From positions 1,364,001-1,428,000 of the forward strand of contig NZ_CP071798.1 of assembly GCF_017498505.1 (NCBI RefSeq): a DNA stretch of 64,000 nucleotides, given 5' to 3'. The DNA comes from Sporosarcina sp. Te-1. GTDB lineage: Bacteria > Bacillota > Bacilli > Bacillales_A > Planococcaceae. Shown here one piece after another: positions 1 through 64,000 of the stretch. How positions within the stretch are numbered: position 1 is the first letter of the stretch; each line of letters begins with the position of its first letter. The notes under the pieces are model-generated. The model saw only the letters and a list, made by a program, of their open reading frames with translations, had not been told where the DNA came from and did not search any database. Made by a program: the position numbers and the translations under genes.

Positions 1-40
1 TTATCCAAAACAACGGACGAAGGAATCCTTCGCCCGTTGT
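1..40 (-). terminator. Rho-independent terminator of the NSS transporter gene
   Basis: Two six-base stems (CAACGG with CCGTTG, CGAAGG with CCTTCG) separated by one mismatch and closed by a three-base loop. On the minus strand the hairpin is followed by TTTTGG, so it serves the transporter gene that ends just to its right. Confidence 0.75.
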
Positions 41-62
41 TTACTCTTCTACTCCCTATTTT

Positions 63-1385
63 TCAACCATTCCAAAATGAAGCGATAAATATGATGATAA
101 TAGCAAGTGGCGCGAGATAGCGGACAATCCCCTTCCAAATGGAATGAATTGCACCTCTTGTTTTCAACTCATCTGCCGTTTCATCCTTCGTCATCAAAAA
201 GCCGGCAAAGAAGGAAATCAGCAATGCGCCAATTGGCAAACCGAACCGACTCGTCAACATATCCGCAAAATCAAAGAATGTGCCGCCCGGCAGCTTCCAG
301 TTGGATAGTACGCCAAATGACAGGGCACTCGGAATACCAACAACAAATATGAGAATGCCGAACATCCAAGCAACCCTCTTTCGCTTCTCTAAATTTTTTC
401 CAATGCCTGTAGAAACGCCGATCTCCAACATGGAAATAGAAGAAGTCAGCGTTGCGAATAACATCAAAATGAAGAAAACAATCATGAAGAATCCGCCAAA
501 TGGAATTTCATTGAAAATAGCTGGTAAAATAACAAAAATTAGTCCAGGTCCTTCGCTGGGCGAGTGACCCAATGCAAAAACCGCAGGAAAGATCACCACA
601 CCTGCCAGTACTGAGATGAAAATATTTAATAACGAAACATTCCATGCGGACTGTCCCAGTCGTTCCTCCTTTGGCAAATAGGACGCATACGTCATCATCG
701 CAGTTACCCCTACGCTCAAAGAGAAGAACGCTTGACCAAGCGCCAACAGGAAGGTTTTCCCCGTCAAATAGCTCCAATCAGGAATAAACAAGAAACGGAG
801 CCCCTCAACAGCGCCCTCCAGTGTCAGTGATCGAATGGCCAGCACAATAAAAAAGAGGAAGAGCAACGGCATCATCCAACGACTCGCCCGTTCGATTCCT
901 CCTTTGATTCCGCCTTGCACGATCCAAACGGTCAACAGCATGAAAACCGCCTGTCCTGCCAAAACCTCAACGGGATTGGCAATAATCTCAGTAAACAGCT
1001 TCCCATAATCGGAACTGGATAACTGAAAAAATAAAGCCCGATATAAATAGGATAAAATCCATCCGCCGACCACGCTGTAGAACGACAACAGGATAAACGA
1101 CGTCCCGACACCCATCCAGCCGATCCAATACCATTTACGTCCCGGAGCCAGTATTTTCAAAGAAGTGACCGCGTCATGCTGTCCTCTGCGGCCAATTATG
1201 AATTCAGCCAATAAGATCGGCAGTCCGATTGACACTGTACATAAAATGAATAATAAAAGAAAGACACTTCCGCCATTTGAACCCGTCATGTAAGGGAATT
1301 TCCATATTGCACCGAGCCCAATTGCACTTCCGGCCGCAGCCAATACAAATCCAATTTTTGAGGTCCATTGCTCTCTCTGCTTCAA
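63..1385 (-). CDS. Neurotransmitter:sodium symporter (NSS) family transporter
   Basis: Predicted Na+-coupled importer of amino acids or related small amines in the cytoplasmic membrane (LeuT fold). The first helix carries the family signature GSAIGLGAIWKFPY near residues 19-32, where the unwound Gly/Ala stretch binds Na+ and substrate in known members. About 11-12 hydrophobic helices fill the 440 residues, the length of bacterial MhsT/YhdH-like members, which often have 11 helices. Substrate cannot be read from the sequence. It is monocistronic, with its own terminator, and faces away from tspO across a 156-bp intergenic region. The family assignment is secure; specificity is open. Confidence 0.9.
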   Translation of the reverse strand: MKQREQWTSKIGFVLAAAGSAIGLGAIWKFPYMTGSNGGSVFLLLFILCTVSIGLPILLAEFIIGRRGQHDAVTSLKILAPGRKWYWIGWMGVGTSFILLSFYSVVGGWILSYLYRALFFQLSSSDYGKLFTEIIANPVEVLAGQAVFMLLTVWIVQGGIKGGIERASRWMMPLLFLFFIVLAIRSLTLEGAVEGLRFLFIPDWSYLTGKTFLLALGQAFFSLSVGVTAMMTYASYLPKEERLGQSAWNVSLLNIFISVLAGVVIFPAVFALGHSPSEGPGLIFVILPAIFNEIPFGGFFMIVFFILMLFATLTSSISMLEIGVSTGIGKNLEKRKRVAWMFGILIFVVGIPSALSFGVLSNWKLPGGTFFDFADMLTSRFGLPIGALLISFFAGFLMTKDETADELKTRGAIHSIWKGIVRYLAPLAIIIIFIASFWNG

Positions 1386-1541
1386 TTGAAACCACTCTCT
1401 CTTCGCTGAATGCAGCTTTAATTTTGTTCAATTATAACGTAAAACGAGGAAGTTACCTTTATATTTATTATTCAGCAAACTTCTCCCCTTCTGTTTGAAA
1501 AAGTTCAGCCAGGGAATGACAGTACTAATGGAGGTGTTCGA

Positions 1542-2039
1542 ATGGAAGTAGTGAAAGTGAACGGCAAGCTGGATGGAAAACGGCTTGCTCTGACCGTGCT
1601 AGTGCCGATCATTGGCGGCTCCATTACAGGTTGGCTGGCGAATCGGCATGCACAGGAAAAATATAAGAAATTGGAGAAACCATCTTTTTCTCCACCACCG
1701 TCCATTTTCCCCATCGCTTGGACCACTCTATATGGGCTGATGGGCTTGGCTAAGTATCGGGTAGAAGCGAAGAAGGGATCGGGTAACAAGAAAGCGATTC
1801 CAATGTACGATATTCAACTCGGACTAAACTACTTATGGTCGTTCCTTTACTTCAGATGGGGCTTGCGTGGCACAGCACTGGTAGAAATGACAGTGTTGCT
1901 AGGTGCCATCGCCTTGACCGCTTACGAGTTTTACCAGGTCGATCGAACCGCAGGCACATTGATGATTCCTTACATCGGATGGGTGATGTTCGCCTTGACC
2001 TTGAACTATTCGACTTGGAAATTAAATGATCGGCAATAA
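1542..2039 (+). CDS. tspO: TspO/MBR family protein
   Basis: Small five-helix membrane protein related to the mitochondrial benzodiazepine receptor; bacterial members bind tetrapyrroles such as protoporphyrin and are linked to stress responses. The hallmark run of KPSFSPPPSIFPIAW around residues 46-60, the following LYGLMG, and a Trp-rich loop near residue 95 (LNYLWSFLYFRWG) all fit the family; 165 residues is the normal size. A strong GGAGGTG site ends five bases before the ATG. The gene stands alone and shares a bidirectional terminator with the convergent stress-protein gene. Physiological ligand is not deducible here. Confidence 0.92.
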   Translation: MEVVKVNGKLDGKRLALTVLVPIIGGSITGWLANRHAQEKYKKLEKPSFSPPPSIFPIAWTTLYGLMGLAKYRVEAKKGSGNKKAIPMYDIQLGLNYLWSFLYFRWGLRGTALVEMTVLLGAIALTAYEFYQVDRTAGTLMIPYIGWVMFALTLNYSTWKLNDRQ

Positions 2040-2044
2040 AGTAT

Positions 2045-2082
2045 AAAAGCTGTCTCCACCATGCAGTGGGAGACAGCTTTTA
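2045..2082. terminator. Bidirectional terminator between tspO and the stress-protein gene
   Basis: Inverted repeat AAAAGCTGTCTCC / GGGAGACAGCTTTT with a short loop. It has T-runs on both strands and lies between two convergent genes. Confidence 0.85.
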
Positions 2083-2089
2083 TATTTTA

Positions 2090-2503
2090 TCAAATTGAAA
2101 TTTCTTGTGGTTCTGCCCCTTTTTTATTCATCAGACGCATCCCTGTAGGCGTGACCTTCAAGATCACCAAATCGGGATCATCCGGACCGTCAAACCATGG
2201 CTTCATATGATCGTTCCATATTTTATCCTTCAAACCATCGTCATCGGAGATGGACACGGTTCCAGCAATCTCTAAAAAGGCATCTCCGAAACCTTCTCCA
2301 TCATAACCGATTAAAATATGGGTATTTGGGTTATCCTCCAATTCATCCACTTTGTCGGTCTTTTTGGAGGTTGCCGTGTAAAGGGTGAAGCCATCGTTAA
2401 AAAACGTCATATAACGACTGAAGGGTTTGCCTCCTTGCACGGTCGCCATCGTTCCGACATAGCTTTTGTCCAAGATTTTCTTTGCGGTTTCCTTTGCATC
2501 CAT
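2090..2503 (-). CDS. General stress protein, pyridoxamine 5'-phosphate oxidase-like fold
   Basis: A 137-residue split-barrel flavin-binding protein of the general stress protein 26 (YdaG-like) group. Visible features are the N-terminal helix MDAKETAKKILD, the strand pattern VGTMATVQGGKPFSRYMTF typical of the PNPOx fold, and a C-terminal VILKVTPTGMRLM strand. Members bind FMN or F420-like cofactors and are often sigma-B-induced; the substrate is unknown. An upstream in-frame ATG exists, but AAGGAGGAG sits directly before the ATG chosen here, so the shorter protein is preferred. Confidence 0.85.
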   Translation of the reverse strand: MDAKETAKKILDKSYVGTMATVQGGKPFSRYMTFFNDGFTLYTATSKKTDKVDELEDNPNTHILIGYDGEGFGDAFLEIAGTVSISDDDGLKDKIWNDHMKPWFDGPDDPDLVILKVTPTGMRLMNKKGAEPQEISI

Positions 2504-2575
2504 AGTAACACTCCTCCTTATTATCATCTCTTCCTACTCTTCCTATTTTGAAGCAGAGCTAAACATGCAGGGATT

Positions 2576-3628
2576 TCATAACAGGTAAAAACCGATGCCA
2601 ATAATAATGTAGGCTGCAAAAAGCGTCAAACCCTCAAACCAGTTCGATTCTCCGTCATTCGTCAAGTTAATGACTAGAAGCGTCGCTGTAATCATGGCGA
2701 TCAATTCCGGTATTGTAAATACAAGCGGCATCGACGTTTCCATAAATAACGAAACGAGCACAAGGACAGGAGCAACGAACATGGCAACTTGCAAAGTGGA
2801 GCCGACTGCAATTTCCACTGAGACATCCATCCGATTTTTCATGGCCATCGTAATCGCGGAGAAATGTTCTGCCGCATTCCCGACAATCGCTACGATGATG
2901 ACCCCAATGAATAATTCACTCCAGCCAAACTTCTCTCCCAATGTTTCAAACGTCCCAACTAGCTGCTCAGAAACAAACGCAACCGCCACCGTGGCAATGA
3001 AAAGAATGAGGACCGCTTTCCCCTTGGACCATTCCGGCTGTTCTGTCTCCTCTTCCTTCTTATCCGTTGCGGAGAAAACGCCTCGATGGGTTACCAATTT
3101 GAAAAACAACCCGGCCAAATAGAGAGCGATTAAGATAATCGAAATACCGATACTGAGGGTAATCGTAGCCTTTTCATCCATGCTCATGGAGAAAATCTCC
3201 GGTATGACAAACGCCACGATCACTGCGAAAATGAGCAGCCCCGAATTATAACGGGCGTCATGGAGGCTGAATCGTTGGCGTTTATATTTAATGCCTCCCG
3301 TAAAGAAGGAAAGGCCTAATACAAGCAGCAAATTGCCTAGGACGGAGCCTGTCAACGAGGCTAGGACAATTCCAATTAGTCCAGCTTGCAAAGTAAAAAA
3401 CGAGATAATCAGTTCAACCGCATTACCGAATGTGGCGTTTAACAGACCGCCCACCCTCGGGCCGCTGACAATCGCCAGACTTTCCGTCGCCCTGCCGATA
3501 TACCCCGCAAGGGCAACGATGCTCAAACAGCATAATAAAAACATCACAATATCATTCCAATGCAAAAAAGCGCCTGCAATAACAAGGGGAACACCAACAA
3601 AAGCAAGCACTGCGAAAACCCGATTCAT
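2576..3628 (-). CDS. chaA: Ca2+/H+ antiporter, CaCA superfamily (Cax/ChaA type)
   Basis: Integral membrane cation/proton exchanger that expels Ca2+ (possibly Na+ too). Two inverted alpha-repeat motifs are present, NATFGNAVELIISF near residue 63 and IVGNAAEHFSAITMAMKN near residue 247; their acidic residues coordinate the cation in this family. About 11 helices with a soluble acidic linker (KKEEETEQPEWSK) in the middle, as in B. subtilis YfkE/ChaA. An ATG six codons upstream overlaps the ribosome-binding site GAGGTGG, so the internal ATG placed nine bases after that site is taken as the start. Confidence 0.9.
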   Translation of the reverse strand: MNRVFAVLAFVGVPLVIAGAFLHWNDIVMFLLCCLSIVALAGYIGRATESLAIVSGPRVGGLLNATFGNAVELIISFFTLQAGLIGIVLASLTGSVLGNLLLVLGLSFFTGGIKYKRQRFSLHDARYNSGLLIFAVIVAFVIPEIFSMSMDEKATITLSIGISIILIALYLAGLFFKLVTHRGVFSATDKKEEETEQPEWSKGKAVLILFIATVAVAFVSEQLVGTFETLGEKFGWSELFIGVIIVAIVGNAAEHFSAITMAMKNRMDVSVEIAVGSTLQVAMFVAPVLVLVSLFMETSMPLVFTIPELIAMITATLLVINLTNDGESNWFEGLTLFAAYIIIGIGFYLL

Positions 3629-3747
3629 CAAAAAACACCACCTCATTGTGCGAAGATACCTTTCTAATGTTCCCCTTTTAAAACACTGGCAAACAGGCGT
3701 CCATATCCATACAAAAGTCCTTTTCTAATATAAGGATGATATTACCA

Positions 3748-3776
3748 TTGCAAAGAAATATGGTGAGGTGTATTAT
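3748..3776 (+). promoter_or_regulatory. Sigma-A promoter for the structured RNA
   Basis: TTGCAA (-35), a 17-bp spacer and TATTAT (-10). Transcription would start near 3783, exactly where the closing stem of the RNA begins. Confidence 0.7.
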
Positions 3777-3782
3777 ATAAAC

Positions 3783-3975
3783 ATAAGCTGCATTGTTCGT
3801 ATACACATTAAGTTTTAACCTTTAAGCTGTAAACGGGAGTTTTATATGAAAACCGGAATGGCAAGCCCAATCCATTATTGATTGGGACAAACAGGAACGT
3901 TTTTGCGAACACCCACTTTGAGGAGTGGTGGTTTAAAACTTTCTATGATTCGATACGGCAAAGGCGGCTTTCTTA
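3783..3975 (+). ncRNA. Structured non-coding RNA, possibly 6S (SsrS)-like
   Basis: A transcript of about 190 nt (about 240 nt if it runs to the terminator at 4024) starting from a good sigma-A promoter. Its two ends pair: AAGCTGC (3785-3791) with GCGGCTT (3964-3970), then TCGTAT (3797-3802) with ATACGG (3953-3958), then a perfect nine-base stem AAGTTTTAA (3810-3818) with TTAAAACTT (3933-3941). Inside lie local hairpins CCCAATC/GATTGGG (3866-3886), CGG-TTTT/AAAA-CCG (3834-3855) and CCACT/AGTGG (3913-3928). The long end-to-end closing stem with internal loops resembles 6S RNA, the RNA-polymerase-binding regulator, but the internal hairpins are more branched than textbook 6S. No credible coding frame covers it. 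The RNA call is supported by geometry; the family name is tentative. Confidence 0.6.
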
Positions 3976-3990
3976 AATCGTTAATGATAT

Positions 3991-4024
3991 GAGGTATCAC
4001 TCTTAACTGGGTGGTACCTTTTTT
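3991..4024 (+). terminator. Terminator downstream of the structured RNA
   Basis: AGGTATCAC / GTGGTACCT pair with one G-U, ten-base loop, followed by six T. It closes the RNA transcription unit. Confidence 0.75.
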
Positions 4025-4039
4025 GTGTGAAAAATTGGC

Positions 4040-4061
4040 TTGGGGTTAAATTGGGGTTAAA
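4040..4061. repeat. Perfect 11-bp tandem direct repeat
   Basis: TTGGGGTTAAA occurs twice back to back, 16 bp past the RNA terminator. Short direct repeats of this type serve as integrase arm-binding sites in some integrative elements, so this may be an attachment-site remnant; that is inference. Confidence 0.55.
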
Positions 4062-4098
4062 ATTCTTTTCAACTGGTGATAAAGGGCAATAAAAGATG

Positions 4099-4127
4099 AA
4101 AAGAGGAGGCTTATGCCCCCTCTTTTT
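4099..4127. terminator. Strong hairpin with T-runs on both strands
   Basis: AAAAGAGGAGGC / GCCCCCTCTTTT, four-base loop. It lies in a stretch (4025-4420) where no convincing gene is seen; what it terminates today is unclear. Apart from this hairpin and the direct repeat I see nothing else in that stretch. Confidence 0.6.
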
Positions 4128-4422
4128 CAATACATACTTTGCACTTTGACTATATCTACAATCGGTATGATCATCATTTAAAGTAGCTTTTTCCTTCTTT
4201 TTCAGTTCGTAAGTTTGGTTGTCAAAAAGGCGATGCATTGCGGTTTGAGTTATGTTTTGTTTGCTGTACATTTCTGGAGACGTCTATTTTCGTGATTTTA
4301 TTCGTGGTAACGTTTTATAAAGACCACATTAGATTCATTGAAAATGTGATTTCTTGAAAAACAACCACACTGAATGAAAACCTACTATATAAAATGCCGT
4401 TTTTCTTACTTGGTCTTAAAAC

Positions 4423-4461
4423 AAAAAATCAGCCGTCCCCATTAAGAGTTAGCGGCTGATT
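4423..4461 (-). terminator. Terminator downstream of the high-GC acetyltransferase
   Basis: AATCAGCCG / CGGCTGATT, nine-base stem. On the minus strand it is followed by TTTTTTGTTTT, so it can end transcription of the GNAT gene 170 bp upstream. Confidence 0.7.
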
Positions 4462-4631
4462 ACATATTGATTTTTGAAGATATTTGGGGTATTAGGATTA
4501 ACATGTTGAAAATAAAAGCTCCCCTCTTCAATCACTACAACCAGTGTTGAAATGTCCTTTCCAAGGAACACAGTTTCTTCATAATATTGGCTGTTGTAGG
4601 AGGACGAGCTGTCGTGCTGTCAGGCATGAGC

Positions 4632-5189
4632 TCAATCGGACAGCTTGCCCGGATGCCACACGCCGAGCCACTGCTCGGCGCCGTATTCCTCGATTCGCTC
4701 CACCTCGGTGAACCCCAGCTTCGCTGCGACGCGCATCGAGGCCTCGTTGGCAGTCTGGGTGGAGAGCACCACCGGCTCGCCGGGATGCGCATTGGCGAAC
4801 CAGTCGAGCACCGCTGTACACGCCTCGGTGGCATATCCGTTTCCCCATGCCTGCGGCAGGAACATGTAGCCGAGCCAGAGCTCCTCACCCTCTAGACGGA
4901 TGTGCCCCTTACGCTTCGGTTCACGCCGATCGAGCGTGATCATGCCGATCGTTGTTCCGTTGAGCTCGACTACGAAGAAGCCGAAGCGATGCCCGGGCAC
5001 CTCGGGCATCGCGCGCTCGAGCTCATCACGCGGTCGGCAACCGCCTACATAGGTGCCCACCTCTGGTGAGGCGAACAGGTCAATCAGCGCCGCACGGTCC
5101 CGGGCCTCAGACAGGCGGAGCAAGAGTCGCTCAGTTTTGATCGGGGCAGGTGGCCAGGCGACGGGGTGCACTGTGATCTCATCCGACAT
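4632..5189 (-). CDS. GNAT family N-acetyltransferase (RimJ/RimL type) with foreign base composition
   Basis: Acetyl-CoA-dependent N-acetyltransferase of 185 residues. The N-terminal IKTERLLLRLSEARDRAAL strand-helix and the acetyl-CoA loop QAWGNGYATEACTAVLDWF (about residues 114-132) are typical of RimJ/RimL-like GNATs; the closing AAKLGFTEVER is the conserved C-terminal helix-strand. Substrate unknown. The coding sequence is strikingly GC-rich, with G/C-ending codons throughout, against AT-rich flanks on both sides; the GC-rich block starts near 4590 and stops exactly at the start codon. The ribosome-binding site AAGGGAGA lies in the AT-rich part. This looks like a recently acquired, probably actinobacterial, gene. 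Confidence 0.85.
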   Translation of the reverse strand: MSDEITVHPVAWPPAPIKTERLLLRLSEARDRAALIDLFASPEVGTYVGGCRPRDELERAMPEVPGHRFGFFVVELNGTTIGMITLDRREPKRKGHIRLEGEELWLGYMFLPQAWGNGYATEACTAVLDWFANAHPGEPVVLSTQTANEASMRVAAKLGFTEVERIEEYGAEQWLGVWHPGKLSD

Positions 5190-5438
5190 GGTATTATCTC
5201 CCTTCTCGATTCTGTTTGTTTATATCTGACAACATATATTATTAATGTATTCCTCTGGATACCGATTTTATTAATACATGTCCTTAAGTCAGTTTCAACA
5301 CGATATTACCGATACTTGAGAGTAGGCAAACGCCCCCTCTTTTTTAGGCCACTGACTGGATGAAAGTGCTCTTCTGGTTACTATCAGTTCAGAGTGCGAC
5401 TGTCAAAGTCAAATGGAAAATATCCCTTTGATTATTGG

Positions 5439-6194
5439 TTAAAACACATTTCCTAGTCCATCACACTCGAATTCTATTGCAAAAGCTTTTTCAAAGATAA
5501 GATCATGTGTATTTATTTTTCCTTCGATGTAAATATGATATGTCCGCCCATCATCTAATAAAGTAGATTTCATAGAAGTTTGCTCCCATGTACCAAAACC
5601 ACCAACCAGCTCTGATGTAACAGTATCCACATTGCTAAATATCTGTCCGGTTTGATCGGAATCAAGCCGTGTATTAAACTTCGCCGTTACTTCGATTCTC
5701 TTAACGGAATCTGGAATGTAGATATAGGTCTGTTTTGTTGTTACGCCACTTGGATCAGTTATACCGGGCTTTAAATCTGTCGACACGGCAGCTATAACTT
5801 CACGCTCTCTTGCTAAAAATCCTTCCACATCCTGTTGAATCATAGCTTCAAAATCTTCTGGGGCCTGCCAATCAGATTCTTTAAAACTTTTCATTGGTTC
5901 AACTCCCAAACTTAAACCCATTTTTTTCTCGTTAACCTTATTTACAATTTCTACATACTGCTTATAATACTCTTCTTTTTGTTTTTGTGATAAGTTCAAA
6001 GTAGGCTTTGAATCTTCTCTTTCTAATGTGCCCTCTTCATTATTTTCGTCCCTTACAAACTCTCCGTCTTCATCTTGTCTCTCAATTAAGACCCCAACAT
6101 CTTTCTTTTCTTGTCCTTCTCTTTCCACATTTTTATCACATGCTGCTATGACTACAACGCTTAACAATGCCATAGTAACTACATATTTTTTTAT
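5439..6194 (-). CDS. Predicted lipoprotein of unknown function, probable AUA start
   Basis: Secreted lipoprotein with a lipobox VVIAAC, a charged low-complexity linker rich in Asp/Glu (about residues 25-60), a helical segment (LSQKQKEEYYKQYVEIVNK) and a beta-rich C-terminal domain. No family recognised. The first ATG in frame (6173) gives a signal peptide without basic residues. Seven codons further up, nine bases after a good AAGGAG site and just after an in-frame TGA, the frame reads ATA-AAA-AAA-TAT-GTA-GTT-ACT, encoding MKKYVVT if ATA initiates, which restores a normal signal peptide. I therefore place the start at the ATA; the alternative is ATG at 6173. Flanked by foreign and non-coding DNA. 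Confidence 0.65.
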   Translation of the reverse strand: MKKYVVTMALLSVVVIAACDKNVEREGQEKKDVGVLIERQDEDGEFVRDENNEEGTLEREDSKPTLNLSQKQKEEYYKQYVEIVNKVNEKKMGLSLGVEPMKSFKESDWQAPEDFEAMIQQDVEGFLAREREVIAAVSTDLKPGITDPSGVTTKQTYIYIPDSVKRIEVTAKFNTRLDSDQTGQIFSNVDTVTSELVGGFGTWEQTSMKSTLLDDGRTYHIYIEGKINTHDLIFEKAFAIEFECDGLGNVF

Positions 6195-6346
6195 GATTAA
6201 TCACTCCTTATTAGAAATCTAGGCAACGAACACCAACCGTCATAAAAACATCCAAATATTCATTACTTTCATTTTACATTAAACAGAAAAAATTTACCAT
6301 CCGCCAATAAATTTGCTTTCCATATTGCTTTTTATAAAGAAAAGGA

Positions 6347-6390
6347 CCATAGGCAAACTCGAAATTTACGAATTTGTCTACAGTCTATGG
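6347..6390 (-). terminator. Imperfect hairpin downstream of the DedA gene
   Basis: CCATAG / CTATGG outer stem and CAAACTCG / CGAATTTG inner stem with one mismatch, followed on the minus strand by CCTTTTCTTTAT. Likely terminator of the gene ending at 6551. The rest of the 6195-6550 gap shows nothing else. Confidence 0.45.
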
Positions 6391-6550
6391 AATCCCACCA
6401 AGACGCTTGGTTTCTTAAATATACTCTTATTACAAACATTGTTTAATCAAAATACGGAAAATCGTTAGCCTGCTTAGTAGCTACAGTAATCTGAACTGGA
6501 CAACTGCAGAGCCTTTTAAGTAATATATATTTACCATTTTTTGATCATAT

Positions 6551-7204
6551 TCATTTTTTCGTAAAAATATTTTTTATAACGGAATAAAGCGCAGGTAGAA
6601 CAGAAAGGAGGATAACCGCCATTATAATCGCTGAAAAGTTCTCTTTAACAAATGGCAAGTTGCCGAAAAAGTAGCCCACGATTGTAAATAAGCCAACCCA
6701 TAACAAAGCCCCTACAATATTATAAGTGAAGAAATATTTATAATTCATTTTACTTGAACCGGCAATAAAGGGAACAAAGGTGCGAACAAATGGCATAAAG
6801 CGGGCAATGACAATTGTTTTTCCACCATGCTTATTAAAGAACTTCTCGGCCGTGTTCATTTTCGCCTCATTAATAAACCTGCCTATCAAAGGATTTCGAG
6901 TGATCGCTGTTCCAACTGTCTTACCGATATGATAATTTAATGAGTCTCCAATCACGGCAGCTACAAAAAAGACTAGAAATAGTAAAACGATATTAAATGC
7001 ATCCATTGCTGCCAAGGCACCCGCAGCAAGGAGAAGGGAATCGCCAGGCAGGAAAGGGAAAATTACAACCCCTGTTTCAACAAAAACAATTAGAAAAACG
7101 ATTACATAGGACCATGGGCCAAAGTTTTGAATAATTTCAATTAAATGTTCGTCAATATGTAAAATAAAACTTATGATGCCTTGAATAAAGGACAAATTCA
7201 TCAC
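6551..7204 (-). CDS. DedA family membrane protein
   Basis: Polytopic membrane protein of the DedA / VTT-domain family. Members are implicated in undecaprenyl-phosphate or phospholipid flipping and membrane homeostasis; the exact substrate of this copy is not known. Family marks: FPFLPGDSLLLAAGALA around residues 49-65, IGDSLNYHIGKTVG with the conserved Gly-Asp, KFFNKHGGKTIVIARFMPFVRTFVPFIAG near residues 122-150 with the essential Arg residues. The double ATG at the start leaves the initiator ambiguous by one codon; the Shine-Dalgarno site is weak. Single gene. Confidence 0.9.
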   Translation of the reverse strand: MMNLSFIQGIISFILHIDEHLIEIIQNFGPWSYVIVFLIVFVETGVVIFPFLPGDSLLLAAGALAAMDAFNIVLLFLVFFVAAVIGDSLNYHIGKTVGTAITRNPLIGRFINEAKMNTAEKFFNKHGGKTIVIARFMPFVRTFVPFIAGSSKMNYKYFFTYNIVGALLWVGLFTIVGYFFGNLPFVKENFSAIIMAVILLSVLPALYSVIKNIFTKK

Positions 7205-7397
7205 ACTTTCGTATTTATTTGATCGTCTCTTTCTTGTGTCCTAGCTGTAATAAGTCGTTGGCTTTCGAGTATACTTCCATGAATAAGTATAGAAACGTTC
7301 ATTCGATTAAGCAAGCAAGAAAAAGTGAATGGCCTCTCAGATTGGAAGGGTTTTGGCTTGCTGTGAAGAATATAACAAGAAAAGGAGGAATATAAAA

Positions 7398-7811
7398 ATG
7401 TCTAACTTTGTATCTCATATTGCAACCGTAGAAATACCTGTGACCAATTTGCAGCGATCCATCGAATTTTATGTAGAAACGCTTGGTGTGTCCGTCACAT
7501 TCCAAGGAGAGAAGCAGGCCATGCTTTCGTTTGGTTCCAAAGGTGTGCCAACCATGTTTCTGGTTCAGATCGATGTACATATGGAAGAGCAGAAGCACCT
7601 TTCTTTTGTAAATCCATCGAATGGCGTTGAACATACTGTGATTGATTTCTACACTGACAAGCTTTCAGAGTTTCATTCATGGCTGGCTGATCGAAATGTC
7701 GAAGTAAGTGCTCTGAATATTAATGAAGAAAACGGGCTCGGTGGTTTTGGCTTCAAGGACCCGGATGGGAATCTTTTAAGCGCGTGCAATATTCTTCATG
7801 AACATCAATAG
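7398..7811 (+). CDS. VOC (glyoxalase / dioxygenase-fold) family protein
   Basis: A 137-residue protein with one vicinal-oxygen-chelate module pair: IATVEIPVTNLQRSIEFYVETLG at the N-terminus and GGFGFKDPDGNLLSACN at the C-terminus, the classical glyoxalase/bleomycin-resistance pattern. The reaction is unknown; members act as metal-dependent lyases, dioxygenases or drug-binding proteins. The reading frame is open further upstream, but AAAGGAGGA eight bases before the ATG fixes the start. A strong terminator follows directly. Confidence 0.85.
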   Translation: MSNFVSHIATVEIPVTNLQRSIEFYVETLGVSVTFQGEKQAMLSFGSKGVPTMFLVQIDVHMEEQKHLSFVNPSNGVEHTVIDFYTDKLSEFHSWLADRNVEVSALNINEENGLGGFGFKDPDGNLLSACNILHEHQ

Positions 7812-7818
7812 GTCATGT

Positions 7819-7849
7819 AAGGTGAGGACAATTTACTCCTCACCTTTTC
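7819..7849 (+). terminator. Terminator of the VOC gene
   Basis: AAGGTGAGGA / TCCTCACCTT with an eight-base loop and a TTTTCT tail. Confidence 0.85.
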
Positions 7850-7939
7850 TAATTTAAAACTGTCCTCATGAGAACAATGCATGTTCCGTTCTTTTCCGAC
7901 ATAGTCTCTACTATCACCAAGGAATAAGGAGAGACAATA

Positions 7940-8332
7940 ATTCGGAAAGTCGTTTTCTTTTGTGCATCCCTGTTTATTCTCATTGTTTTGATTACCTATG
8001 TCATATTGAACCGAGCTCATACCGATGACAAAAACGAGTCGAATGTCAATAAACCCGCAGAATATAGTGAAGCCCAAATGTTGGATCAAATTATTGAATT
8101 GGATTTTTCCAACCTGGTATTTAAGGAACTACAAAAGCAAGGCTACGAGTTACATGAAAGTGCAGGCTATCAATTCATTTCTGAAGAAAAACAGGTAATC
8201 ACTCTATCTATGTATGACATTGACATCTATGACGAAAAAGTGGTTCACGATATCCAACACATTGTTGACCGTGTCTCTAATGAAAATGGTTTTCTCCCAT
8301 TCCACGTCGAAATCCACGTCATTCATCGCTGA
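7940..8332 (+). CDS. Small membrane-anchored protein of unknown function, probable AUU start
   Basis: No family recognised. If translation begins at ATT, eight bases after a clean AAGGAG, the protein starts MRKVVFFCASLFILIVLITY, a textbook signal anchor, followed by an acidic, hydrophilic extracellular domain of about 105 residues. The only other option in frame is TTG at 7988, which lacks a ribosome-binding site and cuts the membrane segment in half; no ATG or GTG lies in the anchor region. An ATA precedes the ATT, with poorer spacing. The 3' end overlaps the convergent regulator gene by 10 bp. The gene is plausible because the frame, the anchor and the ribosome-binding site agree. Confidence 0.6.
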   Translation: MRKVVFFCASLFILIVLITYVILNRAHTDDKNESNVNKPAEYSEAQMLDQIIELDFSNLVFKELQKQGYELHESAGYQFISEEKQVITLSMYDIDIYDEKVVHDIQHIVDRVSNENGFLPFHVEIHVIHR

Positions 8333-10071
8333 CCTTCTTCTCCACTCCACTTTTTCCATACATTCCGATAATCCACACGACCATTACTGTTCAGTTTGAT
8401 GTTTACAAACGCACTATTGTCTGGTTCGTACACAGAGTGAAACCGATGTTGTAAAAATAGAATGGCATCTTCCGAGCTTAGCAGCTCCTCGATTTCATAA
8501 TAAGCATTCCAACGAAACTGCTCTTCTCTTGAACCCCTGATTACCCTTGCTTTCTCGTCTATCTTTTCACGTATATCTTTTGGCATGGCTGGGTAGATCG
8601 GAAATGCAGCTGATTGTACGACTCGCATCAGCGATATCAAATGATCCTTTCCTAAAGCAATCCCACCCACAAATAGATCATACGTGGAAATGCAATCATG
8701 ACTCCCAATTGCAGAGGCATCAATCAAATCTAGTTGAGAGGCAATACCGATATCTTGAAGTTGTGCCTGCAACAGCTTCGCCGCTTTTTCATGATTTGCA
8801 CCTTGGCGTATTTGCTGCACGGCAATTTTTACATGTAAGCCATCAAAGCGCCTTTCGTCCAGTCGGTTTTTCGGCTTTGCCTGATTTGCAAGGGAATGCT
8901 TCGTTAGGAAGCTGGTCGCCCGGAATTCATTGTCATGCCATTCATTGCGGATGTCTTCCGGCCTTAATTTCTCACGGATATTCTTGCGCATTTCCTTGCT
9001 GTTAAAGGGACCATCCTTCACACAATTAAACACGACAAAAGAGGCGCCTTCTTCGATTCGCGTCACTTGTTTCCAAGTCGAATCGGGTTGATTCAGTAAA
9101 AATGGATGCCTCTCCACTCTCTCGTATTCTGCTGGGGTCTTAATAATTTCTATTCGATCCAGCCAAGGTCTCGTGGAAAAATATAAAGGATTCACTTCAA
9201 GCTGAATCATGTTTTCGTTGTTATCTAGCAATTGGTATGGACCACTTCCTATCGGCATTTGTTGAAAGTCCCCTTCCTTTACTTTCTCGATCGGAATGAT
9301 AGAGGCCCTTCCTGTCGCCAAACTTCGTGGGAATAAATAATCCACCCATTTTAGGTCGAATTGGATCACCGTCTCATGACAGACAGTCATATTACGTATT
9401 TCTGGGAACAATCCGCCTTCATTTTGCAGCCGCTCGAAAGTGTTCCGTACATCTTCGCTTGTCAGTCTTCTTCCATGATGAAATAAAATACCTTTATGTA
9501 TATAAAAAGTCCATCTCTTGCCGTCGGTCGTTTCCCAATGATGAGCGATCCGGGGCAAGAGCTTTCCCGTTTCTGCATCAAATTCCAACAACCGATCAAA
9601 GATTTGTTGTACCATATGGGCGTCATGTCGCGATTTGATCAACATAGGATCCATGATAAGCTGGGTCTCGTAAAAAGGATATCGCAACGTATCCAGCTCT
9701 TCCTCCTTTTCTCTTTTCCGAGAAAGGCCTAGGGAATTTGTAAACCATTGGTGAAACTCTTCCTTGCCAGGTTGGCTCATCGCTTCAACTACCAAAAAAG
9801 CCTCCCGGAATCGGTCTGTCTCCACCAACCGTCTTGCCTCTGCCATCAATATGTCGTCTTTTGACAGCAACAGTGTCAAACGGGGTTTCTTTCCTCTTCC
9901 CCTCGCTGTCGCCCAATGAATGACTTGTTCATCATGCAGCGCGTTCATAATATTTTTCACATGTCGCTCAGAACAATTTAACATCCCAGCCAATAAGGCT
10001 ACTGTAGTTTCTGCAGGACATCCGACTTCAAAGTAATTGTCCAATGTAAGCAGGTGTTCAACATACCTCAT
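8323..10071 (-). CDS. SgrR-type transcriptional regulator with solute-binding (SBP_bac_5) domain
   Basis: A 582-residue cytosolic regulator: an N-terminal winged-helix of the SgrR_N type (about residues 10-95, containing TTVALLAGMLNCSERHVKNIMNALHD) joined to a peptide/oligopeptide-binding-protein-like domain (from about 150; MVQQIFDRLLEFD, HHWETTDGKRWTFYIHKGI, HHGRRLTSEDVRNTFERL). No signal peptide, so the ligand is sensed in the cytoplasm. In E. coli SgrR senses phosphosugar stress; Bacillus homologues usually sit beside, and probably control, an MFS exporter. Here such an exporter is divergent, across an inverted repeat. An in-frame extension exists; the ATG after GGGAGGC is chosen. Confidence 0.82.
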   Translation of the reverse strand: MRYVEHLLTLDNYFEVGCPAETTVALLAGMLNCSERHVKNIMNALHDEQVIHWATARGRGKKPRLTLLLSKDDILMAEARRLVETDRFREAFLVVEAMSQPGKEEFHQWFTNSLGLSRKREKEEELDTLRYPFYETQLIMDPMLIKSRHDAHMVQQIFDRLLEFDAETGKLLPRIAHHWETTDGKRWTFYIHKGILFHHGRRLTSEDVRNTFERLQNEGGLFPEIRNMTVCHETVIQFDLKWVDYLFPRSLATGRASIIPIEKVKEGDFQQMPIGSGPYQLLDNNENMIQLEVNPLYFSTRPWLDRIEIIKTPAEYERVERHPFLLNQPDSTWKQVTRIEEGASFVVFNCVKDGPFNSKEMRKNIREKLRPEDIRNEWHDNEFRATSFLTKHSLANQAKPKNRLDERRFDGLHVKIAVQQIRQGANHEKAAKLLQAQLQDIGIASQLDLIDASAIGSHDCISTYDLFVGGIALGKDHLISLMRVVQSAAFPIYPAMPKDIREKIDEKARVIRGSREEQFRWNAYYEIEELLSSEDAILFLQHRFHSVYEPDNSAFVNIKLNSNGRVDYRNVWKKWSGEEGQR

Positions 10072-10087
10072 GTTATTGCCTCCCATT

Positions 10088-10133
10088 AAAGGTGAACTCA
10101 CATTTTAGAAAGAAGCACTTTTTGTTCACCTTT
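10088..10133. promoter_or_regulatory. Inverted repeat in the divergent regulator / MFS promoter region
   Basis: AAAGGTGAAC (10088-10097) and its exact complement GTTCACCTTT (10124-10133), arms 36 bp apart centre to centre, lie between the two divergent start codons. Candidate operator for the SgrR-type protein. Confidence 0.5.
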
Positions 10134-10179
10134 TCCTATTCTATACTTCTCCATGAGCAAAAGAAAGGAGAGTTACAAG

Positions 10180-11394
10180 GTGAAACACGTTATCGAAGAG
10201 GATACATTATGGAGAAATCGAAACTTTCTCTTACTCTGGGGAGGATCTACTTTATCGAGCTTCGGAATGCAAATGTACAGTATTGCCATTCCATTGCTCA
10301 TTTACGATTTGAGTCAATCAGCTTTGGCAATGAGTATGATGCGTGCCATTGAATTTTTTCCGAATATCTTCTTAGGTATGCTCGCTGGTGTGTTAGTTGA
10401 TCGGTTGAATCGCAAGCGAATGATGGTGTGGACAAGTTTCATCCAAGTCCTTTCCATGGCCGCCGTTCTCGCATTACTTATGACGAAGCAACTTGAAATT
10501 TGGCATTTATACATAATCGGTTTTGTCTTGTCATCTGCAGGCTACACATTCGGCAATGCAAATCATTCCGTCCTGCCTCAATTGATTTCCAAAGAGCAGT
10601 TAACGTCAGCCAACGCAAAACTGTCACTGGTTGATACGCTTATTCGAATGATTGGTCCTGGAATCGCCGGTATGTTAATTGCAGCTTTTTCTTATGAATC
10701 TACGCTGACGATTTATTTTGGCTGCCTGTTTCTATTGTTTGTATTCATTCAATTTCTTCAAGTCCCTTCAAGGGTTAGAGAGACAAATAGAACCGCTTCA
10801 CTTTGGAAGGATATGAAAGAAGGGATTGACGAGCTGCTTCACAATCAAACATTATTAACCCCTACCGTGACAGTCCTGTTTAGCAATTTCGCCTCTAGCC
10901 TTGTCATCGGGGTGCTTGTCTTTTTTGCAACAGATGAGTTAGGTGCCAACTCTGAAGAGGTCGGTTTTATGTTTACGATTTCAGCGATTGGCGGAATTAT
11001 TGGAGCGAGTGTCGTTGGGAAGCTTCGCAAACGGTATGGAAGGGGCACCATTTATACGTACTCCTTGCTGTTTGATATACTGGCGATGGCACTTCTCATT
11101 TTTACGCAAACTTGGTGGATGATCGGAATATCGCTTGCGATTCGAACTTTTTCTACGACCCTCTCAAATATTGTGTATTTTACAATTCGGCAGGAATTCA
11201 CTCCAAACCACTTGCTTGGCAGAGTAGCCGGAACCTCCTCGATGCTGATGAAGTTAACGTTGCCGTTTGGTTTGTTCATTTCGGGACTATGGGCTGAATG
11301 GTTCTCAATCCGTATCTTGTTTGTAGGTTCCATGTGTATTTTCATTTTGTTATTTTTACGTTTGTTTCATCATCCGTTCCGCAAACTCAAGTAA
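10180..11394 (+). CDS. MFS transporter (MFS_3, EntS-like exporter group)
   Basis: Twelve-helix major facilitator of 404 residues. WRNRNFLLLWGGSTLSSFGMQMYSIAIPLL opens helix 1 as in exporters of the EntS/macrolide-efflux group, and the helix 2-3 loop DRLNRKRMMVW carries the family's basic motif A. Likely an efflux pump; substrate unknown. An upstream ATG is in frame, but AAAGGAG is nine bases from the GTG taken as start. Divergent from the SgrR-type regulator, which is the obvious candidate to control it. Ends at a strong bidirectional terminator. Confidence 0.85.
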   Translation: MKHVIEEDTLWRNRNFLLLWGGSTLSSFGMQMYSIAIPLLIYDLSQSALAMSMMRAIEFFPNIFLGMLAGVLVDRLNRKRMMVWTSFIQVLSMAAVLALLMTKQLEIWHLYIIGFVLSSAGYTFGNANHSVLPQLISKEQLTSANAKLSLVDTLIRMIGPGIAGMLIAAFSYESTLTIYFGCLFLLFVFIQFLQVPSRVRETNRTASLWKDMKEGIDELLHNQTLLTPTVTVLFSNFASSLVIGVLVFFATDELGANSEEVGFMFTISAIGGIIGASVVGKLRKRYGRGTIYTYSLLFDILAMALLIFTQTWWMIGISLAIRTFSTTLSNIVYFTIRQEFTPNHLLGRVAGTSSMLMKLTLPFGLFISGLWAEWFSIRILFVGSMCIFILLFLRLFHHPFRKLK

Positions 11395-11427
11395 AAAGAC
11401 ATCCAATTGCCTGGATGTCTTTTTACT
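11391..11427. terminator. Bidirectional terminator, MFS gene / cysteine hydrolase
   Basis: GTAAAAAGACATCCA / TGGATGTCTTTTTAC with a six-base loop between convergent genes; it overlaps the last codons of the minus-strand gene. Confidence 0.85.
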
Positions 11428-11962
11428 TCAGAATTCTCAATAGCTCTTTGAATTCGGGAATATCTGCGCGTTCAAGCAACTCATAGAGGGCCGTCTCCAC
11501 GGATGTTCTGTCGACTCCGAGACGCTCCATTTTCCTGAGCCCCAACTCCTTGTTCTCCAATGTTCTAGAAGAAACAGCGTCCTCTACAACTTGGACCTCA
11601 TACCCCTTTCCTGCCAATTCGACTGCCGTCTGGTAGACACATATATGTGTTTCGATTCCGCCCATCAATACTTGTTTTCTCTCTGTTTTTTCCAACGCCG
11701 ACATAAAAGCCTCATTTTTACAACCGCTGAATGTGATCTTAGCAATCGGTTCAAGATCCTGTAAGTGGGCGGAAATCCTTTTGTTTGTCGGCCCCAGTCC
11801 TTCTGGGTACTGCTCCAACCAAAGAATCGGTATTCCTAATTCTTTTAGCGCTTGGAGCAGTTTGGAAAGGTTGACTAACAAAACTTCACTATCATGTACT
11901 ATTTCTGATAATTTACCCTGAACATCGACGAGAACAAAAATTGTCTGCTCTCTAGTTAACAT
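11423..11962 (-). CDS. Isochorismatase-like cysteine hydrolase
   Basis: A 179-residue hydrolase of the YcaC / nicotinamidase-like superfamily. Catalytic-site residues visible: Asp in FVLVDVQGKL (residue 13), Lys in IAKITFSGC, and Cys in MGGIETHICVYQTAVELAGKGY. The Gly-Ile-Glu-Thr-His-X-Cys motif is that of the YcaC subgroup, whose physiological substrate is unsettled. The frame is open 43 codons upstream, but AAGGATGG lies before the internal ATG used here and the alignment to the family begins there. Confidence 0.85.
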   Translation of the reverse strand: MLTREQTIFVLVDVQGKLSEIVHDSEVLLVNLSKLLQALKELGIPILWLEQYPEGLGPTNKRISAHLQDLEPIAKITFSGCKNEAFMSALEKTERKQVLMGGIETHICVYQTAVELAGKGYEVQVVEDAVSSRTLENKELGLRKMERLGVDRTSVETALYELLERADIPEFKELLRILK

Positions 11963-12171
11963 CTCATTCCATCCTTTCTTTGATCTTATTTGTTTGTAAT
12001 GAATTAGGTGCAGCAAATTGCTTCGATAGCGGGTGCATGACAAATCCGATAATGGGTATGGAGAATAGTAGACGAGCGGTCTTTTATTCATGTTGAAATG
12101 ACTCCGCGCTCTGTTCCTAACTTAGTATAGAGCACTTAATCCATGATAGCCATTGCCTAAATAGAAATGTT

Positions 12172-12199
12172 TTGAATTGTCAAGTTAGTATTGTAAAAT
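12172..12199 (+). promoter_or_regulatory. Sigma-A promoter of the diaminopropionate ammonia-lyase gene
   Basis: TTGAAT, 16-bp spacer, TAAAAT, ending 28 bp before the start codon. Confidence 0.6.
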
Positions 12200-12226
12200 A
12201 AGACTGATAGTAAAGGAGGTCATAGT

Positions 12227-13468
12227 ATGGCCAAACAATTAAGATGGACATTAAATCGATTTCATTCCAAACGACCAGCTGATCTCAATCTCTCCCCTTT
12301 CCAGCCTCAAACTGTTGATCGGATCAGAGAATTTTTGCAAAGCCATCCAGCCTATCAAGAGACTCCGATCCATTCTTTGAAACACCTCGCTAAGCATCTA
12401 AATATCCACAATCTCATTGTCAAAGATGAGTCTTTGCGATTCGGTTTGAACGCCTTCAAAGGAGTTGGCGGACTCTATGCGATGGGTCGAGTCGTTGCTG
12501 AACGCGCCGGGCTTGATGTCCCTTCCCTTTCTTTCTCCCAGCTGCTGGAACCGGAAGTGCAGAAGAAACTCGGGGAATTAACGTTCATTTCAGCAACTGA
12601 TGGCAACCACGGCAGAGGCGTCGCGTGGGTGGCAAGCGAACTTGGACAAAAGTCCAAAATCTTCATGCCGAAAGGTTCCTCTATATCGCGATTAAGTGCC
12701 ATTCAGGAGCTAGGAGCGGAAGTCCAGATAACCGACACGAACTATGATGAGACCGTTCGGATGTGTGCTGACATGGCAAAGGAGAACGATTGGATAATAG
12801 TCCAGGATACGAGCTGGACTGGATATGAAGAGATTCCGCTCTGGATTATGCAAGGATACAGTGTACTTGCTGCTGAACTATTTGAACAGTTGCAAGCGGC
12901 ACAGATGGCATCGCCGACTCATATTATTTTACAAGCAGGCGTGGGTTCTTTTGCAGCTTCCGTGGCAGCTTATTTCACGAATAGGTTTCCAGAGCACTCC
13001 CCTCGCATTATACTAGTCGAACCCGGAGCGGCAGATTGTTTTTTTCGTTCCTTCACAACGCATGATGGTCATATGGAAGAGATCAAAGGGGATCTAGCCA
13101 CCATCATGGCGGGGCTGTCTTGCGGTGTTCCGAATCCATATGCCTATCGTTTGCTCAAGAATTTGGCCCATGCTTCCTTCTCATGTGCCGACTCACTCTC
13201 TGCATTAGGTTCAAGAGTGTTGGGTAATCCGCTTAGTGACGATCACCGAATCATTTCAGGTGAATCTGGTTCTATTCCGATTGGTTTGCTATACTATTTA
13301 CGTACAACTGAAGAAGGGGCGGAAATTTGTAAAGCCTTGTCCATTGATGATCAATCACGAATTCTTTGCATCAGTACGGAAGGAGATACTGATCCTTCCT
13401 TCTATCGTGATATTGTTTGGAAAGGCTATCATTCCAATTTACCTGCTTATTCAGAGATTATTAAATGA
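12227..13468 (+). CDS. dpaL: Diaminopropionate ammonia-lyase
   Basis: PLP-dependent fold-type II lyase that converts 2,3-diaminopropionate to pyruvate and ammonia (EC 4.3.1.15; YgeX/DpaL). The cofactor lysine lies in NAFKGVGGLYA (about residue 77), the substrate-side SATDGNHGRGVAWVA near 124, and the glycine-rich phosphate loop QAGVGSFAASVAAYF near 245; MAGLSCGVPNP is a further family signature. Length of 413 is close to normal (about 400). TAAAGGAGGT is an ideal ribosome-binding site. It heads a probable three-gene unit with an acyl-CoA-dehydrogenase-fold protein and ypsA. The role may be degradation of D/L-diaminopropionate or of its toxic peptides. Confidence 0.88.
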   Translation: MAKQLRWTLNRFHSKRPADLNLSPFQPQTVDRIREFLQSHPAYQETPIHSLKHLAKHLNIHNLIVKDESLRFGLNAFKGVGGLYAMGRVVAERAGLDVPSLSFSQLLEPEVQKKLGELTFISATDGNHGRGVAWVASELGQKSKIFMPKGSSISRLSAIQELGAEVQITDTNYDETVRMCADMAKENDWIIVQDTSWTGYEEIPLWIMQGYSVLAAELFEQLQAAQMASPTHIILQAGVGSFAASVAAYFTNRFPEHSPRIILVEPGAADCFFRSFTTHDGHMEEIKGDLATIMAGLSCGVPNPYAYRLLKNLAHASFSCADSLSALGSRVLGNPLSDDHRIISGESGSIPIGLLYYLRTTEEGAEICKALSIDDQSRILCISTEGDTDPSFYRDIVWKGYHSNLPAYSEIIK

Positions 13469-13496
13469 CTGTTTTTGATTGGATGTGTTGTCAATT

Positions 13497-14660
13497 ATGA
13501 CGAAAGAGCTTTTCATAAAATCGGAACTGCAGCGAGAATGGGTTACAAAAATCGCTGAATTGAAGGATTCCATCCAAAGTGCTGCTGACGAAAACGACCG
13601 TCTTTCCCGTTTCCCTCGGGAGACGATTCAAACGCTCGTCGAAATGGGCTACACCAAATTGGGACTACCAAAGGAATTTGGCGGAAGCAGCATGACCGTC
13701 TCAGATTTGATTCTGTTACAAGAGACGCTAGCATCCTACGATGGAGCGACTGCCCTATCGATCGGTTGGCACCAAGGAGTCATCGGTGATTTGTATGAGA
13801 ATCGAGCATGGAGCCAGAATCGATTAGATCAATTTGCAATAGCTGTGCAAAACGGAGCGTTAGTAAACCGGGCTGTCAGTGAAGCGCAAACTGGCAGTCC
13901 TGTTCGAGGCGGCCGGCCTCAAACGGAGGCTGTGCAAGTTGAAGGGGGCTGGAGAGTTACCGGCCGAAAGACTTTTACGTCTATGTCTCCAGTATTAACC
14001 CACTTCCTCGTTACTGCTTGGATTGAAGAAAGAAACGGGATAGGTACTTTTTTAATCAAACGGACTGATGAGGGTTTGTCTATCGATCCAACATGGAATA
14101 TGGTCGGTATGCGGGCAACCGAAAGCCATGATTTAATACTGGAGCAAGTATATGTACCAGTCGATCAACTGGTTGAATTCAGCTCAGCGCCTCGAACGGA
14201 AAAAGTGAACGGCTGGCTATTGCACATCCCGGCTTGCTATCTCGGTATTGCTCAAGCTGCACGTGATTATGCCATCCATTTCGCTGTCGATTACGCACCG
14301 AACAGTATTTCAGGAACCATTTCCACTCTACCGAATGTCCAAGCGGCTATCGGACAAATGGACTTGGAATTAATAAAAGCACGTCACGTTTTATATAGCG
14401 TGGCTGAAGCATACGATGATCTTTCACGGAGACCCTATTTGACACAGGAATTAGGGGTGGCGAAACAGACAGTGACAAATGCGGCGATCAGAATTGTCGA
14501 TCAAGCGATGCGAATTGTCGGAGCCAAAAGTTTAGAAATGTCTTGCCCGCTCCAACGATATTATCGGGACGTCAGAGCCGGCCTGCATAACCCGCCTATG
14601 GACGATATGGTCATTTCCAAGTTAGCCTCGAACGCCATTAAAGCAGCCGAGAGGAAGTGA
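13497..14660 (+). CDS. Acyl-CoA dehydrogenase-fold flavoprotein (possibly a monooxygenase-type member)
   Basis: FAD-dependent protein of 387 residues with the three acyl-CoA-dehydrogenase domains: helical N-terminus (LVEMGYTKLGLPKEFGGSSM), beta middle domain (VSEAQTGSPVRGG, VEGGWRVTGRKTFTSMSPV) and C-terminal four-helix bundle ending RYYRDVRAGLHNPPMDDM. The usual catalytic glutamate region near the C-terminus (YEGT in dehydrogenases) reads HNPP here, as in DszC/SfnB-like flavin monooxygenases, so dehydrogenation of acyl-CoA is doubtful. An ATG is preferred over an upstream TTG; the ribosome-binding site is weak. It starts 28 bp after the lyase and runs into ypsA, suggesting co-transcription. 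Confidence 0.78.
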   Translation: MTKELFIKSELQREWVTKIAELKDSIQSAADENDRLSRFPRETIQTLVEMGYTKLGLPKEFGGSSMTVSDLILLQETLASYDGATALSIGWHQGVIGDLYENRAWSQNRLDQFAIAVQNGALVNRAVSEAQTGSPVRGGRPQTEAVQVEGGWRVTGRKTFTSMSPVLTHFLVTAWIEERNGIGTFLIKRTDEGLSIDPTWNMVGMRATESHDLILEQVYVPVDQLVEFSSAPRTEKVNGWLLHIPACYLGIAQAARDYAIHFAVDYAPNSISGTISTLPNVQAAIGQMDLELIKARHVLYSVAEAYDDLSRRPYLTQELGVAKQTVTNAAIRIVDQAMRIVGAKSLEMSCPLQRYYRDVRAGLHNPPMDDMVISKLASNAIKAAERK

Positions 14661-14664
14661 CTCG

Positions 14665-15222
14665 ATGCTAAAGCGACTTATCATTACGGGTTATAAAGCA
14701 CATGAACTTGGAATCTTCAACGACAAGCATCCGGGTGTTGCCATTATCAAAAAAGCTATAGAAAATAGGTTGCTTCCACTTGTGGAAACAGGATTGGAAT
14801 GGGTGATTGTCAGTGGACAGCCCGGCGTTGAGACTTGGGCTGCAGAAGTGGTCATCGATTTGCAGCTCGATTATCCCGATCTCAAATTGGCCGTGATCAC
14901 TCCTTTTGAAGATCAAGAAAAAAATTGGAACGAGGCAAAACAAGAGGCGTATGAAAATTTGATGATCCATGCAGATTATACAGTCAGTTTGACAAAACGC
15001 CCCTACGAAGCCCCTTGGCAATTTATTGAAAGGGATAAATTCCTGTTGCGCAATTCGGATGGACTTTTATTGATATACGATGAAGAGAATGAAGGTTCGC
15101 CTAAATTCATGAAGAAAATGGCGGTTGCCTATGCAGAGAAGAGTGAGTATGAAATAATTACGATTACGGCAGACGATTTACAACTGGTGGCGGAAGATTT
15201 GCAACGACAGGATTGGAATTGA
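14665..15222 (+). CDS. ypsA: YpsA / DUF1273 SLOG-fold protein
   Basis: A 185-residue SLOG-superfamily protein like B. subtilis YpsA, which influences cell division in some Firmicutes. Seen: LIITGYKAHELGIF at the N-terminus, WVIVSGQPGVETWAAEVV with the nucleotide-binding glycines near residue 50, and RDKFLLRNSDGLLLIYDEENEGSPKF near 125-150, the DUF1273 signature. Ligand unknown. Its ATG follows the previous stop by four bases and GAGGAAG lies in the end of that gene, so translation is probably coupled. A strong terminator follows. Confidence 0.88.
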   Translation: MLKRLIITGYKAHELGIFNDKHPGVAIIKKAIENRLLPLVETGLEWVIVSGQPGVETWAAEVVIDLQLDYPDLKLAVITPFEDQEKNWNEAKQEAYENLMIHADYTVSLTKRPYEAPWQFIERDKFLLRNSDGLLLIYDEENEGSPKFMKKMAVAYAEKSEYEIITITADDLQLVAEDLQRQDWN

Positions 15223-15227
15223 AAAGG

Positions 15228-15259
15228 CAGATGGGGGTAAGACGCCCATCTGTTTTTTT
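15228..15259 (+). terminator. Terminator of the dpaL-ypsA unit
   Basis: CAGATGGG / CCCATCTG with a nine-base loop and seven T. Confidence 0.85.
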
Positions 15260-15270
15260 GTTTGGTAATC

Positions 15271-15550
15271 GGTTTTGGCGGCAACCCACCTCTTTTTGGA
15301 GCGTGGCTTAGCGGATTTGGCGGCATCGCATCTCTTTTTGGCGCGCGGCTTAGCGGATTTGGCGGCTCCGCACTTCTTTTTGGCGCGCGGCATTGCGGAT
15401 TTGGCAGCAACGCATCTCTTTTTGGCGCGCGGCATGGAGGATTTGGCGGCATCGCATCTCTTTTTGGCGCGCGGCACTGGGGATTTGGCGGCTCCGCAAC
15501 TCTTTTTGGCGCGCGCCGCAGCGGATTTGGCGGTTCGGCATCTTTTCTGA
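15271..15550. repeat. 42-bp tandem repeat array (six full copies plus a partial one)
   Basis: Copies begin at 15271, 15313, 15355, 15397, 15439, 15481 and 15523, exactly 42 bp apart. Core pieces are GGATTTGGCGGC and CTTTTTGGCGCGCGG; both halves of the unit carry TTTGGCG at the same offset, so there is an underlying 21-bp period. It is much more GC-rich than its surroundings. Because 42 is a multiple of three, several frames on both strands stay open (for example a GFGG-LFGAR repeat on plus, a basic RAPKR-PPNP or PRAKKR-AAKS repeat on minus), but none has a ribosome-binding site. It lies between two terminators facing each other. I treat it as non-coding. Confidence 0.9.
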
Positions 15551-15552
15551 AG

Positions 15553-15597
15553 AAATAAAACAACCTAGCGACCTCCTACGGAGAGCTAGGCTGTTGT
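15553..15597 (-). terminator. Terminator of the S9 peptidase gene
   Basis: ACAACCTAGC pairs with GCTAGGCTGTTGT with one bulge; a TTTTATTT tail follows on the minus strand. Confidence 0.7.
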
Positions 15598-15601
15598 GCT
15601 A

Positions 15602-17392
15602 TTACTTCTGATGTTTTTCCAGAAAGTCCAGCATGCGGCTGTACACAGTTATTTCATTTTCTTTCTTTGAGAAGCCGTGTCCTTCGTCGTCGAGCACCAA
15701 ATATTCTACGTCCCGTCCGTGGGCTTCCAGCTTCGCTACAATCTGATCCGATTCTTCTTTCACAACACGTGGATCTTTGGCACCTTGGATGACGAGCATC
15801 GGTTTCGTCATGCCCTCTAAATATGTGACAGGTGAATCTTTAATGAAACGTTCCTTGTCGCGAACCGGGTCTCCAATCCATCGGTCCATCATCGGCTTCC
15901 AATGAGGCGGGACGGATTCAACGAAGGTGAACAAGTTAGAGACACCAAAGATATCGACAACGGCTTTGAAATAGTCGGCATGCCTTCCATGCAATAACAA
16001 AGCCATATAGCCGCCATAGCTGCCGCCAACGAGGAATAAGCGCTCCCGATCGGTGTGACCGTTCTCAATCAACCATTCTATGCCCGTAATGCAGTCTAAA
16101 CGAGGACCTTCACCCCAGTCCCGTTCCACCATCTTAGTAAATTCAGAGCCATAACCGGTACTCCCTCTGAAGTTAGGAGCGAAGATTGAATAGCCCCTGT
16201 TCAAGAAACATTGGAACATGGAACGGAACATCTTTCTTTCGGAAGACTGCGGACCGCCATGCGGCCAAAATATTGTAAACCCATTATCCCGGTCTGCTTT
16301 TGGCTTAAATAATAATGCCTCGATTTCAAGTCCATCATAAGATGGATAGGATACCACTTCGGGTTCCACCATCTGTTCTTTACTTACACCTAGCACCCGA
16401 TTATCCGTCAACTGTTTCCATTCCACTCCGTCTAAAGAATAGAAGATATTCAAAGGAACCGTGGCACTTCGGCCCAATAGATAAATGGCACCTGACTTTG
16501 CCACTTCCAGCTGATCAATCGTGTCAATCGGCAGCGTACATGCATGCAATGTCGCCGAATTTATTTCATATTTATAAAGCTTATCTACAACGCCATGAGA
16601 GGTGGTCAAATAGAAGGAACTTGCTTCTTTAACCCATTTGATCGAGCTTACACTTTCTTCCTTGAGCTCTAATTCCTTCGTAAATGTTTTAGATGGAATG
16701 TGGAACTTGGCCACATACGAAAAATCACTGTCGTAATCTGTAATAAAGAAAATGGTGTCATTATCCACAAATACAGGATTAAACGCTATATGCACTTGAT
16801 CAGGATCTGGCGTCAGATAAAGGGTTTCCTCACCAATTTTAACAAAGCTGATGACATACGTATTCGCAAACGAGCTTTGGTACACAAGCTTCTCTTCATC
16901 TTGTGAAACCACAGCCACCTGGGTCGGAGCTTTATCTCCCAAATGCAACAAAACATCTTTGCCTGTTTTCAGATTGCGCATATGCGTGTTCATAAAGTTA
17001 GGGTTGTCTTTCGAAGTAACATAATAGACGCGTTCTCCGTCATCACTCACATGACTCAAATAAAACTTGTCATTCGCGTCTCCTGTAATAAAGGGCTCTG
17101 GTAAACCTCCGTCAAATGGCACCGCATACATTTGATAGTTCTCGTCCCCATCCCGATCGAATCCTGCCAACACATAACGATTTTCCGGGTCAATCTCGAT
17201 GAACGCACAGGATTCGTCTGTGTGAGCAAATAAATAGGGATAAGTTGCAGGTAAATCCATAGCCCACAAATTCATTTTCCCATTCATATTCGTATTGAAA
17301 ATCAAACGTTTTTCATCTTTACTGACAGCAAAATTTGTAATGGAGTACGTTCTAAAAAATTGTTCTACTGTCGGTTTTGCAAAATGAATCAT
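15602..17392 (-). CDS. S9 family peptidase (prolyl oligopeptidase / acylaminoacyl peptidase type)
   Basis: Cytosolic serine peptidase of 596 residues: an N-terminal beta-propeller-like region (WD-type strands, residues about 20-330) and a C-terminal alpha/beta hydrolase domain. The nucleophile serine sits in VGGSYGGYMALL, the aspartate in VIQGAKDPRVVKEES and the histidine in DDEGHGFSKKEN. The oxyanion segment is FWPHGGPQSSE. It cleaves short peptides in this family. The frame extends 15 codons upstream, but a GGGGTGAT site before the internal ATG, and family length, favour the start given. Single gene with its own terminator. Confidence 0.88.
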   Translation of the reverse strand: MIHFAKPTVEQFFRTYSITNFAVSKDEKRLIFNTNMNGKMNLWAMDLPATYPYLFAHTDESCAFIEIDPENRYVLAGFDRDGDENYQMYAVPFDGGLPEPFITGDANDKFYLSHVSDDGERVYYVTSKDNPNFMNTHMRNLKTGKDVLLHLGDKAPTQVAVVSQDEEKLVYQSSFANTYVISFVKIGEETLYLTPDPDQVHIAFNPVFVDNDTIFFITDYDSDFSYVAKFHIPSKTFTKELELKEESVSSIKWVKEASSFYLTTSHGVVDKLYKYEINSATLHACTLPIDTIDQLEVAKSGAIYLLGRSATVPLNIFYSLDGVEWKQLTDNRVLGVSKEQMVEPEVVSYPSYDGLEIEALLFKPKADRDNGFTIFWPHGGPQSSERKMFRSMFQCFLNRGYSIFAPNFRGSTGYGSEFTKMVERDWGEGPRLDCITGIEWLIENGHTDRERLFLVGGSYGGYMALLLHGRHADYFKAVVDIFGVSNLFTFVESVPPHWKPMMDRWIGDPVRDKERFIKDSPVTYLEGMTKPMLVIQGAKDPRVVKEESDQIVAKLEAHGRDVEYLVLDDEGHGFSKKENEITVYSRMLDFLEKHQK

Positions 17393-17575
17393 CTCATCAC
17401 CCCTGAATTTTTTAAAAAGTCCTACAATCCTTCTCATTATACCGAAAAGATTCTGCCGAAACTAGTATCCCTACTCATCCGTACATTTTTCACATAGACT
17501 AGTCAAAGATGATATTTCCAATTGCAAATATGGTAGTATAGATGGGAAAGATTTATCAGCATGGAGGTGAATTTT

Positions 17576-17851
17576 GTGGAACATCAGCAAACCGTCCAAC
17601 AACGTCCAGAAAGCAACGGCCTGGCTATCGCAGCCCTCGTACTCGGTATTATCGGTGTCGTACTCAATTTCGTTATTATCATTCCATACTTTTTAGGTAT
17701 TTTAGCAATCATATTCGGATCAGTGGGACTTAAAAAGCCGTATGGTAGAGGTATGTCAATAGCGGGAATTATCTTGGGATCAGTTGCCCTGTTAATGAAA
17801 ATCTGTTTTTGGATTCTAATCTTCATTTTAGGAAGTATTGGGGACTATTGA
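17576..17851 (+). CDS. DUF4190 domain small membrane protein
   Basis: A 91-residue protein with a short Gln-rich head and two to three hydrophobic helices: NGLAIAALVLGIIGVVLNF and, after the loop GLKKPYGRGMSIAGI, a second IILGSVALL segment. This is the DUF4190 layout; function unknown. GTG start six bases after GGAGGTG; the ATG inside that ribosome-binding site is not used. Ends at a bidirectional terminator. Confidence 0.78.
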   Translation: MEHQQTVQQRPESNGLAIAALVLGIIGVVLNFVIIIPYFLGILAIIFGSVGLKKPYGRGMSIAGIILGSVALLMKICFWILIFILGSIGDY

Positions 17852-17871
17852 TTTGATTCCTAGCAAAAGAG

Positions 17872-17903
17872 AAAGCGATGACTCCGCTGTCATCGCTTTC
17901 ATT
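17872..17903. terminator. Bidirectional terminator, DUF4190 / DUF4870 genes
   Basis: AAAGCGATGAC / GTCATCGCTTT with a six-base loop between convergent genes. Confidence 0.85.
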
Positions 17904-18294
17904 TTATTTGGTCAACCTGCTTTTCCGCAATGTCTCCGATGACAGGCAACTTATAGTAGTTTCCATTATAGGCTTGATACATCATCAATAGCATGATGGC
18001 AAACGCAAGTACCGATAATAGGAAACTGAAAATGAGGCCGATAATTGGTAGGAAACCTAATACGATATGAATCATAAAAATTGCTATAGCTAAAAATAAC
18101 GACTGAAATGCGTGAAATCGGATAAACCGATTTTCTTTCTCGATAAAAAGGAATATAATTCCAATGATAAATAGGTAGCTTAGCGCCCCTCCCACATTGG
18201 GTGTCAATCCGACCGATGTTTTTTCCGATTCTTCCAATCGATCAGGCGTTTGTTCCGGGTTCGGTTCCTTTTGGTTCTGTCCGTTTTCGCTCAA
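17899..18294 (-). CDS. DUF4870 (Tic20-like) membrane protein
   Basis: A 131-residue protein: charged N-terminal 30 residues (Glu/Gln/Pro-rich), then helices around GGALSYLFIIGIIFLFIE, FHAFQSLFLAIAIFMIHIVLGF and LLSVLAFAIMLLMMYQAY. The motif RFIRFHAFQSLFL is diagnostic for DUF4870. Function unknown. TTG start after GGAGGG. No partner gene is linked. Confidence 0.82.
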   Translation of the reverse strand: MSENGQNQKEPNPEQTPDRLEESEKTSVGLTPNVGGALSYLFIIGIIFLFIEKENRFIRFHAFQSLFLAIAIFMIHIVLGFLPIIGLIFSFLLSVLAFAIMLLMMYQAYNGNYYKLPVIGDIAEKQVDQIK

Positions 18295-18348
18295 TCGTTT
18301 CCCTCCTCCATTGTACTATATTGTATTGCGTTCTCCTTCATTCCTGTA

Positions 18349-19068
18349 TCACAGCTTTTCGCCAGAATGTTTCGTAGGACTGCTTTTACGTTTAATGGCA
18401 TACTGGGTCGTTATGATATAACCCTTCTCTATTTTCTCAGCCAAGTCGTGACTGCGTTCGTAAATGATAGATCGGAGATGGTCCATTTGCCTTACCAATT
18501 TTTCTAATATGCTTTCATGCCGATCCAACCGGCTGCTCATTTCTAGTTGGGCCGCTGTTTGTTTTTCCAGCGCGTCTGCAACCCTATGCTGATCCCTCTG
18601 TTGTTCTTCTATTTTTGTTAAAAGTACATCATGCAGCTTTTTTGTATCTTGTAGATTCAGCGTCAGCTCATTATTTGCGCGATGGATCGACATAATTTGT
18701 CGAATTAGTTCCTCTTGCTCCTTTTCCTTAGATAGTAAGGACTGCTGCAATATTTGGTTTTGCTTCTCTATCTTATCCAATCTCTCCATGACATTTTCCT
18801 CAAAAGCCGCCTTACTATATTGCTGCTCCTCGAGTTCCTCCAAGCGATGGGAAACCGACAGCCATCGATTGCTTTGTTTCTTTTGTTGCTTAGATAAATC
18901 CACTTCCAATTGCACTACTCTGTCACGCATCGCTTCTTCAATCTTCCTCTGGTTTGTCTGCCATTCCGTCAACGGATCATACCGGTAATGATCCTGATTC
19001 GGTTCGTGGAGAGCAGTTGTAGTAGTAAACATCTGTGGATGCTGTCGGCCATTCATGAAAAGTCCCAT
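18349..19068 (-). CDS. Long coiled-coil protein of unknown function
   Basis: A 239-residue hydrophilic protein, predicted helical almost throughout; residues about 35-215 show heptad-like spacing of Leu/Ile with many Glu, Gln and Lys (for example KAAFEENVMERLDKIEKQN). A tail of basic residues (KRKSSPTKHSGEK) ends it. No signal peptide or membrane helix. I recognise no family; structural or scaffolding roles are possible but not shown. GGGGGTA precedes the ATG. Spacing to both neighbours suggests an independent transcript. Confidence 0.7.
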   Translation of the reverse strand: MGLFMNGRQHPQMFTTTTALHEPNQDHYRYDPLTEWQTNQRKIEEAMRDRVVQLEVDLSKQQKKQSNRWLSVSHRLEELEEQQYSKAAFEENVMERLDKIEKQNQILQQSLLSKEKEQEELIRQIMSIHRANNELTLNLQDTKKLHDVLLTKIEEQQRDQHRVADALEKQTAAQLEMSSRLDRHESILEKLVRQMDHLRSIIYERSHDLAEKIEKGYIITTQYAIKRKSSPTKHSGEKL

Positions 19069-19146
19069 GCGAATACCCCCTTTGCCCGTATCCTATGCAC
19101 TTTCCTGTATCATTGGTGAAACATCTTGCAGGGCAGTTACGATGCA

Positions 19147-19173
19147 GAAAAAAGAACTGCCCGTATAGGCAGT
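19147..19173 (-). terminator. Terminator of the VLRF1-type gene
   Basis: ACTGCC / GGCAGT with a six-base loop; TCTTTTTT follows on the minus strand. Confidence 0.75.
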
Positions 19174-19216
19174 CCATTGAGCGGCAAAATCTCGCTGTTT
19201 GTTTAGTAGTCTTAAT

Positions 19217-20011
19217 TCACCTTTCAAAAACTTGATGTAGTACTTTATTCGGCTCTACATTGATCAAGTTTTTATAAATGCAATTATTCGGTTTCTGTCT
19301 TAATGAGCCCGCAAACGATTTTGCCAGATCTGCTTCGCCCACCACATATAGCTCTTTCCAGCCTTTTGTCTTTCTCATGTTTTCAACGATCGTTCCCATA
19401 TCTTTATAAAATCGATCTAGATTTTCACGAAGTCGCTGATCTAGATCATCTACATGGCTTCCGCCCGTTCCACGTTGATTGGCCGAATTTAAACCTTTTT
19501 GTTCTCTCCATACATCAAGTCCCGAGTCGAAGGAGTATGTCTTTTCGTCATGGACAAATCCCATGGCGGTATCGAGAATTCGAACTTCTCCAAAGCTAGG
19601 CAGGACGACGCCTGCTTGTGGATAGGCTTTTATCATGTATTCAAACTGCTCAGTAACGGGATGATCTTCCCAATAAAAATTAGTTTTTACGGGAATCTGT
19701 ACATAGTGGACGGACCATAGCTTTGGATTCTCCGACGCAAAAATAACGACTCCTTTAAGCAAGTCGTTTTGATGTTCTTCGATCTCCGCTGCCACTTTCT
19801 CTTTCAAATCAGCGAATGCTTTCATTTCGCTTTCGTCTTTTGAGGCTTTCAAATATTCATCGAGTCGCTTTAAGCCATTTTTCAACTGTATTTTCCAAGC
19901 TCCATTCTGCTGCTCCGGGTCTGCAGGGTTCGTGTTCAAATAGACGGTCAATACACACCGATGATCACAGTTAAAATTCTGTAAGGCTTGAAGTTCCTTG
20001 CTAACTGACAT
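19217..20011 (-). CDS. VLRF1 / aeRF1-type release factor homologue (Vms1-like)
   Basis: A 264-residue protein resembling the bacterial VLRF1 family, relatives of the eukaryotic Vms1/ANKZF1 peptidyl-tRNA hydrolases that free stalled nascent chains. The N-terminal LTVYLNTNP strand opens the eRF1-like domain; the loop NQRGTGGSHVDDLDQRLREN (about residues 178-197) occupies the place of the release-factor GGQ loop, with a Gly-Gly and a nearby conserved Arg. The C-terminal part contains WKELYVVGEADLAKSFAGSL. It probably acts at the ribosome in the cytosol. Monocistronic. Family recognised with fair confidence; activity is inferred. Confidence 0.75.
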   Translation of the reverse strand: MSVSKELQALQNFNCDHRCVLTVYLNTNPADPEQQNGAWKIQLKNGLKRLDEYLKASKDESEMKAFADLKEKVAAEIEEHQNDLLKGVVIFASENPKLWSVHYVQIPVKTNFYWEDHPVTEQFEYMIKAYPQAGVVLPSFGEVRILDTAMGFVHDEKTYSFDSGLDVWREQKGLNSANQRGTGGSHVDDLDQRLRENLDRFYKDMGTIVENMRKTKGWKELYVVGEADLAKSFAGSLRQKPNNCIYKNLINVEPNKVLHQVFER

Positions 20012-20078
20012 GTATCCTTCGACCTCCTCTTGATTTATTAACTATTCTCATACCCTATTAAACTTCGAATGAAACAAT

Positions 20079-20100
20079 AAAAGCCCTTATTCGGGCTTTT
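20079..20100. terminator. Terminator of the PepSY-like gene
   Basis: AAAAGCCC / GGGCTTTT with a six-base loop and T-rich flanks on both strands. Confidence 0.8.
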
Positions 20101-20102
20101 AT

Positions 20103-20348
20103 TTAGTCGAGTTTCAGTTTAGTGATCTGGCCAGTTACCGCATCCACTTTGATTTCATACTTGAGCCCTTCGTCAGTTCGGATATCAATTTCATAAAGCA
20201 ATACGCCGTCGTCATAATCCAATTCTGCTTTCACCACTTCACCCGGGACACGAGTTTTCGCAATCGTTATCGCTTGATCAAACGATATATTTCGATACTT
20301 CGGGTTTTGCCAATGATTTTCCCAGTAATCGTTTTGGATATTTGTCAT
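20103..20348 (-). CDS. Small PepSY-domain protein
   Basis: An 81-residue protein that is essentially one PepSY domain: helix ISFDQAITIAKTRVPGEVV followed by strands AELDYDDGVLLYEIDIRTD and the closing DAVTGQITKLKLD, the hallmark ending of PepSY. No signal peptide, so it is cytosolic, unlike most secreted PepSY proteins. Role unknown; PepSY domains often inhibit peptidases. Single gene with terminator. Confidence 0.75.
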   Translation of the reverse strand: MTNIQNDYWENHWQNPKYRNISFDQAITIAKTRVPGEVVKAELDYDDGVLLYEIDIRTDEGLKYEIKVDAVTGQITKLKLD

Positions 20349-20479
20349 AATCCATTCCCCTCCAACATTCAGGCGTCTGTACTATCGTATTCAGCGAACC
20401 TTAAATTGTTCGGAAAATCGTATAAAAATTAGGATTCATGCCATATTAGAGAGGACTAAACGGAGAGGAAGATTGCACA

Positions 20480-20638
20480 ATGGGAAGAGATAATCATAAT
20501 AATAAAACCGGCAATAATACTCGGTCATTGCCACAAACACCTAAAAATCAAAAAATCAATTCAAACGATATGAAAGAGGAAATTGCAAGTGAAATGGCGG
20601 AATTGCATCAGGCGAAAAAGAAAAAGAAATTTAGATGA
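20480..20638 (+). CDS. YfhD-like small protein (52 aa)
   Basis: A very short gene. The 52-residue product begins MGRDNHNNKTGNN and contains RSLPQTPKNQK, matching my memory of the B. subtilis YfhD family, then a Glu-rich helix (KEEIASEMAELHQ) and a lysine run at the end. These are tiny, hydrophilic, probably sporulation- or stress-related proteins of unknown function. A GAGAGG site lies 11 bases upstream of the ATG. Followed by a strong hairpin. Confidence 0.7.
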   Translation: MGRDNHNNKTGNNTRSLPQTPKNQKINSNDMKEEIASEMAELHQAKKKKKFR

Positions 20639-20696
20639 TACGTTCAGAAGACATGAGAGAAGCTCATTCTTATTACTAAGCAATCAATATAAGCGC

Positions 20697-20730
20697 GAGC
20701 CGATTGTCCTTTGAAACGGACGATCGGCTC
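20697..20730. terminator. Strong hairpin between the YfhD-like gene and a GNAT gene
   Basis: GAGCCGAT-GTCC / GGAC-ATCGGCTC. Lies between convergent genes; T-runs are only moderate, but position argues for a terminator. Confidence 0.6.
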
Positions 20731-20750
20731 GTATCATGATTTTATATCAT

Positions 20751-21311
20751 TTACTGGATGTTAGGATTGTATTGATTCCATTCCTGCTCAAGCACACTGA
20801 ACAACATGGAGTCTCTCCACTCGTTCTCTATTCTCATATTTTGACGCAACTGACCCTCTTTTTTCATACCGACTTTCTCAAGCACACTGGCAGAAGCCTT
20901 GTTCCTTGGATCGCATGTGCCGAATATCCGATGCAAGTGCAAAGAATGAAAACCAAATTGGATCAACAAGCGGGCTGTTTCTGTGGCCAGTCCTTGCCCC
21001 CAATAATCAGGGTGTATAATATAGGGAATTTCCCCTTGCCTATGATGTATACTCCGAATGTTTATTTCTCCAGCTCCAACCAGTTTCTGCTGCTCCATGT
21101 GGATGACTGCAAAAACAAAACGAGTGCGAGGACTTCTTTCTGCATCTTCCACTATCGTTCGGACAAACTCATATGTTTCCGTTTCGGTATTCGGCCCCCA
21201 TGCTTGATAGCGAGAGACCTTCTCTAAAGAGGCATAGGAATGAACCCCGTTCCAGTCCTCCAATGTCAACTCACGAAGAAACAATTTAGGACCCACTATT
21301 TTTTCATCCAC
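20751..21311 (-). CDS. GNAT family N-acetyltransferase (RimJ/RimL type)
   Basis: A 186-residue acetyltransferase. Family marks are KLFLRELTLEDWNGVHSYA at the N-terminus, the acetyl-CoA pyrophosphate loop PDYWGQGLATETARLLIQFGF (about residues 101-121) and NKASASVLEKVGMKKEGQLR near 137-156, which closely resembles ribosomal-protein acetyltransferases. Substrate unknown. It is the last gene of the long minus-strand run that begins near 30.1 kb; 38 bp separate it from the cupin gene. Confidence 0.85.
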   Translation of the reverse strand: MDEKIVGPKLFLRELTLEDWNGVHSYASLEKVSRYQAWGPNTETETYEFVRTIVEDAERSPRTRFVFAVIHMEQQKLVGAGEINIRSIHHRQGEIPYIIHPDYWGQGLATETARLLIQFGFHSLHLHRIFGTCDPRNKASASVLEKVGMKKEGQLRQNMRIENEWRDSMLFSVLEQEWNQYNPNIQ

Positions 21312-21349
21312 GGGCCATCCCCTTCTCTATCGCTTGCTTGACCTGCTGC

Positions 21350-21718
21350 TTACTTTTGCTCTATACCTTCCAGGAAGTACGTAAAAGTATGTTCCAGTCC
21401 GTGGGATTCCACAAACAATGCTTTCATCCCGCTTGGAGACACGGTTTGATGTTCTTCTCCTTTTCTCCAAAGGACGATGTCGCCTGTTGTCACTTTCACT
21501 TCCGGTTCATTTCCTGCACGAACCCAGCCTTCCCCTTCCAGAACGAGAAACAATTGTGGAACGGTCGCTTCATGATATCCAATGTTTCCTCCTTCACTCA
21601 GCTCCACAATTGCTATATGTGAAGGGTGGTCAGTCATCAAGATTTTACGCATGAGCATCTTGGAGTCGTATTGAGAAAGTTCTTTTCCCTCGATTTCATC
21701 GGTTCGTATAATCTTCAC
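21350..21718 (-). CDS. Cupin domain protein
   Basis: A 122-residue single-domain cupin: HPSHIAIVELSEGGNIGYHEATVPQLFLVLEGEGWV followed by VTTGDIVLWRKGEEHQT, the two metal-binding motifs (His and Glu in the first, His in the second). Function unknown; such proteins are small-molecule-binding enzymes or sensors. GTG start after AAGGAAGGGG; its first codons overlap the end of the broken Nudix gene by 23 bp, implying coupled translation. Confidence 0.8.
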   Translation of the reverse strand: MKIIRTDEIEGKELSQYDSKMLMRKILMTDHPSHIAIVELSEGGNIGYHEATVPQLFLVLEGEGWVRAGNEPEVKVTTGDIVLWRKGEEHQTVSPSGMKALFVESHGLEHTFTYFLEGIEQK

Positions 21719-22200
21719 AGACGTTCCCCTTCCTTGATTGTTTATCTTCACCAATTAACCGCAAATAATCCTGGATCATCGGCAAATCCGGTGCATTGCA
21801 ATTTTCCGGCAGCTCACTCGGAGAAAAAAACTGTGCATCCAACACTTCATCCGGATTCCCTTGCAGGCAACCATGGAACTGCTTGCAGATGTACGTGGCG
21901 ACAACGTTGTATACTTCGTCGCCATGCGGATATCGGTAATACAATTCCTTTCCCGAATATAATTTGAACGGCGTCAACTCGATAGCTGTTATATTTGTCT
22001 CCTCCCACAGCTCCCGTCTAGCCACTTCTTCCAATGTTTCACCAAGTTCCATCGTTCCGCCTGGCAAGCCCCAGCAGAAATTATCATTCCGCTGTTGCAT
22101 GAGAATACGGTCCAATTCATCAATGACTATCAACATTTGCTCCTGCCAATATGATCGGTCGCGTGCCTATAAGATCTCTTAGTTCCTTAACATATCCCAT
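21696..22200 (-). pseudogene. Nudix hydrolase with a frameshift after codon 21
   Basis: The gene should start at the ATG at 22200, two bases after the VOC stop and behind AGGGG. The first 21 codons read MGYVKELRDLIGTRPIILAGA, then the frame closes at a TGA after an extra A (GCAAATG). Reading GCAATG instead gives a gapless match to the paralogue at 23.1-23.6 kb. The remaining frame from the ATG at 22136 encodes an otherwise complete Nudix domain: GGTMELGETLEEVARRELWE and EET fit GX5EX7REUXEEXGU. Either a pseudogene, a sequencing error, or restart at that ATG, which has GGAG three bases upstream. Confidence 0.7.
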
Positions 22201-22202
22201 TG

Positions 22203-22613
22203 CTATCCCCTATTTGCTTTGAAGGAAGCACTCAGTTCACTCCAAACATCAAACAGATTTCCATCCAGATCGGAAAATACGAAATTAACCCCGGCATGTC
22301 CACGGTTCTCGATTTCACCTACTGTCACACCACGTTCTGTTAGGGTTCTCTGCAAGTCCTTTAACGCGGACTCTCCATCCACTTCAAAAGTAAGTGAAAA
22401 TCGTGTTTTGTCTCTTGCATCTGTAAAATTAGCCGATTCTTTTTCTCTCGCTTTTACAAGAAAGAAACTTTGATCTGCTAAATCCAAAATCGCTTTATCC
22501 TCGTCTTCATAATTCAGTTTCGCTCCCAGATGGTCGACGTACCAACGAGCTGATTCCTTCACGTTCTGTACGGGAATATAAGTTGTCCCGACACGTAAAA
22601 GCCTTTCTGACAT
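22203..22613 (-). CDS. VOC / bleomycin-resistance-like protein
   Basis: A 136-residue vicinal-oxygen-chelate protein. GTTYIPVQNVKESARWYVDHLGAKL at the N-terminus and GVNFVFSDLDGNLFDVW at the C-terminus are the paired VOC modules. Function unknown. The ATG after GGGAGGAA is used rather than upstream in-frame ATGs. Its first codon lies directly beside the stop of the ASCH gene, so the two are translated in series. Confidence 0.85.
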   Translation of the reverse strand: MSERLLRVGTTYIPVQNVKESARWYVDHLGAKLNYEDEDKAILDLADQSFFLVKAREKESANFTDARDKTRFSLTFEVDGESALKDLQRTLTERGVTVGEIENRGHAGVNFVFSDLDGNLFDVWSELSASFKANRG

Positions 22614-22614
22614 A

Positions 22615-23061
22615 TTAAATTCCTCCCTTGTCATCAACTAATACAAACCTTTCACATACAAGAAGCATTTCATTGGAGAAGGGCAATCCGACCTTCCCCA
22701 TTTCTTCTTTGAAATAACGCTCATGAATCTGTTTCCATTCTTCATATGAACCTTCCCCTTCTGCTAACGCAAATTCCTCTTCAACATCGCAGAAAGGAAT
22801 AAGGGATACATCTGTTGTCTTAATCATCGCGACGGGCTCTTCTAGACTATTTAAAATAATACTGTACTCATTTAGCTGCGGCAGCGGCTCATTTTGCACC
22901 TCATACAGTGCATAAGCGGAACAGGTAGCGGTCTTTTTTCCACTGAGCACCTTTTGAGCCAATTCATCCGGGGAATCTCCAAACATCCAGGCACTGACTA
23001 CATTAGGCCGTTCCTTTGTCCCCCAATATGCATCCCAATACTTTTTGGCAGCTGCATTCAA
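22615..23061 (-). CDS. ASCH domain protein
   Basis: A 148-residue ASCH-fold protein, relatives of which bind RNA or act on modified nucleosides (for example N4-acetylcytidine amidohydrolase). The signature KVLSGKKTATCSAYALYE (about residues 36-53) and CDVEEEFALAEGEGSYEEW near 90-108 are characteristic. TTG start behind GGGGGG. Fits the neighbourhood of small nucleotide- and modification-related enzymes. Confidence 0.82.
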   Translation of the reverse strand: MNAAAKKYWDAYWGTKERPNVVSAWMFGDSPDELAQKVLSGKKTATCSAYALYEVQNEPLPQLNEYSIILNSLEEPVAMIKTTDVSLIPFCDVEEEFALAEGEGSYEEWKQIHERYFKEEMGKVGLPFSNEMLLVCERFVLVDDKGGI

Positions 23062-23140
23062 TTGAATCCCCCCTTAGATGATCATCCCTATTACTTATTC
23101 TCTTGCTTAACACAAAACACGATGCATATATGCATCCATG

Positions 23141-23620
23141 TTATCTCCCTGTTTTAACTCGCTCACGCTCATATATCCGTAAAAATTCATCCAATATAGT
23201 TCGATGGCTTCCGACTATATTATTTGGCAGTTCATTCGGTAGAAAGTATTCGTACGCCAGAGATTCTTTTGGATCCACAACAAGCTTTCCTGTAATAGAG
23301 GTTGAATAATAAGCCGCCGTCACTACGTAGAATTCGTCTCCGTTCGCAGCTTTTATGTATTGATCAGGACCCGAATAGACATTGATGAGTGATAAATCTC
23401 CGACCGATAAACCCGTCTCCTCAAACAGTTCCCGCCTCGCCACGTCTTCAGTCGATTCACCAAGTTCCATCAAGCCTCCTGGAAGACCCCAAACCCCTTC
23501 GGGAAATTTCCGTTGTTGCATTAAAATCCGGCCTTGCCCGTCAATTGCCACAAGCACGGAGCCGACAAAAATCATAGGCCGATGCCCAACCAGTTTTCTA
23601 ATTTCTTCTATGTAACCCAT
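23141..23620 (-). CDS. Nudix hydrolase
   Basis: A 159-residue hydrolase of nucleoside-diphosphate-linked compounds. The Nudix box is GLMELGESTEDVARRELFEE (starting near residue 48), followed by TGL; the catalytic Glu residues are all present. It begins MGYIEEIRKLVGHRPMIFVG, the same opening as the frameshifted paralogue at 22.2 kb, so the two arose by duplication. Substrate unknown. The start after AAGGAA is preferred over an upstream ATG. Confidence 0.87.
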   Translation of the reverse strand: MGYIEEIRKLVGHRPMIFVGSVLVAIDGQGRILMQQRKFPEGVWGLPGGLMELGESTEDVARRELFEETGLSVGDLSLINVYSGPDQYIKAANGDEFYVVTAAYYSTSITGKLVVDPKESLAYEYFLPNELPNNIVGSHRTILDEFLRIYERERVKTGR

Positions 23621-23639
23621 TTCCTTTTCATTCCTTCCT

Positions 23640-24764
23640 TTATGCACGCAGGGGAGATAATAATTGAATCGTGGAATGATGGTTCTCTGGCCGGATTAAA
23701 ACCGGCTTCATTAAACCATTGAAACCAATCATGATTCTCTCACTGTTTATTCCTTTTAATGCTTCTAACAAATATTTTCCGTCGAAGGTCATCTGAACCG
23801 GCAATTGGCCTTCCGCCAGATGAATGTTCTGGACTTCTTCCAGTTCACCGATGGCCGTTGATTTGGATGCTATTTTCAGTTGGTCTTGTGACACGATTTC
23901 CAACTGGACATTATTATGCTTCCACTCACCTGAGAAAAGGCAAGCCCGATCGATACCCGCTCTAAATTGTTCTGTATTCAAAACGATTGTCGTGACAAAT
24001 TCAGTCGGCAGCAAGGATTCCGTCTTCGGGTACATCCCCTCCAGCAAAACAGAATAAAGAATTGTGTTCTCGCATTGGAAGATGGCAAACTGACTATTAT
24101 TACTTATTCGGATTAGAGCTGTTTCAGGCACCTTCAAACTGTATAGTTCCGACAACGCTCTACTTGGAACGACAAAACTCTCTGCCATAGTGGAAACTGC
24201 GGAGACTACAGACTGGGCCAAGCGATGTGAATCGGTGGCAGTGCAGATAAGCCGGTCTCTTTCCACCAGTAAATTCACCCCGGTCAAGACAGGCTTCGAA
24301 TCATGTTTTGCTACAGCAAATACGGTTTGTCCAATGGCTTCCTTCAACTTGCCGAATGGCAATTCAATAGATTGCATCACGTGGAAGTCAGGAAGTTCCG
24401 GATATACTGCATCGCTAAAACCAGGCAGCTTTGTTTTAATGTCTCCCGATGCCACCGTTATTTGAGATTCCTTCAATGAGATCCGAATGGATTCAGGCAA
24501 CTTCTTTATCAGTTCCGCGAAATGTTTCGCTGGAACTAGTCCACTGCCTTGTTCCAATACTTGCAAAACAGTTTCCCCTTCCGCTTGAAGAGGGATGGTC
24601 TTTTCAATAAATAATTCTGCATTGCCGCCTGTCAAAGTCACTCCGTTTTCTCCCGCTTCAATCTTTAAGCCAGTGAGAGCCGGCAAGACACTTTGTGCCG
24701 GACAAACCTTAACGACCTCAGAAACGAGGGATGCAAACAATTTTTTCTGTATGATAAAATCCAT
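23640..24764 (-). CDS. dnaN: DNA polymerase III beta subunit paralogue (second sliding clamp)
   Basis: A 374-residue protein with the three repeated clamp domains of DnaN. Visible are MDFIIQKKLFASLVSEVVKVCP at the start, KLPGFSDAVYPELPDF near 112-127 (DnaN uses the same KLPG-YP phrase), LTGVNLLVERDRLICTATDSHRLAQ near 160-184 and the C-terminal clamp strand MIGFNGLMKPVLIRPE. The ring encircles DNA and tethers polymerases. The housekeeping dnaN normally lies next to dnaA, which is absent here, so this is probably an extra copy. GGATGGAG precedes the ATG. It sits mid-way in a run of Nudix, GNAT and nucleotidyltransferase genes. Confidence 0.85.
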   Translation of the reverse strand: MDFIIQKKLFASLVSEVVKVCPAQSVLPALTGLKIEAGENGVTLTGGNAELFIEKTIPLQAEGETVLQVLEQGSGLVPAKHFAELIKKLPESIRISLKESQITVASGDIKTKLPGFSDAVYPELPDFHVMQSIELPFGKLKEAIGQTVFAVAKHDSKPVLTGVNLLVERDRLICTATDSHRLAQSVVSAVSTMAESFVVPSRALSELYSLKVPETALIRISNNSQFAIFQCENTILYSVLLEGMYPKTESLLPTEFVTTIVLNTEQFRAGIDRACLFSGEWKHNNVQLEIVSQDQLKIASKSTAIGELEEVQNIHLAEGQLPVQMTFDGKYLLEALKGINSERIMIGFNGLMKPVLIRPENHHSTIQLLSPLRA

Positions 24765-24790
24765 GATTTAAAGCTCCATCCTCTACTCTG

Positions 24791-25369
24791 TTAAATGTGG
24801 TAATGATCAATTTGGACGTTGCTCCAAACAGCAGGCCAATTTTTTTCGTTCATCCTTGTGTCAAAGACCCGCATCCGTTCTTTGGATCGACTAAAAAACG
24901 GTGTGGCAGCCACTCGGCAATTCAGCACATCCTTGAGCCCATGTGGCATGCATAACTCTAGGCTTCCTGCATCATCCAATTTGACCCCGAGGGCGGTCGC
25001 AGTTTCCGGAAATTTGGAGATCGCATCTGCCGCACAACGGTAAGGCGGAAGTTGATTCCGAAGATGCATTCGGGCTTGATTCTTTACGGACCACGGCTCA
25101 TTTGGGTGGTCAAGCCGCAGCTTGTGTTCCCATTCCTTTTCGAAGCTTTCATCGACGTTAGGGGAATCGAAATAAATGACGTCAATATCCGCTAAAGGAG
25201 TCCTTTTTTCAAAACCATGCAATACATCCCAGATTTTCGAGCGAACGAAGCCTGCGCAAATCCACCAATCCGGCAGATCGATCGTCCTCACAGTCCGTAA
25301 AATGGACATCATCCATTCATCCTCTTCAATGGCTAAGAGGATATCCTCCCTAGACTGCATATGAATCAC
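24791..25369 (-). CDS. Nucleotidyltransferase-family protein (DUF925)
   Basis: A 192-residue putative nucleotidyltransferase. WWICAGFVRSKIWDVLHG (about residues 35-52) and the metal-binding pair in LADIDVIYFD (about 59-68) are the two family motifs. Target unknown. The GTG start overlaps the TGA of the upstream GNAT gene as GTGA, so translation is coupled; an ATG three codons on is the alternative start. It is 26 bp upstream of the clamp gene. Confidence 0.8.
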   Translation of the reverse strand: MIHMQSREDILLAIEEDEWMMSILRTVRTIDLPDWWICAGFVRSKIWDVLHGFEKRTPLADIDVIYFDSPNVDESFEKEWEHKLRLDHPNEPWSVKNQARMHLRNQLPPYRCAADAISKFPETATALGVKLDDAGSLELCMPHGLKDVLNCRVAATPFFSRSKERMRVFDTRMNEKNWPAVWSNVQIDHYHI

Positions 25370-26250
25370 CGTCCCTCTGTTGTAATCACACTATGGATCA
25401 ATTCTTGTTTTGGATAAAAACCGGCTGCCTTATATAATCTGATCGCCACTGCATTCGAAGTACTGACACAAAGCCTTATTTCATTAATTTCTTCAAATGC
25501 AAACAAACGTACCAATGCTTCTTGTAGCAGCCGGGTCCCAATCCCTTGTTTTTGAAAGGCGCTCGAAACGGCAATGTATTCAATGGATCCGCTCTGGTGT
25601 AGAGGATCTGCCTCCACGTATACATACCCCTTGATCTGTTCGTCAGCCGTAGTGAGGAGGAGGAGCTGATTGTATTCATTCAGCCTGTTGCAAATGGTTT
25701 CAGCATCATAATAAGTTTGAGGGAACGACTCGTTATGAAGTGCCTGGAAACTTGTCCAATAGGACGCTTCGTACATTTCGATATCGTCAGACACAACTGT
25801 TGAATGTTCACCTTTTTGCGCCGACAATACTACATGTCCACCTTTTACGGCACCGCCTTGCTTGGCGATGAACCTCTTTATTGTTTCATTTTGTTCCGGA
25901 TAGAAAAAATGAAAATGTTTCACTTGATCCACGACGGTTTCGTATAGAACATCCCATAAAGTTCCCGCTAGCTCTAAATCCTCCTCCAACACGAACGGTC
26001 CCCATACTTCCGCACTTTGATCCGTCAAGTCAACATCGAAACCGAGTGCTCCGATAATCCGATCGGAATCATAGGCGACTTTGAAGGATTGCGACCACTT
26101 CACATCTGAAAAATCATGAAGTAGCGCATCTATGATTTCATCTGTCTTTTCCCCGCAATAGCCAACATGATAAGCTGGCCTCTTGTTTACTTCGGCCAAA
26201 AAGAAAGCCAGCTCTCTGATATTCCGGGGATTCTCAATTGTTACGCTCAT
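25366..26250 (-). CDS. GNAT family N-acetyltransferase (tandem-domain)
   Basis: A 294-residue protein with two GNAT-like halves. The C-terminal half is complete: YIAVSSAFQKQGIGTRLLQEALVRLF (about residues 222-247) is the acetyl-CoA loop and SNAVAIRLYKAAGFYPKQEL the closing helix. The N-terminal half (GALGFDVDLTDQSAEVWGPFV) is degenerate. Substrate unknown. It lies between the coupled nucleotidyltransferase and another GNAT-like gene. Confidence 0.83.
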   Translation of the reverse strand: MSVTIENPRNIRELAFFLAEVNKRPAYHVGYCGEKTDEIIDALLHDFSDVKWSQSFKVAYDSDRIIGALGFDVDLTDQSAEVWGPFVLEEDLELAGTLWDVLYETVVDQVKHFHFFYPEQNETIKRFIAKQGGAVKGGHVVLSAQKGEHSTVVSDDIEMYEASYWTSFQALHNESFPQTYYDAETICNRLNEYNQLLLLTTADEQIKGYVYVEADPLHQSGSIEYIAVSSAFQKQGIGTRLLQEALVRLFAFEEINEIRLCVSTSNAVAIRLYKAAGFYPKQELIHSVITTEGR

Positions 26251-26263
26251 TGAATTCCCCCTA

Positions 26264-27124
26264 TTATGTACTTCGATACGAAAACAGTGTTTCCATTACT
26301 TCATAGTTCGTTATTTGTTTCAGATGCAGAGAATAAGGGCATGTGGAATCGATCTCTTTTTCAATAAAAGCCACACCTTCTTCAAATGCATTTCTCAATT
26401 GCTCATTCAGCATCCCTTCCAGTAGATCCATCCTCTCGACGTCTTCAACTCCGAGCCAGCCCAGTTCCCAACCTACTGGATCCGGTTCATACACCAAACT
26501 AAAACCGATAATGGATCCATCCAGTTCAACTACGTAGCTATATTTTTCCAGCAATCCATCAAATATGGCTGACCGCCATTTTTTGTCCGGCAATTCAGCT
26601 ACCGGGTTGTCCATATGTGTCTCGGTATAGAGGCGCTTACATAATTTGACGAAACTGTTCTCAAGGGACGCCTCGCCTTTTATTTCCGATACGGTCCGAA
26701 GAAGGCCCCCGCTTCCTTTAAGCACATTTACCGGCTTAATCCGAACGATTTCCGTTTCTCGAATCAACTCAAAATCCTTTTCGTCCAATACTTTTCGCAA
26801 AACACAAAAGCGATCATCCAGCAAAAAGAATAACGGCTTTTGGTACGTTTTCTTCAGGTACTCGACAACTTCTTTAATGCTCAGAAAATCTTCGGTCTTC
26901 CACTCATATGCCAGACGGACGTAGATACAATACGGATGCCAAGCAGAGGTAAAAGTTGAAGCGAATGCAGTATTTTTCCCTTCAACTTGAAACAGAAAGT
27001 TCCCTTGATTCGACTTGCTAGCAATGCTTGCCTCCATTTCGAGATTAAGATCTTCACACCCATCGAACACTTTATTGAGCAAGGGGATGTACTGTTCCTT
27101 GCTCGGATTCAACCTTACTTCCAT
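26264..27124 (-). CDS. GNAT-like protein
   Basis: A 286-residue protein with weak GNAT similarity in its C-terminal part: YSYVVELDGSIIGFSLVYEPDPVGWELGWLGV looks like the beta4-beta5 region, but a clear acetyl-CoA glycine loop is missing. The N-terminal half gives no match I recognise. It may be an inactive or divergent acetyltransferase. Start at the second Met after GAAGGTG. Its 5' end overlaps the DUF2087 gene by 53 bp. Confidence 0.65.
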   Translation of the reverse strand: MEVRLNPSKEQYIPLLNKVFDGCEDLNLEMEASIASKSNQGNFLFQVEGKNTAFASTFTSAWHPYCIYVRLAYEWKTEDFLSIKEVVEYLKKTYQKPLFFLLDDRFCVLRKVLDEKDFELIRETEIVRIKPVNVLKGSGGLLRTVSEIKGEASLENSFVKLCKRLYTETHMDNPVAELPDKKWRSAIFDGLLEKYSYVVELDGSIIGFSLVYEPDPVGWELGWLGVEDVERMDLLEGMLNEQLRNAFEEGVAFIEKEIDSTCPYSLHLKQITNYEVMETLFSYRST

Positions 27125-27422
27125 GGTCTTCACCTTCTATCCAGTAGCTCTTTCCATCCTCGCTTCTTCTCATCAATCCGTTATCAACGAAAAATCGACG
27201 GATGGTTGCGAAATCGTAATAGACTTGTTTAAGGATGTCATTTACTTCTTTTTCTGTATAGATCGTATCCTTTTCAAATCTTTTGATTATTTCTTGCGCA
27301 ATAATATACTTTCGCTTCTCTTTACTAGGAAAAGTATCCAGCGGACCATCCAAGCCATAGCGGAAATAACTTTTTAGCACCTTTTCGCGTTCTTCAGGTG
27401 TACTTTGAAATTTTTCACTCAA
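27072..27422 (-). CDS. DUF2087 domain protein
   Basis: A 116-residue protein with the DUF2087 fingerprint: KSYFRYGLDGPLDTFPSKEKRKYIIAQEIIKRF, then YTEKEVNDILKQVYYDFATIRRFFVDNGLMRRSEDGKSYW. The domain is a winged-helix often found in transcription regulators, so a DNA-binding role is plausible. TTG start is inferred; the ribosome-binding site is AAAGG. The last 17 codons extend beyond the usual family end into the next gene. Confidence 0.75.
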   Translation of the reverse strand: MSEKFQSTPEEREKVLKSYFRYGLDGPLDTFPSKEKRKYIIAQEIIKRFEKDTIYTEKEVNDILKQVYYDFATIRRFFVDNGLMRRSEDGKSYWIEGEDHGSKVESEQGTVHPLAQ

Positions 27423-27456
27423 TACAATCAACCTTTACTCTTTTATCTTCACTTTA

Positions 27457-27855
27457 TTAAAAACCAATTTCGTATTCTTCCCCGCCTTCATTCACCACTT
27501 TCATGGAACCATTCTTTATCTCTAGGCCGATCAAAATATAGGGATTCGTTTCATCACTTTCGGCATCTACTTCCTTGACAGTAACAATTGTTTGGTCATC
27601 GAGGACTTCTACTTCCACGGCTTCCAACTCTTTAGTAGGCGTGCCTGTAGAGACGACAACCAGATTTTTACCTTCTGTAATTGTAAACAACTTATAGCCT
27701 TTCCAATCTGTCTTTTCCGTCTGCAACATTTTTACATAGCTTCTCACGACAGGTTCCTCATCGAGATCCTTCTTATTCATCAGCCAATACCCTTTCGAAC
27801 AAGCGCCAAGTATAAAAATCAAGGCGACAAGCAATACTGCAAAACCCTTTTTCAC
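27457..27855 (-). CDS. Predicted lipoprotein, function unknown
   Basis: A 132-residue protein with a lipoprotein signal: basic start MKKGF, hydrophobic core and lipobox LGAC (Cys 19). The mature part is a single small beta-rich domain (KLFTITEGKNLVVVSTG, EVEVLDDQTIVTVKEVD). No family recognised. Lies in the same run of minus-strand genes. Confidence 0.75.
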   Translation of the reverse strand: MKKGFAVLLVALIFILGACSKGYWLMNKKDLDEEPVVRSYVKMLQTEKTDWKGYKLFTITEGKNLVVVSTGTPTKELEAVEVEVLDDQTIVTVKEVDAESDETNPYILIGLEIKNGSMKVVNEGGEEYEIGF

Positions 27856-27896
27856 TATTTTCCCAACTCCCCAATGTTCAGACAGTTATTCGTCTT

Positions 27897-28454
27897 CTAT
27901 TCTATTTTTCGATTGCAAGTCAAAGCTAATTCCTGAAAATGTACTTTTGTTAATTCCAGCAATCTCAACTGATTTTTTAGAATTGCCTGCTTTAGCTTAT
28001 TAAAATCATCCCAAGCCTGGGAATACTCTTCGGAGGTAATAATCCTCTCTGAATGTGCTGCTTCTAGTTCATCTGCATCTTTTTCAATTAGCCTTCCTGA
28101 CGGCAAGTAGATCAGATCAAGGAACAAATCGTCCATCCATGGACCATTCGTTTCGCAGTAGCCATTGACTTTACAAATATCGATATACCACTGGACAATT
28201 TGGTCCGAAGCATCGAATACCGTTGTGACAGAATACCGTTGATTGGCCGGGAAATGCTGTAACCAGCTATATCCTTCATCCACGATACAAACGGGTGTCC
28301 CACCATAAACTTTTACAAGTGGTTCCTTCACTTCATGCATTTGCAAGAGTGTTACATAGCCTTCAAAATCTGCTGTCTCGAAATATTTCTCCGCATATCC
28401 GCGCCTGAGAATCCGTTTCCAATCGTAACGGCTTCCAAATTTCCTTTTTAACAA
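27897..28454 (-). CDS. DUF402 domain protein
   Basis: A 185-residue protein with the DUF402 core: GYSWLQHFPANQRYSVTTVFDASDQIVQWYIDIC, and NGPWMDDLFLDLIYLPSGRLIEKDADELEAA, where the conserved Asp/Glu pair would bind a metal. DUF402 members include nucleoside diphosphate phosphatases and the FomD-type nucleotide hydrolases, so a nucleotide phosphatase role is plausible, in keeping with the Nudix genes nearby. Confidence 0.82.
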   Translation of the reverse strand: MLKRKFGSRYDWKRILRRGYAEKYFETADFEGYVTLLQMHEVKEPLVKVYGGTPVCIVDEGYSWLQHFPANQRYSVTTVFDASDQIVQWYIDICKVNGYCETNGPWMDDLFLDLIYLPSGRLIEKDADELEAAHSERIITSEEYSQAWDDFNKLKQAILKNQLRLLELTKVHFQELALTCNRKIE

Positions 28455-28466
28455 CTGTAGTTCCCC

Positions 28467-29006
28467 CTATTCAGGTCTGCTGTCATATGGATGCAATTGT
28501 CCAACAATCCGTCCGACTCCACCATCTTCAATCTGCCTCATAACTCCTTGAGAGATTTCCTCATGCGTCAACCATCTAGACGTGTTTTCTTCCTGAATAA
28601 ATCCGAGATAGACAATTTCTCGCATACAGCTAAGGGGAATTTCAATTGTTTCGTCTTGGAAGTATCGTCGGCTCCCTTTTATATGAATCAGACGAAAAAG
28701 GGTTTTATTTTCATTGAGGAAACAGAGTCGTTCAACGAGCCGATAATTCGGCGTCCAGCTGATAATGAGATCAAACATCCCCCGTTGTTCTATTGATTCT
28801 TCAACTTTTTCTAGGAAGGATTCCTTATCATAATCTTCTTGAATAGGAAACATCCTATTTGGTGGACTCTCTTTCATTAGTTGTTCCATTTTGGCTGTAG
28901 TCCGCCCTACTACTGAAACTGCATATTTATGATTGGCTAAGTACAAGCTCACATCACGGAGCATCCCAGTTCCTCCGATTACAAGTGCATGTTTTTCATT
29001 AACCAA
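28467..29006 (-). CDS. Short-chain dehydrogenase-like protein
   Basis: A 179-residue Rossmann-fold protein beginning HALVIGGTGMLRDVSLYLANHKYAVSVVGRT, the NAD(P)-binding glycine motif. The usual SDR catalytic YxxxK is not evident, and the length is short, so it may bind a dinucleotide without classical dehydrogenase activity. Thirteen bases lie between its stop and the DUF402 gene, and six bases between it and the Nudix gene upstream, arguing for an operon. Confidence 0.75.
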   Translation of the reverse strand: MVNEKHALVIGGTGMLRDVSLYLANHKYAVSVVGRTTAKMEQLMKESPPNRMFPIQEDYDKESFLEKVEESIEQRGMFDLIISWTPNYRLVERLCFLNENKTLFRLIHIKGSRRYFQDETIEIPLSCMREIVYLGFIQEENTSRWLTHEEISQGVMRQIEDGGVGRIVGQLHPYDSRPE

Positions 29007-29012
29007 GGGGCT

Positions 29013-29594
29013 TCAGCTGCCGTTCTTCGTCAGGAACAGATCTTTTCCATCAGCAGACGCCATTAGATGATTTTTCGCCAAATAGTACGCACTGACGGAA
29101 AATAATTGGGTAATCTGTTTAGAGGAAATCATCCGTTCCATCTCGTCAAATGGATATCGCTTTACGAGAATCCGCTCTGTGTCGTCCAATTCCTGCTCGT
29201 ATTTCTTCTGTGCGTCCCTTATAAGGAAGGTGATGACCTTATTTGTCTGCGTAGCGGGGTTGACCATAAATTCTCCAAGTTGGATTGGAGGCTTCTCTGA
29301 CACATATCCTGTCTCTTCCCGCACTTCCCGGATGATCGCTTGTTCCCACGTTTCTCCATCTTCCATTTTTCCTGCCGGAATCTCAAGAAACAAGCCGTTT
29401 CCAGGATGTCGATACTGCTCGACCAACACGATTTCATTTTCCTGTGTTAGCACAATAGCGTTCACCCAATCCGCATATTCGTTCACATAGTAATCGTTTA
29501 TGATCGTTCCATCCGCCATTTGACACGAATCATTACGCAAATTGCCAAACGGGGTCTTAAAAAGGTACTCCGAATGCATCACGTTCCATTTCAT
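29013..29594 (-). CDS. Nudix hydrolase, ADP-ribose pyrophosphatase-like
   Basis: A 193-residue Nudix enzyme. EIPAGKMEDGETWEQAIIREVREETG (starting near residue 71) is the Nudix box with its loop; NEIVLVEQYRHPGNGLFLEIPAG resembles NudF-type ADP-ribose pyrophosphatases, which hydrolyse ADP-ribose to AMP and ribose 5-phosphate. GGGAGAGG fixes the ATG; an upstream in-frame extension is not used. Confidence 0.86.
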   Translation of the reverse strand: MKWNVMHSEYLFKTPFGNLRNDSCQMADGTIINDYYVNEYADWVNAIVLTQENEIVLVEQYRHPGNGLFLEIPAGKMEDGETWEQAIIREVREETGYVSEKPPIQLGEFMVNPATQTNKVITFLIRDAQKKYEQELDDTERILVKRYPFDEMERMISSKQITQLFSVSAYYLAKNHLMASADGKDLFLTKNGS

Positions 29595-29670
29595 CGCTTT
29601 TCCTCTCCCATTCATTTCATGACGTGTTTCTAAATGAAGGAGCAATTGCACTTCCAGCAGGCTACGTCCA

Positions 29671-30129
29671 TCAATGTTCCTTCTTCAATCGATAAATATG
29701 AGTAGTTTCCGATTCTGATTCGTCACATGCAAACCCATTTGCCCGATAGAATGCATCTGCCTTGGATGATTCAGTCCGAAGCGTAATCTCATCAAAATGA
29801 GGGGCGGCATGATGTAAGATCGCTTTCAAAAGTAAAGAACCCACGCCATTACGTCGGGCATCTGACAACACATAAAATCTCCGCAATCTCGCCACATGAC
29901 CATTCGGATTATAAGGTGACCGATTGAGTCCTCCTACGCCTACTATGTTCCCGTCCTCATCCAAGACACAGAATAGCGCCTCACCAGGAGCTTCAAAGCG
30001 ATTCGAGCCATCCATATACTCTTGAACCAGCCTAGATAAAAATCGATATCCCTCTTTTTCGCTTTCTTGTCGTAAACGCTCGATATCAGCTTCGTCTAGT
30101 TCTCGCAACCGTTCAACTGTATAGTTCAT
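29671..30129 (-). CDS. GNAT family N-acetyltransferase
   Basis: A 152-residue acetyltransferase. The central strand-loop-helix VARLRRFYVLSDARRNGVGSLLLKAILHHA carries the acetyl-CoA loop, and TESSKADAFYRANGFAC ends it, the usual GNAT pattern. Substrate unknown. First gene of the long minus-strand run; GGGGAAGG precedes the ATG. Confidence 0.84.
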   Translation of the reverse strand: MNYTVERLRELDEADIERLRQESEKEGYRFLSRLVQEYMDGSNRFEAPGEALFCVLDEDGNIVGVGGLNRSPYNPNGHVARLRRFYVLSDARRNGVGSLLLKAILHHAAPHFDEITLRTESSKADAFYRANGFACDESESETTHIYRLKKEH

Positions 30130-30283
30130 GCGCAACCAACCTTCCCCTCTTTTTTGCCTGCTGTCTTATTATTCGATACGTGACCAGTCAATTCCTTTTA
30201 TTTTCCGGTTTCTATTCGATCATACAGCGAATCATCCTAAGAACCTTAGAACAAAAGCAACAATTTCCCATTACTCCCATAAT

Positions 30284-30305
30284 ACTTTATACCCGATTAT
30301 AAAGT
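30284..30305. promoter_or_regulatory. Palindrome upstream of the chemotaxis receptor gene
   Basis: ACTTTATA and TATAAAGT, a perfect eight-base inverted repeat with six bases between, 45 bp before the sigma-D -10 box. May be an operator; no regulator is identified. Confidence 0.35.
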
Positions 30306-30328
30306 CTTGAATTCTATTTATTAAACTC

Positions 30329-30355
30329 TAAAAAATACTCCTTTAGACCCGATAA
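30329..30355 (+). promoter_or_regulatory. Sigma-D (flagellar) promoter of the chemotaxis receptor gene
   Basis: TAAA, a 15-bp spacer and CCCGATAA, close to the sigma-D consensus TAAA-N15-GCCGATAA, 37 bp before the start codon. Established for MCP genes in B. subtilis. Confidence 0.7.
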
Positions 30356-30392
30356 CTACAACATACCATTAACAACTAAAGGAGCTGTCCTC

Positions 30393-32480
30393 ATGAAAAA
30401 GAATGGAAAATTCCAGCGTAATCTTATTATCATGCTCGTTTTGACAGTTGCAGCAATGGTCATCATCATTTCATTGCTAAATTACAACAGGAGCCAATCT
30501 GCGCTAAAAAGCCATCAGGAAACAACTGAATTACTAGTAGAAAGGAATTTACTGGACGTAATAGAAGGCTCTGAAGTAGCTTATAGCATTGTAGAGGATT
30601 CATTAGCGAAGACAATGGAGGAGTATTCTAACGTATTGTTGTCCGAGTATGGAACAAATTCTGATGTCACTACTTGGGACTTGGAAAGTTATAAGGAGGC
30701 TTTTGGCGGTTTCGATGTATACTTGATCAACAATCAATTTGTGCTGGAACGGTCCACTGTCAAAGCAGAAGAAGGATTGAACTTCAATGACATTGGTTTA
30801 GGGACATTCATGGAGAATATCATGGATCGCGGAACTTTCTCATCCTATCCGCTTGAAGTAAGCAACGCGACAAAACAATTAACGAAATTTAGTTATACGC
30901 CCACTCCTGACAAGAAATATATAATTGAGTTAAGTGCCACAGCAAAACGCTTTGAAGAATCTTTAAAAAGTATGGATTTAGCTTTGTTGACCGACAATCT
31001 AAAAAAGGGTAACGACTACATTGACGACATAGGGATTTTCACACTAAAGAGTGACAGAACTCCAGAGTTTGCCTTAAACAAGAAAAATGAGGCAGGCGAG
31101 ATGGAGCTCTTCCCCGAGGAACTTTTAGAAAATGCAAAACAAGCCATTGATCAAAATAAAATTATCGAAATCCATAAAAATGGTAAGCTACTTAAATTTA
31201 TTCCAAAATTATCGGAGTCGACGGATGAAGCAGCGTTCAAGAGTTCACGTCTTATGCTAATTACATACGACGAAACGTATTTTGACAAAGCTCTTGACTC
31301 CAACAGGACAACAGCCATCATCATGGTCATCGTTTCTATTCTGGTAGCAGGGATATTCTCCCTCTTGATCGGGCGCAAGGTGTCTACTCCAATTAAGGAA
31401 TTTAGCCAGTTGATCAGCGAAACCGCCCAGCTTAACTTTACAACTACGGAACATTTGGAACGTCTCCAGAAACGGAAAGATGATTTTGGAGTTCTCGCAG
31501 ACCAATATGACACGATGCTTCATTCAGTCCGATCCGCTTTTCGAACAGTCATTGACTCCAGTGATCGCTTGACAGGAATGTCCCAAGAGTTTACGACAAG
31601 CTCGGAGGAAACAAAGATAGCCGCTTCCCAAATTGCGGAATCTATTCAAGAGATGGCTACTGAGACCGAACAACAAAACAAAAAGGTTCATCAATCGATC
31701 GATGATATCAAACTAATTACAGCTGAAGTGGAACGGATGGGTTCCCATATGAAACGGGTCAGTGAACTGGTCCGGCAAACCGTCAATATCTCTACGGACG
31801 GAACATCGAAGGTAAAAGAAACAGAACAGAACATGAAGCTAATTCACAACTATACACGCGAATCCAAAGAAACTGTGATCCAATTGCAAAATAAGTCGCT
31901 GCAAATTGAAAGCTTCTCTTCCTTTATTACATCAATTGCCGAACAAACAAACTTGCTTGCATTAAATGCGGCCATTGAATCGGCACGTGCCGGAGAAGCG
32001 GGGAAAGGGTTTGCGGTAGTTGCAAATGAAGTTCGGAAACTTGCCGAAGAATCCAGCAAAGCAGCTCATCAGATCCACCAGTTGATTAATGAGATCAAGA
32101 CGGACATATCCCTTACTATGGATAGCATGATGAACGGGTTTGAAGTAGTTCAGAACGGTTCTTCCCTTGTCAATGACACCGGTTCAGCATTTGATGACAT
32201 ATTAACAGCGGTACATACTGTTTCGGAGCAGACAGCCGAGACCGCTGAAATTTCGGAAAAAGTGGAGTCGATCATGCATACGTTATCCATTTCGATTAAT
32301 GAAATCTCTGAACTCTATGGTAGACTGGCGAATCATGCAGAGGGAATTGCCGCTTCGACAGAGGAACAAACAGCTTCTGTAGAAGAAGTTGCCTACGCAT
32401 CAAAACAGCTACACGCCATTGCCGACACCTTGAAACAAGAGATCAACAAATTCCATGTCGACCGTGCAGAACTCGAATAA
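30393..32480 (+). CDS. Methyl-accepting chemotaxis protein with extracellular sensor
   Basis: A 695-residue transmembrane receptor. Residues about 10-28 form the first membrane helix; an extracellular domain (about 30-300) probably of Cache type; the second helix near 305-325 ([22 protein letters not shown]); a HAMP domain; and the cytoplasmic signalling domain with the conserved hairpin tip [38 protein letters not shown]. Ligand unknown. It relays to CheA/CheW. Own sigma-D promoter, ideal AAAGGAG site and own terminator, so it is independent. The organism is therefore probably motile. Confidence 0.9.
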
Positions 32481-32497
32481 GCAGCACAACATTATCG

Positions 32498-32531
32498 AGC
32501 GAAGGAAACGAAAGCTTCCTTCGCTTTTTTT
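32498..32531 (+). terminator. Terminator of the chemotaxis receptor gene
   Basis: AGCGAAGGAA / TTCCTTCGCT with a seven T tail. Confidence 0.85.
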
Positions 32532-32586
32532 AACTCTAGGATGCTAGAACTCTTTGTTTTCCCAATATCTTGAGTCCCTTAGGTGA

Positions 32587-32670
32587 TTGCCTTCGACTCA
32601 TCGTCTCTTACCACCGACTCTCTGACACTTACCACCGACTCTCCTACATTTACCACCGACCTGATTAATT
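32587..32670. repeat. 21-bp tandem repeat array (four copies)
   Basis: TTACCACCGACTCTC-type units begin at 32608, 32629 and 32650, with a degenerate one at 32587, exactly 21 bp apart. Non-coding; it sits between convergent genes, after the MCP terminator. Confidence 0.8.
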
Positions 32671-32740
32671 CCACGTAAAAAAGCACACCATCAAGTGCGC
32701 TTTTCTAATGCCGCTAGTCCTCTCAGTTGCAGTATTCCTT

Positions 32741-33391
32741 TTAATATTGGAATTGGACTCTGACGGACGCCTGGACTACAATTTGCCCAGGTTCGATGGG
32801 TGTCGATGCAATTTTTGAAACAGCCAGCAGCGGCTCCGGTCTGCCTGGTTGATAGGCTGGATCTTCTGTAATTTTAATCGGTTTCGGATCAAGTTGAACC
32901 TGTATCGTTTCCGCAAGTGCCCGTGCTTTGGAAACCGCTTGTTTCAACGCCTTTTGCAATGCTTGCTCGTATAGGAGATTTTCATGTTCAATACCATACT
33001 GCAAGGAGCTGATCTGGTTCACGCCATGTTGGACAGCTGTATCAATGATGTGACCTGCATCCATTCCATTCGGTACCTTAACAGAGATGCTATTCGTGAC
33101 GGTATAGCCCCGGAAGATCTGTTGTCCGTCTACGTAATCATAACGTGGATTAATCGTAAACGAGGTAGTCTGGATATTACTTTTGGGAATTCCTGACTGT
33201 TGAAGCGCCTCAATGACTCGGTTCATCCTCTCCGCATTTTCTTGCAGTGCAGCAGACGCCATCATATTTTCAGTAACGACTTCCAGTTGAATTTTTATAA
33301 AGTCAGGCTCCTTCTCAATTTGTCCAGAACCCGTTACAGTAATGATTCTTGCCGGAGGACGAGTATGGTGCATGACATATGGGTAATACAA
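32741..33391 (-). CDS. SIMPL domain protein (DUF541)
   Basis: A 216-residue protein with the SIMPL fold: ARIITVTGSGQIEKEPDFIKIQLEVVTE at the N-terminus, the central NPRYDYVDGQQIFRGYTVTNSISVKV strand region, and AVSKARALAETIQVQLDPKPIKI. Members are mostly envelope-associated proteins of unknown role; no clear signal peptide is seen here. TTG start (after AAAGGTGG) is a choice; a start seven codons upstream is also possible. Confidence 0.8.
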   Translation of the reverse strand: MYYPYVMHHTRPPARIITVTGSGQIEKEPDFIKIQLEVVTENMMASAALQENAERMNRVIEALQQSGIPKSNIQTTSFTINPRYDYVDGQQIFRGYTVTNSISVKVPNGMDAGHIIDTAVQHGVNQISSLQYGIEHENLLYEQALQKALKQAVSKARALAETIQVQLDPKPIKITEDPAYQPGRPEPLLAVSKIASTPIEPGQIVVQASVRVQFQY

Positions 33392-33456
33392 TGGACTTCC
33401 ACCTTTCTCCAAAGTTCATCCTCTAGCATATGCAGCACCCATCCAGTTTGCATACG

Positions 33457-33486
33457 ACAAAAAACCAGCAGCCGGAGCTGCTGGTT
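33457..33486 (-). terminator. Terminator of the amino acid ABC importer operon
   Basis: AACCAGCAGC / GCTGCTGGTT with a four-base loop; TTTTTTGTCG follows on the minus strand. It overlaps the last base of the ATPase gene. Confidence 0.85.
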
Positions 33487-34211
33487 CATACGAGCACTTT
33501 ACTGAAAAAGGCTTTCGTCCTTTCATTTTTTGGTTGATTAAACAATTCGTCGGGAGTCCCCTCCTCGACCAGTAACCCATTATCCATGAACGCCACCCGG
33601 TCCCCCACTTCTTTCGCGAAGCCCATTTCATGCGTGACGACTACCATCGTCATTCCTTCCAATGCCAATTGCTTCATAACGTCCAGCACCTCTTTGACCA
33701 TTTCCGGATCGAGGGCTGAAGTCGGTTCGTCAAATAACATGATTTTCGGCTTCATCGCCAAGGCTCTTGCAATTGCCACCCTTTGCTTTTGGCCCCCTGA
33801 CAGCTGCTCCGGATATGCATCCGCTTTATCTGATAATCCTACTTTGTTTAACAGTTGTCGGGCGAGTGCATCCGCCTCCTGTTTTCCCATCTTCCTAATT
33901 TTGACCGGAGCCATCGTAATATTGTCAATCACTCGCATGTGGGGGAATAAGTTAAACTGTTGAAAAACCATACCGACTTCTTTTCGAATTTCATTAATAT
34001 CCGTTTTTGGATCATTTACCTGGACGCCATCAATAAAGATTTCACCGCTTGTGACCTCTTCCAACAAGTTGATACAGCGCAAAAACGTACTTTTTCCTGA
34101 ACCACTTGGCCCGATGATGCAAATAACTTCCTTTTCCTCGATCTCATAGTCGATTCCTTGCAACACATGTAATTTGTCAAAATATTTGTGCAACCCTTTG
34201 ATTGTAATCAA
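33486..34211 (-). CDS. Polar amino acid ABC transporter, ATP-binding subunit (GlnQ-like)
   Basis: A 241-residue ATPase that powers the importer with the two genes upstream. Walker [10 protein letters not shown], signature [15 protein letters not shown], Walker [14 protein letters not shown] and the switch histidine in [13 protein letters not shown] are all present; GlnQ/ArtP/HisP-type. TTG start after AGGAGGG; four bases follow the permease stop. Confidence 0.9.
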
Positions 34212-34215
34212 ATGA

Positions 34216-34941
34216 TCACCCTCCTGCCTGTGTACGCCCGAACGACAGGCGCTGTTTCCGCGGAGACGGTACATAGCTATTGCTAAACCGTTTTTCCACA
34301 TAGCTGATCAATTTTCCGAAAATGAATGTCAGCAGCAAATAGAGCACCGCTACAGTCAAATAAGGCTCCCATGGCCGTAATGTCGCGCCTGCCACGACCT
34401 TTCCGGCGTACAGAAGTTCACTGCCTGCAATCATCGAGACAAGCGAGGAATCCTTCATTAAGGCGATCAATTCATTCCCGAACGGCGGTATCATGCGACG
34501 AAGCGCCTGGGGCAAGATAATGAGCCGCATCGCAGTCTTATGAGGCATGCCAAGCGAGCGGGCGGCCTCCATTTGTCCTGTTTCAATCGAATTAATCCCA
34601 GCACGTATGATTTCCGCATTATAGGCTGCACTGTTCAACATGAGCGCAACCACGCCTGAAACGAAGAAACCAAGTGAGTGGCCAACAATACTTGGAATTA
34701 AGGCGGTATGAATTAAAAGAAGCTGGACTAATAACGGCGTGCCCCTGAAAAAATCCACATAATATTTCGCTGGGTAATACACCCATTTCCTCTTTGATAA
34801 CTTTCCGAGTCCGACGAACAGTCCGAGGATAATCCCCCCTGCATAGCCCACAACCGTCAAACCCAGTGTAATCCAAAGCCCTCGAATAAACAGCTCCCGG
34901 TAGCTCCATATAGCGTCAAAACGAAAATCTAGGAAATCCAT
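34216..34941 (-). CDS. Polar amino acid ABC transporter, permease subunit
   Basis: A 241-residue permease of the His/Glu/Gln/Arg/opine family, five or so helices. The cytosolic coupling motif [33 protein letters not shown] (about residues 131-163) is the family's EAA loop, which contacts the ATPase. GGAGGTGA places the ATG. Middle gene of the binding protein-permease-ATPase operon. Confidence 0.9.
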
Positions 34942-34990
34942 CCTCTTCACCTCCAAGATGCGGAATTATCACGACCGTTTGACGAAGTGT

Positions 34991-35800
34991 TTATTCCACA
35001 TCAAAGCCAGTGATTTCTTTTAACTTGCCATTTTCTTTAATTTTCTTGATTCCGTCGTTCAAAATTTCAAGCACTTCTTTGTTCCCTTTTTTCACCATCA
35101 ATCCGTAATATTCCTTTTCAAAACTGTCATCCTCAACCGTTTTCAACTTCACTTTCGGATTGTTCTTTTGGTAGTCAATCAATACTACGTTATCACCGAC
35201 AGAAGCGTCCGCATTACCGTTGAGCATTTCACCGATTGCAAGAGGCATTGTTTCGGCTGCGACGATTTTAGAGCTCGTATTTCCAAGTAAATCCTTTACA
35301 ACCATGTGACCCGTCGTATTAATTTGGACAGAAATCCGTTTGTCCTTTAAATCTTCAAAACTCTCCACGTCTGAATCTTGCGGCACGAGAATCAATTGAT
35401 TGGCTATATAATACGGATCCGAGAAATCAAAGGATTGCTTTCTATCTTCATCAATTGTGATGGAAGAGACAGCTAAATCCACTTCCCCGCTATTGACTGC
35501 TGGAAAAAGCGGCTCCCATCCATAATTCCGAAATTCCACTTCCACACCCGCTGCCTCTGCCACCGCTTTGACTATATCGATATCTATCCCTACAATATTA
35601 CCTTTTTCGTCCATATACTCCATTGGTGCATAAGTTGCATCAGTACCTACAATCAGTTTCTTTTTGCCTCCTGCTTCCGCCTCACTGTTTCCATCGCTCG
35701 AAGAACCATTTTTACTAACCGTACCGCAACCGACCAATATCACGGCAATAACTAGCACAGCAAAGCGCACCAACCATTTCATCTTGTTCACACCCAACAT
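34991..35800 (-). CDS. Polar amino acid ABC transporter, substrate-binding lipoprotein
   Basis: A 269-residue extracytoplasmic binding protein. Lipobox LVGC (Cys 25), then the SBP_bac_3 core LIVGTDATYAPMEYMDEKGNIVGIDIDIVKAVAEAAG and VDLAVSSITIDEDRKQSFDFSDPYY. A polar amino acid is the likely ligand; which one is not readable. First gene of the importer operon, under a promoter with a cre site, so probably subject to carbon catabolite control. Confidence 0.9.
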   Translation of the reverse strand: MLGVNKMKWLVRFAVLVIAVILVGCGTVSKNGSSSDGNSEAEAGGKKKLIVGTDATYAPMEYMDEKGNIVGIDIDIVKAVAEAAGVEVEFRNYGWEPLFPAVNSGEVDLAVSSITIDEDRKQSFDFSDPYYIANQLILVPQDSDVESFEDLKDKRISVQINTTGHMVVKDLLGNTSSKIVAAETMPLAIGEMLNGNADASVGDNVVLIDYQKNNPKVKLKTVEDDSFEKEYYGLMVKKGNKEVLEILNDGIKKIKENGKLKEITGFDVE

Positions 35801-35854
35801 GCCGACTCCCCCCTATATTCTACAAATTTACTAAAAATCAGAATACTTGAATCG

Positions 35855-35883
35855 ATTATATATGAAAACGCTTTCCATAACAA
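35855..35883 (-). promoter_or_regulatory. Sigma-A promoter with CcpA (cre) site in its spacer
   Basis: On the minus strand TTGTTA, 17-bp spacer, TATAAT. The spacer contains TGAAAACGCTTTCC (35863-35876 as read on plus), matching the cre consensus TGWAARCGYTWNCW except in its last position. A CcpA dimer bound there would block the promoter. This is the promoter of the ABC importer operon. Confidence 0.7.
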
Positions 35884-35921
35884 CAGAATATTTTTAATTA
35901 TTGAATATCCAGATATATAAA

Positions 35922-35954
35922 AAAAGCTTGCTTCCCTAAGGAAAACAAGCTTTT
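35922..35954. terminator. Terminator of the ctaB operon
   Basis: AAAAAGCTTG / CAAGCTTTTT with a 13-base loop; T-runs on both strands. Confidence 0.75.
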
Positions 35955-35958
35955 TGGA

Positions 35959-36141
35959 TTAAAATATATCAGTGACCAGGCGTACTATCGGTCTTACCAT
36001 CCAGACCAAAAGACGGATCGGCAAGAATAATAACTCAGGAACGAAGAATAGGAGATCCACCAGAAAATCGACAAATCGATACCGCTCATTTTTTTCTCGC
36101 TTCTCCAATTTTCGCCGCATCTTCAAACGCCAATCCCTCAT
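35959..36141 (-). CDS. Small basic membrane-associated protein, unknown
   Basis: A 60-residue protein: very basic head (MRDWRLKMRRKLEKREKNE) followed by about 35 hydrophobic residues (FVDFLVDLLFFVPELLFLPIRLLVWMV). No family recognised. The ATG lies three bases after the ctaB stop with no strong ribosome-binding site of its own, so it is probably coupled to ctaB. The terminator follows just after it, supporting it as the last gene of that operon. Confidence 0.6.
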   Translation of the reverse strand: MRDWRLKMRRKLEKREKNERYRFVDFLVDLLFFVPELLFLPIRLLVWMVRPIVRLVTDIF

Positions 36142-36144
36142 TTC

Positions 36145-37083
36145 TTATTGGAAGATAGGTAATGTGACAACAATCATCAGCAAAAAGATGATCGAAATGT
36201 AATTTACAGAATAAAGGAACATAATATAAGCCCACTTCATATCATCTTTGGCAAAAAAGCCTTGAATGGAAACTGCCAGATAACCAAGGTTCATCAATGT
36301 AGCCAATGCGACAAAGACCATACCAAGAGATCCCAGGTAAAATGGCAGCGGCAGCAAGCATGCGATATAAACAAACATTTGCCGCTTCGTCATTTGAAAT
36401 CCTCGAACGACTGGAAGCATGGCGACGTTGGCCGCTTTGTATTCATCATATTTCCGCATGGCGATCGCAAAAGTATGCGGCATCTGCCATATGAACAAAA
36501 TGAGGAACAACATAATCGGCACAATATGATAAGCAGGAGCCAAAGCAGCCCAACCGATCATCGGCGTTACAGCGCCAGAAAGACTGCCGATCACCGTGTT
36601 TAATGTATATTTTCTCTTGGACCACATTGTATACAGGACAACATACGTAAACCAGCCAATGAAACCCCAAACGGCCGCTTCAAATGTCGTGAAAAATAGC
36701 ATGGCCATTCCGACTGCGGACATAGAAATTCCAATCATAAGAACAGTTCGTAGTGGAATATTCCCTGTGACTGTCGGCCGTTTTTGTGTCCTTTTCATAA
36801 CAGTATCAATATCAACGTCATACCAGTTGTTAATAACGAGCGCTCCGCCCATTAAAATCGTGCTTCCTATAATCGTAAGCCAGAAGAGTTTTCCATTGGC
36901 CCAGAGCGTCTGATCCGTAAAATAGAGCGCTAGCCAAAAACCGACGAACACTGGCAATGCATTCGCGATTAGGACAGGCGCTTTAAATAGGGATTTCAAG
37001 TCTGCAATCAACGTGCCGGATCTCTCTTGGCCGCTGGTCGCCTCTTGCTCTTCCCTTAATGAAATATCCATTTGTCGCGTCAT
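36145..37083 (-). CDS. ctaB: Protoheme IX farnesyltransferase (heme O synthase)
   Basis: A 312-residue UbiA-family prenyltransferase that adds a farnesyl group to heme B, giving heme O for cytochrome oxidase. The active site is NNWYDVDIDTVMKRTQKRPT (about residues 85-104), with the second aspartate-bearing loop in IWQMPHTFAIAMRKYDEYKAAN. About nine helices. AGGGGGAT before the ATG. Neighbours ctaA and other oxidase genes are not in the window; a small basic membrane gene follows. Confidence 0.93.
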   Translation of the reverse strand: MTRQMDISLREEQEATSGQERSGTLIADLKSLFKAPVLIANALPVFVGFWLALYFTDQTLWANGKLFWLTIIGSTILMGGALVINNWYDVDIDTVMKRTQKRPTVTGNIPLRTVLMIGISMSAVGMAMLFFTTFEAAVWGFIGWFTYVVLYTMWSKRKYTLNTVIGSLSGAVTPMIGWAALAPAYHIVPIMLFLILFIWQMPHTFAIAMRKYDEYKAANVAMLPVVRGFQMTKRQMFVYIACLLPLPFYLGSLGMVFVALATLMNLGYLAVSIQGFFAKDDMKWAYIMFLYSVNYISIIFLLMIVVTLPIFQ

Positions 37084-37248
37084 TCTATATATCCCCCTCA
37101 GAGGTTATGATCAAATTCATCATCCCTCTTATCATACCATTTCATGCAGGGAACTTTAATATGTAACGCCTTTTATATAAGATATTTCATTAAGCCCTCG
37201 ATAATTCGTCACAAATTATTCAAAAACGAAGGATATGAAAAACTGTGA

Positions 37249-37494
37249 TTATCCTTCCATAAAACCGATGTAAATTCCCATTGTAAATAATATAAATATT
37301 ATCGCGATATAAATCAGAATCATCACAGCGATCGCACCTGCTGATACGATCAGATATGCTTTGGCGAAATTATTACGTGGATCTGCCTTATCGGATGCCC
37401 AGATGATAAGCATGACCAAATTGACAATCGGCAAAAAGAGAAGAATGATGGTGATAATCCATTCCTTCAAAGACATAGACTGTTGATTTTGCAT
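37249..37494 (-). CDS. Small two-helix membrane protein, unknown
   Basis: An 81-residue protein with two long hydrophobic helices, EWIITIILLFLPIVNLVMLIIWA and AYLIVSAGAIAVMILIYIAIIFILF, joined by SDKADPRNNFAK. Members of this type are common in Bacillales; no function is known to me. A GGAAAGGAG site precedes the ATG. Single gene; the 165-bp gap to ctaB holds that gene's promoter. Confidence 0.7.
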   Translation of the reverse strand: MQNQQSMSLKEWIITIILLFLPIVNLVMLIIWASDKADPRNNFAKAYLIVSAGAIAVMILIYIAIIFILFTMGIYIGFMEG

Positions 37495-37621
37495 AAACGA
37501 ACTTCGCTCCTTTCCTATTTGTATACGAACCGCAACGTTATTGGTTTCAATTTTTCATTTTGAATAACGCTAGGATGAAGCGGACATGTTATTCATAGAG
37601 GCTCTTGAAAGGAGAATAGGC

Positions 37622-38053
37622 ATGAAAATCCGCAAGCTGACCAGTGTCCTGCTCTTACTTATTTTATTTCTTTTTGCATGCTCGGATCGAACCATTGTAA
37701 CTGATCGAAAAGAAATGAAGGGAAACCTAGGCGACACATATGGGTTCACTTCATTTCATCTCACAATAGATACTAAAATGGAGAAGCAATCAGTATTGGT
37801 AATGTATGAAGAAAAACCGAAACGGATAGAAGCAGAATATGAAAATAAAGAAAAAGGAATTACCTCCTTTGGAAATAAAGCGATGAAAAAACTGGATGAA
37901 TTATTTAAGTCCCTAGAACTTACCTCTGATATGGCGGAAGAAGATATGATCAAAACGATTTCAGAGACATTCGAAATCAGTGATTATAAAATGATCAAGC
38001 TGAGCATCAAATTTGTCGGCCATGATGCAAAAGAAATCCAGATGTCGAAATAA
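37622..38053 (+). CDS. Predicted lipoprotein, unknown
   Basis: A 143-residue lipoprotein: MKIRKLTSVLLLLILFLFAC with the lipobox Cys 20. The mature domain has FTSFHLTIDTKMEKQSVLVMYEE and a helical Lys/Glu-rich middle (KKLDELFKSLELTSDMAEED). Resembles YusW-like small lipoproteins of Bacillus, but I cannot confirm it. AAAGGAG fixes the ATG; the frame continues upstream without support. Confidence 0.75.
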   Translation: MKIRKLTSVLLLLILFLFACSDRTIVTDRKEMKGNLGDTYGFTSFHLTIDTKMEKQSVLVMYEEKPKRIEAEYENKEKGITSFGNKAMKKLDELFKSLELTSDMAEEDMIKTISETFEISDYKMIKLSIKFVGHDAKEIQMSK

Positions 38054-38057
38054 GCCA

Positions 38058-38083
38058 GTTCCATTTCTCTAGAATTCGGGTAT
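38058..38083 (+). promoter_or_regulatory. Possible sigma-B promoter upstream of the zinc metallopeptidase gene
   Basis: GTTCCA, 14-bp spacer, GGGTAT; the -10 is a perfect sigma-B box, the -35 matches four of six. It lies 45 bp before the gene. Confidence 0.4.
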
Positions 38084-38127
38084 AGGAAGACATACTTTAC
38101 TTACCGGTCAATTAGGGAGGAAATCAT

Positions 38128-38964
38128 ATGGAATGGAAAGGCCGCAGAGGCAGCCGCAATGTAGAAGACCGAAGAGGGATGGGCGGAACGGCAATTATGG
38201 GTGGAGGGATTGGCGGTATCGCATTGCTTCTTGTCGTCATGTTCCTTGGAGGCGATCCGAGCTCCATTCTGAATGGAATCGGTGATTCTTCAGAAAATAC
38301 AAGCTACGTAGAAACGGAACAAGATAAAGAGCTGGCAGAGTTCGTTTCTGTTGTGCTCGCCGATACGGAAGATGTGTGGCATGAGATTTTTGAAGAAGAA
38401 GGGTTGGAATATCGCGAACCGACCTTGGTTCTATATTCAGGAAGCGTCCAGTCAGCATGCGGTACGGCAGGTGCGTCAGTTGGACCCTTCTACTGTCCTG
38501 GTGATGAAAAGCTGTATATCGATTTAAGCTTCTATCAGGAATTGCAGGATCAGTTCCAGGCACCTGGTGACTTTGCAATGGCATACGTCATTGCCCATGA
38601 AGTCGGCCACCATGTTCAAAAGCTGTTGGGCATTAGTGATCAGATGGCCGCTATCCATTCGCAAGTCAGCGAGGAAGAGTATAATAAATACTCTGTACGC
38701 CTCGAACTGCAAGCCGATTATTTCGCCGGCGTCTGGGCAAAACATGCGCAAGGAATGGGGGTACTTGAAAAAGGAGACTTGGAGGAGGCACTCAATGCAG
38801 CCAGCGCAGTCGGTGATGATACAATCCAAAAACGTGCAAGAGGATATGTTGTGCCGGAAAGCTTTACTCATGGAACTTCTGAACAACGTAAAAAATGGTT
38901 TTATAAAGGCTTTCAATCCGGAAAAATTGAAGATGGCGACACATTTAATGCAAACGATCTATAA
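38128..38964 (+). CDS. ypfJ: Neutral zinc metallopeptidase (YpfJ / KPN_02809 family)
   Basis: A 278-residue membrane-anchored zinc peptidase-like protein. N-terminal hydrophilic part and one membrane helix (GGIGGIALLLVVMFLGG), then the peptidase domain with VIAHEVGHHVQKL (HExxH, about residues 154-166), the Cys-containing SACGTAGASVGPFYCPGDEKLYID, and the third-ligand helix LELQADYFAGVWAKHAQ. AGGGAGG precedes the ATG. Possibly sigma-B controlled. Substrate unknown. Confidence 0.88.
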   Translation: MEWKGRRGSRNVEDRRGMGGTAIMGGGIGGIALLLVVMFLGGDPSSILNGIGDSSENTSYVETEQDKELAEFVSVVLADTEDVWHEIFEEEGLEYREPTLVLYSGSVQSACGTAGASVGPFYCPGDEKLYIDLSFYQELQDQFQAPGDFAMAYVIAHEVGHHVQKLLGISDQMAAIHSQVSEEEYNKYSVRLELQADYFAGVWAKHAQGMGVLEKGDLEEALNAASAVGDDTIQKRARGYVVPESFTHGTSEQRKKWFYKGFQSGKIEDGDTFNANDL

Positions 38965-38972
38965 ACAGCATG

Positions 38973-39001
38973 AAACCCAGGGGAAAAATCCTCTGGGTTT
39001 T
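38973..39001 (+). terminator. Terminator of the zinc metallopeptidase gene
   Basis: AAACCCAG / CTGGGTTT followed by TTTC. Confidence 0.75.
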
Positions 39002-39036
39002 CATGTTCAGCAAGTATTTGAATAATAATTTATAAC

Positions 39037-39948
39037 TTATACGATACGTGATACTTCTTCCGATTGATCATCTAATTGCGCGGCGGACGAAGCAATGGCA
39101 AGGAAGTCTTCCATCGCAATTTCAATTTGTTGCTGGCATTCTTCCACATGTTCTTGCGCGAGAGTCGTACCTGTTGCGATGTTTCCAATTTCACGTGTAA
39201 TTGAGGCGACGCCTTCTCTCACTTCCACAATGGACTTTTCCACGTTCCCCGAAAGTTTCCTTACTTCCTTGGCAACCACATCGAATCCTCTGCCGTGTTC
39301 CCCTGCTCTCGCCGCTTCGATGGCTGCATTCAAAGCGAGAAGATTCGTTTGCGCTGCAATATCACGAATCGTTTTTACAATATGCTGAATGGTCTCCGCA
39401 TGCAATTGAAGCTGTTCCAGCGTCTTCGTATTATCACGTGAAATCGTTGCAATATTGTCAATGATGCTAAGAAGTTCCTTGCTTCTGTCGATGCCGACAT
39501 CTGCCCGTTCCGTCAAACCTTCCGCCATTTGACGCAACTCATTGACAACGTCGGTAATGGATGTCTGCCGTTCGGTAATATTGGACGCGACTGTGGATAT
39601 GCTGATGACCCGCCTGCCATCCTCGCTGAATACCGGCATATATGTCGCTTCGAGCCAGACTTTATGTCCTATTTTATGTTTCCGCTCCACTTTTCCTTGT
39701 TGGGTAACCCCTCTCTGCAACTCTCTCCAAAACTGGGAGTACTCTCTGCTTTTCAGATACTCGGGAAAACAGAGAGCATCATGTGATAAACCGATCATTT
39801 CATTTTGGGTAAATCCCATGGCAGTCGCAAAATTTTCATTAACATAGACGATTTTTCGATTCAAATCAAACCGGATTATGGCCAAATTCCGCTCCAACGC
39901 TTTTACAACGTGATCGTCGGTCACCTGCTCGACTGTAAATGAATTCAT
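39037..39948 (-). CDS. Cytosolic PAS-containing methyl-accepting chemotaxis protein
   Basis: A 303-residue soluble receptor: PAS/PAC domain (about residues 15-125; [37 protein letters not shown]) and a short signalling domain with the conserved tip [36 protein letters not shown]. No membrane helix, so it monitors an internal ligand, perhaps through a PAS cofactor. Shorter than most receptors. AAGGGG nine bases from the ATG; an upstream TTG is the alternative. Single gene. Confidence 0.86.
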
Positions 39949-40084
39949 TCCTAGAACCCCTTCCAATTCCCTAATACGTATAAGCCCAATGTATCAGAAC
40001 ATTACTTTTATTTAATCACAAAGCACGAAAAATTGGAAGAGGTTGGATGGCATTCTGGTTTCTGCTTGAACGTGAATATAAAAA

Positions 40085-40112
40085 ACCCCTTAACCAAATA
40101 TGGTCAAGGGGT
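40085..40112 (-). terminator. Terminator of the S-layer gene
   Basis: ACCCCTTAACCA / TGGTCAAGGGGT with one mismatch; TTTTTT follows on the minus strand. Confidence 0.8.
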
Positions 40113-40125
40113 CCCGCTCAACAAA

Positions 40126-42939
40126 TTATTGTGTCACCTTGATTCCTGTAAATTGCAATGGATTTTTCACAGTGTCCAATACATTTTTAGAATCGGCAAG
40201 CTTTACAGTTAATCCTTCGGTAAGTTGCACGTCAGTTACTGGTGCACCCAACTTAATGACTGCTGTTTTCGCAGCAGGGTCTACTTTCGCAACAGTTACA
40301 CCAGCAACTGGTGTAGTTCCATTGCCTACGAATACATCAAATGCATTCTCATCAACAGTCACACTTTCGCTGAATGTTAATGTAATGATATCATTACCAG
40401 TCAATACAGCAGATTGTACTGTAGGTGCAACGTTTTCATTGAGGGTGATAGTTCCCGTGAAAACATCCATTGGCACTGAAGAGTTTTGCGCTTTCACATT
40501 TTGAATTGAGACATTGCGCAATCCAGTGAAAGTATTAGAACCTGGAGCTAATTTCAATTCAACCTGCTTCAAATTAGTAGATTTGACAGTAGCTGATTCA
40601 ACTGTTGCTCCATCAATTTTATAGTTTGCTGCAGTTGTAGCTGAAGCTGCATCAACATCTTTGTCAAATGTAACTGTTACAACGTTGTTGTCAGTAGATG
40701 ATTGAACAATACCATTGTCAGTCACTTTAATTTTCTCAGTAGTTGCTGCGCTGTCTTGTCCACGGTTGAATTTAATACTGTTTGCTTTATCTACAGTCAC
40801 GCCTGCTTGGCTTGAAACCCCAGCGAACGTAAGTGCAACATTGTAGGATGCATTCTTCACATCATCAGTTCCAAGAAGTTTAGCTAACTCCACTCGAACA
40901 GCTTTTGAATTAGTTGTTGAGCTCAAAGCAGCCGCTTTCCCAGCGATGTCATGTGTAACATTATTTGAAACGTATGAACCATTCGCAGTCACTGTTGGGC
41001 TTCCGGAAAGTGTTACGCCTTTATCAAAAGTGATCTCCAAGTATTCTTTGCCATTATCAGAGATAACTGCAGAACCGACTACTTGAGGTACAGCCGTATC
41101 TTCTTTGAATGTTACTACCTTAGTGATGGCTTCGCCCGCTTGGCTGCTAAGGTCTTTGTAGCCAGCTGCTACAGTAACATTTTGAACACCAGTCAAATTC
41201 TTGTCGACCGTAACTTTGTACTCAGCACCAGATACTTTGTCGACAGACTGTACAGCATAGCCGCCAGAAACCGTCACAAGGGATTTATCTAGGGAGTCTA
41301 GTTCCTTTGTAAATGTAATATTGAATGTCTTCGCTCCTGTTTGTACTACAGAAGAAACGGATGGTTTTACACCGTCCGGCTGTTGCTTAACAATTTGTAC
41401 AACAGTTGGATTTGGAGAAATGATATTGCCAGCCATGTCTTGCAAACCGACAAATTTGACATTGATTGCTTTATTCACATCAACGCTTGCATTCGATAAG
41501 TCGACGATAACTTCTGTTGCGCCAGCTGCTACATTAACTGTTGCGCCAGTTACTTGCTTGCCATCTGCATACTCTAGTGTTGCGCTGCTAGCTTTGACAG
41601 GCTCGGAGAATTTGATTTTTACTTTTGTTGCGGAAAGCTGATCTGTTCCGACAACAAATGGAGCAGTTGTATCTGCGGCGAAGGTAACAATTTCGTCGTA
41701 CTTCTTCAATGTAACGCCCGATTTTGCTTTCACATTTTCAATAACGACTTTATAGCGCTTAGAAAGTGGTTGATTCACTGTCAAAAGAAGAGTCTTTCCA
41801 TCTTCTGAAAGAGTTGCACCAGTTACAGATGGATTTGCGCCTCCATCAATTGAAGTTAGAGATAGATTTGCAGTTTTGAAGTCACCATTTGTCTCGAATA
41901 AAGATGACTTATCTACCGCGTTATTAAATTTCACTTGAACTTGTGTTGCACTGATTGCTGCTACTGAAACAACCTCAAGCTCAGGATTCTCTCCAACTAC
42001 TACAGTTACTACAACCTCTTCAGCGTTGTTGCCTGCTTTGTCGGCAGCACTGTAAGTCACTTTATACGTGCCAGGGACTTTCGTGTCGATTGCAGCAAGG
42101 CGTTCGCCAGCTTCGTTTGTGATAACAGAAGTGACTTCTACGTTTTCGTCAACGTTGTCAGTTGCTGTTACTGTTGGTGCAGTGAAAGTTGCGCCGTATT
42201 CGACGTTAAGAGTCTTTTCACCGTTATATACTAGTTTCGGAGCTTCTTTGTCCTCGTTGTCTTCTACTTTCACAGTTGAAGTTTTGTAAAGGAATGTAGC
42301 GAATTGTCCGCGTGTTGTTGTATTTTTAGGATTAAATTTAGGAGCTGCTGGGTTTGTGATATCAAAGTAGTCAAGGACGTCAATGTATGGACGTGCTTCT
42401 GCTTTGGCAGCTGCTAAATCAGTAACATCTTTTTTGAATTCTTTTTCTTTTACTAGAGTCACGAGATCAGTTTTGTTAACTGCATCAAAGGCGCGAACAA
42501 GTACGATTGCCATGTTTTCACGTGTAATGTTGTTCGCCGCACCTAGTGTACCGTCTTCATAACCGTTGAATACGCCATTATCTTTGACGATAGCTGCATA
42601 TTTTAATAGGTCGTCGTTTGTTTTGGATGTCAAATCTTTGAAACGTGGGTTTGTCTTATAATCTGTTGGAATTTCATAGCCCATTGTGACAAGCCATTTA
42701 CCCATCATTTTCACTACGTCTGAACGAGTCAACGTTTTGTTTGGTTTGAAAGAACCGTCAGGATATCCGCCAATGATGCCTTTTGCTGCAAGTGCTGTAA
42801 TTGCGTCCTCATGCGTATTTCCTTTCACATCAGAAAAATCTGCTGCACTTGCAACGACAGGTGCTACAGCAGAAGCGATTAATGCTGCAGAAGCAGCCCC
42901 AGTTATGAAATTACGATACTTTTTAGGTTGGTTGTTCAT
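40126..42939 (-). CDS. S-layer protein with three SLH domains
   Basis: A 937-residue exported surface protein. Signal peptide MNNQPKKYRNFITGAASAALIASAVAPVVASA, then three SLH modules (about residues 31-225; motifs TRSD, TREN, TRGQ at the turn where TRAE is typical) that bind pyruvylated secondary cell-wall polymer. The rest is a series of Ig-like / cadherin-like beta modules (from about 235) rich in Val, Thr, Asp and Asn with almost no Cys, as in Sporosarcina and Lysinibacillus S-layer proteins. GAGGAGG ribosome-binding site. The AT-rich 285 bp upstream probably holds the promoter(s) and a long leader; I could not assign one with confidence. Confidence 0.88.
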   Translation of the reverse strand: MNNQPKKYRNFITGAASAALIASAVAPVVASAADFSDVKGNTHEDAITALAAKGIIGGYPDGSFKPNKTLTRSDVVKMMGKWLVTMGYEIPTDYKTNPRFKDLTSKTNDDLLKYAAIVKDNGVFNGYEDGTLGAANNITRENMAIVLVRAFDAVNKTDLVTLVKEKEFKKDVTDLAAAKAEARPYIDVLDYFDITNPAAPKFNPKNTTTRGQFATFLYKTSTVKVEDNEDKEAPKLVYNGEKTLNVEYGATFTAPTVTATDNVDENVEVTSVITNEAGERLAAIDTKVPGTYKVTYSAADKAGNNAEEVVVTVVVGENPELEVVSVAAISATQVQVKFNNAVDKSSLFETNGDFKTANLSLTSIDGGANPSVTGATLSEDGKTLLLTVNQPLSKRYKVVIENVKAKSGVTLKKYDEIVTFAADTTAPFVVGTDQLSATKVKIKFSEPVKASSATLEYADGKQVTGATVNVAAGATEVIVDLSNASVDVNKAINVKFVGLQDMAGNIISPNPTVVQIVKQQPDGVKPSVSSVVQTGAKTFNITFTKELDSLDKSLVTVSGGYAVQSVDKVSGAEYKVTVDKNLTGVQNVTVAAGYKDLSSQAGEAITKVVTFKEDTAVPQVVGSAVISDNGKEYLEITFDKGVTLSGSPTVTANGSYVSNNVTHDIAGKAAALSSTTNSKAVRVELAKLLGTDDVKNASYNVALTFAGVSSQAGVTVDKANSIKFNRGQDSAATTEKIKVTDNGIVQSSTDNNVVTVTFDKDVDAASATTAANYKIDGATVESATVKSTNLKQVELKLAPGSNTFTGLRNVSIQNVKAQNSSVPMDVFTGTITLNENVAPTVQSAVLTGNDIITLTFSESVTVDENAFDVFVGNGTTPVAGVTVAKVDPAAKTAVIKLGAPVTDVQLTEGLTVKLADSKNVLDTVKNPLQFTGIKVTQ

Positions 42940-43181
42940 TTAAATAACTTCCTCCTCTTAAATGATGAATCTAGTAAGGGCACTATCTCCCATCTCTTTT
43001 ATACCCTCGTTAAACATTATTAATCTTATTTAATTAAAAAGATAGGAGAAATATTTGGTAATTTTTATTGACTACTAAACTACTTAGAAACTATTAAGAT
43101 TGTAAGAATAGTATTTACTCCTCATAATCACAATACAAATATAATATAAAAATTAAATTTTAATTAAAATATTTTTCTTAT

Positions 43182-43216
43182 CAAAAAACCATCTATCCGT
43201 AAACAGACAGATGGTT
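43182..43216 (-). terminator. Terminator of the GTPase gene
   Basis: AACCATCT / AGATGGTT with TTTTTTG tail on minus; lies in the S-layer gene's upstream region. Confidence 0.75.
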
Positions 43217-43224
43217 GATATCCA

Positions 43225-44232
43225 CTACTTGTTGCTTTGTTTGGAAGCTTTTTTTAAAAACATTTGGTAAATCGGTTTTAATGACTTAGGTGTCAGTTCA
43301 ATTTCATTCTCATGGGCATACTTAACTGCATGTCCCAACGCAATCGTCATAGCTCCGGCAACGCTCGCCCCGGCTACCATGCCCGCTCCGGGAACGACTT
43401 TGATAATCTGCCGGAACACCGTTTTGCCGATATTCCCTACAATGGTCGCAATGATCAACTCCTTGGCTTTGTCCTTGGAGATTGGTTTCCCATACAAGGT
43501 GGATAGTTTTAACATGAGGCTCACTTGCAATGCAGTGAGTGGGACAAAATCCGACCCTGGAATCGGCACAGCTCCGATGGTGGCGGCGGAAGCACCGGCA
43601 CCCAGGATCCACCGATTGGCGATAGCGGATTTATCGGCCATGTTGGCGGCCATCAGAATATCCTTTTTTTTTGACTCCAAAATGTCTAATACTTCTTTTT
43701 GCAGCATTCCGATATTCTCCCCGGTTCTTGAGGAAATCGGAGTCACGACATAATCGAAATCTGTGTGCTGTTTAATATAATTGACGAGTGAAGGTATATC
43801 GTCTGCTGCATCAATTTTATTGAGTACAAGGATAATATCTTTGTTCACTTTCGCAATTTTCTTCAACGACACGAGTTCTGTTTCTGATAAAACGGTTCCT
43901 GCCGCATTCAAGAAAAACAAAACCACATCGGCCTTTTTATAGAATTTCATCGTCTCAGCAGAGTGCTCGCTATAAATATCATCCAGGCCCGGTGTATCGA
44001 CAAAGATGATCTTCTCTTGGAACACGAACTTTTTGATCTCTTGGGTTTCACCCGGCTTTGCACCAACTTGCGCCACATCAGCACCCATCAATTTATTGAT
44101 TGTCGAAGATTTCCCTGCATTGACGTCGCCTATTAGCGCAATAAGGACTTCCCTCTCCAATTGCTCATTGATTTCTTCTGATTTTTCTCTGAATATATGA
44201 TCAAACTCTTCATCCGTAAGCCAGTCCTTCAT
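43225..44232 (-). CDS. GTPase with C-terminal DUF697 membrane domain
   Basis: A 335-residue protein: TRAFAC-class GTPase (G1 GDVNAGKSST, G3 DTPGLDD, G4 NKID, G5-like ISSRTGEN) and a hydrophobic C-terminal DUF697-like region (about 200-300; LILGAGASAATIGAVPIPGSD, GAGMVAGASVAGAMTIALGH). Such GTPases are membrane-linked; function unclear, related to YfjP/Era-like proteins. AAAGGTGATT fixes the ATG; the ATG three codons upstream is less supported. Confidence 0.83.
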   Translation of the reverse strand: MKDWLTDEEFDHIFREKSEEINEQLEREVLIALIGDVNAGKSSTINKLMGADVAQVGAKPGETQEIKKFVFQEKIIFVDTPGLDDIYSEHSAETMKFYKKADVVLFFLNAAGTVLSETELVSLKKIAKVNKDIILVLNKIDAADDIPSLVNYIKQHTDFDYVVTPISSRTGENIGMLQKEVLDILESKKKDILMAANMADKSAIANRWILGAGASAATIGAVPIPGSDFVPLTALQVSLMLKLSTLYGKPISKDKAKELIIATIVGNIGKTVFRQIIKVVPGAGMVAGASVAGAMTIALGHAVKYAHENEIELTPKSLKPIYQMFLKKASKQSNK

Positions 44233-44376
44233 TCTAATCACCTTTTCTCTGCTTGTTATGTATATATACGATTCCCCATGTCAATTGGATTCACACTATA
44301 TCTCTTCCCTTTCCAATATCATCTGTAACTTTCCTCCAACAAAATAGTCAAATGGAATGAAGGCGGTGGTAAGATC

Positions 44377-44820
44377 GTGAGAAACATATACATTATTTTG
44401 GCGTCCCTCTTCCTATTCGTGTTGATCGGTTGTCAACAAATCGGACCGGCTGCGAAGCCCGTCAATCAGTTTCCAACCATAAAGGTACGAATAGGAGAAG
44501 AGACATTTTCAGCCGCAAGGGGAAGTTATTGTTGGACGACGAGAAATCTATCCGAATGTGCCGATGCTTCTGGAGATCCGTTTGATTATGAAAACAGTGC
44601 TCCTCCGATTGAAGTAGAACCTGGTAGCAAGATCGAGCTCCTATTTTCTGAAACTCCATCTTCTCTTTCTGTCGAGATGACGAAAAACGGGAAAGAAGAA
44701 ACACTTACGGATCAGGCCGTATTTTCCATTCCGGCCGAATCCGGCACGTATGGCTTTTCTGTTCACGCCAATTGGGAAGAGGGAGATATGGCCTTTCATT
44801 TCATCCTTATAATCAAATGA
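44377..44820 (+). CDS. Predicted lipoprotein, unknown
   Basis: A 147-residue lipoprotein. Signal peptide with lipobox LIGC (Cys 19), mature region a small beta-sandwich-like domain with two cysteines in SYCWTTRNLSECAD. GTG start after a GGCGGTGG site. No family recognised. Shares a terminator with the DUF2339 gene. Confidence 0.72.
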   Translation: MRNIYIILASLFLFVLIGCQQIGPAAKPVNQFPTIKVRIGEETFSAARGSYCWTTRNLSECADASGDPFDYENSAPPIEVEPGSKIELLFSETPSSLSVEMTKNGKEETLTDQAVFSIPAESGTYGFSVHANWEEGDMAFHFILIIK

Positions 44821-44821
44821 A

Positions 44822-44851
44822 AAAGAGCCGCGTAACAAATGCGGCTCTTTC
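44822..44851. terminator. Bidirectional terminator between lipoprotein and DUF2339 genes
   Basis: AAAGAGCCGC / GCGGCTCTTT with a nine-base loop. Confidence 0.85.
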
Positions 44852-44854
44852 TTA

Positions 44855-47056
44855 TTATGTTGTCGGCTCATCTTTTAATAATGTCCTCGAATAGAGGAGT
44901 CCAGCAATTCCAATGACAATGAACAGAATCGCACGGATTAAAATAGAAATACTTGCCATATCGACGAGGAACAATTTGAGCAAGCAGAATCCGACTAACA
45001 CAGCGCCAAGTATTTTGACGACCTTCCATTTCATGACTTTGCCGAGGCTGAATGAAATAAACGCAAACGCCATCAGCAGGAACGTATGAATGAATAGGAT
45101 ATATTCCCATTCCCACTTGTAGCCGAATGCTATAGTCAAATACCATTTATTCAAAAAGATAAAGTAAAGAACTTGCATCGTTACCGCCAATGCTGCGAGC
45201 GCTTTTTTAAAGAACGCAGGCTTGAAGTAGAATTTCCCTTTCAAAATCGTCAAAAATAGATAGGATAAGCAACCGACGTAAAGAATCTGGACAAACAGAT
45301 TCAACCATAAGCCTTCGCGATTTGAGAAGTTTGTCAAGTTGAACAATAAGACAAACAGACCTAACAAGAGAAATTCAATGACAGTTGCATGTGCCAAATA
45401 CATTCCACGGTGCCACTTTACGAAACTAAAAGTTATCGCAATCGCAAGCAAAAAGGCGAAGAAAAAGACATGCATGGTGGTGACCATGTTCAAATCTAGT
45501 GATGTAACGAGAATGCCTGCTAAATACCCCGCGTAGATTAGAAAAATTAGTTGTCCTGCGATAAAACTTATGTCAATCAGCTTTTCTCGTCCTTTCATAA
45601 AGGAAGGGACGTGTTGGGTCAACGTATAATAGTTCAAGACAACCGTATAAATGAATATCGCCCAAATAAGGTTTTCAATAGAAACGAATGATTTGATGTG
45701 AATGATCGTCAAAATGGCTAATGCGATTACAGAATAGACAAAAGCACCAATTGCCATAAGACGGACAGTGTCGAATCTTATGCCGAGCCAAAGACCGAGC
45801 GTCGCGATAACGAGCAGCATTGTTAATTGAACTAAAGGCTCATCCAATCGGAATGCCAACACTAGCACACTTGCAGCCACAATCGATATTGCGGTAAAAA
45901 TACTCATCCCAAGCTTTTCGCGCTTTTTATAAGCTAATATAGAAAGAATGCTGTAAAGAACAACTAAGAAAGCAAATGCGGCCAAACGCATTTCGTATTC
46001 TAAAATGGCTACCCATAAAAATGTACTAGCTGCATTGGTATATAACATGATTTCGCTCGTAGCTGCTGTTCTGCTCAGCCCTTTCATATACGAAGCAAGC
46101 AATACCACATGTTGAACTAGTACAGTCAAGACAATGAGTTCCTTATCGATATAGAAAATATTCATAGCCGTATAGATGACTAGCGTTAGGTGGTACAAAC
46201 CATATGATACATAAAAGGAGTACGTATGCCCTTGTTTTAAGGAAATATAGAACAAGGATAGGAACAACAATAGGAGATAACCGGCGAACTGAAGCGTGCT
46301 TGCATTTGTGTCTTCTAAAAGAAAAGGCAGAAGAAAGCCCGCAATGGCAGAGAACACCGTCAATGTTTCCGATTTTATTCTGCTCGACAGCCATAAGCCC
46401 GCAGCGATATAAGCAACCGCAATCAGAAATGCCACAATGTAAGGAAAATAGCCATACAGATGATGGGCAGCAAAAGTCGTTAATATTCCGAGTGCGATAA
46501 AACCGCCCAACAGCGTCAACCCGAACGGAGCCCGGGAGTTCTTAATGTTCTTCATTCCCCCATAATAAAGAAGAGCAGTTCCGGCATAACCGAGGAAAAT
46601 GCGTACCCAATCGGTGATCCATCCATTATCGAAAGCGACTTTCAATCCCCACAAGACACCTAATAGCAAGATAAACATGAACACTCTTGGCAGCCAAAGT
46701 CCAAGCATTCTCTCTAAATTGAATTCCGCCTGCTTTGACTTGGTTGTAGGCGGCTGAGCCTGCAATTGTACTTGAGAAGGCTGCATTTTCATTTGTGGAA
46801 CGCTTTGTTCTGGAATGCCCGTTTCCTCAGCAGGCATTCTTTTCTCTGGTGGCATAATTTCATCAGGTATCTCTTCACGAACAGGTACCACTGGTTCGTT
46901 CGGACTCTCCAATGGGACTGATGGTTCCGTATCCATGGAGGCAGGTGTTTCTTCAGGTTTACTGTTTTCCTTTTCAGCCAATTCCTTTTTTAAATGAAGT
47001 AACTCCTGCTCCAATTCGGACATCCTTTTTTGAATCCCATCCAAATCTTTGGACAA
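44855..47056 (-). CDS. DUF2339 polytopic membrane protein
   Basis: A 733-residue protein. An N-terminal coiled-coil (residues 1-30), a Pro/Glu-rich linker to about residue 110, then some 20 hydrophobic helices beginning GLWLPRVFMFILLLGVLWGLKVA, the DUF2339 layout. Function unknown; the distant relatives are large membrane proteins of cell envelope. TTG start after AAAGGGGTG. Transcribed from its own promoter with an unusual structured leader. Confidence 0.82.
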   Translation of the reverse strand: MSKDLDGIQKRMSELEQELLHLKKELAEKENSKPEETPASMDTEPSVPLESPNEPVVPVREEIPDEIMPPEKRMPAEETGIPEQSVPQMKMQPSQVQLQAQPPTTKSKQAEFNLERMLGLWLPRVFMFILLLGVLWGLKVAFDNGWITDWVRIFLGYAGTALLYYGGMKNIKNSRAPFGLTLLGGFIALGILTTFAAHHLYGYFPYIVAFLIAVAYIAAGLWLSSRIKSETLTVFSAIAGFLLPFLLEDTNASTLQFAGYLLLLFLSLFYISLKQGHTYSFYVSYGLYHLTLVIYTAMNIFYIDKELIVLTVLVQHVVLLASYMKGLSRTAATSEIMLYTNAASTFLWVAILEYEMRLAAFAFLVVLYSILSILAYKKREKLGMSIFTAISIVAASVLVLAFRLDEPLVQLTMLLVIATLGLWLGIRFDTVRLMAIGAFVYSVIALAILTIIHIKSFVSIENLIWAIFIYTVVLNYYTLTQHVPSFMKGREKLIDISFIAGQLIFLIYAGYLAGILVTSLDLNMVTTMHVFFFAFLLAIAITFSFVKWHRGMYLAHATVIEFLLLGLFVLLFNLTNFSNREGLWLNLFVQILYVGCLSYLFLTILKGKFYFKPAFFKKALAALAVTMQVLYFIFLNKWYLTIAFGYKWEWEYILFIHTFLLMAFAFISFSLGKVMKWKVVKILGAVLVGFCLLKLFLVDMASISILIRAILFIVIGIAGLLYSRTLLKDEPTT

Positions 47057-47184
47057 TGTTTACACCCCTTTACTTTTTTATTCTACACAATAAAAGATCA
47101 TTGTCCGTCTTCCGGTTGACTAGATACACCCCCACCCAAAAGGACGGAAGGTGAAAGACCCGGCCGACCTCCGGTAAAATAGCT
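47057..47184 (-). promoter_or_regulatory. Structured 5' leader of the DUF2339 gene
   Basis: About 130 nt between the predicted transcription start and the start codon. GC-rich compared with flanks. On the minus strand CGGAGG (47168-47173), CTTCCG (47145-47150) and CGGAAG (47109-47114) follow each other; the middle element can pair with either neighbour but not both, which is switch-like. No known riboswitch family is recognised. Confidence 0.4.
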
Positions 47185-47190
47185 GAAGTT

Positions 47191-47218
47191 ATTGTATCAC
47201 AATCTTCCAATTCGTTAA
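47191..47218 (-). promoter_or_regulatory. Promoter of the DUF2339 gene
   Basis: TTAACG, 16-bp spacer, TGATACAAT with an extended -10 on the minus strand. The stretch 47219-47343 holds nothing I recognise. Confidence 0.5.
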
Positions 47219-47343
47219 GTTATTATCTAATAAACTAGTAATTTAGTATTCACTTTCAAGTATTTGCATCATTAAAAAGAACGATATTAACCTAGTTGGC
47301 ATCCATACAAATGAACTATTCCCGACATGGAACATCGTCCAAT

Positions 47344-47381
47344 ATAAAAAAACGTGCAGACAATGAGTTGCATTGTCTACA
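47344..47381 (-). terminator. Terminator of the cotJ operon
   Basis: AGACAATG / CATTGTCT; on minus followed by GCACG and seven T. Confidence 0.8.
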
Positions 47382-47421
47382 CATGCCTTCTTATTGATTG
47401 GAAGGTTATCGTTGAATCGAC

Positions 47422-47991
47422 TTAAAAAAACTTTTTCCGATCTCGCTCTTCTTTTAGGATTTCAACCGATTCTCTAAAACGCAAGGAATGGACATTTTCG
47501 CGTTCGCGCAAGAAACGCAGAGCGTCATTCAGCGAGGTATCATCTGACACATCGATGATCCACTGGTAGGTAGCTCTCGCTTTTTCTTCCGCTGCGATAT
47601 CTTCATAGAGGTCTGCAATTGGATCGCCTTTTGCTTGGATATAGGTTGCAGTGAAAGGAACATTACCAGCATTCTCGTAAAAGAGATCATGGCCATGGTT
47701 CACAAAATGGGCACCTAGACCGGCTTCCACCAATTGTTCAGGTGTCGCGTCCTTCGTCAGTTTATAAATCATCGTCGCAATCATTTCAAGATGAGAAAAT
47801 TCTTCCGTGGCAATGTCATTCAACACGCCTATCACTTTATCAGGAACCGTATACCGTTGATTCATATACCGGAGTGCGGCAGCCAGTTCTCCGTCTGCTC
47901 CTCCGTATTGTTCCATCAAATATTTCGCAAGCTTCGGGTTGCATGTGTCCACTTTCACTGGGTATAGCAGCTTTTTCTCATAAACCCACAT
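47422..47991 (-). CDS. cotJC: Spore coat protein CotJC (manganese catalase-like)
   Basis: A 189-residue ferritin-like four-helix protein related to manganese catalase. Metal-binding Glu/His residues are in IATEEFSHLEMIATMIY (about residues 60-76) and EDIAAEEKARATYQW (about 129-143), with RERENVHSLRFRES at the end. In B. subtilis it is made in the mother cell and built into the spore coat. Last gene of cotJA-cotJB-cotJC; the C-terminal helix carries Lys/Glu. Confidence 0.93.
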   Translation of the reverse strand: MWVYEKKLLYPVKVDTCNPKLAKYLMEQYGGADGELAAALRYMNQRYTVPDKVIGVLNDIATEEFSHLEMIATMIYKLTKDATPEQLVEAGLGAHFVNHGHDLFYENAGNVPFTATYIQAKGDPIADLYEDIAAEEKARATYQWIIDVSDDTSLNDALRFLRERENVHSLRFRESVEILKEERDRKKFF

Positions 47992-48006
47992 ATCGGTCCC
48001 CTTTCT

Positions 48007-48276
48007 TCACCTTTGCCATGGCCATGGCGGCTGATTCCAACGCCAACCGGCCTCAATTGCCTGTTCGGTAGGTATGGAATGAAGAGAGAGCGGACCGTAT
48101 CGGCTTTCGTATTGACGCCTAAGCATGGAGGCCCGCTTAATCGCTTCCCTCCACTGTTCCAAGGCATCCTGGTCGTTCGGATGCGTGTCAGTATAGAGGG
48201 TTAACTCGACAACGACAAAATCCGCTTCCTGCAGTTGCAGCATCAGTTCACGTTCTTCTTCGAACGCTGGATTCAC
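48007..48276 (-). CDS. cotJB: Spore coat protein CotJB
   Basis: An 89-residue protein of the CotJB family: LQEADFVVVELTLYTDTHPNDQDALEQW near residues 15-42 and YESRYGPLSLHS at 56-67 are the family signature, ending in Trp- and Pro-rich WRWNQPPWPWQ. GTG start overlaps the TGA of cotJA, so the two are coupled. 15 bp before cotJC. Confidence 0.92.
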   Translation of the reverse strand: MNPAFEEERELMLQLQEADFVVVELTLYTDTHPNDQDALEQWREAIKRASMLRRQYESRYGPLSLHSIPTEQAIEAGWRWNQPPWPWQR

Positions 48277-48491
48277 GATATTCCCTCCTCCCGTGAAAAT
48301 CCATCAACCAAGGCAGGCCAAAGGGAGCCATGGAACAACGCTTGTGCCGGCGTATACTGCGGAAGGCCGGGCGGTTGGAAGTTCATAAATACCTGCGGAG
48401 GCAGCACAAACTTCTTAACGAGAATAGGTGGACACGGATCTAAAGGTGACACATACGGTCTGTAACTTCCCCGGAAAGACGGGTGCTCCAA
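48273..48491 (-). CDS. cotJA: Spore coat-associated protein CotJA
   Basis: A 72-residue CotJA-family protein: YVSPLDPCPPILVKKFVLPPQVFMNFQPPGLPQY is typical. First gene of the operon. TTG start directly after GTGAGGAGTGAT; a GTG five codons upstream is the alternative. Confidence 0.88.
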   Translation of the reverse strand: MEHPSFRGSYRPYVSPLDPCPPILVKKFVLPPQVFMNFQPPGLPQYTPAQALFHGSLWPALVDGFSREEGIS

Positions 48492-48509
48492 ATCATCACT
48501 CCTCACGCT

Positions 48510-48538
48510 ATCGTATGCAAGGAGTGCATGTCTGATTC
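48510..48538 (-). promoter_or_regulatory. Sigma-E-like promoter of cotJABC
   Basis: On the minus strand GAATCA, 15-bp spacer, CATACGAT, close to the sigma-E -10 CATACAAT, 19 bp before the start codon. In B. subtilis cotJ is sigma-E dependent, agreeing with this. Confidence 0.65.
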
Positions 48539-48560
48539 ACCCGCCCAAGCTATGGACAAT

Positions 48561-49094
48561 CTAACTTTTCACAGTGCTCATCATTTTTTTAATGATCCTG
48601 ATTTGACCACGGTGGCTCAGCTCGTCCTCAAAGACATGAAACCATTTAAAATAGTTATTGGCTGGCAAGTCCCACCAAAATGGCTGTTGTTCAAACAACC
48701 AGGAATCCGGCAACTCCTTGAATGTATTGATGGTGTGTTGTCTCGTTTCTTCCAATGCGGTTAAATAGTACTCGATTGGATTGCCTTTAATCTGTTCACG
48801 GGCGGTTGCTCCTAAATCCATGGCAGGATTCACCAATTGAATATCTTCTTCCGTGAAATCTCTGTTTTCAAATGTCATGATTTGATATACCTTTTCCACA
48901 GATACTAAATGGGCAAGCAGCATACCAATCGAATTGGCATTGTCGTCATATAAATAATCCAACTCTTCCATTGTCAACCCCCGCACTTCATCTAACGTGG
49001 TCTCCCTTGTATAGTTCATCATGGAAACCAGTTTGCTGAATTCTTCCCCCAACCCTTCTTTCTTATCAATCAACAATAGAGTTTCATCTTTCAT
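48561..49094 (-). CDS. DinB family protein
   Basis: A 177-residue DinB/YfiT-like four-helix protein. TTLDEVRGLTMEELDYLYDDNANSIGMLLAHLVSVEKVYQIM holds the first metal His; HVFEDELSHRGQIRIIKKMM, near the C-terminus, holds the other two. Members are thiol transferases or bind metal; role unknown. Lies 18 bp after the APH-like gene stop. Confidence 0.83.
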   Translation of the reverse strand: MKDETLLLIDKKEGLGEEFSKLVSMMNYTRETTLDEVRGLTMEELDYLYDDNANSIGMLLAHLVSVEKVYQIMTFENRDFTEEDIQLVNPAMDLGATAREQIKGNPIEYYLTALEETRQHTINTFKELPDSWLFEQQPFWWDLPANNYFKWFHVFEDELSHRGQIRIIKKMMSTVKS

Positions 49095-49112
49095 TCCTCG
49101 TTCTCTCCTTTT

Positions 49113-50033
49113 TTATAAAGTGGTAGTATTGATCTGCGATTCTTCGAGCAACTCATTGAACCAAATCGCACATTGATAGGTATCCTGCCAATCCGACTGG
49201 TCTTCGAGTGCCCAACACGCATAGAGCGTGGACAAACCAACGGCAGCTTCCAATAATCGAGTCCTGTCCAACTCCAATTCCTCGCTGATTCGATTTACAC
49301 GGTACGCGAGCAACGCCCGTGGTTCTGGTTTCTTCATTACATGGTTAATCATGAAAGACACTAGATCGAAGTACGGATCACCGCCGACCCCTTTCGGATC
49401 GATTGCTAACCAACCCCATTCTTCGGAATAGAGGATATTCTCATGGTGGAGATCTCCATGAAGAAGTGCATGTTGCTCTGGGTGGTCCATGATTTTCTTA
49501 ATATAGCCTTCAGCTTTATCAATGAATTCTTTAGGGATTTCACTGTTGGATTGGTCGGCTGCATACTGGGTCAGTGAAGCAGCCCAGTCGGTAATCATCG
49601 GAATCTTGCGATCGGTCGGCAACTCCCGGCGAATTGCTTTCCAAGTCGTAAGAAAGATTCGCGTGACCTCCTCTTCGTCTTGCAGTTCCGAAAGCATAGT
49701 CCCCGGCAATAGTCTTTCCAGGAGCATGACCCCTTCCTCACGATCTGCCTTCACCAGTCTCGCACAGCCATGACCGTCATACTGCCGGACCGTATCCATC
49801 TCATTTCGGCAATCAAAATTAGGGACGCCCAATTTTAAAATGAATGGCTGACCAAGCGCATCCTCAACGAACAATACATAATTATAGGATAAATTGGAAA
49901 CAGGCCCTTGGATGGTCAATCCCCATTGTTCCGCGTAATGAGCGATCCTCGCAGGGAGTGAAGCCAGCCATTTTTCTCCTTCTTCCCTAAAACCTCCAAT
50001 AATTTTCCGTTGGAATTCATATGGTATTTCCAT
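49113..50033 (-). CDS. APH(6)-like aminoglycoside/hydroxyurea phosphotransferase family protein
   Basis: A 306-residue small-molecule kinase. Catalytic loop ALLHGDLHHENILYSEEWG with the Asp and Asn (about residues 189-207) and the Mg-binding WLAIDPKGVGGDPYFD motif match streptomycin 6-kinase-type proteins. Whether it phosphorylates an antibiotic or a housekeeping metabolite is unknown; no resistance can be claimed from the sequence. Sits between DinB and a GNAT gene, both in the same direction with short spacing. Confidence 0.82.
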   Translation of the reverse strand: MEIPYEFQRKIIGGFREEGEKWLASLPARIAHYAEQWGLTIQGPVSNLSYNYVLFVEDALGQPFILKLGVPNFDCRNEMDTVRQYDGHGCARLVKADREEGVMLLERLLPGTMLSELQDEEEVTRIFLTTWKAIRRELPTDRKIPMITDWAASLTQYAADQSNSEIPKEFIDKAEGYIKKIMDHPEQHALLHGDLHHENILYSEEWGWLAIDPKGVGGDPYFDLVSFMINHVMKKPEPRALLAYRVNRISEELELDRTRLLEAAVGLSTLYACWALEDQSDWQDTYQCAIWFNELLEESQINTTTL

Positions 50034-50041
50034 ACATCACC

Positions 50042-50557
50042 TCACCCTTTCTCGGCCAATAAGCTAAGATCCTTCCAAACATAAGCGATTTCCAAGAATT
50101 CTTCCCCGCCAATCGAAATTGTTGTTTCGTCGATCACCTGGCCGCCAAGACGTTCATAAAAGGATTTAGAAGGGTTCTCGTCCAGCACCCAGACGAGCAT
50201 CGAAGTGAGTCCCATTTGTTCCAGCTCCTTCGCGATGGCCGCGGTGAGTAATGCGCCTAGCCCTTTCCCTTGCGCCTCTTTCAGCATATAGATGGCATAC
50301 AACTCCCCGTCATAGCCAGCAATATTCCCCGACCGTTCTTTTCCTCCAGTCGCAAATCCGACAATCTGGCCATCTGCGTTTTCAGCGATATACAATGGAT
50401 TTCCACCAATCGCCCGCCTCCACATGGCGGCGCGTTCTTCATACGAAAGTTGTTCCAGATACGCATCCGGAACAATCCCTTTATATGTGGAGCGCCAACT
50501 GTCGACATGCACTTTTGCAATACCTTCCTCATCTCCCTTGAGAGCCTTCCTTATCAT
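50042..50557 (-). CDS. GNAT family N-acetyltransferase
   Basis: A 171-residue acetyltransferase. VDSWRSTYKGIVPDAYLEQLSYEERAAMW is characteristic of the YkkB/PhnO-like group; LYAIYMLKEAQGKGLGALLTAAIAKELEQMG carries the acetyl-CoA loop. Substrate unknown. Nine bases upstream of the APH-like gene, suggesting one transcript. AAAGGGGCGAGG fixes the ATG. Confidence 0.85.
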   Translation of the reverse strand: MIRKALKGDEEGIAKVHVDSWRSTYKGIVPDAYLEQLSYEERAAMWRRAIGGNPLYIAENADGQIVGFATGGKERSGNIAGYDGELYAIYMLKEAQGKGLGALLTAAIAKELEQMGLTSMLVWVLDENPSKSFYERLGGQVIDETTISIGGEEFLEIAYVWKDLSLLAEKG

Positions 50558-50743
50558 CAATCCTCGCCCCTTTCTTACCATCTATTGCTAGTTTACAATA
50601 CTTTCATAATAAACAGAAGAACAGCACTATTTATTCCTATCGGTTATCATTCCAAATGAATTTCCCGCCGCTTGACCCAACTTATCAGTCAGCTTAGAAG
50701 TGATGGCGTTTATATGCATAATTCTTGCGTTCAACCGATTAGC

Positions 50744-50890
50744 AGCGATCAGTTTTCGGAGTTTATCAATCACTCTCGTATTATCAATCACTTCGAATGA
50801 TGTTTCGATCACTTGGCCCAAGTTATCGTTCAGTTTTCAAATGATATCGATCACGTTTCGAACGGCATCAATCACTTTGAAGGGTTCTCG
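50744..50890. repeat. Degenerate 21-bp repeat array (about seven units)
   Basis: ATCAATCACTT-like units start at 50744, 50765, then after a 3-bp slip at 50783, 50804, 50825, 50846 and 50867, again 21 bp apart. Non-coding; located in the 452-bp gap upstream of the GNAT gene and downstream of spoVR. Flanking frames have no support. Confidence 0.75.
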
Positions 50891-50932
50891 TTACTCCTGC
50901 TTGAAAGTGCATTTTGGTAAATAATCAAAGAT

Positions 50933-50967
50933 AGGCGGCATCTCGTATACGAACGAAATGCCGCCTT
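50933..50967. terminator. Terminator of spoVR
   Basis: AGGCGGCAT / ATGCCGCCT hairpin, nine-base stem. T-run is better on plus (CTTTTAT) than on minus. Confidence 0.6.
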
Positions 50968-51009
50968 TTATAAGTTTGCTTGCTTTTTACCAACGAGGAA
51001 GACTCTTTG

Positions 51010-52410
51010 TTATGCATACCGACGATGAATTTTCTTGCCGTCATAGGAAAAAACGAGCTGCTTATCATCTACATACGTTTCTAGGTGGACGATTCGCCCC
51101 CACAATTGATGGATATACGGAAGGACGTTTTCGAGGTAATGAAAGTCCAGTTCCAATCCTTCATACCGATGAACCAAATACAATTCCCCGTTTCGCACGT
51201 AGTCTCCATCCTGGACAACGATATATGGAAATCCGCCGTTCACCCGGTTGGCGACAATTTGCTCTCGGACCGCTTCGTATTGTTTGTCTGTAATTTTGTA
51301 TTCGTTTCCGCTCTTTTGGAATATATACAAATCCTCTTGCTGCATTAATTCCTTCGATAAATAATTCCGGATGAAGGAGATATCGCAATCCATTTCCCTC
51401 ACTTGAAACATCTTTTTCCGTCCCGAGTTTGGCAGGATGCCGAATTCCTTCATTTCATCAGTAGGATGATCAAATCTATGTTCAATATGCTCGAAAATCT
51501 TTAATCCCAAATAATAAGGATTGATGGAAGTTTTAGACGGTTGGATGACATTTGCGTTGAGGGTTGCAAACTCAATTGTTTCATCTGAGGTTAAATCCAT
51601 TTCCCGCATAATCCGTTGGTGCCAAAACGTGGCCCAGCCTTCATTCATAATTTTGGTCGAGAGCTGCGGCCAGAAATAGAGCATCTCCTCCCGCAGCATC
51701 GTCAAGATGTCCCGCTGCCATTCGTCTAGTTCATCGCTATATTGCAGGATAAATAAGAGGAGATCTTTTTCCGGTGCGGGTGGAATCCGTTTCCTCTTCG
51801 AGATTTTCACTCTCGGTTGAACACTGCTCCGATCCAACCCCCACAAATCATCGTATGGGGTAATTAGTTTTGCCGGGATTTCCTCGTCTTCTTCCTCCTG
51901 CACATTACTGTTCTTCATTAAGGAAGGATCGATATGCTCTTGGATGGCGAGGACAGCATCCAGAAAATGTTCGACTTCTTCTTTCCCATGTATCATTTCA
52001 TATTGCGCAATCCTCTCGGCTGTCGCCGTCATACTTTCCACCATGTCACGCCTGGTGTTCGAAAAGTGGAGATTGTTCTTGAAAAAATCGCAATGGGCCA
52101 GCACATGGGCAACAATCAACTTATTTTGAATCAAACTATTTGTATTTAATAAAAACGCATAGCAAGGGTTGGAATTTATGACGAGTTCGTAAATTTGGCT
52201 GAGCCCGAGATCATACTGCAATTTCATCTTATGGAACTGTTTTCCGAAACTCCAATGGGTAAAGCGTGTCGGCATTCCATAAGCGCCAAAAGTATAAATA
52301 ATATCGGCTGGACAAATTTCATATCGCATTGGATAAAAGTCGAGGCCGAATCCGGCAGCAATCTCCGTGATTTCATCTATCGCCCGTTCCAATTCTCTTA
52401 CTGGCTTCAA
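51010..52410 (-). CDS. spoVR: Stage V sporulation protein R
   Basis: A 466-residue SpoVR-family protein, needed for spore cortex formation in B. subtilis. Typical parts are [26 protein letters not shown] (about residues 38-63), [19 protein letters not shown] (about 98-116) and [15 protein letters not shown] start overlapping the yhbH stop (TTGA) and after GGAGGAGGGG, so coupled. In the usual order prkA-yhbH-spoVR, read right to left. Confidence 0.94.
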
Positions 52411-53564
52411 ACGGACCCCTCCTCCCTTTTGTGGAAAAAGCGCTTCAAGGCATAATAAACATCCGCCTGCTCTTTCACAATAAAATGATGGAATTTCGGG
52501 TTGTTTATTTTTTCGTATGAATTCATGAGAGTAGAGTATCTGCTATGCGTGTTAATCTCCCCATACCCGAAGAGATTGGATATTTCCATAAGCTCATCGA
52601 CGAGCTGCACACATTTCGAATTATCGGATGACATATTCTCCCCGTCGGAAAAGTGGAAGGGATATATATTATAGCGGGCTGGAGGATATTTCGATCGGAT
52701 CAGTTGCAATGCTTTTGCGTAAGCGGTCGAACAAATGGTGCCGCCGCCTTCTCCTTTTGTGAAGAATTCTTCTTCTGTCACCACTTTCGCTTCAGTGTGA
52801 TGAGCAATGAATTCAAGCTCTACTTGTTCATATTTCGTGCGTAAAAATCGGGTCATCCAAAAAAAGAAGCTTCGGGCTACATATTTCTCAAACTTGCCCA
52901 TCGAGGCACTCGTATCCATCATCATCAAGACGACGGCCTTCGAATGGGGTTTTTGGATTTCATTCCATGTCTTAAAACGCAAGTCATCTGAATGGATCGG
53001 CGCGATGACCGCTTTTCCCTTCATCGCGTTCCGTTTGATGGCGGTCAATAAAGTCCGCTTCTTATCAATGTTGCCAATGAGACCTTTCTTGCGAATATCA
53101 TTAAAAACGATAGTATCGACCGTGACATCTGCCTGCTCCTTCGGCTCCATTGCAGGCAGTTCCAGCTCCTGAAACAAGGCCTCTTCCAATTCCGCAACTG
53201 AAATTTCCGCTTCATAATAATCAGGTCCCGGTTGATCGCCCGCCTGTTTTCCTGTGCCGGCCCCACTCTTCGTTCCATCCTTCGCGACGACATCTCCGAC
53301 TTGACTATCCCCGCCTCCTTGGCCGACGTGCTTTCCTTTTTCATGGTTATAGCGTATTTTATATTCATCCAATGAACGGATCGGGATTTTCACTGTTTTA
53401 CGGCCATCCGACAAAATGATGCTTTCCTCGCTGATCAGGTCAGGCAAGTTATTTCGAATCGCCTCTTTCACTTTATCCAAATGACGTTGCTGATCCGTGT
53501 AACCTTTCCGATGGAGAGTCCAGTTTTCCTGAGAAACGACGTAGCTCTTCTGATTTTCGTCCAT
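52407..53564 (-). CDS. yhbH: Sporulation protein YhbH (DUF444)
   Basis: A 385-residue YhbH/YeaH-family protein with a von Willebrand A-like region: [26 protein letters not shown] is the MIDAS-like DxSxS motif. Forms a functional group with PrkA and SpoVR. Start ATG after GGGGTGA. Immediately upstream is a sigma-E-like promoter. Confidence 0.93.
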
Positions 53565-53602
53565 ATCATTTTCACCCCATCTATCGACCGATTGTTTCCT
53601 TC

Positions 53603-53632
53603 ATCATATGCAGAACGAAACCGGTAATTGAC
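53603..53632 (-). promoter_or_regulatory. Sigma-E-like promoter of yhbH
   Basis: On the minus strand GTCAATT, 15-bp spacer, CATATGAT, 39 bp upstream of the start codon. Similar to the cotJ promoter. Confidence 0.5.
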
Positions 53633-53689
53633 GACAATCGTAAAGTTGCTGATTTACTTGTTCGCTTCCGCAACCTTGTTATTGAGACA

Positions 53690-53724
53690 TAAAAAACAAG
53701 ACTGCCTCGCGGCCAGCCTTGTTC
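53690..53724 (-). terminator. Terminator between prkA and yhbH
   Basis: AACAAGGCTGG / CAGTCTTGTT with an internal bulge and TTTTTT tail on minus, directly downstream of prkA. Confidence 0.75.
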
Positions 53725-53732
53725 TGTTGTTG

Positions 53733-55628
53733 CTATCGATTCAATAAGCTGCCTACGTATCGCAGCAATTCATTGGCAGACACCGAATTGTATCCATAAT
53801 CATCAATAAGGCGTGCCACTACTTCGTTGATTTTTTTCAATTGGGATTCATCCGGTGTGGCAGATGAAGTCGTGATTTTGACGACATCCTTCAAGTCGGC
53901 GAATAACTTTTTCTGTATGGCTTCTCGGAGACGCTCATGGGACTGATAATTGAAACGCTGCCCTTTCCTGGCATAAGCCGATATTCGAATCAGGATCTCT
54001 TCCCGGAACGCTCTTTTTGCATTTTCGGAAATGCCAATCTGCTCTTCGATGGACCGCATCAATTTTTCATCGGGGTTCATTTCCTCGCCAGTTAATGGAT
54101 CTCGAAGCTTATGCTTGTTGCAGAAGGCCTCCACATTATCCAAATAATTATCCATCAATGTCTTGGCAGATTCTTCATAGGAATATACAAACGCTTTCTG
54201 CACTTCTTTTTTCGCGATTTCATCGTATTCCTTCCGTGCAATGGATATATAATTTAAGTACGATTCCTTCGCCTCAGTAGTGATAGATGCGTGTTGGTCA
54301 AAACCATCCTTCAACGACCGCAATACATCGAGTGCATTGATGGAAGGTACTTCTTTCCGGATGATCGCTGATGAAATCCGATTAATGACATAGCGCGGGT
54401 CGATGCCATCCATACCTTCATTCGGATATTCTTTTTTCAACTCTTCTAGATCGTTGATATTAAATCCTTCCACGTTTTCCCCGTCATATAGCCGCATTTT
54501 CTTGACGATATCGATCCCTTGCTTCTTCGAAGGTTTCAACCTTGTCAGTACCGAGAAGATTGCTGCCACCCGTAAAGCATGAGGTGCGATATGCACATGC
54601 GCCATGTCGCTCTCCCGGATCATCTTCTCATAAATACGCTCTTCCTGGCTGACCTTCAAGTTATACGGTATCGGAATGACAATAATACGGGAATGCAGAG
54701 CCTCATTTTTCTTATTAGATATGAAGGAACGATACTCCGTTTCATTCGTATGTGCCACAATCAATTCATCTGCACTAATTAATGCAAAACGCCCAGCTTT
54801 AAAATTTCCTTCCTGCGTTAATGACAGCAGATGCCATAAAAATTTCTCATCGAGCTTTAACATCTCTTGAAACTCCATAATGCCCCGGTTCGCTTTATTC
54901 AATTCTCCATCGAACCGATAGGCACGGGGATCGGATTCAGAACCGTATTCGGCAATTGTCGAGAAATCGATGCTCCCCGTCAAGTCTGCAATATCTTGGG
55001 ATTTAGGGTCTGATGGTGTGAATGTTCCGATGCCCACCCGCTTATCTTCAGAGAAGAAAATCCGTTCCACTAAGACATTCTCAATCCTGCCGTCATACTC
55101 CTGCTCAAGACGCATTGTGTTCAGCGGGGATAGGCTTCCCTCAATCCGGATGCCGAATTCCTCGTGAAATTCATTCCGCAAATGACTTGGAATAAGGTGC
55201 AGAGGATCTTCATGCATTGGACAGCCTTTGATTGCATACACAGCGCCTTCATCGGTCCTCGAGTACTCTTCAAGCCCCCGTTTTAACATCGTGACAATAG
55301 TCGATTTTCCTCCGCTGACCGGACCCATGAGCAATAAGATCCGTTTACGAACGTCCAACCGTTTGGCCGCAGGATGGAAGTACTCTTCGACCAATCGTTC
55401 GATTGCCTCTTCTAATCCATAGATTGCATCATCAAAAAAATGATAACGCGTGCAATCCTTTTCTTTGGTGGTGCCAAAACTATTAATCATATGATAAACG
55501 CGTGAATGTGACGTCTGCGCAACTTCTTTACGATCTTTTAACAGTTCAAGATACTCAGCAAACGTCCCTTCCCATTTCAGTCGGTCTTCTTCCTCGCGGG
55601 CCTGTTTCACCTTGCTTATAATATCCAT
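53733..55628 (-). CDS. prkA: Serine protein kinase PrkA
   Basis: A 631-residue PrkA: AAA+-type ATPase module (Walker A GPVSGGKST, about residues 103-111) joined to the PrkA kinase-like C-terminal region. In B. subtilis it promotes sporulation through sigma-K control. RYHFFDDAIYGLEEAIERLVEEYF and SESDPRAYRFDGELNKANRGIMEFQEM are highly conserved. A GGGGGGGAC site precedes the ATG. First gene of the group; a sigma-E promoter is expected from the B. subtilis case but I could not confirm one. Confidence 0.95.
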   Translation of the reverse strand: MDIISKVKQAREEEDRLKWEGTFAEYLELLKDRKEVAQTSHSRVYHMINSFGTTKEKDCTRYHFFDDAIYGLEEAIERLVEEYFHPAAKRLDVRKRILLLMGPVSGGKSTIVTMLKRGLEEYSRTDEGAVYAIKGCPMHEDPLHLIPSHLRNEFHEEFGIRIEGSLSPLNTMRLEQEYDGRIENVLVERIFFSEDKRVGIGTFTPSDPKSQDIADLTGSIDFSTIAEYGSESDPRAYRFDGELNKANRGIMEFQEMLKLDEKFLWHLLSLTQEGNFKAGRFALISADELIVAHTNETEYRSFISNKKNEALHSRIIVIPIPYNLKVSQEERIYEKMIRESDMAHVHIAPHALRVAAIFSVLTRLKPSKKQGIDIVKKMRLYDGENVEGFNINDLEELKKEYPNEGMDGIDPRYVINRISSAIIRKEVPSINALDVLRSLKDGFDQHASITTEAKESYLNYISIARKEYDEIAKKEVQKAFVYSYEESAKTLMDNYLDNVEAFCNKHKLRDPLTGEEMNPDEKLMRSIEEQIGISENAKRAFREEILIRISAYARKGQRFNYQSHERLREAIQKKLFADLKDVVKITTSSATPDESQLKKINEVVARLIDDYGYNSVSANELLRYVGSLLNR

Positions 55629-55756
55629 AATGTCCCCCCCAGTTGGAGCATGGTTTCCATTAGTCTATGCATCTGGGAGCGCGATGATGTACAAAACTAT
55701 GTAACCATGTTGCACTCTAGTCTTGCGGACAGAAAGGATTGCGGACGCTTGTTTGA

Positions 55757-55803
55757 CAAAAAAAGACGCCTTCCAGGCAGATAGAATGGTTGGCGCCCTT
55801 TTA
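55757..55803 (-). terminator. Possible terminator of the DUF1801 gene
   Basis: CGCC / GGCG with flanking A/T pairing and a seven T tail on minus; the stem is weak. Confidence 0.35.
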
Positions 55804-55810
55804 CGTTTAT

Positions 55811-56236
55811 TTATTGTTGTTCAGGATATAGCTCTTGCAAGAAACGTACGGATTGAATAATCAATTGCTGTAGGATAGCTTCGTCTACGTCCTCTAGCTT
55901 ATTAATATAGACACACGCTTTCCCTGTCGTATGTTTGCCAAAGTGCTGAAGCAAATCTTCCCGATCTGGATCCCCTGTAGCAAAATACAAACTGATTTTT
56001 GCTTTCCGTGGAGAGAAGCCGACTAGCGGCGCGTCTCCTTCATGGCCGGAAGCATACAGGTAATGGTACTTGCCAAATCCAATAATGCTTGGCCCCCACA
56101 TTTTTGCTTCATATCCTGTTGTGTCGCGGAAAAGATCAAGCAGCCGATAGGCATCCGCCCGTTTTTTTGGACTTTCCACTTGTTCAATGAATTCGATTAC
56201 CGATTGGTCCGTCTCTTTAGTTTTTTGTTCGTACAT
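55811..56236 (-). CDS. DUF1801 domain protein
   Basis: A 141-residue DUF1801 protein. PKKRADAYRLLDLFRDTTGYEAKMWGPSIIGFGKYHYLY and LVGFSPRKAKISLYFATGDPDREDLLQHFGKH are the family signature (YdhG-like fold). Function unknown. Single gene. Confidence 0.85.
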   Translation of the reverse strand: MYEQKTKETDQSVIEFIEQVESPKKRADAYRLLDLFRDTTGYEAKMWGPSIIGFGKYHYLYASGHEGDAPLVGFSPRKAKISLYFATGDPDREDLLQHFGKHTTGKACVYINKLEDVDEAILQQLIIQSVRFLQELYPEQQ

Positions 56237-56418
56237 AAAAGAATTCCTCTTCCTTCCTATATTTTATTTATCATAGCATACACCAGGAGACGAGTGGATT
56301 AACTCATTGCCGGCCTTTCATAACCCGCTTTAGTTGACCAGACCCATCGAGAAATTTAAAATATACTAGTCCCATTTTCATATCGTATATTGGGATACTC
56401 TATACATAAAGGAGCACT

Positions 56419-56817
56419 ATGATGAAAAAACTACTAACCTCTTTGCTATGCATCCTTCTATTAACTGCATGCAGCACAAATGAATCGAAGAAAGAGCCTG
56501 AAACTGCTGAAACCCCATCTTCTGAAAGTCCATCTACCAAGGAAGCAGCAAGCGAAGTGGATACAGAGTCTTCTGAAGCAGGCACTTCGAACACAGAATT
56601 GGCATCGTTTGAAGAATACGATACAATCGCATCCTTAATAGACCTGGAAAACAATAAAGGAACGGTTGAAACCGATAACGAAGGAAACCGTATTATTCTT
56701 TTTGAAGATGCGAATGGAAAGAAAACGTTTAAAAGTATTTTTGCGAAACATGACCGCTTTTTGAAAATCATTGATTTATCCAATGATCAGCTATTGTATA
56801 AAGATCGGCTCAACTAA
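56419..56817 (+). CDS. Predicted lipoprotein, unknown
   Basis: A 132-residue lipoprotein with lipobox LLTAC (Cys 18), a Ser/Glu/Thr-rich linker of about 45 residues and a small C-terminal domain (GTVETDNEGNRIILFEDANGKKTF). No family recognised. AAAGGAG ribosome-binding site. Ends at a strong terminator. Confidence 0.75.
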   Translation: MMKKLLTSLLCILLLTACSTNESKKEPETAETPSSESPSTKEAASEVDTESSEAGTSNTELASFEEYDTIASLIDLENNKGTVETDNEGNRIILFEDANGKKTFKSIFAKHDRFLKIIDLSNDQLLYKDRLN

Positions 56818-56820
56818 GCG

Positions 56821-56863
56821 AAAAGCTTGAAACGCACTTCCTGTTTCAAGCTTTTTATTTTTT
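56821..56863 (+). terminator. Terminator of the lipoprotein gene
   Basis: AAAAGCTTGAAAC / GTTTCAAGCTTTTT with a long T-rich tail. Confidence 0.88.
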
Positions 56864-56944
56864 TGAAAGTCAGCATCCATAGGATATTGGTATAGCTATT
56901 CCGTTAGTTGTAAACCATAAACGAAAGAAAGGAGCTGACTGCAC

Positions 56945-57352
56945 ATGCTGGAATTGCAAACAGGTATAGAAGGCAAACAAGCATATTTTGGTCCAACCAT
57001 GGAGTCGATCCGCGACTTAGGATATAAATTGGGCGGCGGTTGGGATTATGACGGGGGTTGTTTTGATTCTGTCCTTTGGAGGGAAGGCGGAGAGACGATC
57101 TATTTGCGCATTCCCTTTCATGTAAGCCATGGCGAGTTGGACGGTTATCATACGTCCATCGTCTTCCGCACCCCATATGTCATTAAGCATGTAGTCAATG
57201 TCGGATTGGACATGGATGCGAGTTCGCTTACAACAGCAACGTTCAACCAATTCCAAGATCCGATTGACAAAGACGCTGAGATCCGGGATAAAAGCAAATG
57301 GGAGGAAGCAGGCGAACAAGCAGTTGAGGAAGTTATCACGTTATTGCAATAG
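56945..57352 (+). CDS. yugN: YugN-like family protein
   Basis: A 135-residue YugN-family protein: LQTGIEGKQAYFGPTMESIRDLGYKLGGGWDYDGGCFDSVLWR at the N-terminus is the fingerprint. Function unknown. AAAGGAG site before the ATG. Its stop lies eight bases from the IS1182 end, and the transposase frame overlaps its last four codons on the other strand. Confidence 0.85.
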   Translation: MLELQTGIEGKQAYFGPTMESIRDLGYKLGGGWDYDGGCFDSVLWREGGETIYLRIPFHVSHGELDGYHTSIVFRTPYVIKHVVNVGLDMDASSLTTATFNQFQDPIDKDAEIRDKSKWEEAGEQAVEEVITLLQ

Positions 57353-59131
57353 TAAAAGCAGGGGGCTGTCCAATAAGTCCCGAAAATAAAATTGGTGGAG
57401 GAAGACGCCTTGTCTTCCTCCACCAATTTTTTCGTCAACCAGTGAAAGCAGCTGGCGGATGCCCGCCACTTTCAGCAGGTTGTGGGCCAAGGCCACAATC
57501 CCGAACTCCGTGTGCACTTTATTAAGTCCCCGCAGTGAAAACCTGCGGAACGACCGATTGCCCTTGATGTGACCGAACACACTTTCTACCTCGATCTTTC
57601 TTCGAGCGTAGATGCCTGTGTTCTCTTCACATTCAAGGGCCTCTTTTGCCTTTGCCTTCATTTCTTCAAATATCGTGTTCCAGTGAACCTGCCGGTTCCC
57701 CTTCGCCTTCGTGCACAATGCCTTCAGCGGACAATCCGAACAGTCTTCACATTCATAGATCTTGTAGCTTTGCACATGCCCAGAGGCATTCTTCTTGTTC
57801 TGGTAGTTCTTGAAATTGACGTGCCGCCCGTTTGGACAGATGAAGCGGTCATACTGTTCCTCGTACTTCCAGTTCTTGGCGTTCCGAATGTCATTTTTGT
57901 ATTTGCGCGTCTGTTCTTTAATATAGGTCCCGTAGGGAATCAAGAATTCGAAGCGCGGCTCTTTTTCCTCCCCAAGCGCATAGAGATAATTCTCTTCACT
58001 TCCGTAGCCTGCGTCCGCAATCACCCTTTTGGGCAACGGCAAATTAGATTTCGCCAACTTCTCCAGATGAGGAATGAAACAGCGTGTATCTGTCGGTCGC
58101 TGATGCATGGTGTAGTAGAGAATGAACTGATTCTCGGTTGCCATCTGTATGTTATAGCCGGGTTTCAGTTGGCCATTTTTCATATGGTCCTCTTTCATGC
58201 GCATGAAGTTGGCGTCCGGGTCTGTTTTCGAAAAACTGTTGCGGTCGCCAAATGTGGCATGGTACTGTGCGTATTTTTCCATTCGCGGCAGAAAGTCCTG
58301 TCGGATTTGTTTTACCGATTTCCGTAATACGCTGCGTTTTGTGCGGAGGACCTTTCGGGTAGGCATCTCTTTTGTCCCTTCCATTTCCTTGGTCAACAAC
58401 TCTGCTTGTTCTTCCAGTTGTGCGGCCAAGTCGGCCAACTGTTCGGGTTCCGTCTCATCCTCTGGAAGTGATCCAAGTCCCAGGCCCTCGGCCTGGGCAA
58501 TCTCTTGTATATTCGCTAGGGTTGCCCGGATCTTCTCCTTCAATTTCTCTTCAAAGCGAAGCGTCGATTTTTTCCATACGAAAGAATACTTATTGGCATC
58601 GGCTTCGATCTTGGTTCCATCCAAAAAGTAGTTCTCCATGGTGATATAACCTTCTTCGATCAGTTTCAAAATCATTGTTTCGAATAATTCATCCATCATC
58701 GCCTTCATGCGGATGCCTCTGAAATCGTTGAGGGTACGAAAATCCGGCCTCTCCATTGCCGCAAGCCACATGGCCGGCAGGTTCTCCGTGATCATTTTCT
58801 CGATGCCACGGCATGAATAGATTTTCTGAGAGTAGGCATAGAGAATGACTTTCAGCATCATCTTGGGATGATAGGAGCTTCGCCCCCCACCTGTATAATA
58901 TGTATAAAGCCGTTCATCTGGGATGGCCTCAACCATTTCATCGACTACTCGGGCTATATGGTTTTCCGGAATCAGCTCCTGCACATCGAAGATGGCAAAT
59001 CCCTGCCGATTATTGTAAGGTTTGAATGTCGGAGAGAAACGTCGCTTGGAAACGGGGCTTGCCTTCATTTCCTCTATGGCTAATGGAAATTCTGTGGTAT
59101 AATGTGGAGTAGTAATCTTCGGATTGCACAT
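57341..59131 (-). CDS. IS1182-family transposase
   Basis: A 596-residue DDE transposase. FAIFDVQELIPENHIARVVDEMVEAIP (about residues 46-72) and YHPKMMLKVILYAYSQKIYSCRGIE are the N-terminal IS1182 domain; the catalytic Asp residues are in NYFLDGTKIEADANKY and RVIADAGYGSEENY, and the Glu in RRKIEVESVFGHIKGNR. Near the end the frame passes through the element's terminator hairpin and left inverted repeat, and stops 20 bp outside the element, in yugN. The last 25 or so residues are therefore not typical family sequence. AAAGGA lies before the ATG. Confidence 0.9.
   Translation of the reverse strand: MCNPKITTPHYTTEFPLAIEEMKASPVSKRRFSPTFKPYNNRQGFAIFDVQELIPENHIARVVDEMVEAIPDERLYTYYTGGGRSSYHPKMMLKVILYAYSQKIYSCRGIEKMITENLPAMWLAAMERPDFRTLNDFRGIRMKAMMDELFETMILKLIEEGYITMENYFLDGTKIEADANKYSFVWKKSTLRFEEKLKEKIRATLANIQEIAQAEGLGLGSLPEDETEPEQLADLAAQLEEQAELLTKEMEGTKEMPTRKVLRTKRSVLRKSVKQIRQDFLPRMEKYAQYHATFGDRNSFSKTDPDANFMRMKEDHMKNGQLKPGYNIQMATENQFILYYTMHQRPTDTRCFIPHLEKLAKSNLPLPKRVIADAGYGSEENYLYALGEEKEPRFEFLIPYGTYIKEQTRKYKNDIRNAKNWKYEEQYDRFICPNGRHVNFKNYQNKKNASGHVQSYKIYECEDCSDCPLKALCTKAKGNRQVHWNTIFEEMKAKAKEALECEENTGIYARRKIEVESVFGHIKGNRSFRRFSLRGLNKVHTEFGIVALAHNLLKVAGIRQLLSLVDEKIGGGRQGVFLHQFYFRDLLDSPLLLLLQ
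57390..57428. terminator. Perfect hairpin at the left end of the IS
   Basis: AATTGGTGGAGGAAGAC and its exact complement, 17 bp, loop of five. T-runs on both strands; it would stop transcripts entering or leaving the element, yet lies inside the extended transposase frame. Confidence 0.75.
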
Positions 59132-59234
59132 AAAAAATCGTCCTTTCTAAAATGGGTTGTGGTGACTTCATTTTACCAGATTGGACGATTTTTTGTGTGC
59201 TTTTTTGGTAGAGGCAAGTATCTGGATTGGAGTG

Positions 59235-59350
59235 CAGAGCGGCGACTCCAGCGGGAACAGCGCGAGCTGAAGACCCTGGACTGAGCGTAGCGAGGGAAGC
59301 GGCTGAAGCCGTGCCCGCGGAAAGCGTCCGCTCGGAACGGAAATCCGTTG
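59235..59350. repeat. GC-rich folded repeat inside the IS, upstream of the transposase
   Basis: GAGCGGCGAC (59237-59246) pairs with GTCCGCTC (59326-59333) except one bulge; GCGGG (59251-59255) pairs with CCCGC (59314-59318); AACGGA / TCCGTT forms a further hairpin. Motifs such as GACTCCAGCGGGAACAGC resemble a GC-rich dispersed sequence I remember from other Bacillales; that is recall, not a search. No coding potential is evident. Confidence 0.6.
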
Positions 59351-59428
59351 GCCATTCTGTAAATTTAATACGAAAAAAGGGGCTAGACAGAAAGTCAATT
59401 ATTTTCGACTTTCTGGACAGCCCCCTTG

Positions 59429-60658
59429 TCAGTTATACCTTTTTCCTTGTACATATTCATTCTTTCCCGCTTTCATCCCCGACAGGAAGATGATGAACGA
59501 AACGATGAGTAACACAATCAAGGACGCAGTCCAACTATTCGTCAAGTCATGCAGTGTTCCGAACAAAACAGGACCAATCGCCGCCAGCAAATAGCCGACT
59601 GATTGTGCCATCCCTGACAGTTCCGCCGCTTCCATCGGCGTATGGGTCCGGAGCGTGAAAAACATCATGGCTAACCCGAAGGACGCGCCGCCGGCTATGC
59701 CGGTAATGATCATCCATAATGGGACCAGACTTGACCCATCCAGGAGGATCCCCCCATATCCGATCAAATAGAGCAACACGACGATCGCTACAATCAGCCG
59801 CTGGTCCTTCAATTTTCCTGCAACAATTGGAATGATAAACGTCATCGGCAATTGAGCAATTTGCAATAGTGATAACATCCACCCGGCTTGGCCAGCGTCA
59901 AGCCCTTGGGATTTGAGTACTTCAGGCAACCAGGCTGAGGTCGTGTAGAAAAGGAGAGACTGCAGTCCCATAAATAGTGTGACACCCCAAGCAATCGGCG
60001 AACGCCATAAGGAAGCAGGACGTTTGGCGCTTGAGCTTGGAATAGAGGATTTATTGTCCTTCCCCCGTTTTAATTGCGGCAGCCAAATCAGGATCGCAAG
60101 ACCAGTTAGAATTGCCCAGATGCCGAGTGCGCCCTGCCAACCATACGCTGTCTTTTCTAAAATTGGCACGCTGAGCCCCGAAGCGAAAGTAGCTGAAATA
60201 TTCATCGATACCGAATAGATTCCTGTCATTAACCCGATATGCAATGGAAAACTAAGCTTCAAAATAGCCGGCAACAAAACGTTGCCAAATGAGATGGCAA
60301 CGCCAATTAAAAATGTACCGGTAAAGAGCAGGGTAATGCTTCCTGCTGACCGAAGCACAATACCGGCCGTTAACAGACAAAGTGATAAAAACAATGTCAC
60401 TTCCATTCCAAAGCGGCTGCTCACTTTGGGAACAAGTGGAGAGATAAGAGCAAAGGCAAGTAGAGGTATGGTGGTGACAAAACCTGCCACTGAGTTCGGA
60501 ATCCCTAGATCATCCCGCAGCGGTGCAATGATCGGACCGACTGAAGTGAGCGGCGCCCGAAGCGTGGCGGCGATAAAAATAATACCAATAATCAACAACC
60601 AACCGGTCCGTTGAAACGTGAGCTTTTTCGAGATATGTATGGTGTGCTCCTTGTCCAA
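59429..60658 (-). CDS. CynX/NimT family MFS transporter
   Basis: A 409-residue twelve-helix transporter of the cyanate/nitroimidazole-type MFS group (YycB-like). TLRAPLTSVGPIIAPLRDDLG near the N-terminus and MSLLQIAQL-type helix 8 are typical; MAQSVGYLLAAIGPVLFGTLHDLTNSW is conserved. Substrate unknown. TTG start after AAAGGAGG; the frame is open upstream but without ribosome-binding support. Its stop is three bases outside the IS. Confidence 0.87.
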   Translation of the reverse strand: MDKEHTIHISKKLTFQRTGWLLIIGIIFIAATLRAPLTSVGPIIAPLRDDLGIPNSVAGFVTTIPLLAFALISPLVPKVSSRFGMEVTLFLSLCLLTAGIVLRSAGSITLLFTGTFLIGVAISFGNVLLPAILKLSFPLHIGLMTGIYSVSMNISATFASGLSVPILEKTAYGWQGALGIWAILTGLAILIWLPQLKRGKDNKSSIPSSSAKRPASLWRSPIAWGVTLFMGLQSLLFYTTSAWLPEVLKSQGLDAGQAGWMLSLLQIAQLPMTFIIPIVAGKLKDQRLIVAIVVLLYLIGYGGILLDGSSLVPLWMIITGIAGGASFGLAMMFFTLRTHTPMEAAELSGMAQSVGYLLAAIGPVLFGTLHDLTNSWTASLIVLLIVSFIIFLSGMKAGKNEYVQGKRYN

Positions 60659-60773
60659 TGAATCAACCTCCTTTAGTTCTATTATCAAACGATTAAAAGT
60701 GCAATTACAGTGTTTTTCGCAACTCACTTACCCATCAAATGATTGTTATAAAATGATAGCATACATCGGATCA

Positions 60774-60806
60774 TAAAAAAACGGACTCCCCAGTTTGTGG
60801 AATCCA
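60774..60806 (-). terminator. Terminator of the argJBD operon
   Basis: GGATTCC / GGAGTCC with one G-U pair, then seven T on the minus strand. Confidence 0.7.
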
Positions 60807-60864
60807 TTATTGCTGCAGAAATTTATAAATAGCGATTCGCTGAACGCCTTAATTCATCTTTTGA

Positions 60865-62013
60865 TTACGAAGTAACGACCATCTTTGGCAAGACAGACCC
60901 AAGGATTTCAACGGCTTCGTCGATTTCCTGTACTGAAACAGTCAATGGCGGAAGCAGCCGAATAACAGTCTGCCCCGCTTGCAAGACAAGCAACCCCTTC
61001 TCCTGCAATAATTCGATCATTAGCGTCACATCCATTCCGCATTCAATGCCAACCAAGAGGCCTCTGCCTTTGATAACAAATGGACTTCCCGTCAAGATAC
61101 TCTGAAGCTGCTCCTTCATATACGCCGACTTTTTTTTTACTTCATCCAAAAATAAAGGATCAAAAATATGCCGGACAACAGACTGGGCCACATGGACAGC
61201 CAGCGGATTGCCTCCAAACGTCGTTCCATGGGTTCCGGGACCGAAGACTTCCGCAAGCTCAGTAGTCCCTGCCATCGCTCCGATCGGGAAACCTCCTCCC
61301 AATCCTTTCGCAAGCGTCACTATATCCGGCTTCAACATCGTCTGTTCGTATGCAAATCGGGTGCCAGTTCTGCCGATTCCGGTTTGGACTTCATCGACAA
61401 TTAAAAGAATCCCTTTCTCCTTACATACATCATGGATGGCCTTGGCGAAATCAGAAGTGATCTCATTCACTCCTCCTTCCCCTTGAATGACCTCCAGCAT
61501 AATGGCAGCCACTTCATCCGTCGCTGCTGCGGCAAGCCTTGCTGAATCGTTGAATGGGATGGTAACGAATGACGGCAGCAATGGACCGAATCCTTGCTTC
61601 ACTTTTTCTTGACCTGTCGCGGCCATCGCGCCAAACGTCCTGCCGTGGAAAGACTGCTCAAACGTGATAATGGTATGCTTTCCTGTAAATTTCCTAGCCA
61701 GTTTCATAGCAGCCTCATTCGCTTCCGCTCCACTATTGCAGAAGAACATATGGCTCAAATGAGTATCTTGCAAGAGGAGTGCGGCCAGCCTTTCCTGCTC
61801 GGGACTCTCGAATAAATTCGAAACATGCCAAAGCTTCCGGCTTTGCTCCTCAACCGCTTGAATCAGCGTGGGATGAGCGTGACCAAGGCTGTTGACCGCG
61901 ATGCCGCTAATGAAATCCAGATAGGATTTGCCGTTTACATCTGTTACGATCGTCCCTTTACCTTCCACAAGATGGATGGGGCGTCTGGCGTAGTTTGGGA
62001 ACAAACTGCTCAA
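60865..62013 (-). CDS. argD: Acetylornithine aminotransferase
   Basis: PLP-dependent class-III aminotransferase of 382 residues that converts N-acetylglutamate semialdehyde to N-acetylornithine in arginine synthesis. The cofactor lysine is in VTLAKGLGGGFPIGAM; GAEANEAAMKLARK and VDEVQTGIGRTG are conserved, TTFGGNPLAVHVA follows. TTG start overlaps the argB stop as TTGA; AGGGGGTA is its ribosome-binding site. Last gene of the operon. Confidence 0.94.
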   Translation of the reverse strand: MSSLFPNYARRPIHLVEGKGTIVTDVNGKSYLDFISGIAVNSLGHAHPTLIQAVEEQSRKLWHVSNLFESPEQERLAALLLQDTHLSHMFFCNSGAEANEAAMKLARKFTGKHTIITFEQSFHGRTFGAMAATGQEKVKQGFGPLLPSFVTIPFNDSARLAAAATDEVAAIMLEVIQGEGGVNEITSDFAKAIHDVCKEKGILLIVDEVQTGIGRTGTRFAYEQTMLKPDIVTLAKGLGGGFPIGAMAGTTELAEVFGPGTHGTTFGGNPLAVHVAQSVVRHIFDPLFLDEVKKKSAYMKEQLQSILTGSPFVIKGRGLLVGIECGMDVTLMIELLQEKGLLVLQAGQTVIRLLPPLTVSVQEIDEAVEILGSVLPKMVVTS

Positions 62014-62789
62014 CTGAATACCCCCTCTGCTTCAATAACAGTTCCGACCAAATGTTGATCCGTTATGCGAACGGATGGAATACCTTCCCGGATACAATCA
62101 AGTGCCGCCTTCACTTTCGGAATCATTCCTCCATAAATGTCCTCGGTCTCCAGCCATTTTACGATATCGCCAACTGACACGCGACGCTGAATAGTACCCG
62201 CAATATGGATGCCTGGTGTATCTGTCACAAAAAGCAAACTTTCCGCCTCGACCGCAAGTGCCACTTTGCTCGCCATGGTATCCGCATTAATATTCAATGT
62301 CATGCCACATTCTGTGGAACCAATACAGGAAAACACCGGAACAACACCGATATCAATGAAGCGATCAATCATTTGCTTATTAACAGATTTGATGTCTCCT
62401 ACAAATCCATATTTCCCTTTATTCAAATAGTCGCAAGTAAATAATTTGCCGTCAAAACCGTTCAGCCCGATTGCCACTATGCCTTCCCGGTTCAATTGGT
62501 GAACAAGGAGCGGATTAACCGATCCGATCAAAACAGTACGAACAATTTGCGCCGAGTCCTCACACGTGACACGGATGCCTTCGATGATAGTCGACTGTAT
62601 GTCATGTTTCGCAAGCTCCGCATTGATGGCCGCTCCTCCCCCATGAACGATCAGAATATCGTAGCCTTCTGCCTGCAATCGTTTAAAGTTCGTAAAGAAA
62701 TGGCTGCTCAAACCGCTCAGCATGCTGCCCCCTAATTTAACGACGATGCGTTTACGATCTATAGGTTGCATTGATTTGGACGTAGTCAT
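62010..62789 (-). CDS. argB: Acetylglutamate kinase
   Basis: A 259-residue amino acid kinase, phosphorylating N-acetylglutamate with ATP. VVKLGGSML (about residues 17-25), VHGGGAAINAELAKHDI and the substrate-loop GFVGDIKSVN are conserved; LFVTDTPGI near 186 is an ATP-binding part. GGGGTG precedes the ATG; the 5' end overlaps argJ by 38 bp. Short-type enzyme; it lacks the N-terminal extension seen in feedback-inhibited versions, so it may not be arginine-inhibited. Confidence 0.93.
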   Translation of the reverse strand: MTTSKSMQPIDRKRIVVKLGGSMLSGLSSHFFTNFKRLQAEGYDILIVHGGGAAINAELAKHDIQSTIIEGIRVTCEDSAQIVRTVLIGSVNPLLVHQLNREGIVAIGLNGFDGKLFTCDYLNKGKYGFVGDIKSVNKQMIDRFIDIGVVPVFSCIGSTECGMTLNINADTMASKVALAVEAESLLFVTDTPGIHIAGTIQRRVSVGDIVKWLETEDIYGGMIPKVKAALDCIREGIPSVRITDQHLVGTVIEAEGVFS

Positions 62790-63978
62790 AAGTCAAATCA
62801 CACCCCCATGCTGTGCCTGTTCCCGATCCGCCATGTAAATGAATCGTTATCTTCACTTCCGGCTGCTTTAAATAATCGGTCAGCTCTTGTTCTGAAAAGG
62901 TAACCGGCTCGCCAGACTTGACGACAAACGCGGAACCGATTTGTATGTCGATCTTCTCCGGATCGATTGCCGCTCCACTATAGCCCACGGCAGCTATGAC
63001 CCTTCCCCAATTTGCATCACAGCCAAAAACCGCCGTTTTGACTAAAGGTGATCCAACAACCGTCTTCCCAATTTTTCTTGCCTCTGCATCATTCAATGCA
63101 CCATTTACCTCCACCTCGATCAACTTCGTGGCGCCCTCGCCATCTTTAGCGATCATTTTCGCCAGGTCCTGTGCGACCGCATGCAATGCTTGCATGAAAG
63201 CAGTCCAATCCGGATGGAGTGGTGTTAATGGATCATTCCCGGCCAAACCATTGGCGAGGGCGAGCACCATATCATTTGTTGACGTATCCCCATCAACTGT
63301 GATGGAGTTGAATGTCCGATCGGTGACAGAAGATAGTGCATGCTGAAGATGACCCGATTCAATATTGGCATCTGTTGTAATGAACCCAAGCATCGTCGCC
63401 ATATTGGGTTCAATCATTCCCGAACCTTTGGCTGTCCCTGCCACAATGACTTCCTTCCCGTCAATTTCCGTTCGATATGCAATGTTTTTCGTGACCGTAT
63501 CTGTCGTTAAGATCGCTTGAGAAAACTGGATGGACCCTTCTAAACTGGCCGTGGGCTGCAGCTTCTCGATTCCAGCAAGCAGCTTCTCCATGTTCAACTT
63601 TTCTCCAATTACCCCGGTGGAAGCCACACCGACCAACTGAGGATCAATTCCTAGCTTATCCGCGGTCTTGCGTTGCATAACATATGCATCTTCCATCCCC
63701 TGTTTCCCTGTACAAGCATTGGCATTTCCAGAATTGATAATGACCGCTTGCATTTTTCCCATTCCATAGACGACTTGTTTGGTCACATGCAAGGGAGCTG
63801 CTTGAATCTGGTTGGTCGTAAAGACGCCCGCGACACTGGCAGGGATCTCACTGATAAGTAGAGCCAAATCATTTTTCTTATGTTTCAGGCCGCAATGCAC
63901 ACCGACTGCTTTGTATCCTCTAGGTGAGACGATATTCCGCTTTGAAATCCGCTTGATTGATGGAATAGCTACTGTCAT
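62752..63978 (-). CDS. argJ: Bifunctional ornithine acetyltransferase / N-acetylglutamate synthase
   Basis: A 408-residue enzyme that recycles the acetyl group from N-acetylornithine to glutamate. Self-cleavage between Ala and the catalytic Thr occurs in KGSGMIEPNMATMLGF (Thr near residue 197); the family's INSGNANACTG (about residues 80-90) and the C-terminal TYDYVQINATYR are present. GAGGGG before the ATG. The operon presumably starts with argC beyond the right window edge. Confidence 0.95.
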   Translation of the reverse strand: MTVAIPSIKRISKRNIVSPRGYKAVGVHCGLKHKKNDLALLISEIPASVAGVFTTNQIQAAPLHVTKQVVYGMGKMQAVIINSGNANACTGKQGMEDAYVMQRKTADKLGIDPQLVGVASTGVIGEKLNMEKLLAGIEKLQPTASLEGSIQFSQAILTTDTVTKNIAYRTEIDGKEVIVAGTAKGSGMIEPNMATMLGFITTDANIESGHLQHALSSVTDRTFNSITVDGDTSTNDMVLALANGLAGNDPLTPLHPDWTAFMQALHAVAQDLAKMIAKDGEGATKLIEVEVNGALNDAEARKIGKTVVGSPLVKTAVFGCDANWGRVIAAVGYSGAAIDPEKIDIQIGSAFVVKSGEPVTFSEQELTDYLKQPEVKITIHLHGGSGTGTAWGCDLTYDYVQINATYRS

Positions 63979-64000
63979 ACAATCCCCTCCGAATGTTTGT

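What the first reader, a model, noticed from the sequence alone, without database searches (positions are those of the whole stretch)
3748..4024. Orphan structured RNA with end-to-end closing stem, promoter and terminator
A complete transcription unit without a protein: TTGCAA-17-TATTAT, three coaxial closing stems (7, 6 and 9 bp), local hairpins, and a terminator. 6S RNA is the first candidate; the branched interior leaves room for another class.
Basis: partly seen in the sequence, partly recalled or inferred. Interest (0 to 1): 0.62.

Follow-up and report, generated by a model that had tools for sequence, protein, structure and literature searches.

The report
Second 6S RNA gene (6S-2 type)
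The stretch is a gene for 6S-2 RNA, a known small RNA that mimics an open promoter to hold back the cell's main RNA polymerase; it is an ordinary member of a known family, although standard Rfam screening overlooks this copy.

Summary
Window 3782-3974 (+) matches Rfam RF00013 over its full length (positions 1-187, 81.7 bits, gathering score 46.4, E 2.1e-16). The default Rfam scan of the window lists nothing: its speed filters lose 8 of 20 loci of this type that were tested, this one included. The genome has one other 6S gene, between aspS and tcdA, carrying the template of B. subtilis 6S-1 pRNA. The window copy is thus the other paralogue. Its core is shared with 15 named Bacillus records. A tree of rows chosen by covariance-model coordinates alone splits the two types 25/25 with support 100/100 across several families. 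It is therefore a 6S-2 (BsrB) orthologue. It is found in 67 of 68 genomes of the genus, with covariation in the closing and apical stems and a promoter and terminator at most copies. Expression, polymerase binding and pRNA synthesis are inferred. Verdict: new member of a known kind, low interest. Side observation: some relatives carry up to five 6S-2 copies, some in tandem.

The parts
3748..3753 (+). -35 element TTGCAA of the predicted sigma-A promoter
   Evidence: A promoter-like pair of at least 9/12 lies upstream of 85 of 116 unique 6S-2 copies, against 124 of 1160 single-base shuffles of the same flanks.
3771..3776 (+). -10 element TATTAT
   Evidence: 17-nt spacer. Where a pair was found, its -10 most often ends 4-6 nt before the aligned RNA start.
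3782..3974 (+). 6S-2 (BsrB-type) RNA, about 193 nt; true ends not mapped
   Evidence: RF00013, model positions 1-187, 81.7 bits; trees and covariation.
3810..3823 (+). Inferred pRNA template AAGTTTTAACCTTT; the pRNA would read AAAGGUUAAAACUU
   Evidence: 113 of 116 unique type-2 copies have all 14 letters and 3 read AAGTTTTAACCCTT; the copies were picked by the first 11 letters, so only the last three test anything. Same place as the published 6S-1 template. The start nucleotide is inferred.
3913..3928 (+). 3' central-bubble hairpin CCACTTTGAGGAGTGG
   Evidence: In the minimum-energy fold, and extended when the template is held unpaired as if pRNA-bound; a 3' central-bubble hairpin is described for B. 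subtilis 6S-1 (PMC8876501, passages). The alignment consensus does not contain it: it pairs part of these letters elsewhere.
3991..4024 (+). Intrinsic terminator: 12-bp stem, 6-nt loop, T run
   Evidence: A terminator-like site downstream of 94 of 116 unique 6S-2 copies, against 24 of 1160 single-base shuffles.

Best explanation
This is the gene for the 6S-2 (BsrB-type) RNA of a Sporosarcina-like bacterium. A sigma-A promoter transcribes about 193 nt plus a terminator tail. The RNA folds into a rod with a central bubble that imitates an open promoter. It binds and occupies sigma-A RNA polymerase. The polymerase then copies the bubble's 5' strand into a short pRNA (expected AAAGGUUAAAACUU...), which opens the flanking helix, lets the 3' strand fold into a hairpin and releases the enzyme. 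Shown here: sequence, structure conservation, promoter and terminator signals, template conservation and orthology. Inferred from the family: expression, polymerase binding, pRNA synthesis and release.
For: RF00013 full-length match of 81.7 bits. Two 6S genes in the genome: 6S-1 between aspS and tcdA with the exact complement of the 6S-1 pRNA, and this one. In a tree of 50 rows taken by covariance-model coordinates, without any motif, the two types are 25 rows each, support 100/100; each of the 13 sampled genomes outside the family has one copy on either side. The type-2 core matches 15 Bacillus and 3 Sporosarcina records. Covariation: 14 of 47 pairs change on both sides and stay paired, 97.5% of cells are paired, and no shuffle of 500 reaches this. 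With the template held unpaired, the 3' strand refolds into an extended hairpin at -48.0 against -50.6 kcal/mol.
Against: The default Rfam scan misses it, but this is a filter effect: the score is 35 bits over the cut-off. The neighbourhood seen in B. tequilensis (azoreductase and RecQ) is not kept here; the neighbour is cax. No transcript data. Helices 2-4, which hold the template and bubble, show no two-sided change. The genomes outside the family were picked because they contain the type-2 template; how many genomes of the class lack 6S-2 was not measured.
Confidence: 0.96

Rival explanations
1. A T-box or other leader: the terminator's 3' arm reads GGGTGGTACC, like the T-box sequence, and the RNA would regulate a downstream gene.
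For: The motif GGGTGGTACC at 4009-4018 (the T-box resemblance is recalled).
Against: No T-box match up to E 10. Other copies have terminators of other sequence. The next likely gene downstream, the acetyltransferase-like frame 4632-5189, is on the opposite strand, and that stretch does not match three named sister loci.
Confidence: 0.01
2. A lineage-specific second copy of 6S-1 in Sporosarcina, unrelated to Bacillus 6S-2.
For: The genomic neighbourhood differs from that of the copy in B. tequilensis.
Against: Own 6S-2 and own 6S-1 are 60% identical, while own 6S-2 is 77-78% identical to the copies of B. inaquosorum, B. tequilensis and B. velezensis. Both trees put type 2 of all sampled families together, one of them without motif selection.
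Confidence: 0.02
3. A decayed, unexpressed 6S copy.
For: It scores below the 6S-1 copy (81.7 against 99.7 bits).
Against: Promoter, terminator, template and stems are intact, and the gene is kept in 67 of 68 genomes of the genus.
Confidence: 0.02

Closest known systems
6S-2 RNA (BsrB) of the Bacillus subtilis group
   Same: Template AAGTTTTAACCTTT, GGGAGTTTTATAT and the CACCCACTTTGAGGAGTGGTGGTTTAAAACTTTC core; 77-78% identity over the RNA in three species compared; one of two 6S genes in the sampled genomes of that genus.
   Different: Genomic place: next to cax here, between azoreductase and RecQ in B. tequilensis; terminator sequence; apical stem sequence. B. subtilis itself was not among the records matched; its close relatives were.
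6S-1 RNA (BsrA)
   Same: Same family and rod architecture (RF00013).
   Different: Different template (AGTTTTGACCGAAC) and place (aspS-tcdA, as reported for B. subtilis bsrA in PMC11077062, passages read); 60% identity to the window copy.
Tandem 6S genes ssrSA/ssrSB of the Bacillus cereus group (PMC7726162, abstract and passages)
   Same: Two 6S paralogues; deletion of 6S-2 did not inhibit growth in stationary phase there.
   Different: There they are co-transcribed neighbours; here the two genes lie about 0.99 Mb apart on one contig.

Membership tests
6S RNA (RF00013) | Covariance-model score over the curated cut-off, full length | tested here: met
   81.7 bits against 46.4, positions 1-187. 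The default filters miss it.
6S RNA (RF00013) | Rod of about 190 nt with closing stem, central bubble and apical stem, supported by covariation | tested here: met
   47 pairs, 14 with changes on both sides, 0 of 500 shuffles as high. Two-sided changes lie in helices 1, 5, 6 and 7; helices 2-4 have none and so give no covariation support.
6S RNA (RF00013) | Binds the housekeeping RNA polymerase holoenzyme | not testable with these tools
   Needs co-purification or RIP-seq.
6S RNA (RF00013) | Templates pRNA synthesis that releases the polymerase | not testable with these tools
   Only template conservation and a refolding calculation are available.
6S-2 (BsrB) subtype | Groups with Bacillus 6S-2, apart from 6S-1 | tested here: met
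   Motif-blind tree of 50 rows, 25/25, support 100/100; tree of 94 motif-chosen rows, SH-aLRT 100.
6S-2 (BsrB) subtype | A separate 6S-1 gene in the same genome | tested here: met
   G000:C1:375822-376004, 99.7 bits, between aspS and tcdA, with the 6S-1 pRNA template.
6S-2 (BsrB) subtype | Same gene neighbourhood as in Bacillus (typical, not defining) | tested here: not met
   cax here; azoreductase and RecQ in B. tequilensis L168.
T-box leader | Rfam T-box model match upstream of a regulated gene | tested here: not met
   No such match up to E 10.

The most novel reading that the evidence does not exclude
In this family 6S-2 has become a dosage-amplified, independently promoted regulator: several relatives carry two to five 6S-2 genes, some in tandem, with the pRNA template kept. 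Combined 6S-2 level and an A-started pRNA would then tune polymerase release to ATP rather than GTP. The window genome itself keeps a single copy.
Probability: 0.15. Interest if true: 0.45.

Novelty: new member of a known kind. Interest (0 to 1): 0.17.

Why it matters
It fills an annotation gap: a conserved global regulator that routine Rfam screening can overlook. It suggests that 6S-2 and 6S-1 were already separate before the sampled families of Bacilli split. The multi-copy relatives offer natural material for the open question of what 6S-2 does: PMC7726162 (passages) states that lack of 6S-2 did not seem to affect growth and sporulation of B. subtilis in stationary phase. The title of a 2021 paper on an undomesticated B. 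subtilis strain reports biofilm derepression (reference seen; paper not held).

Tried and rejected
Default Rfam scan of the window: 0 matches, a false negative of the speed filters. T-box reading of the terminator's 3' arm: rejected. The minus strand folds weakly. tRNA/tmRNA: none. The 13 other Rfam matches, all under their cut-offs (E 0.035 to 9.8), are treated as chance.

The literature searches for 6S RNA with Sporosarcina, Lysinibacillus and Planococcaceae listed 1, 2 and 0 papers. I opened none of the three; by title none is a 6S study. Three papers on B. subtilis 6S-2 are not held, so the published 6S-2 pRNA sequence was not seen. That bsrB lies between yocI and yocJ, and that the RecQ and azoreductase genes are these, is recalled.

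The first tree used rows picked by the template motif and left out four loci that matched neither motif search (L184, L189, L190, L191). Because of that I built a second tree from covariance-model coordinates, with those four included; all four fall on the 6S-1 side. A first attempt at it failed on one odd-length locus.

Full report
Observation. The + strand fold of 3780-4026 is -68.4 kcal/mol, z -3.27, and none of 200 shuffles does as well; the - strand gives z -1.09. The 7-bp closing stem is there; the inner closing stems are 4+5, 3 and 9+2 bp rather than 6 and 9.

Identity. A permissive Rfam search of 3600-4500 gives RF00013 (6S RNA) at 3782-3974, model positions 1-187 of 187, 81.7 bits against a gathering score of 46.4, E 2.1e-16. 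The default search of the window lists nothing. The cause is the speed filters: among 20 of the 30 loci brought in by the BLASTN search, the default search finds 12 and misses 8, the window locus among the missed. It finds 19 of 20 type-2 loci taken mainly from the list and 20 of 20 type-1 loci from that list; itself used strict filters, so both of these sets are biased towards being found.

Two 6S genes. The genome has exactly two matches up to E 10, 375822-376004 (99.7 bits) and the window copy (81.7 bits). The first lies between aspS and tcdA: one search shows the two frames, names TcdA (152.5 bits, under that model's cut-off of 304), and aspS is read from the sequence by eye. B. subtilis bsrA is reported between aspS and yrvM (PMC11077062, passages read). 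The first copy contains AGTTTTGACCGAAC, the exact complement of the B. subtilis 6S-1 pRNA 5'-GUUCGGUCAAAACU (PMC12005410, passages read; sequence). The window copy has AAGTTTTAACCTTT at the same place (3810-3823).

Orthology. A 53-letter pattern from the window's core matches 18 named stretches: 15 Bacillus (among them B. tequilensis, inaquosorum, halotolerans, mojavensis, velezensis, pumilus) and 3 Sporosarcina. In B. tequilensis it lies between an FMN-dependent azoreductase and RecQ, the bsrB neighbourhood as I recall it. The 14-base template occurs in 49 of 299 genomes of the class, but a 14-base word alone proves little: the same word read backwards matched in about 34 of them (my count of the control columns). 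Of the 25 loci L126-L150 read from it, 20 were given to a permissive Rfam search: 14 have a 6S match and 6 have none. Fourteen genomes, 13 of other families plus one multi-copy relative, were then searched: 13 have exactly two 6S matches and one, G240, has six. The 13 had been picked because they hold the type-2 template, so this is no survey.

Trees. A tree of 94 rows (48 type 2, 46 type 1) picked by template motif has each type as one side of a branch, SH-aLRT 100. Since motif selection favours such a split, I built a second tree of 50 rows taken only by covariance-model coordinates: all 30 loci, plus 12 and 8 loci from the own genome and genus. It splits 25/25 with support 100/100. Every one of the 13 genomes outside the family has one copy on each side, and the window copy lies with the Bacillus-type second copies. 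L184 and L180 are long branches there. Own 6S-2 and own 6S-1 are 60% identical, while own 6S-2 is 77-78% identical to three Bacillus copies.

Conservation. In the genus, 51 of 68 genomes show two or more matches in the strict-filter search, 16 show one and one shows none. The type-2 copy was recovered in all of those 16. One genome, G026 (75% complete), has none. That makes 67 of 68. The type was checked by the core motif in the 80 rows extracted (all 80 carry it) and, for G033, by its identity with G032. One search found the core in 157 places over all loci held, 116 unique; 113 of these have the full 14-base template and 3 read AAGTTTTAACCCTT. On 39 representatives (each under 88% identical to the others, from 116 unique), RNAalifold predicts 47 pairs, 14 with a change on both sides. 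Cells paired are 97.5% against 92.3% in shuffles, and all five measures exceed all 500 shuffles and the six slid versions (38.9-54.9% paired). The structure was predicted on this same alignment, which favours it over the slid versions. The two-sided changes fall in the closing stem and the apical stems; helices 2-4, which hold the template and bubble, hardly vary and give no covariation support. A promoter-like pair of at least 9 of 12 lies upstream of 85 of 116 unique copies (124 of 1160 single-base shuffles), and a terminator-like site downstream of 94 of 116 (24 of 1160).

Mechanism. When the template is held unpaired, as if bound by pRNA, the 3' strand of the bubble folds into an extended hairpin at -48.0 against -50.6 kcal/mol for the free RNA. 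In B. subtilis 6S-1 a 3' hairpin is present already in the free RNA and a central-bubble collapse helix aids release; an extended hairpin is the E. coli mode (PMC8876501, passages read). The prediction for the window RNA leans to the E. coli-like mode, but one fold calculation cannot decide this. Expression, binding, pRNA start and release are inferred from the family.

Surroundings. Window 1-4053 is collinear with Sporosarcina luteola S00266 (90% identity), 75-4035 with S. cyprini (83%) and 441-4035 with Sporosarcina sp. NCCP-2222 (82%); then the alignments stop just after the 6S terminator. In the last two they resume near 7350; the S. luteola locus held showed no further match downstream. 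So cax next to 6S-2 is kept in these three, and the DNA after the terminator is variable. Neighbours in the other relatives were not examined.

Copy number. In the genus, 12 of 68 genomes have three or more 6S matches (my count; a lower bound, since one search shows further second copies, as in G005 and G016). G070 has six, one type 1 and five type 2. Over the family, 26 of 200 genomes show three or more (my count; lower bounds, since only 12 candidates per genome were scored, and the types were not determined for most). G240 has one type-1 copy and five type-2 copies, four of them head to tail every 264 bases. Two tandem 6S genes are known in the B. cereus group (PMC7726162). I did not see higher numbers in the passages and listings that I read, which is a narrow search.

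Verdict. The finding is real and correctly guessed. It is an ordinary 6S-2 RNA gene: a new member of a known kind.

Noticed in passing
L062-L066 (G070), L067 (G087), L068-L069 (G081), L070-L072 (G091), L200 and L202 (G240, array cores at L202 1527, 1791, 2055, 2319): Several relatives carry three to five type-2 6S genes; in G240 four stand head to tail every 264 bases, each with AT-rich upstream stretches holding TTG- and TAATAT-like words. The G070 copies are 76-94% identical to one another.
   Followed up: partly
window 3782-3974: Rfam's default filters miss this 6S RNA although it scores 35 bits over the cut-off; 8 of 20 loci of this type, this one included, are missed.
   Followed up: yes
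window 4632-5189 (-): An acetyltransferase-like frame of about 62-65% G+C in surroundings of about 32-50%; only weak matches to aminoglycoside and bleomycin acetyltransferase models, far under their cut-offs. It lies in a stretch (about 4053-7346) that does not match three named sister loci; looks acquired.
   Followed up: partly
window 4009-4018: The terminator's 3' arm reads GGGTGGTACC, like a T-box sequence (recalled); no T-box model match, probably coincidence.
   Followed up: yes
L018 574-661, L020 457-544, L025 2419-2506: RF01410 (BsrC) matches about 0.7-1.0 kb from the type-2 6S gene in three relatives.
   Followed up: no
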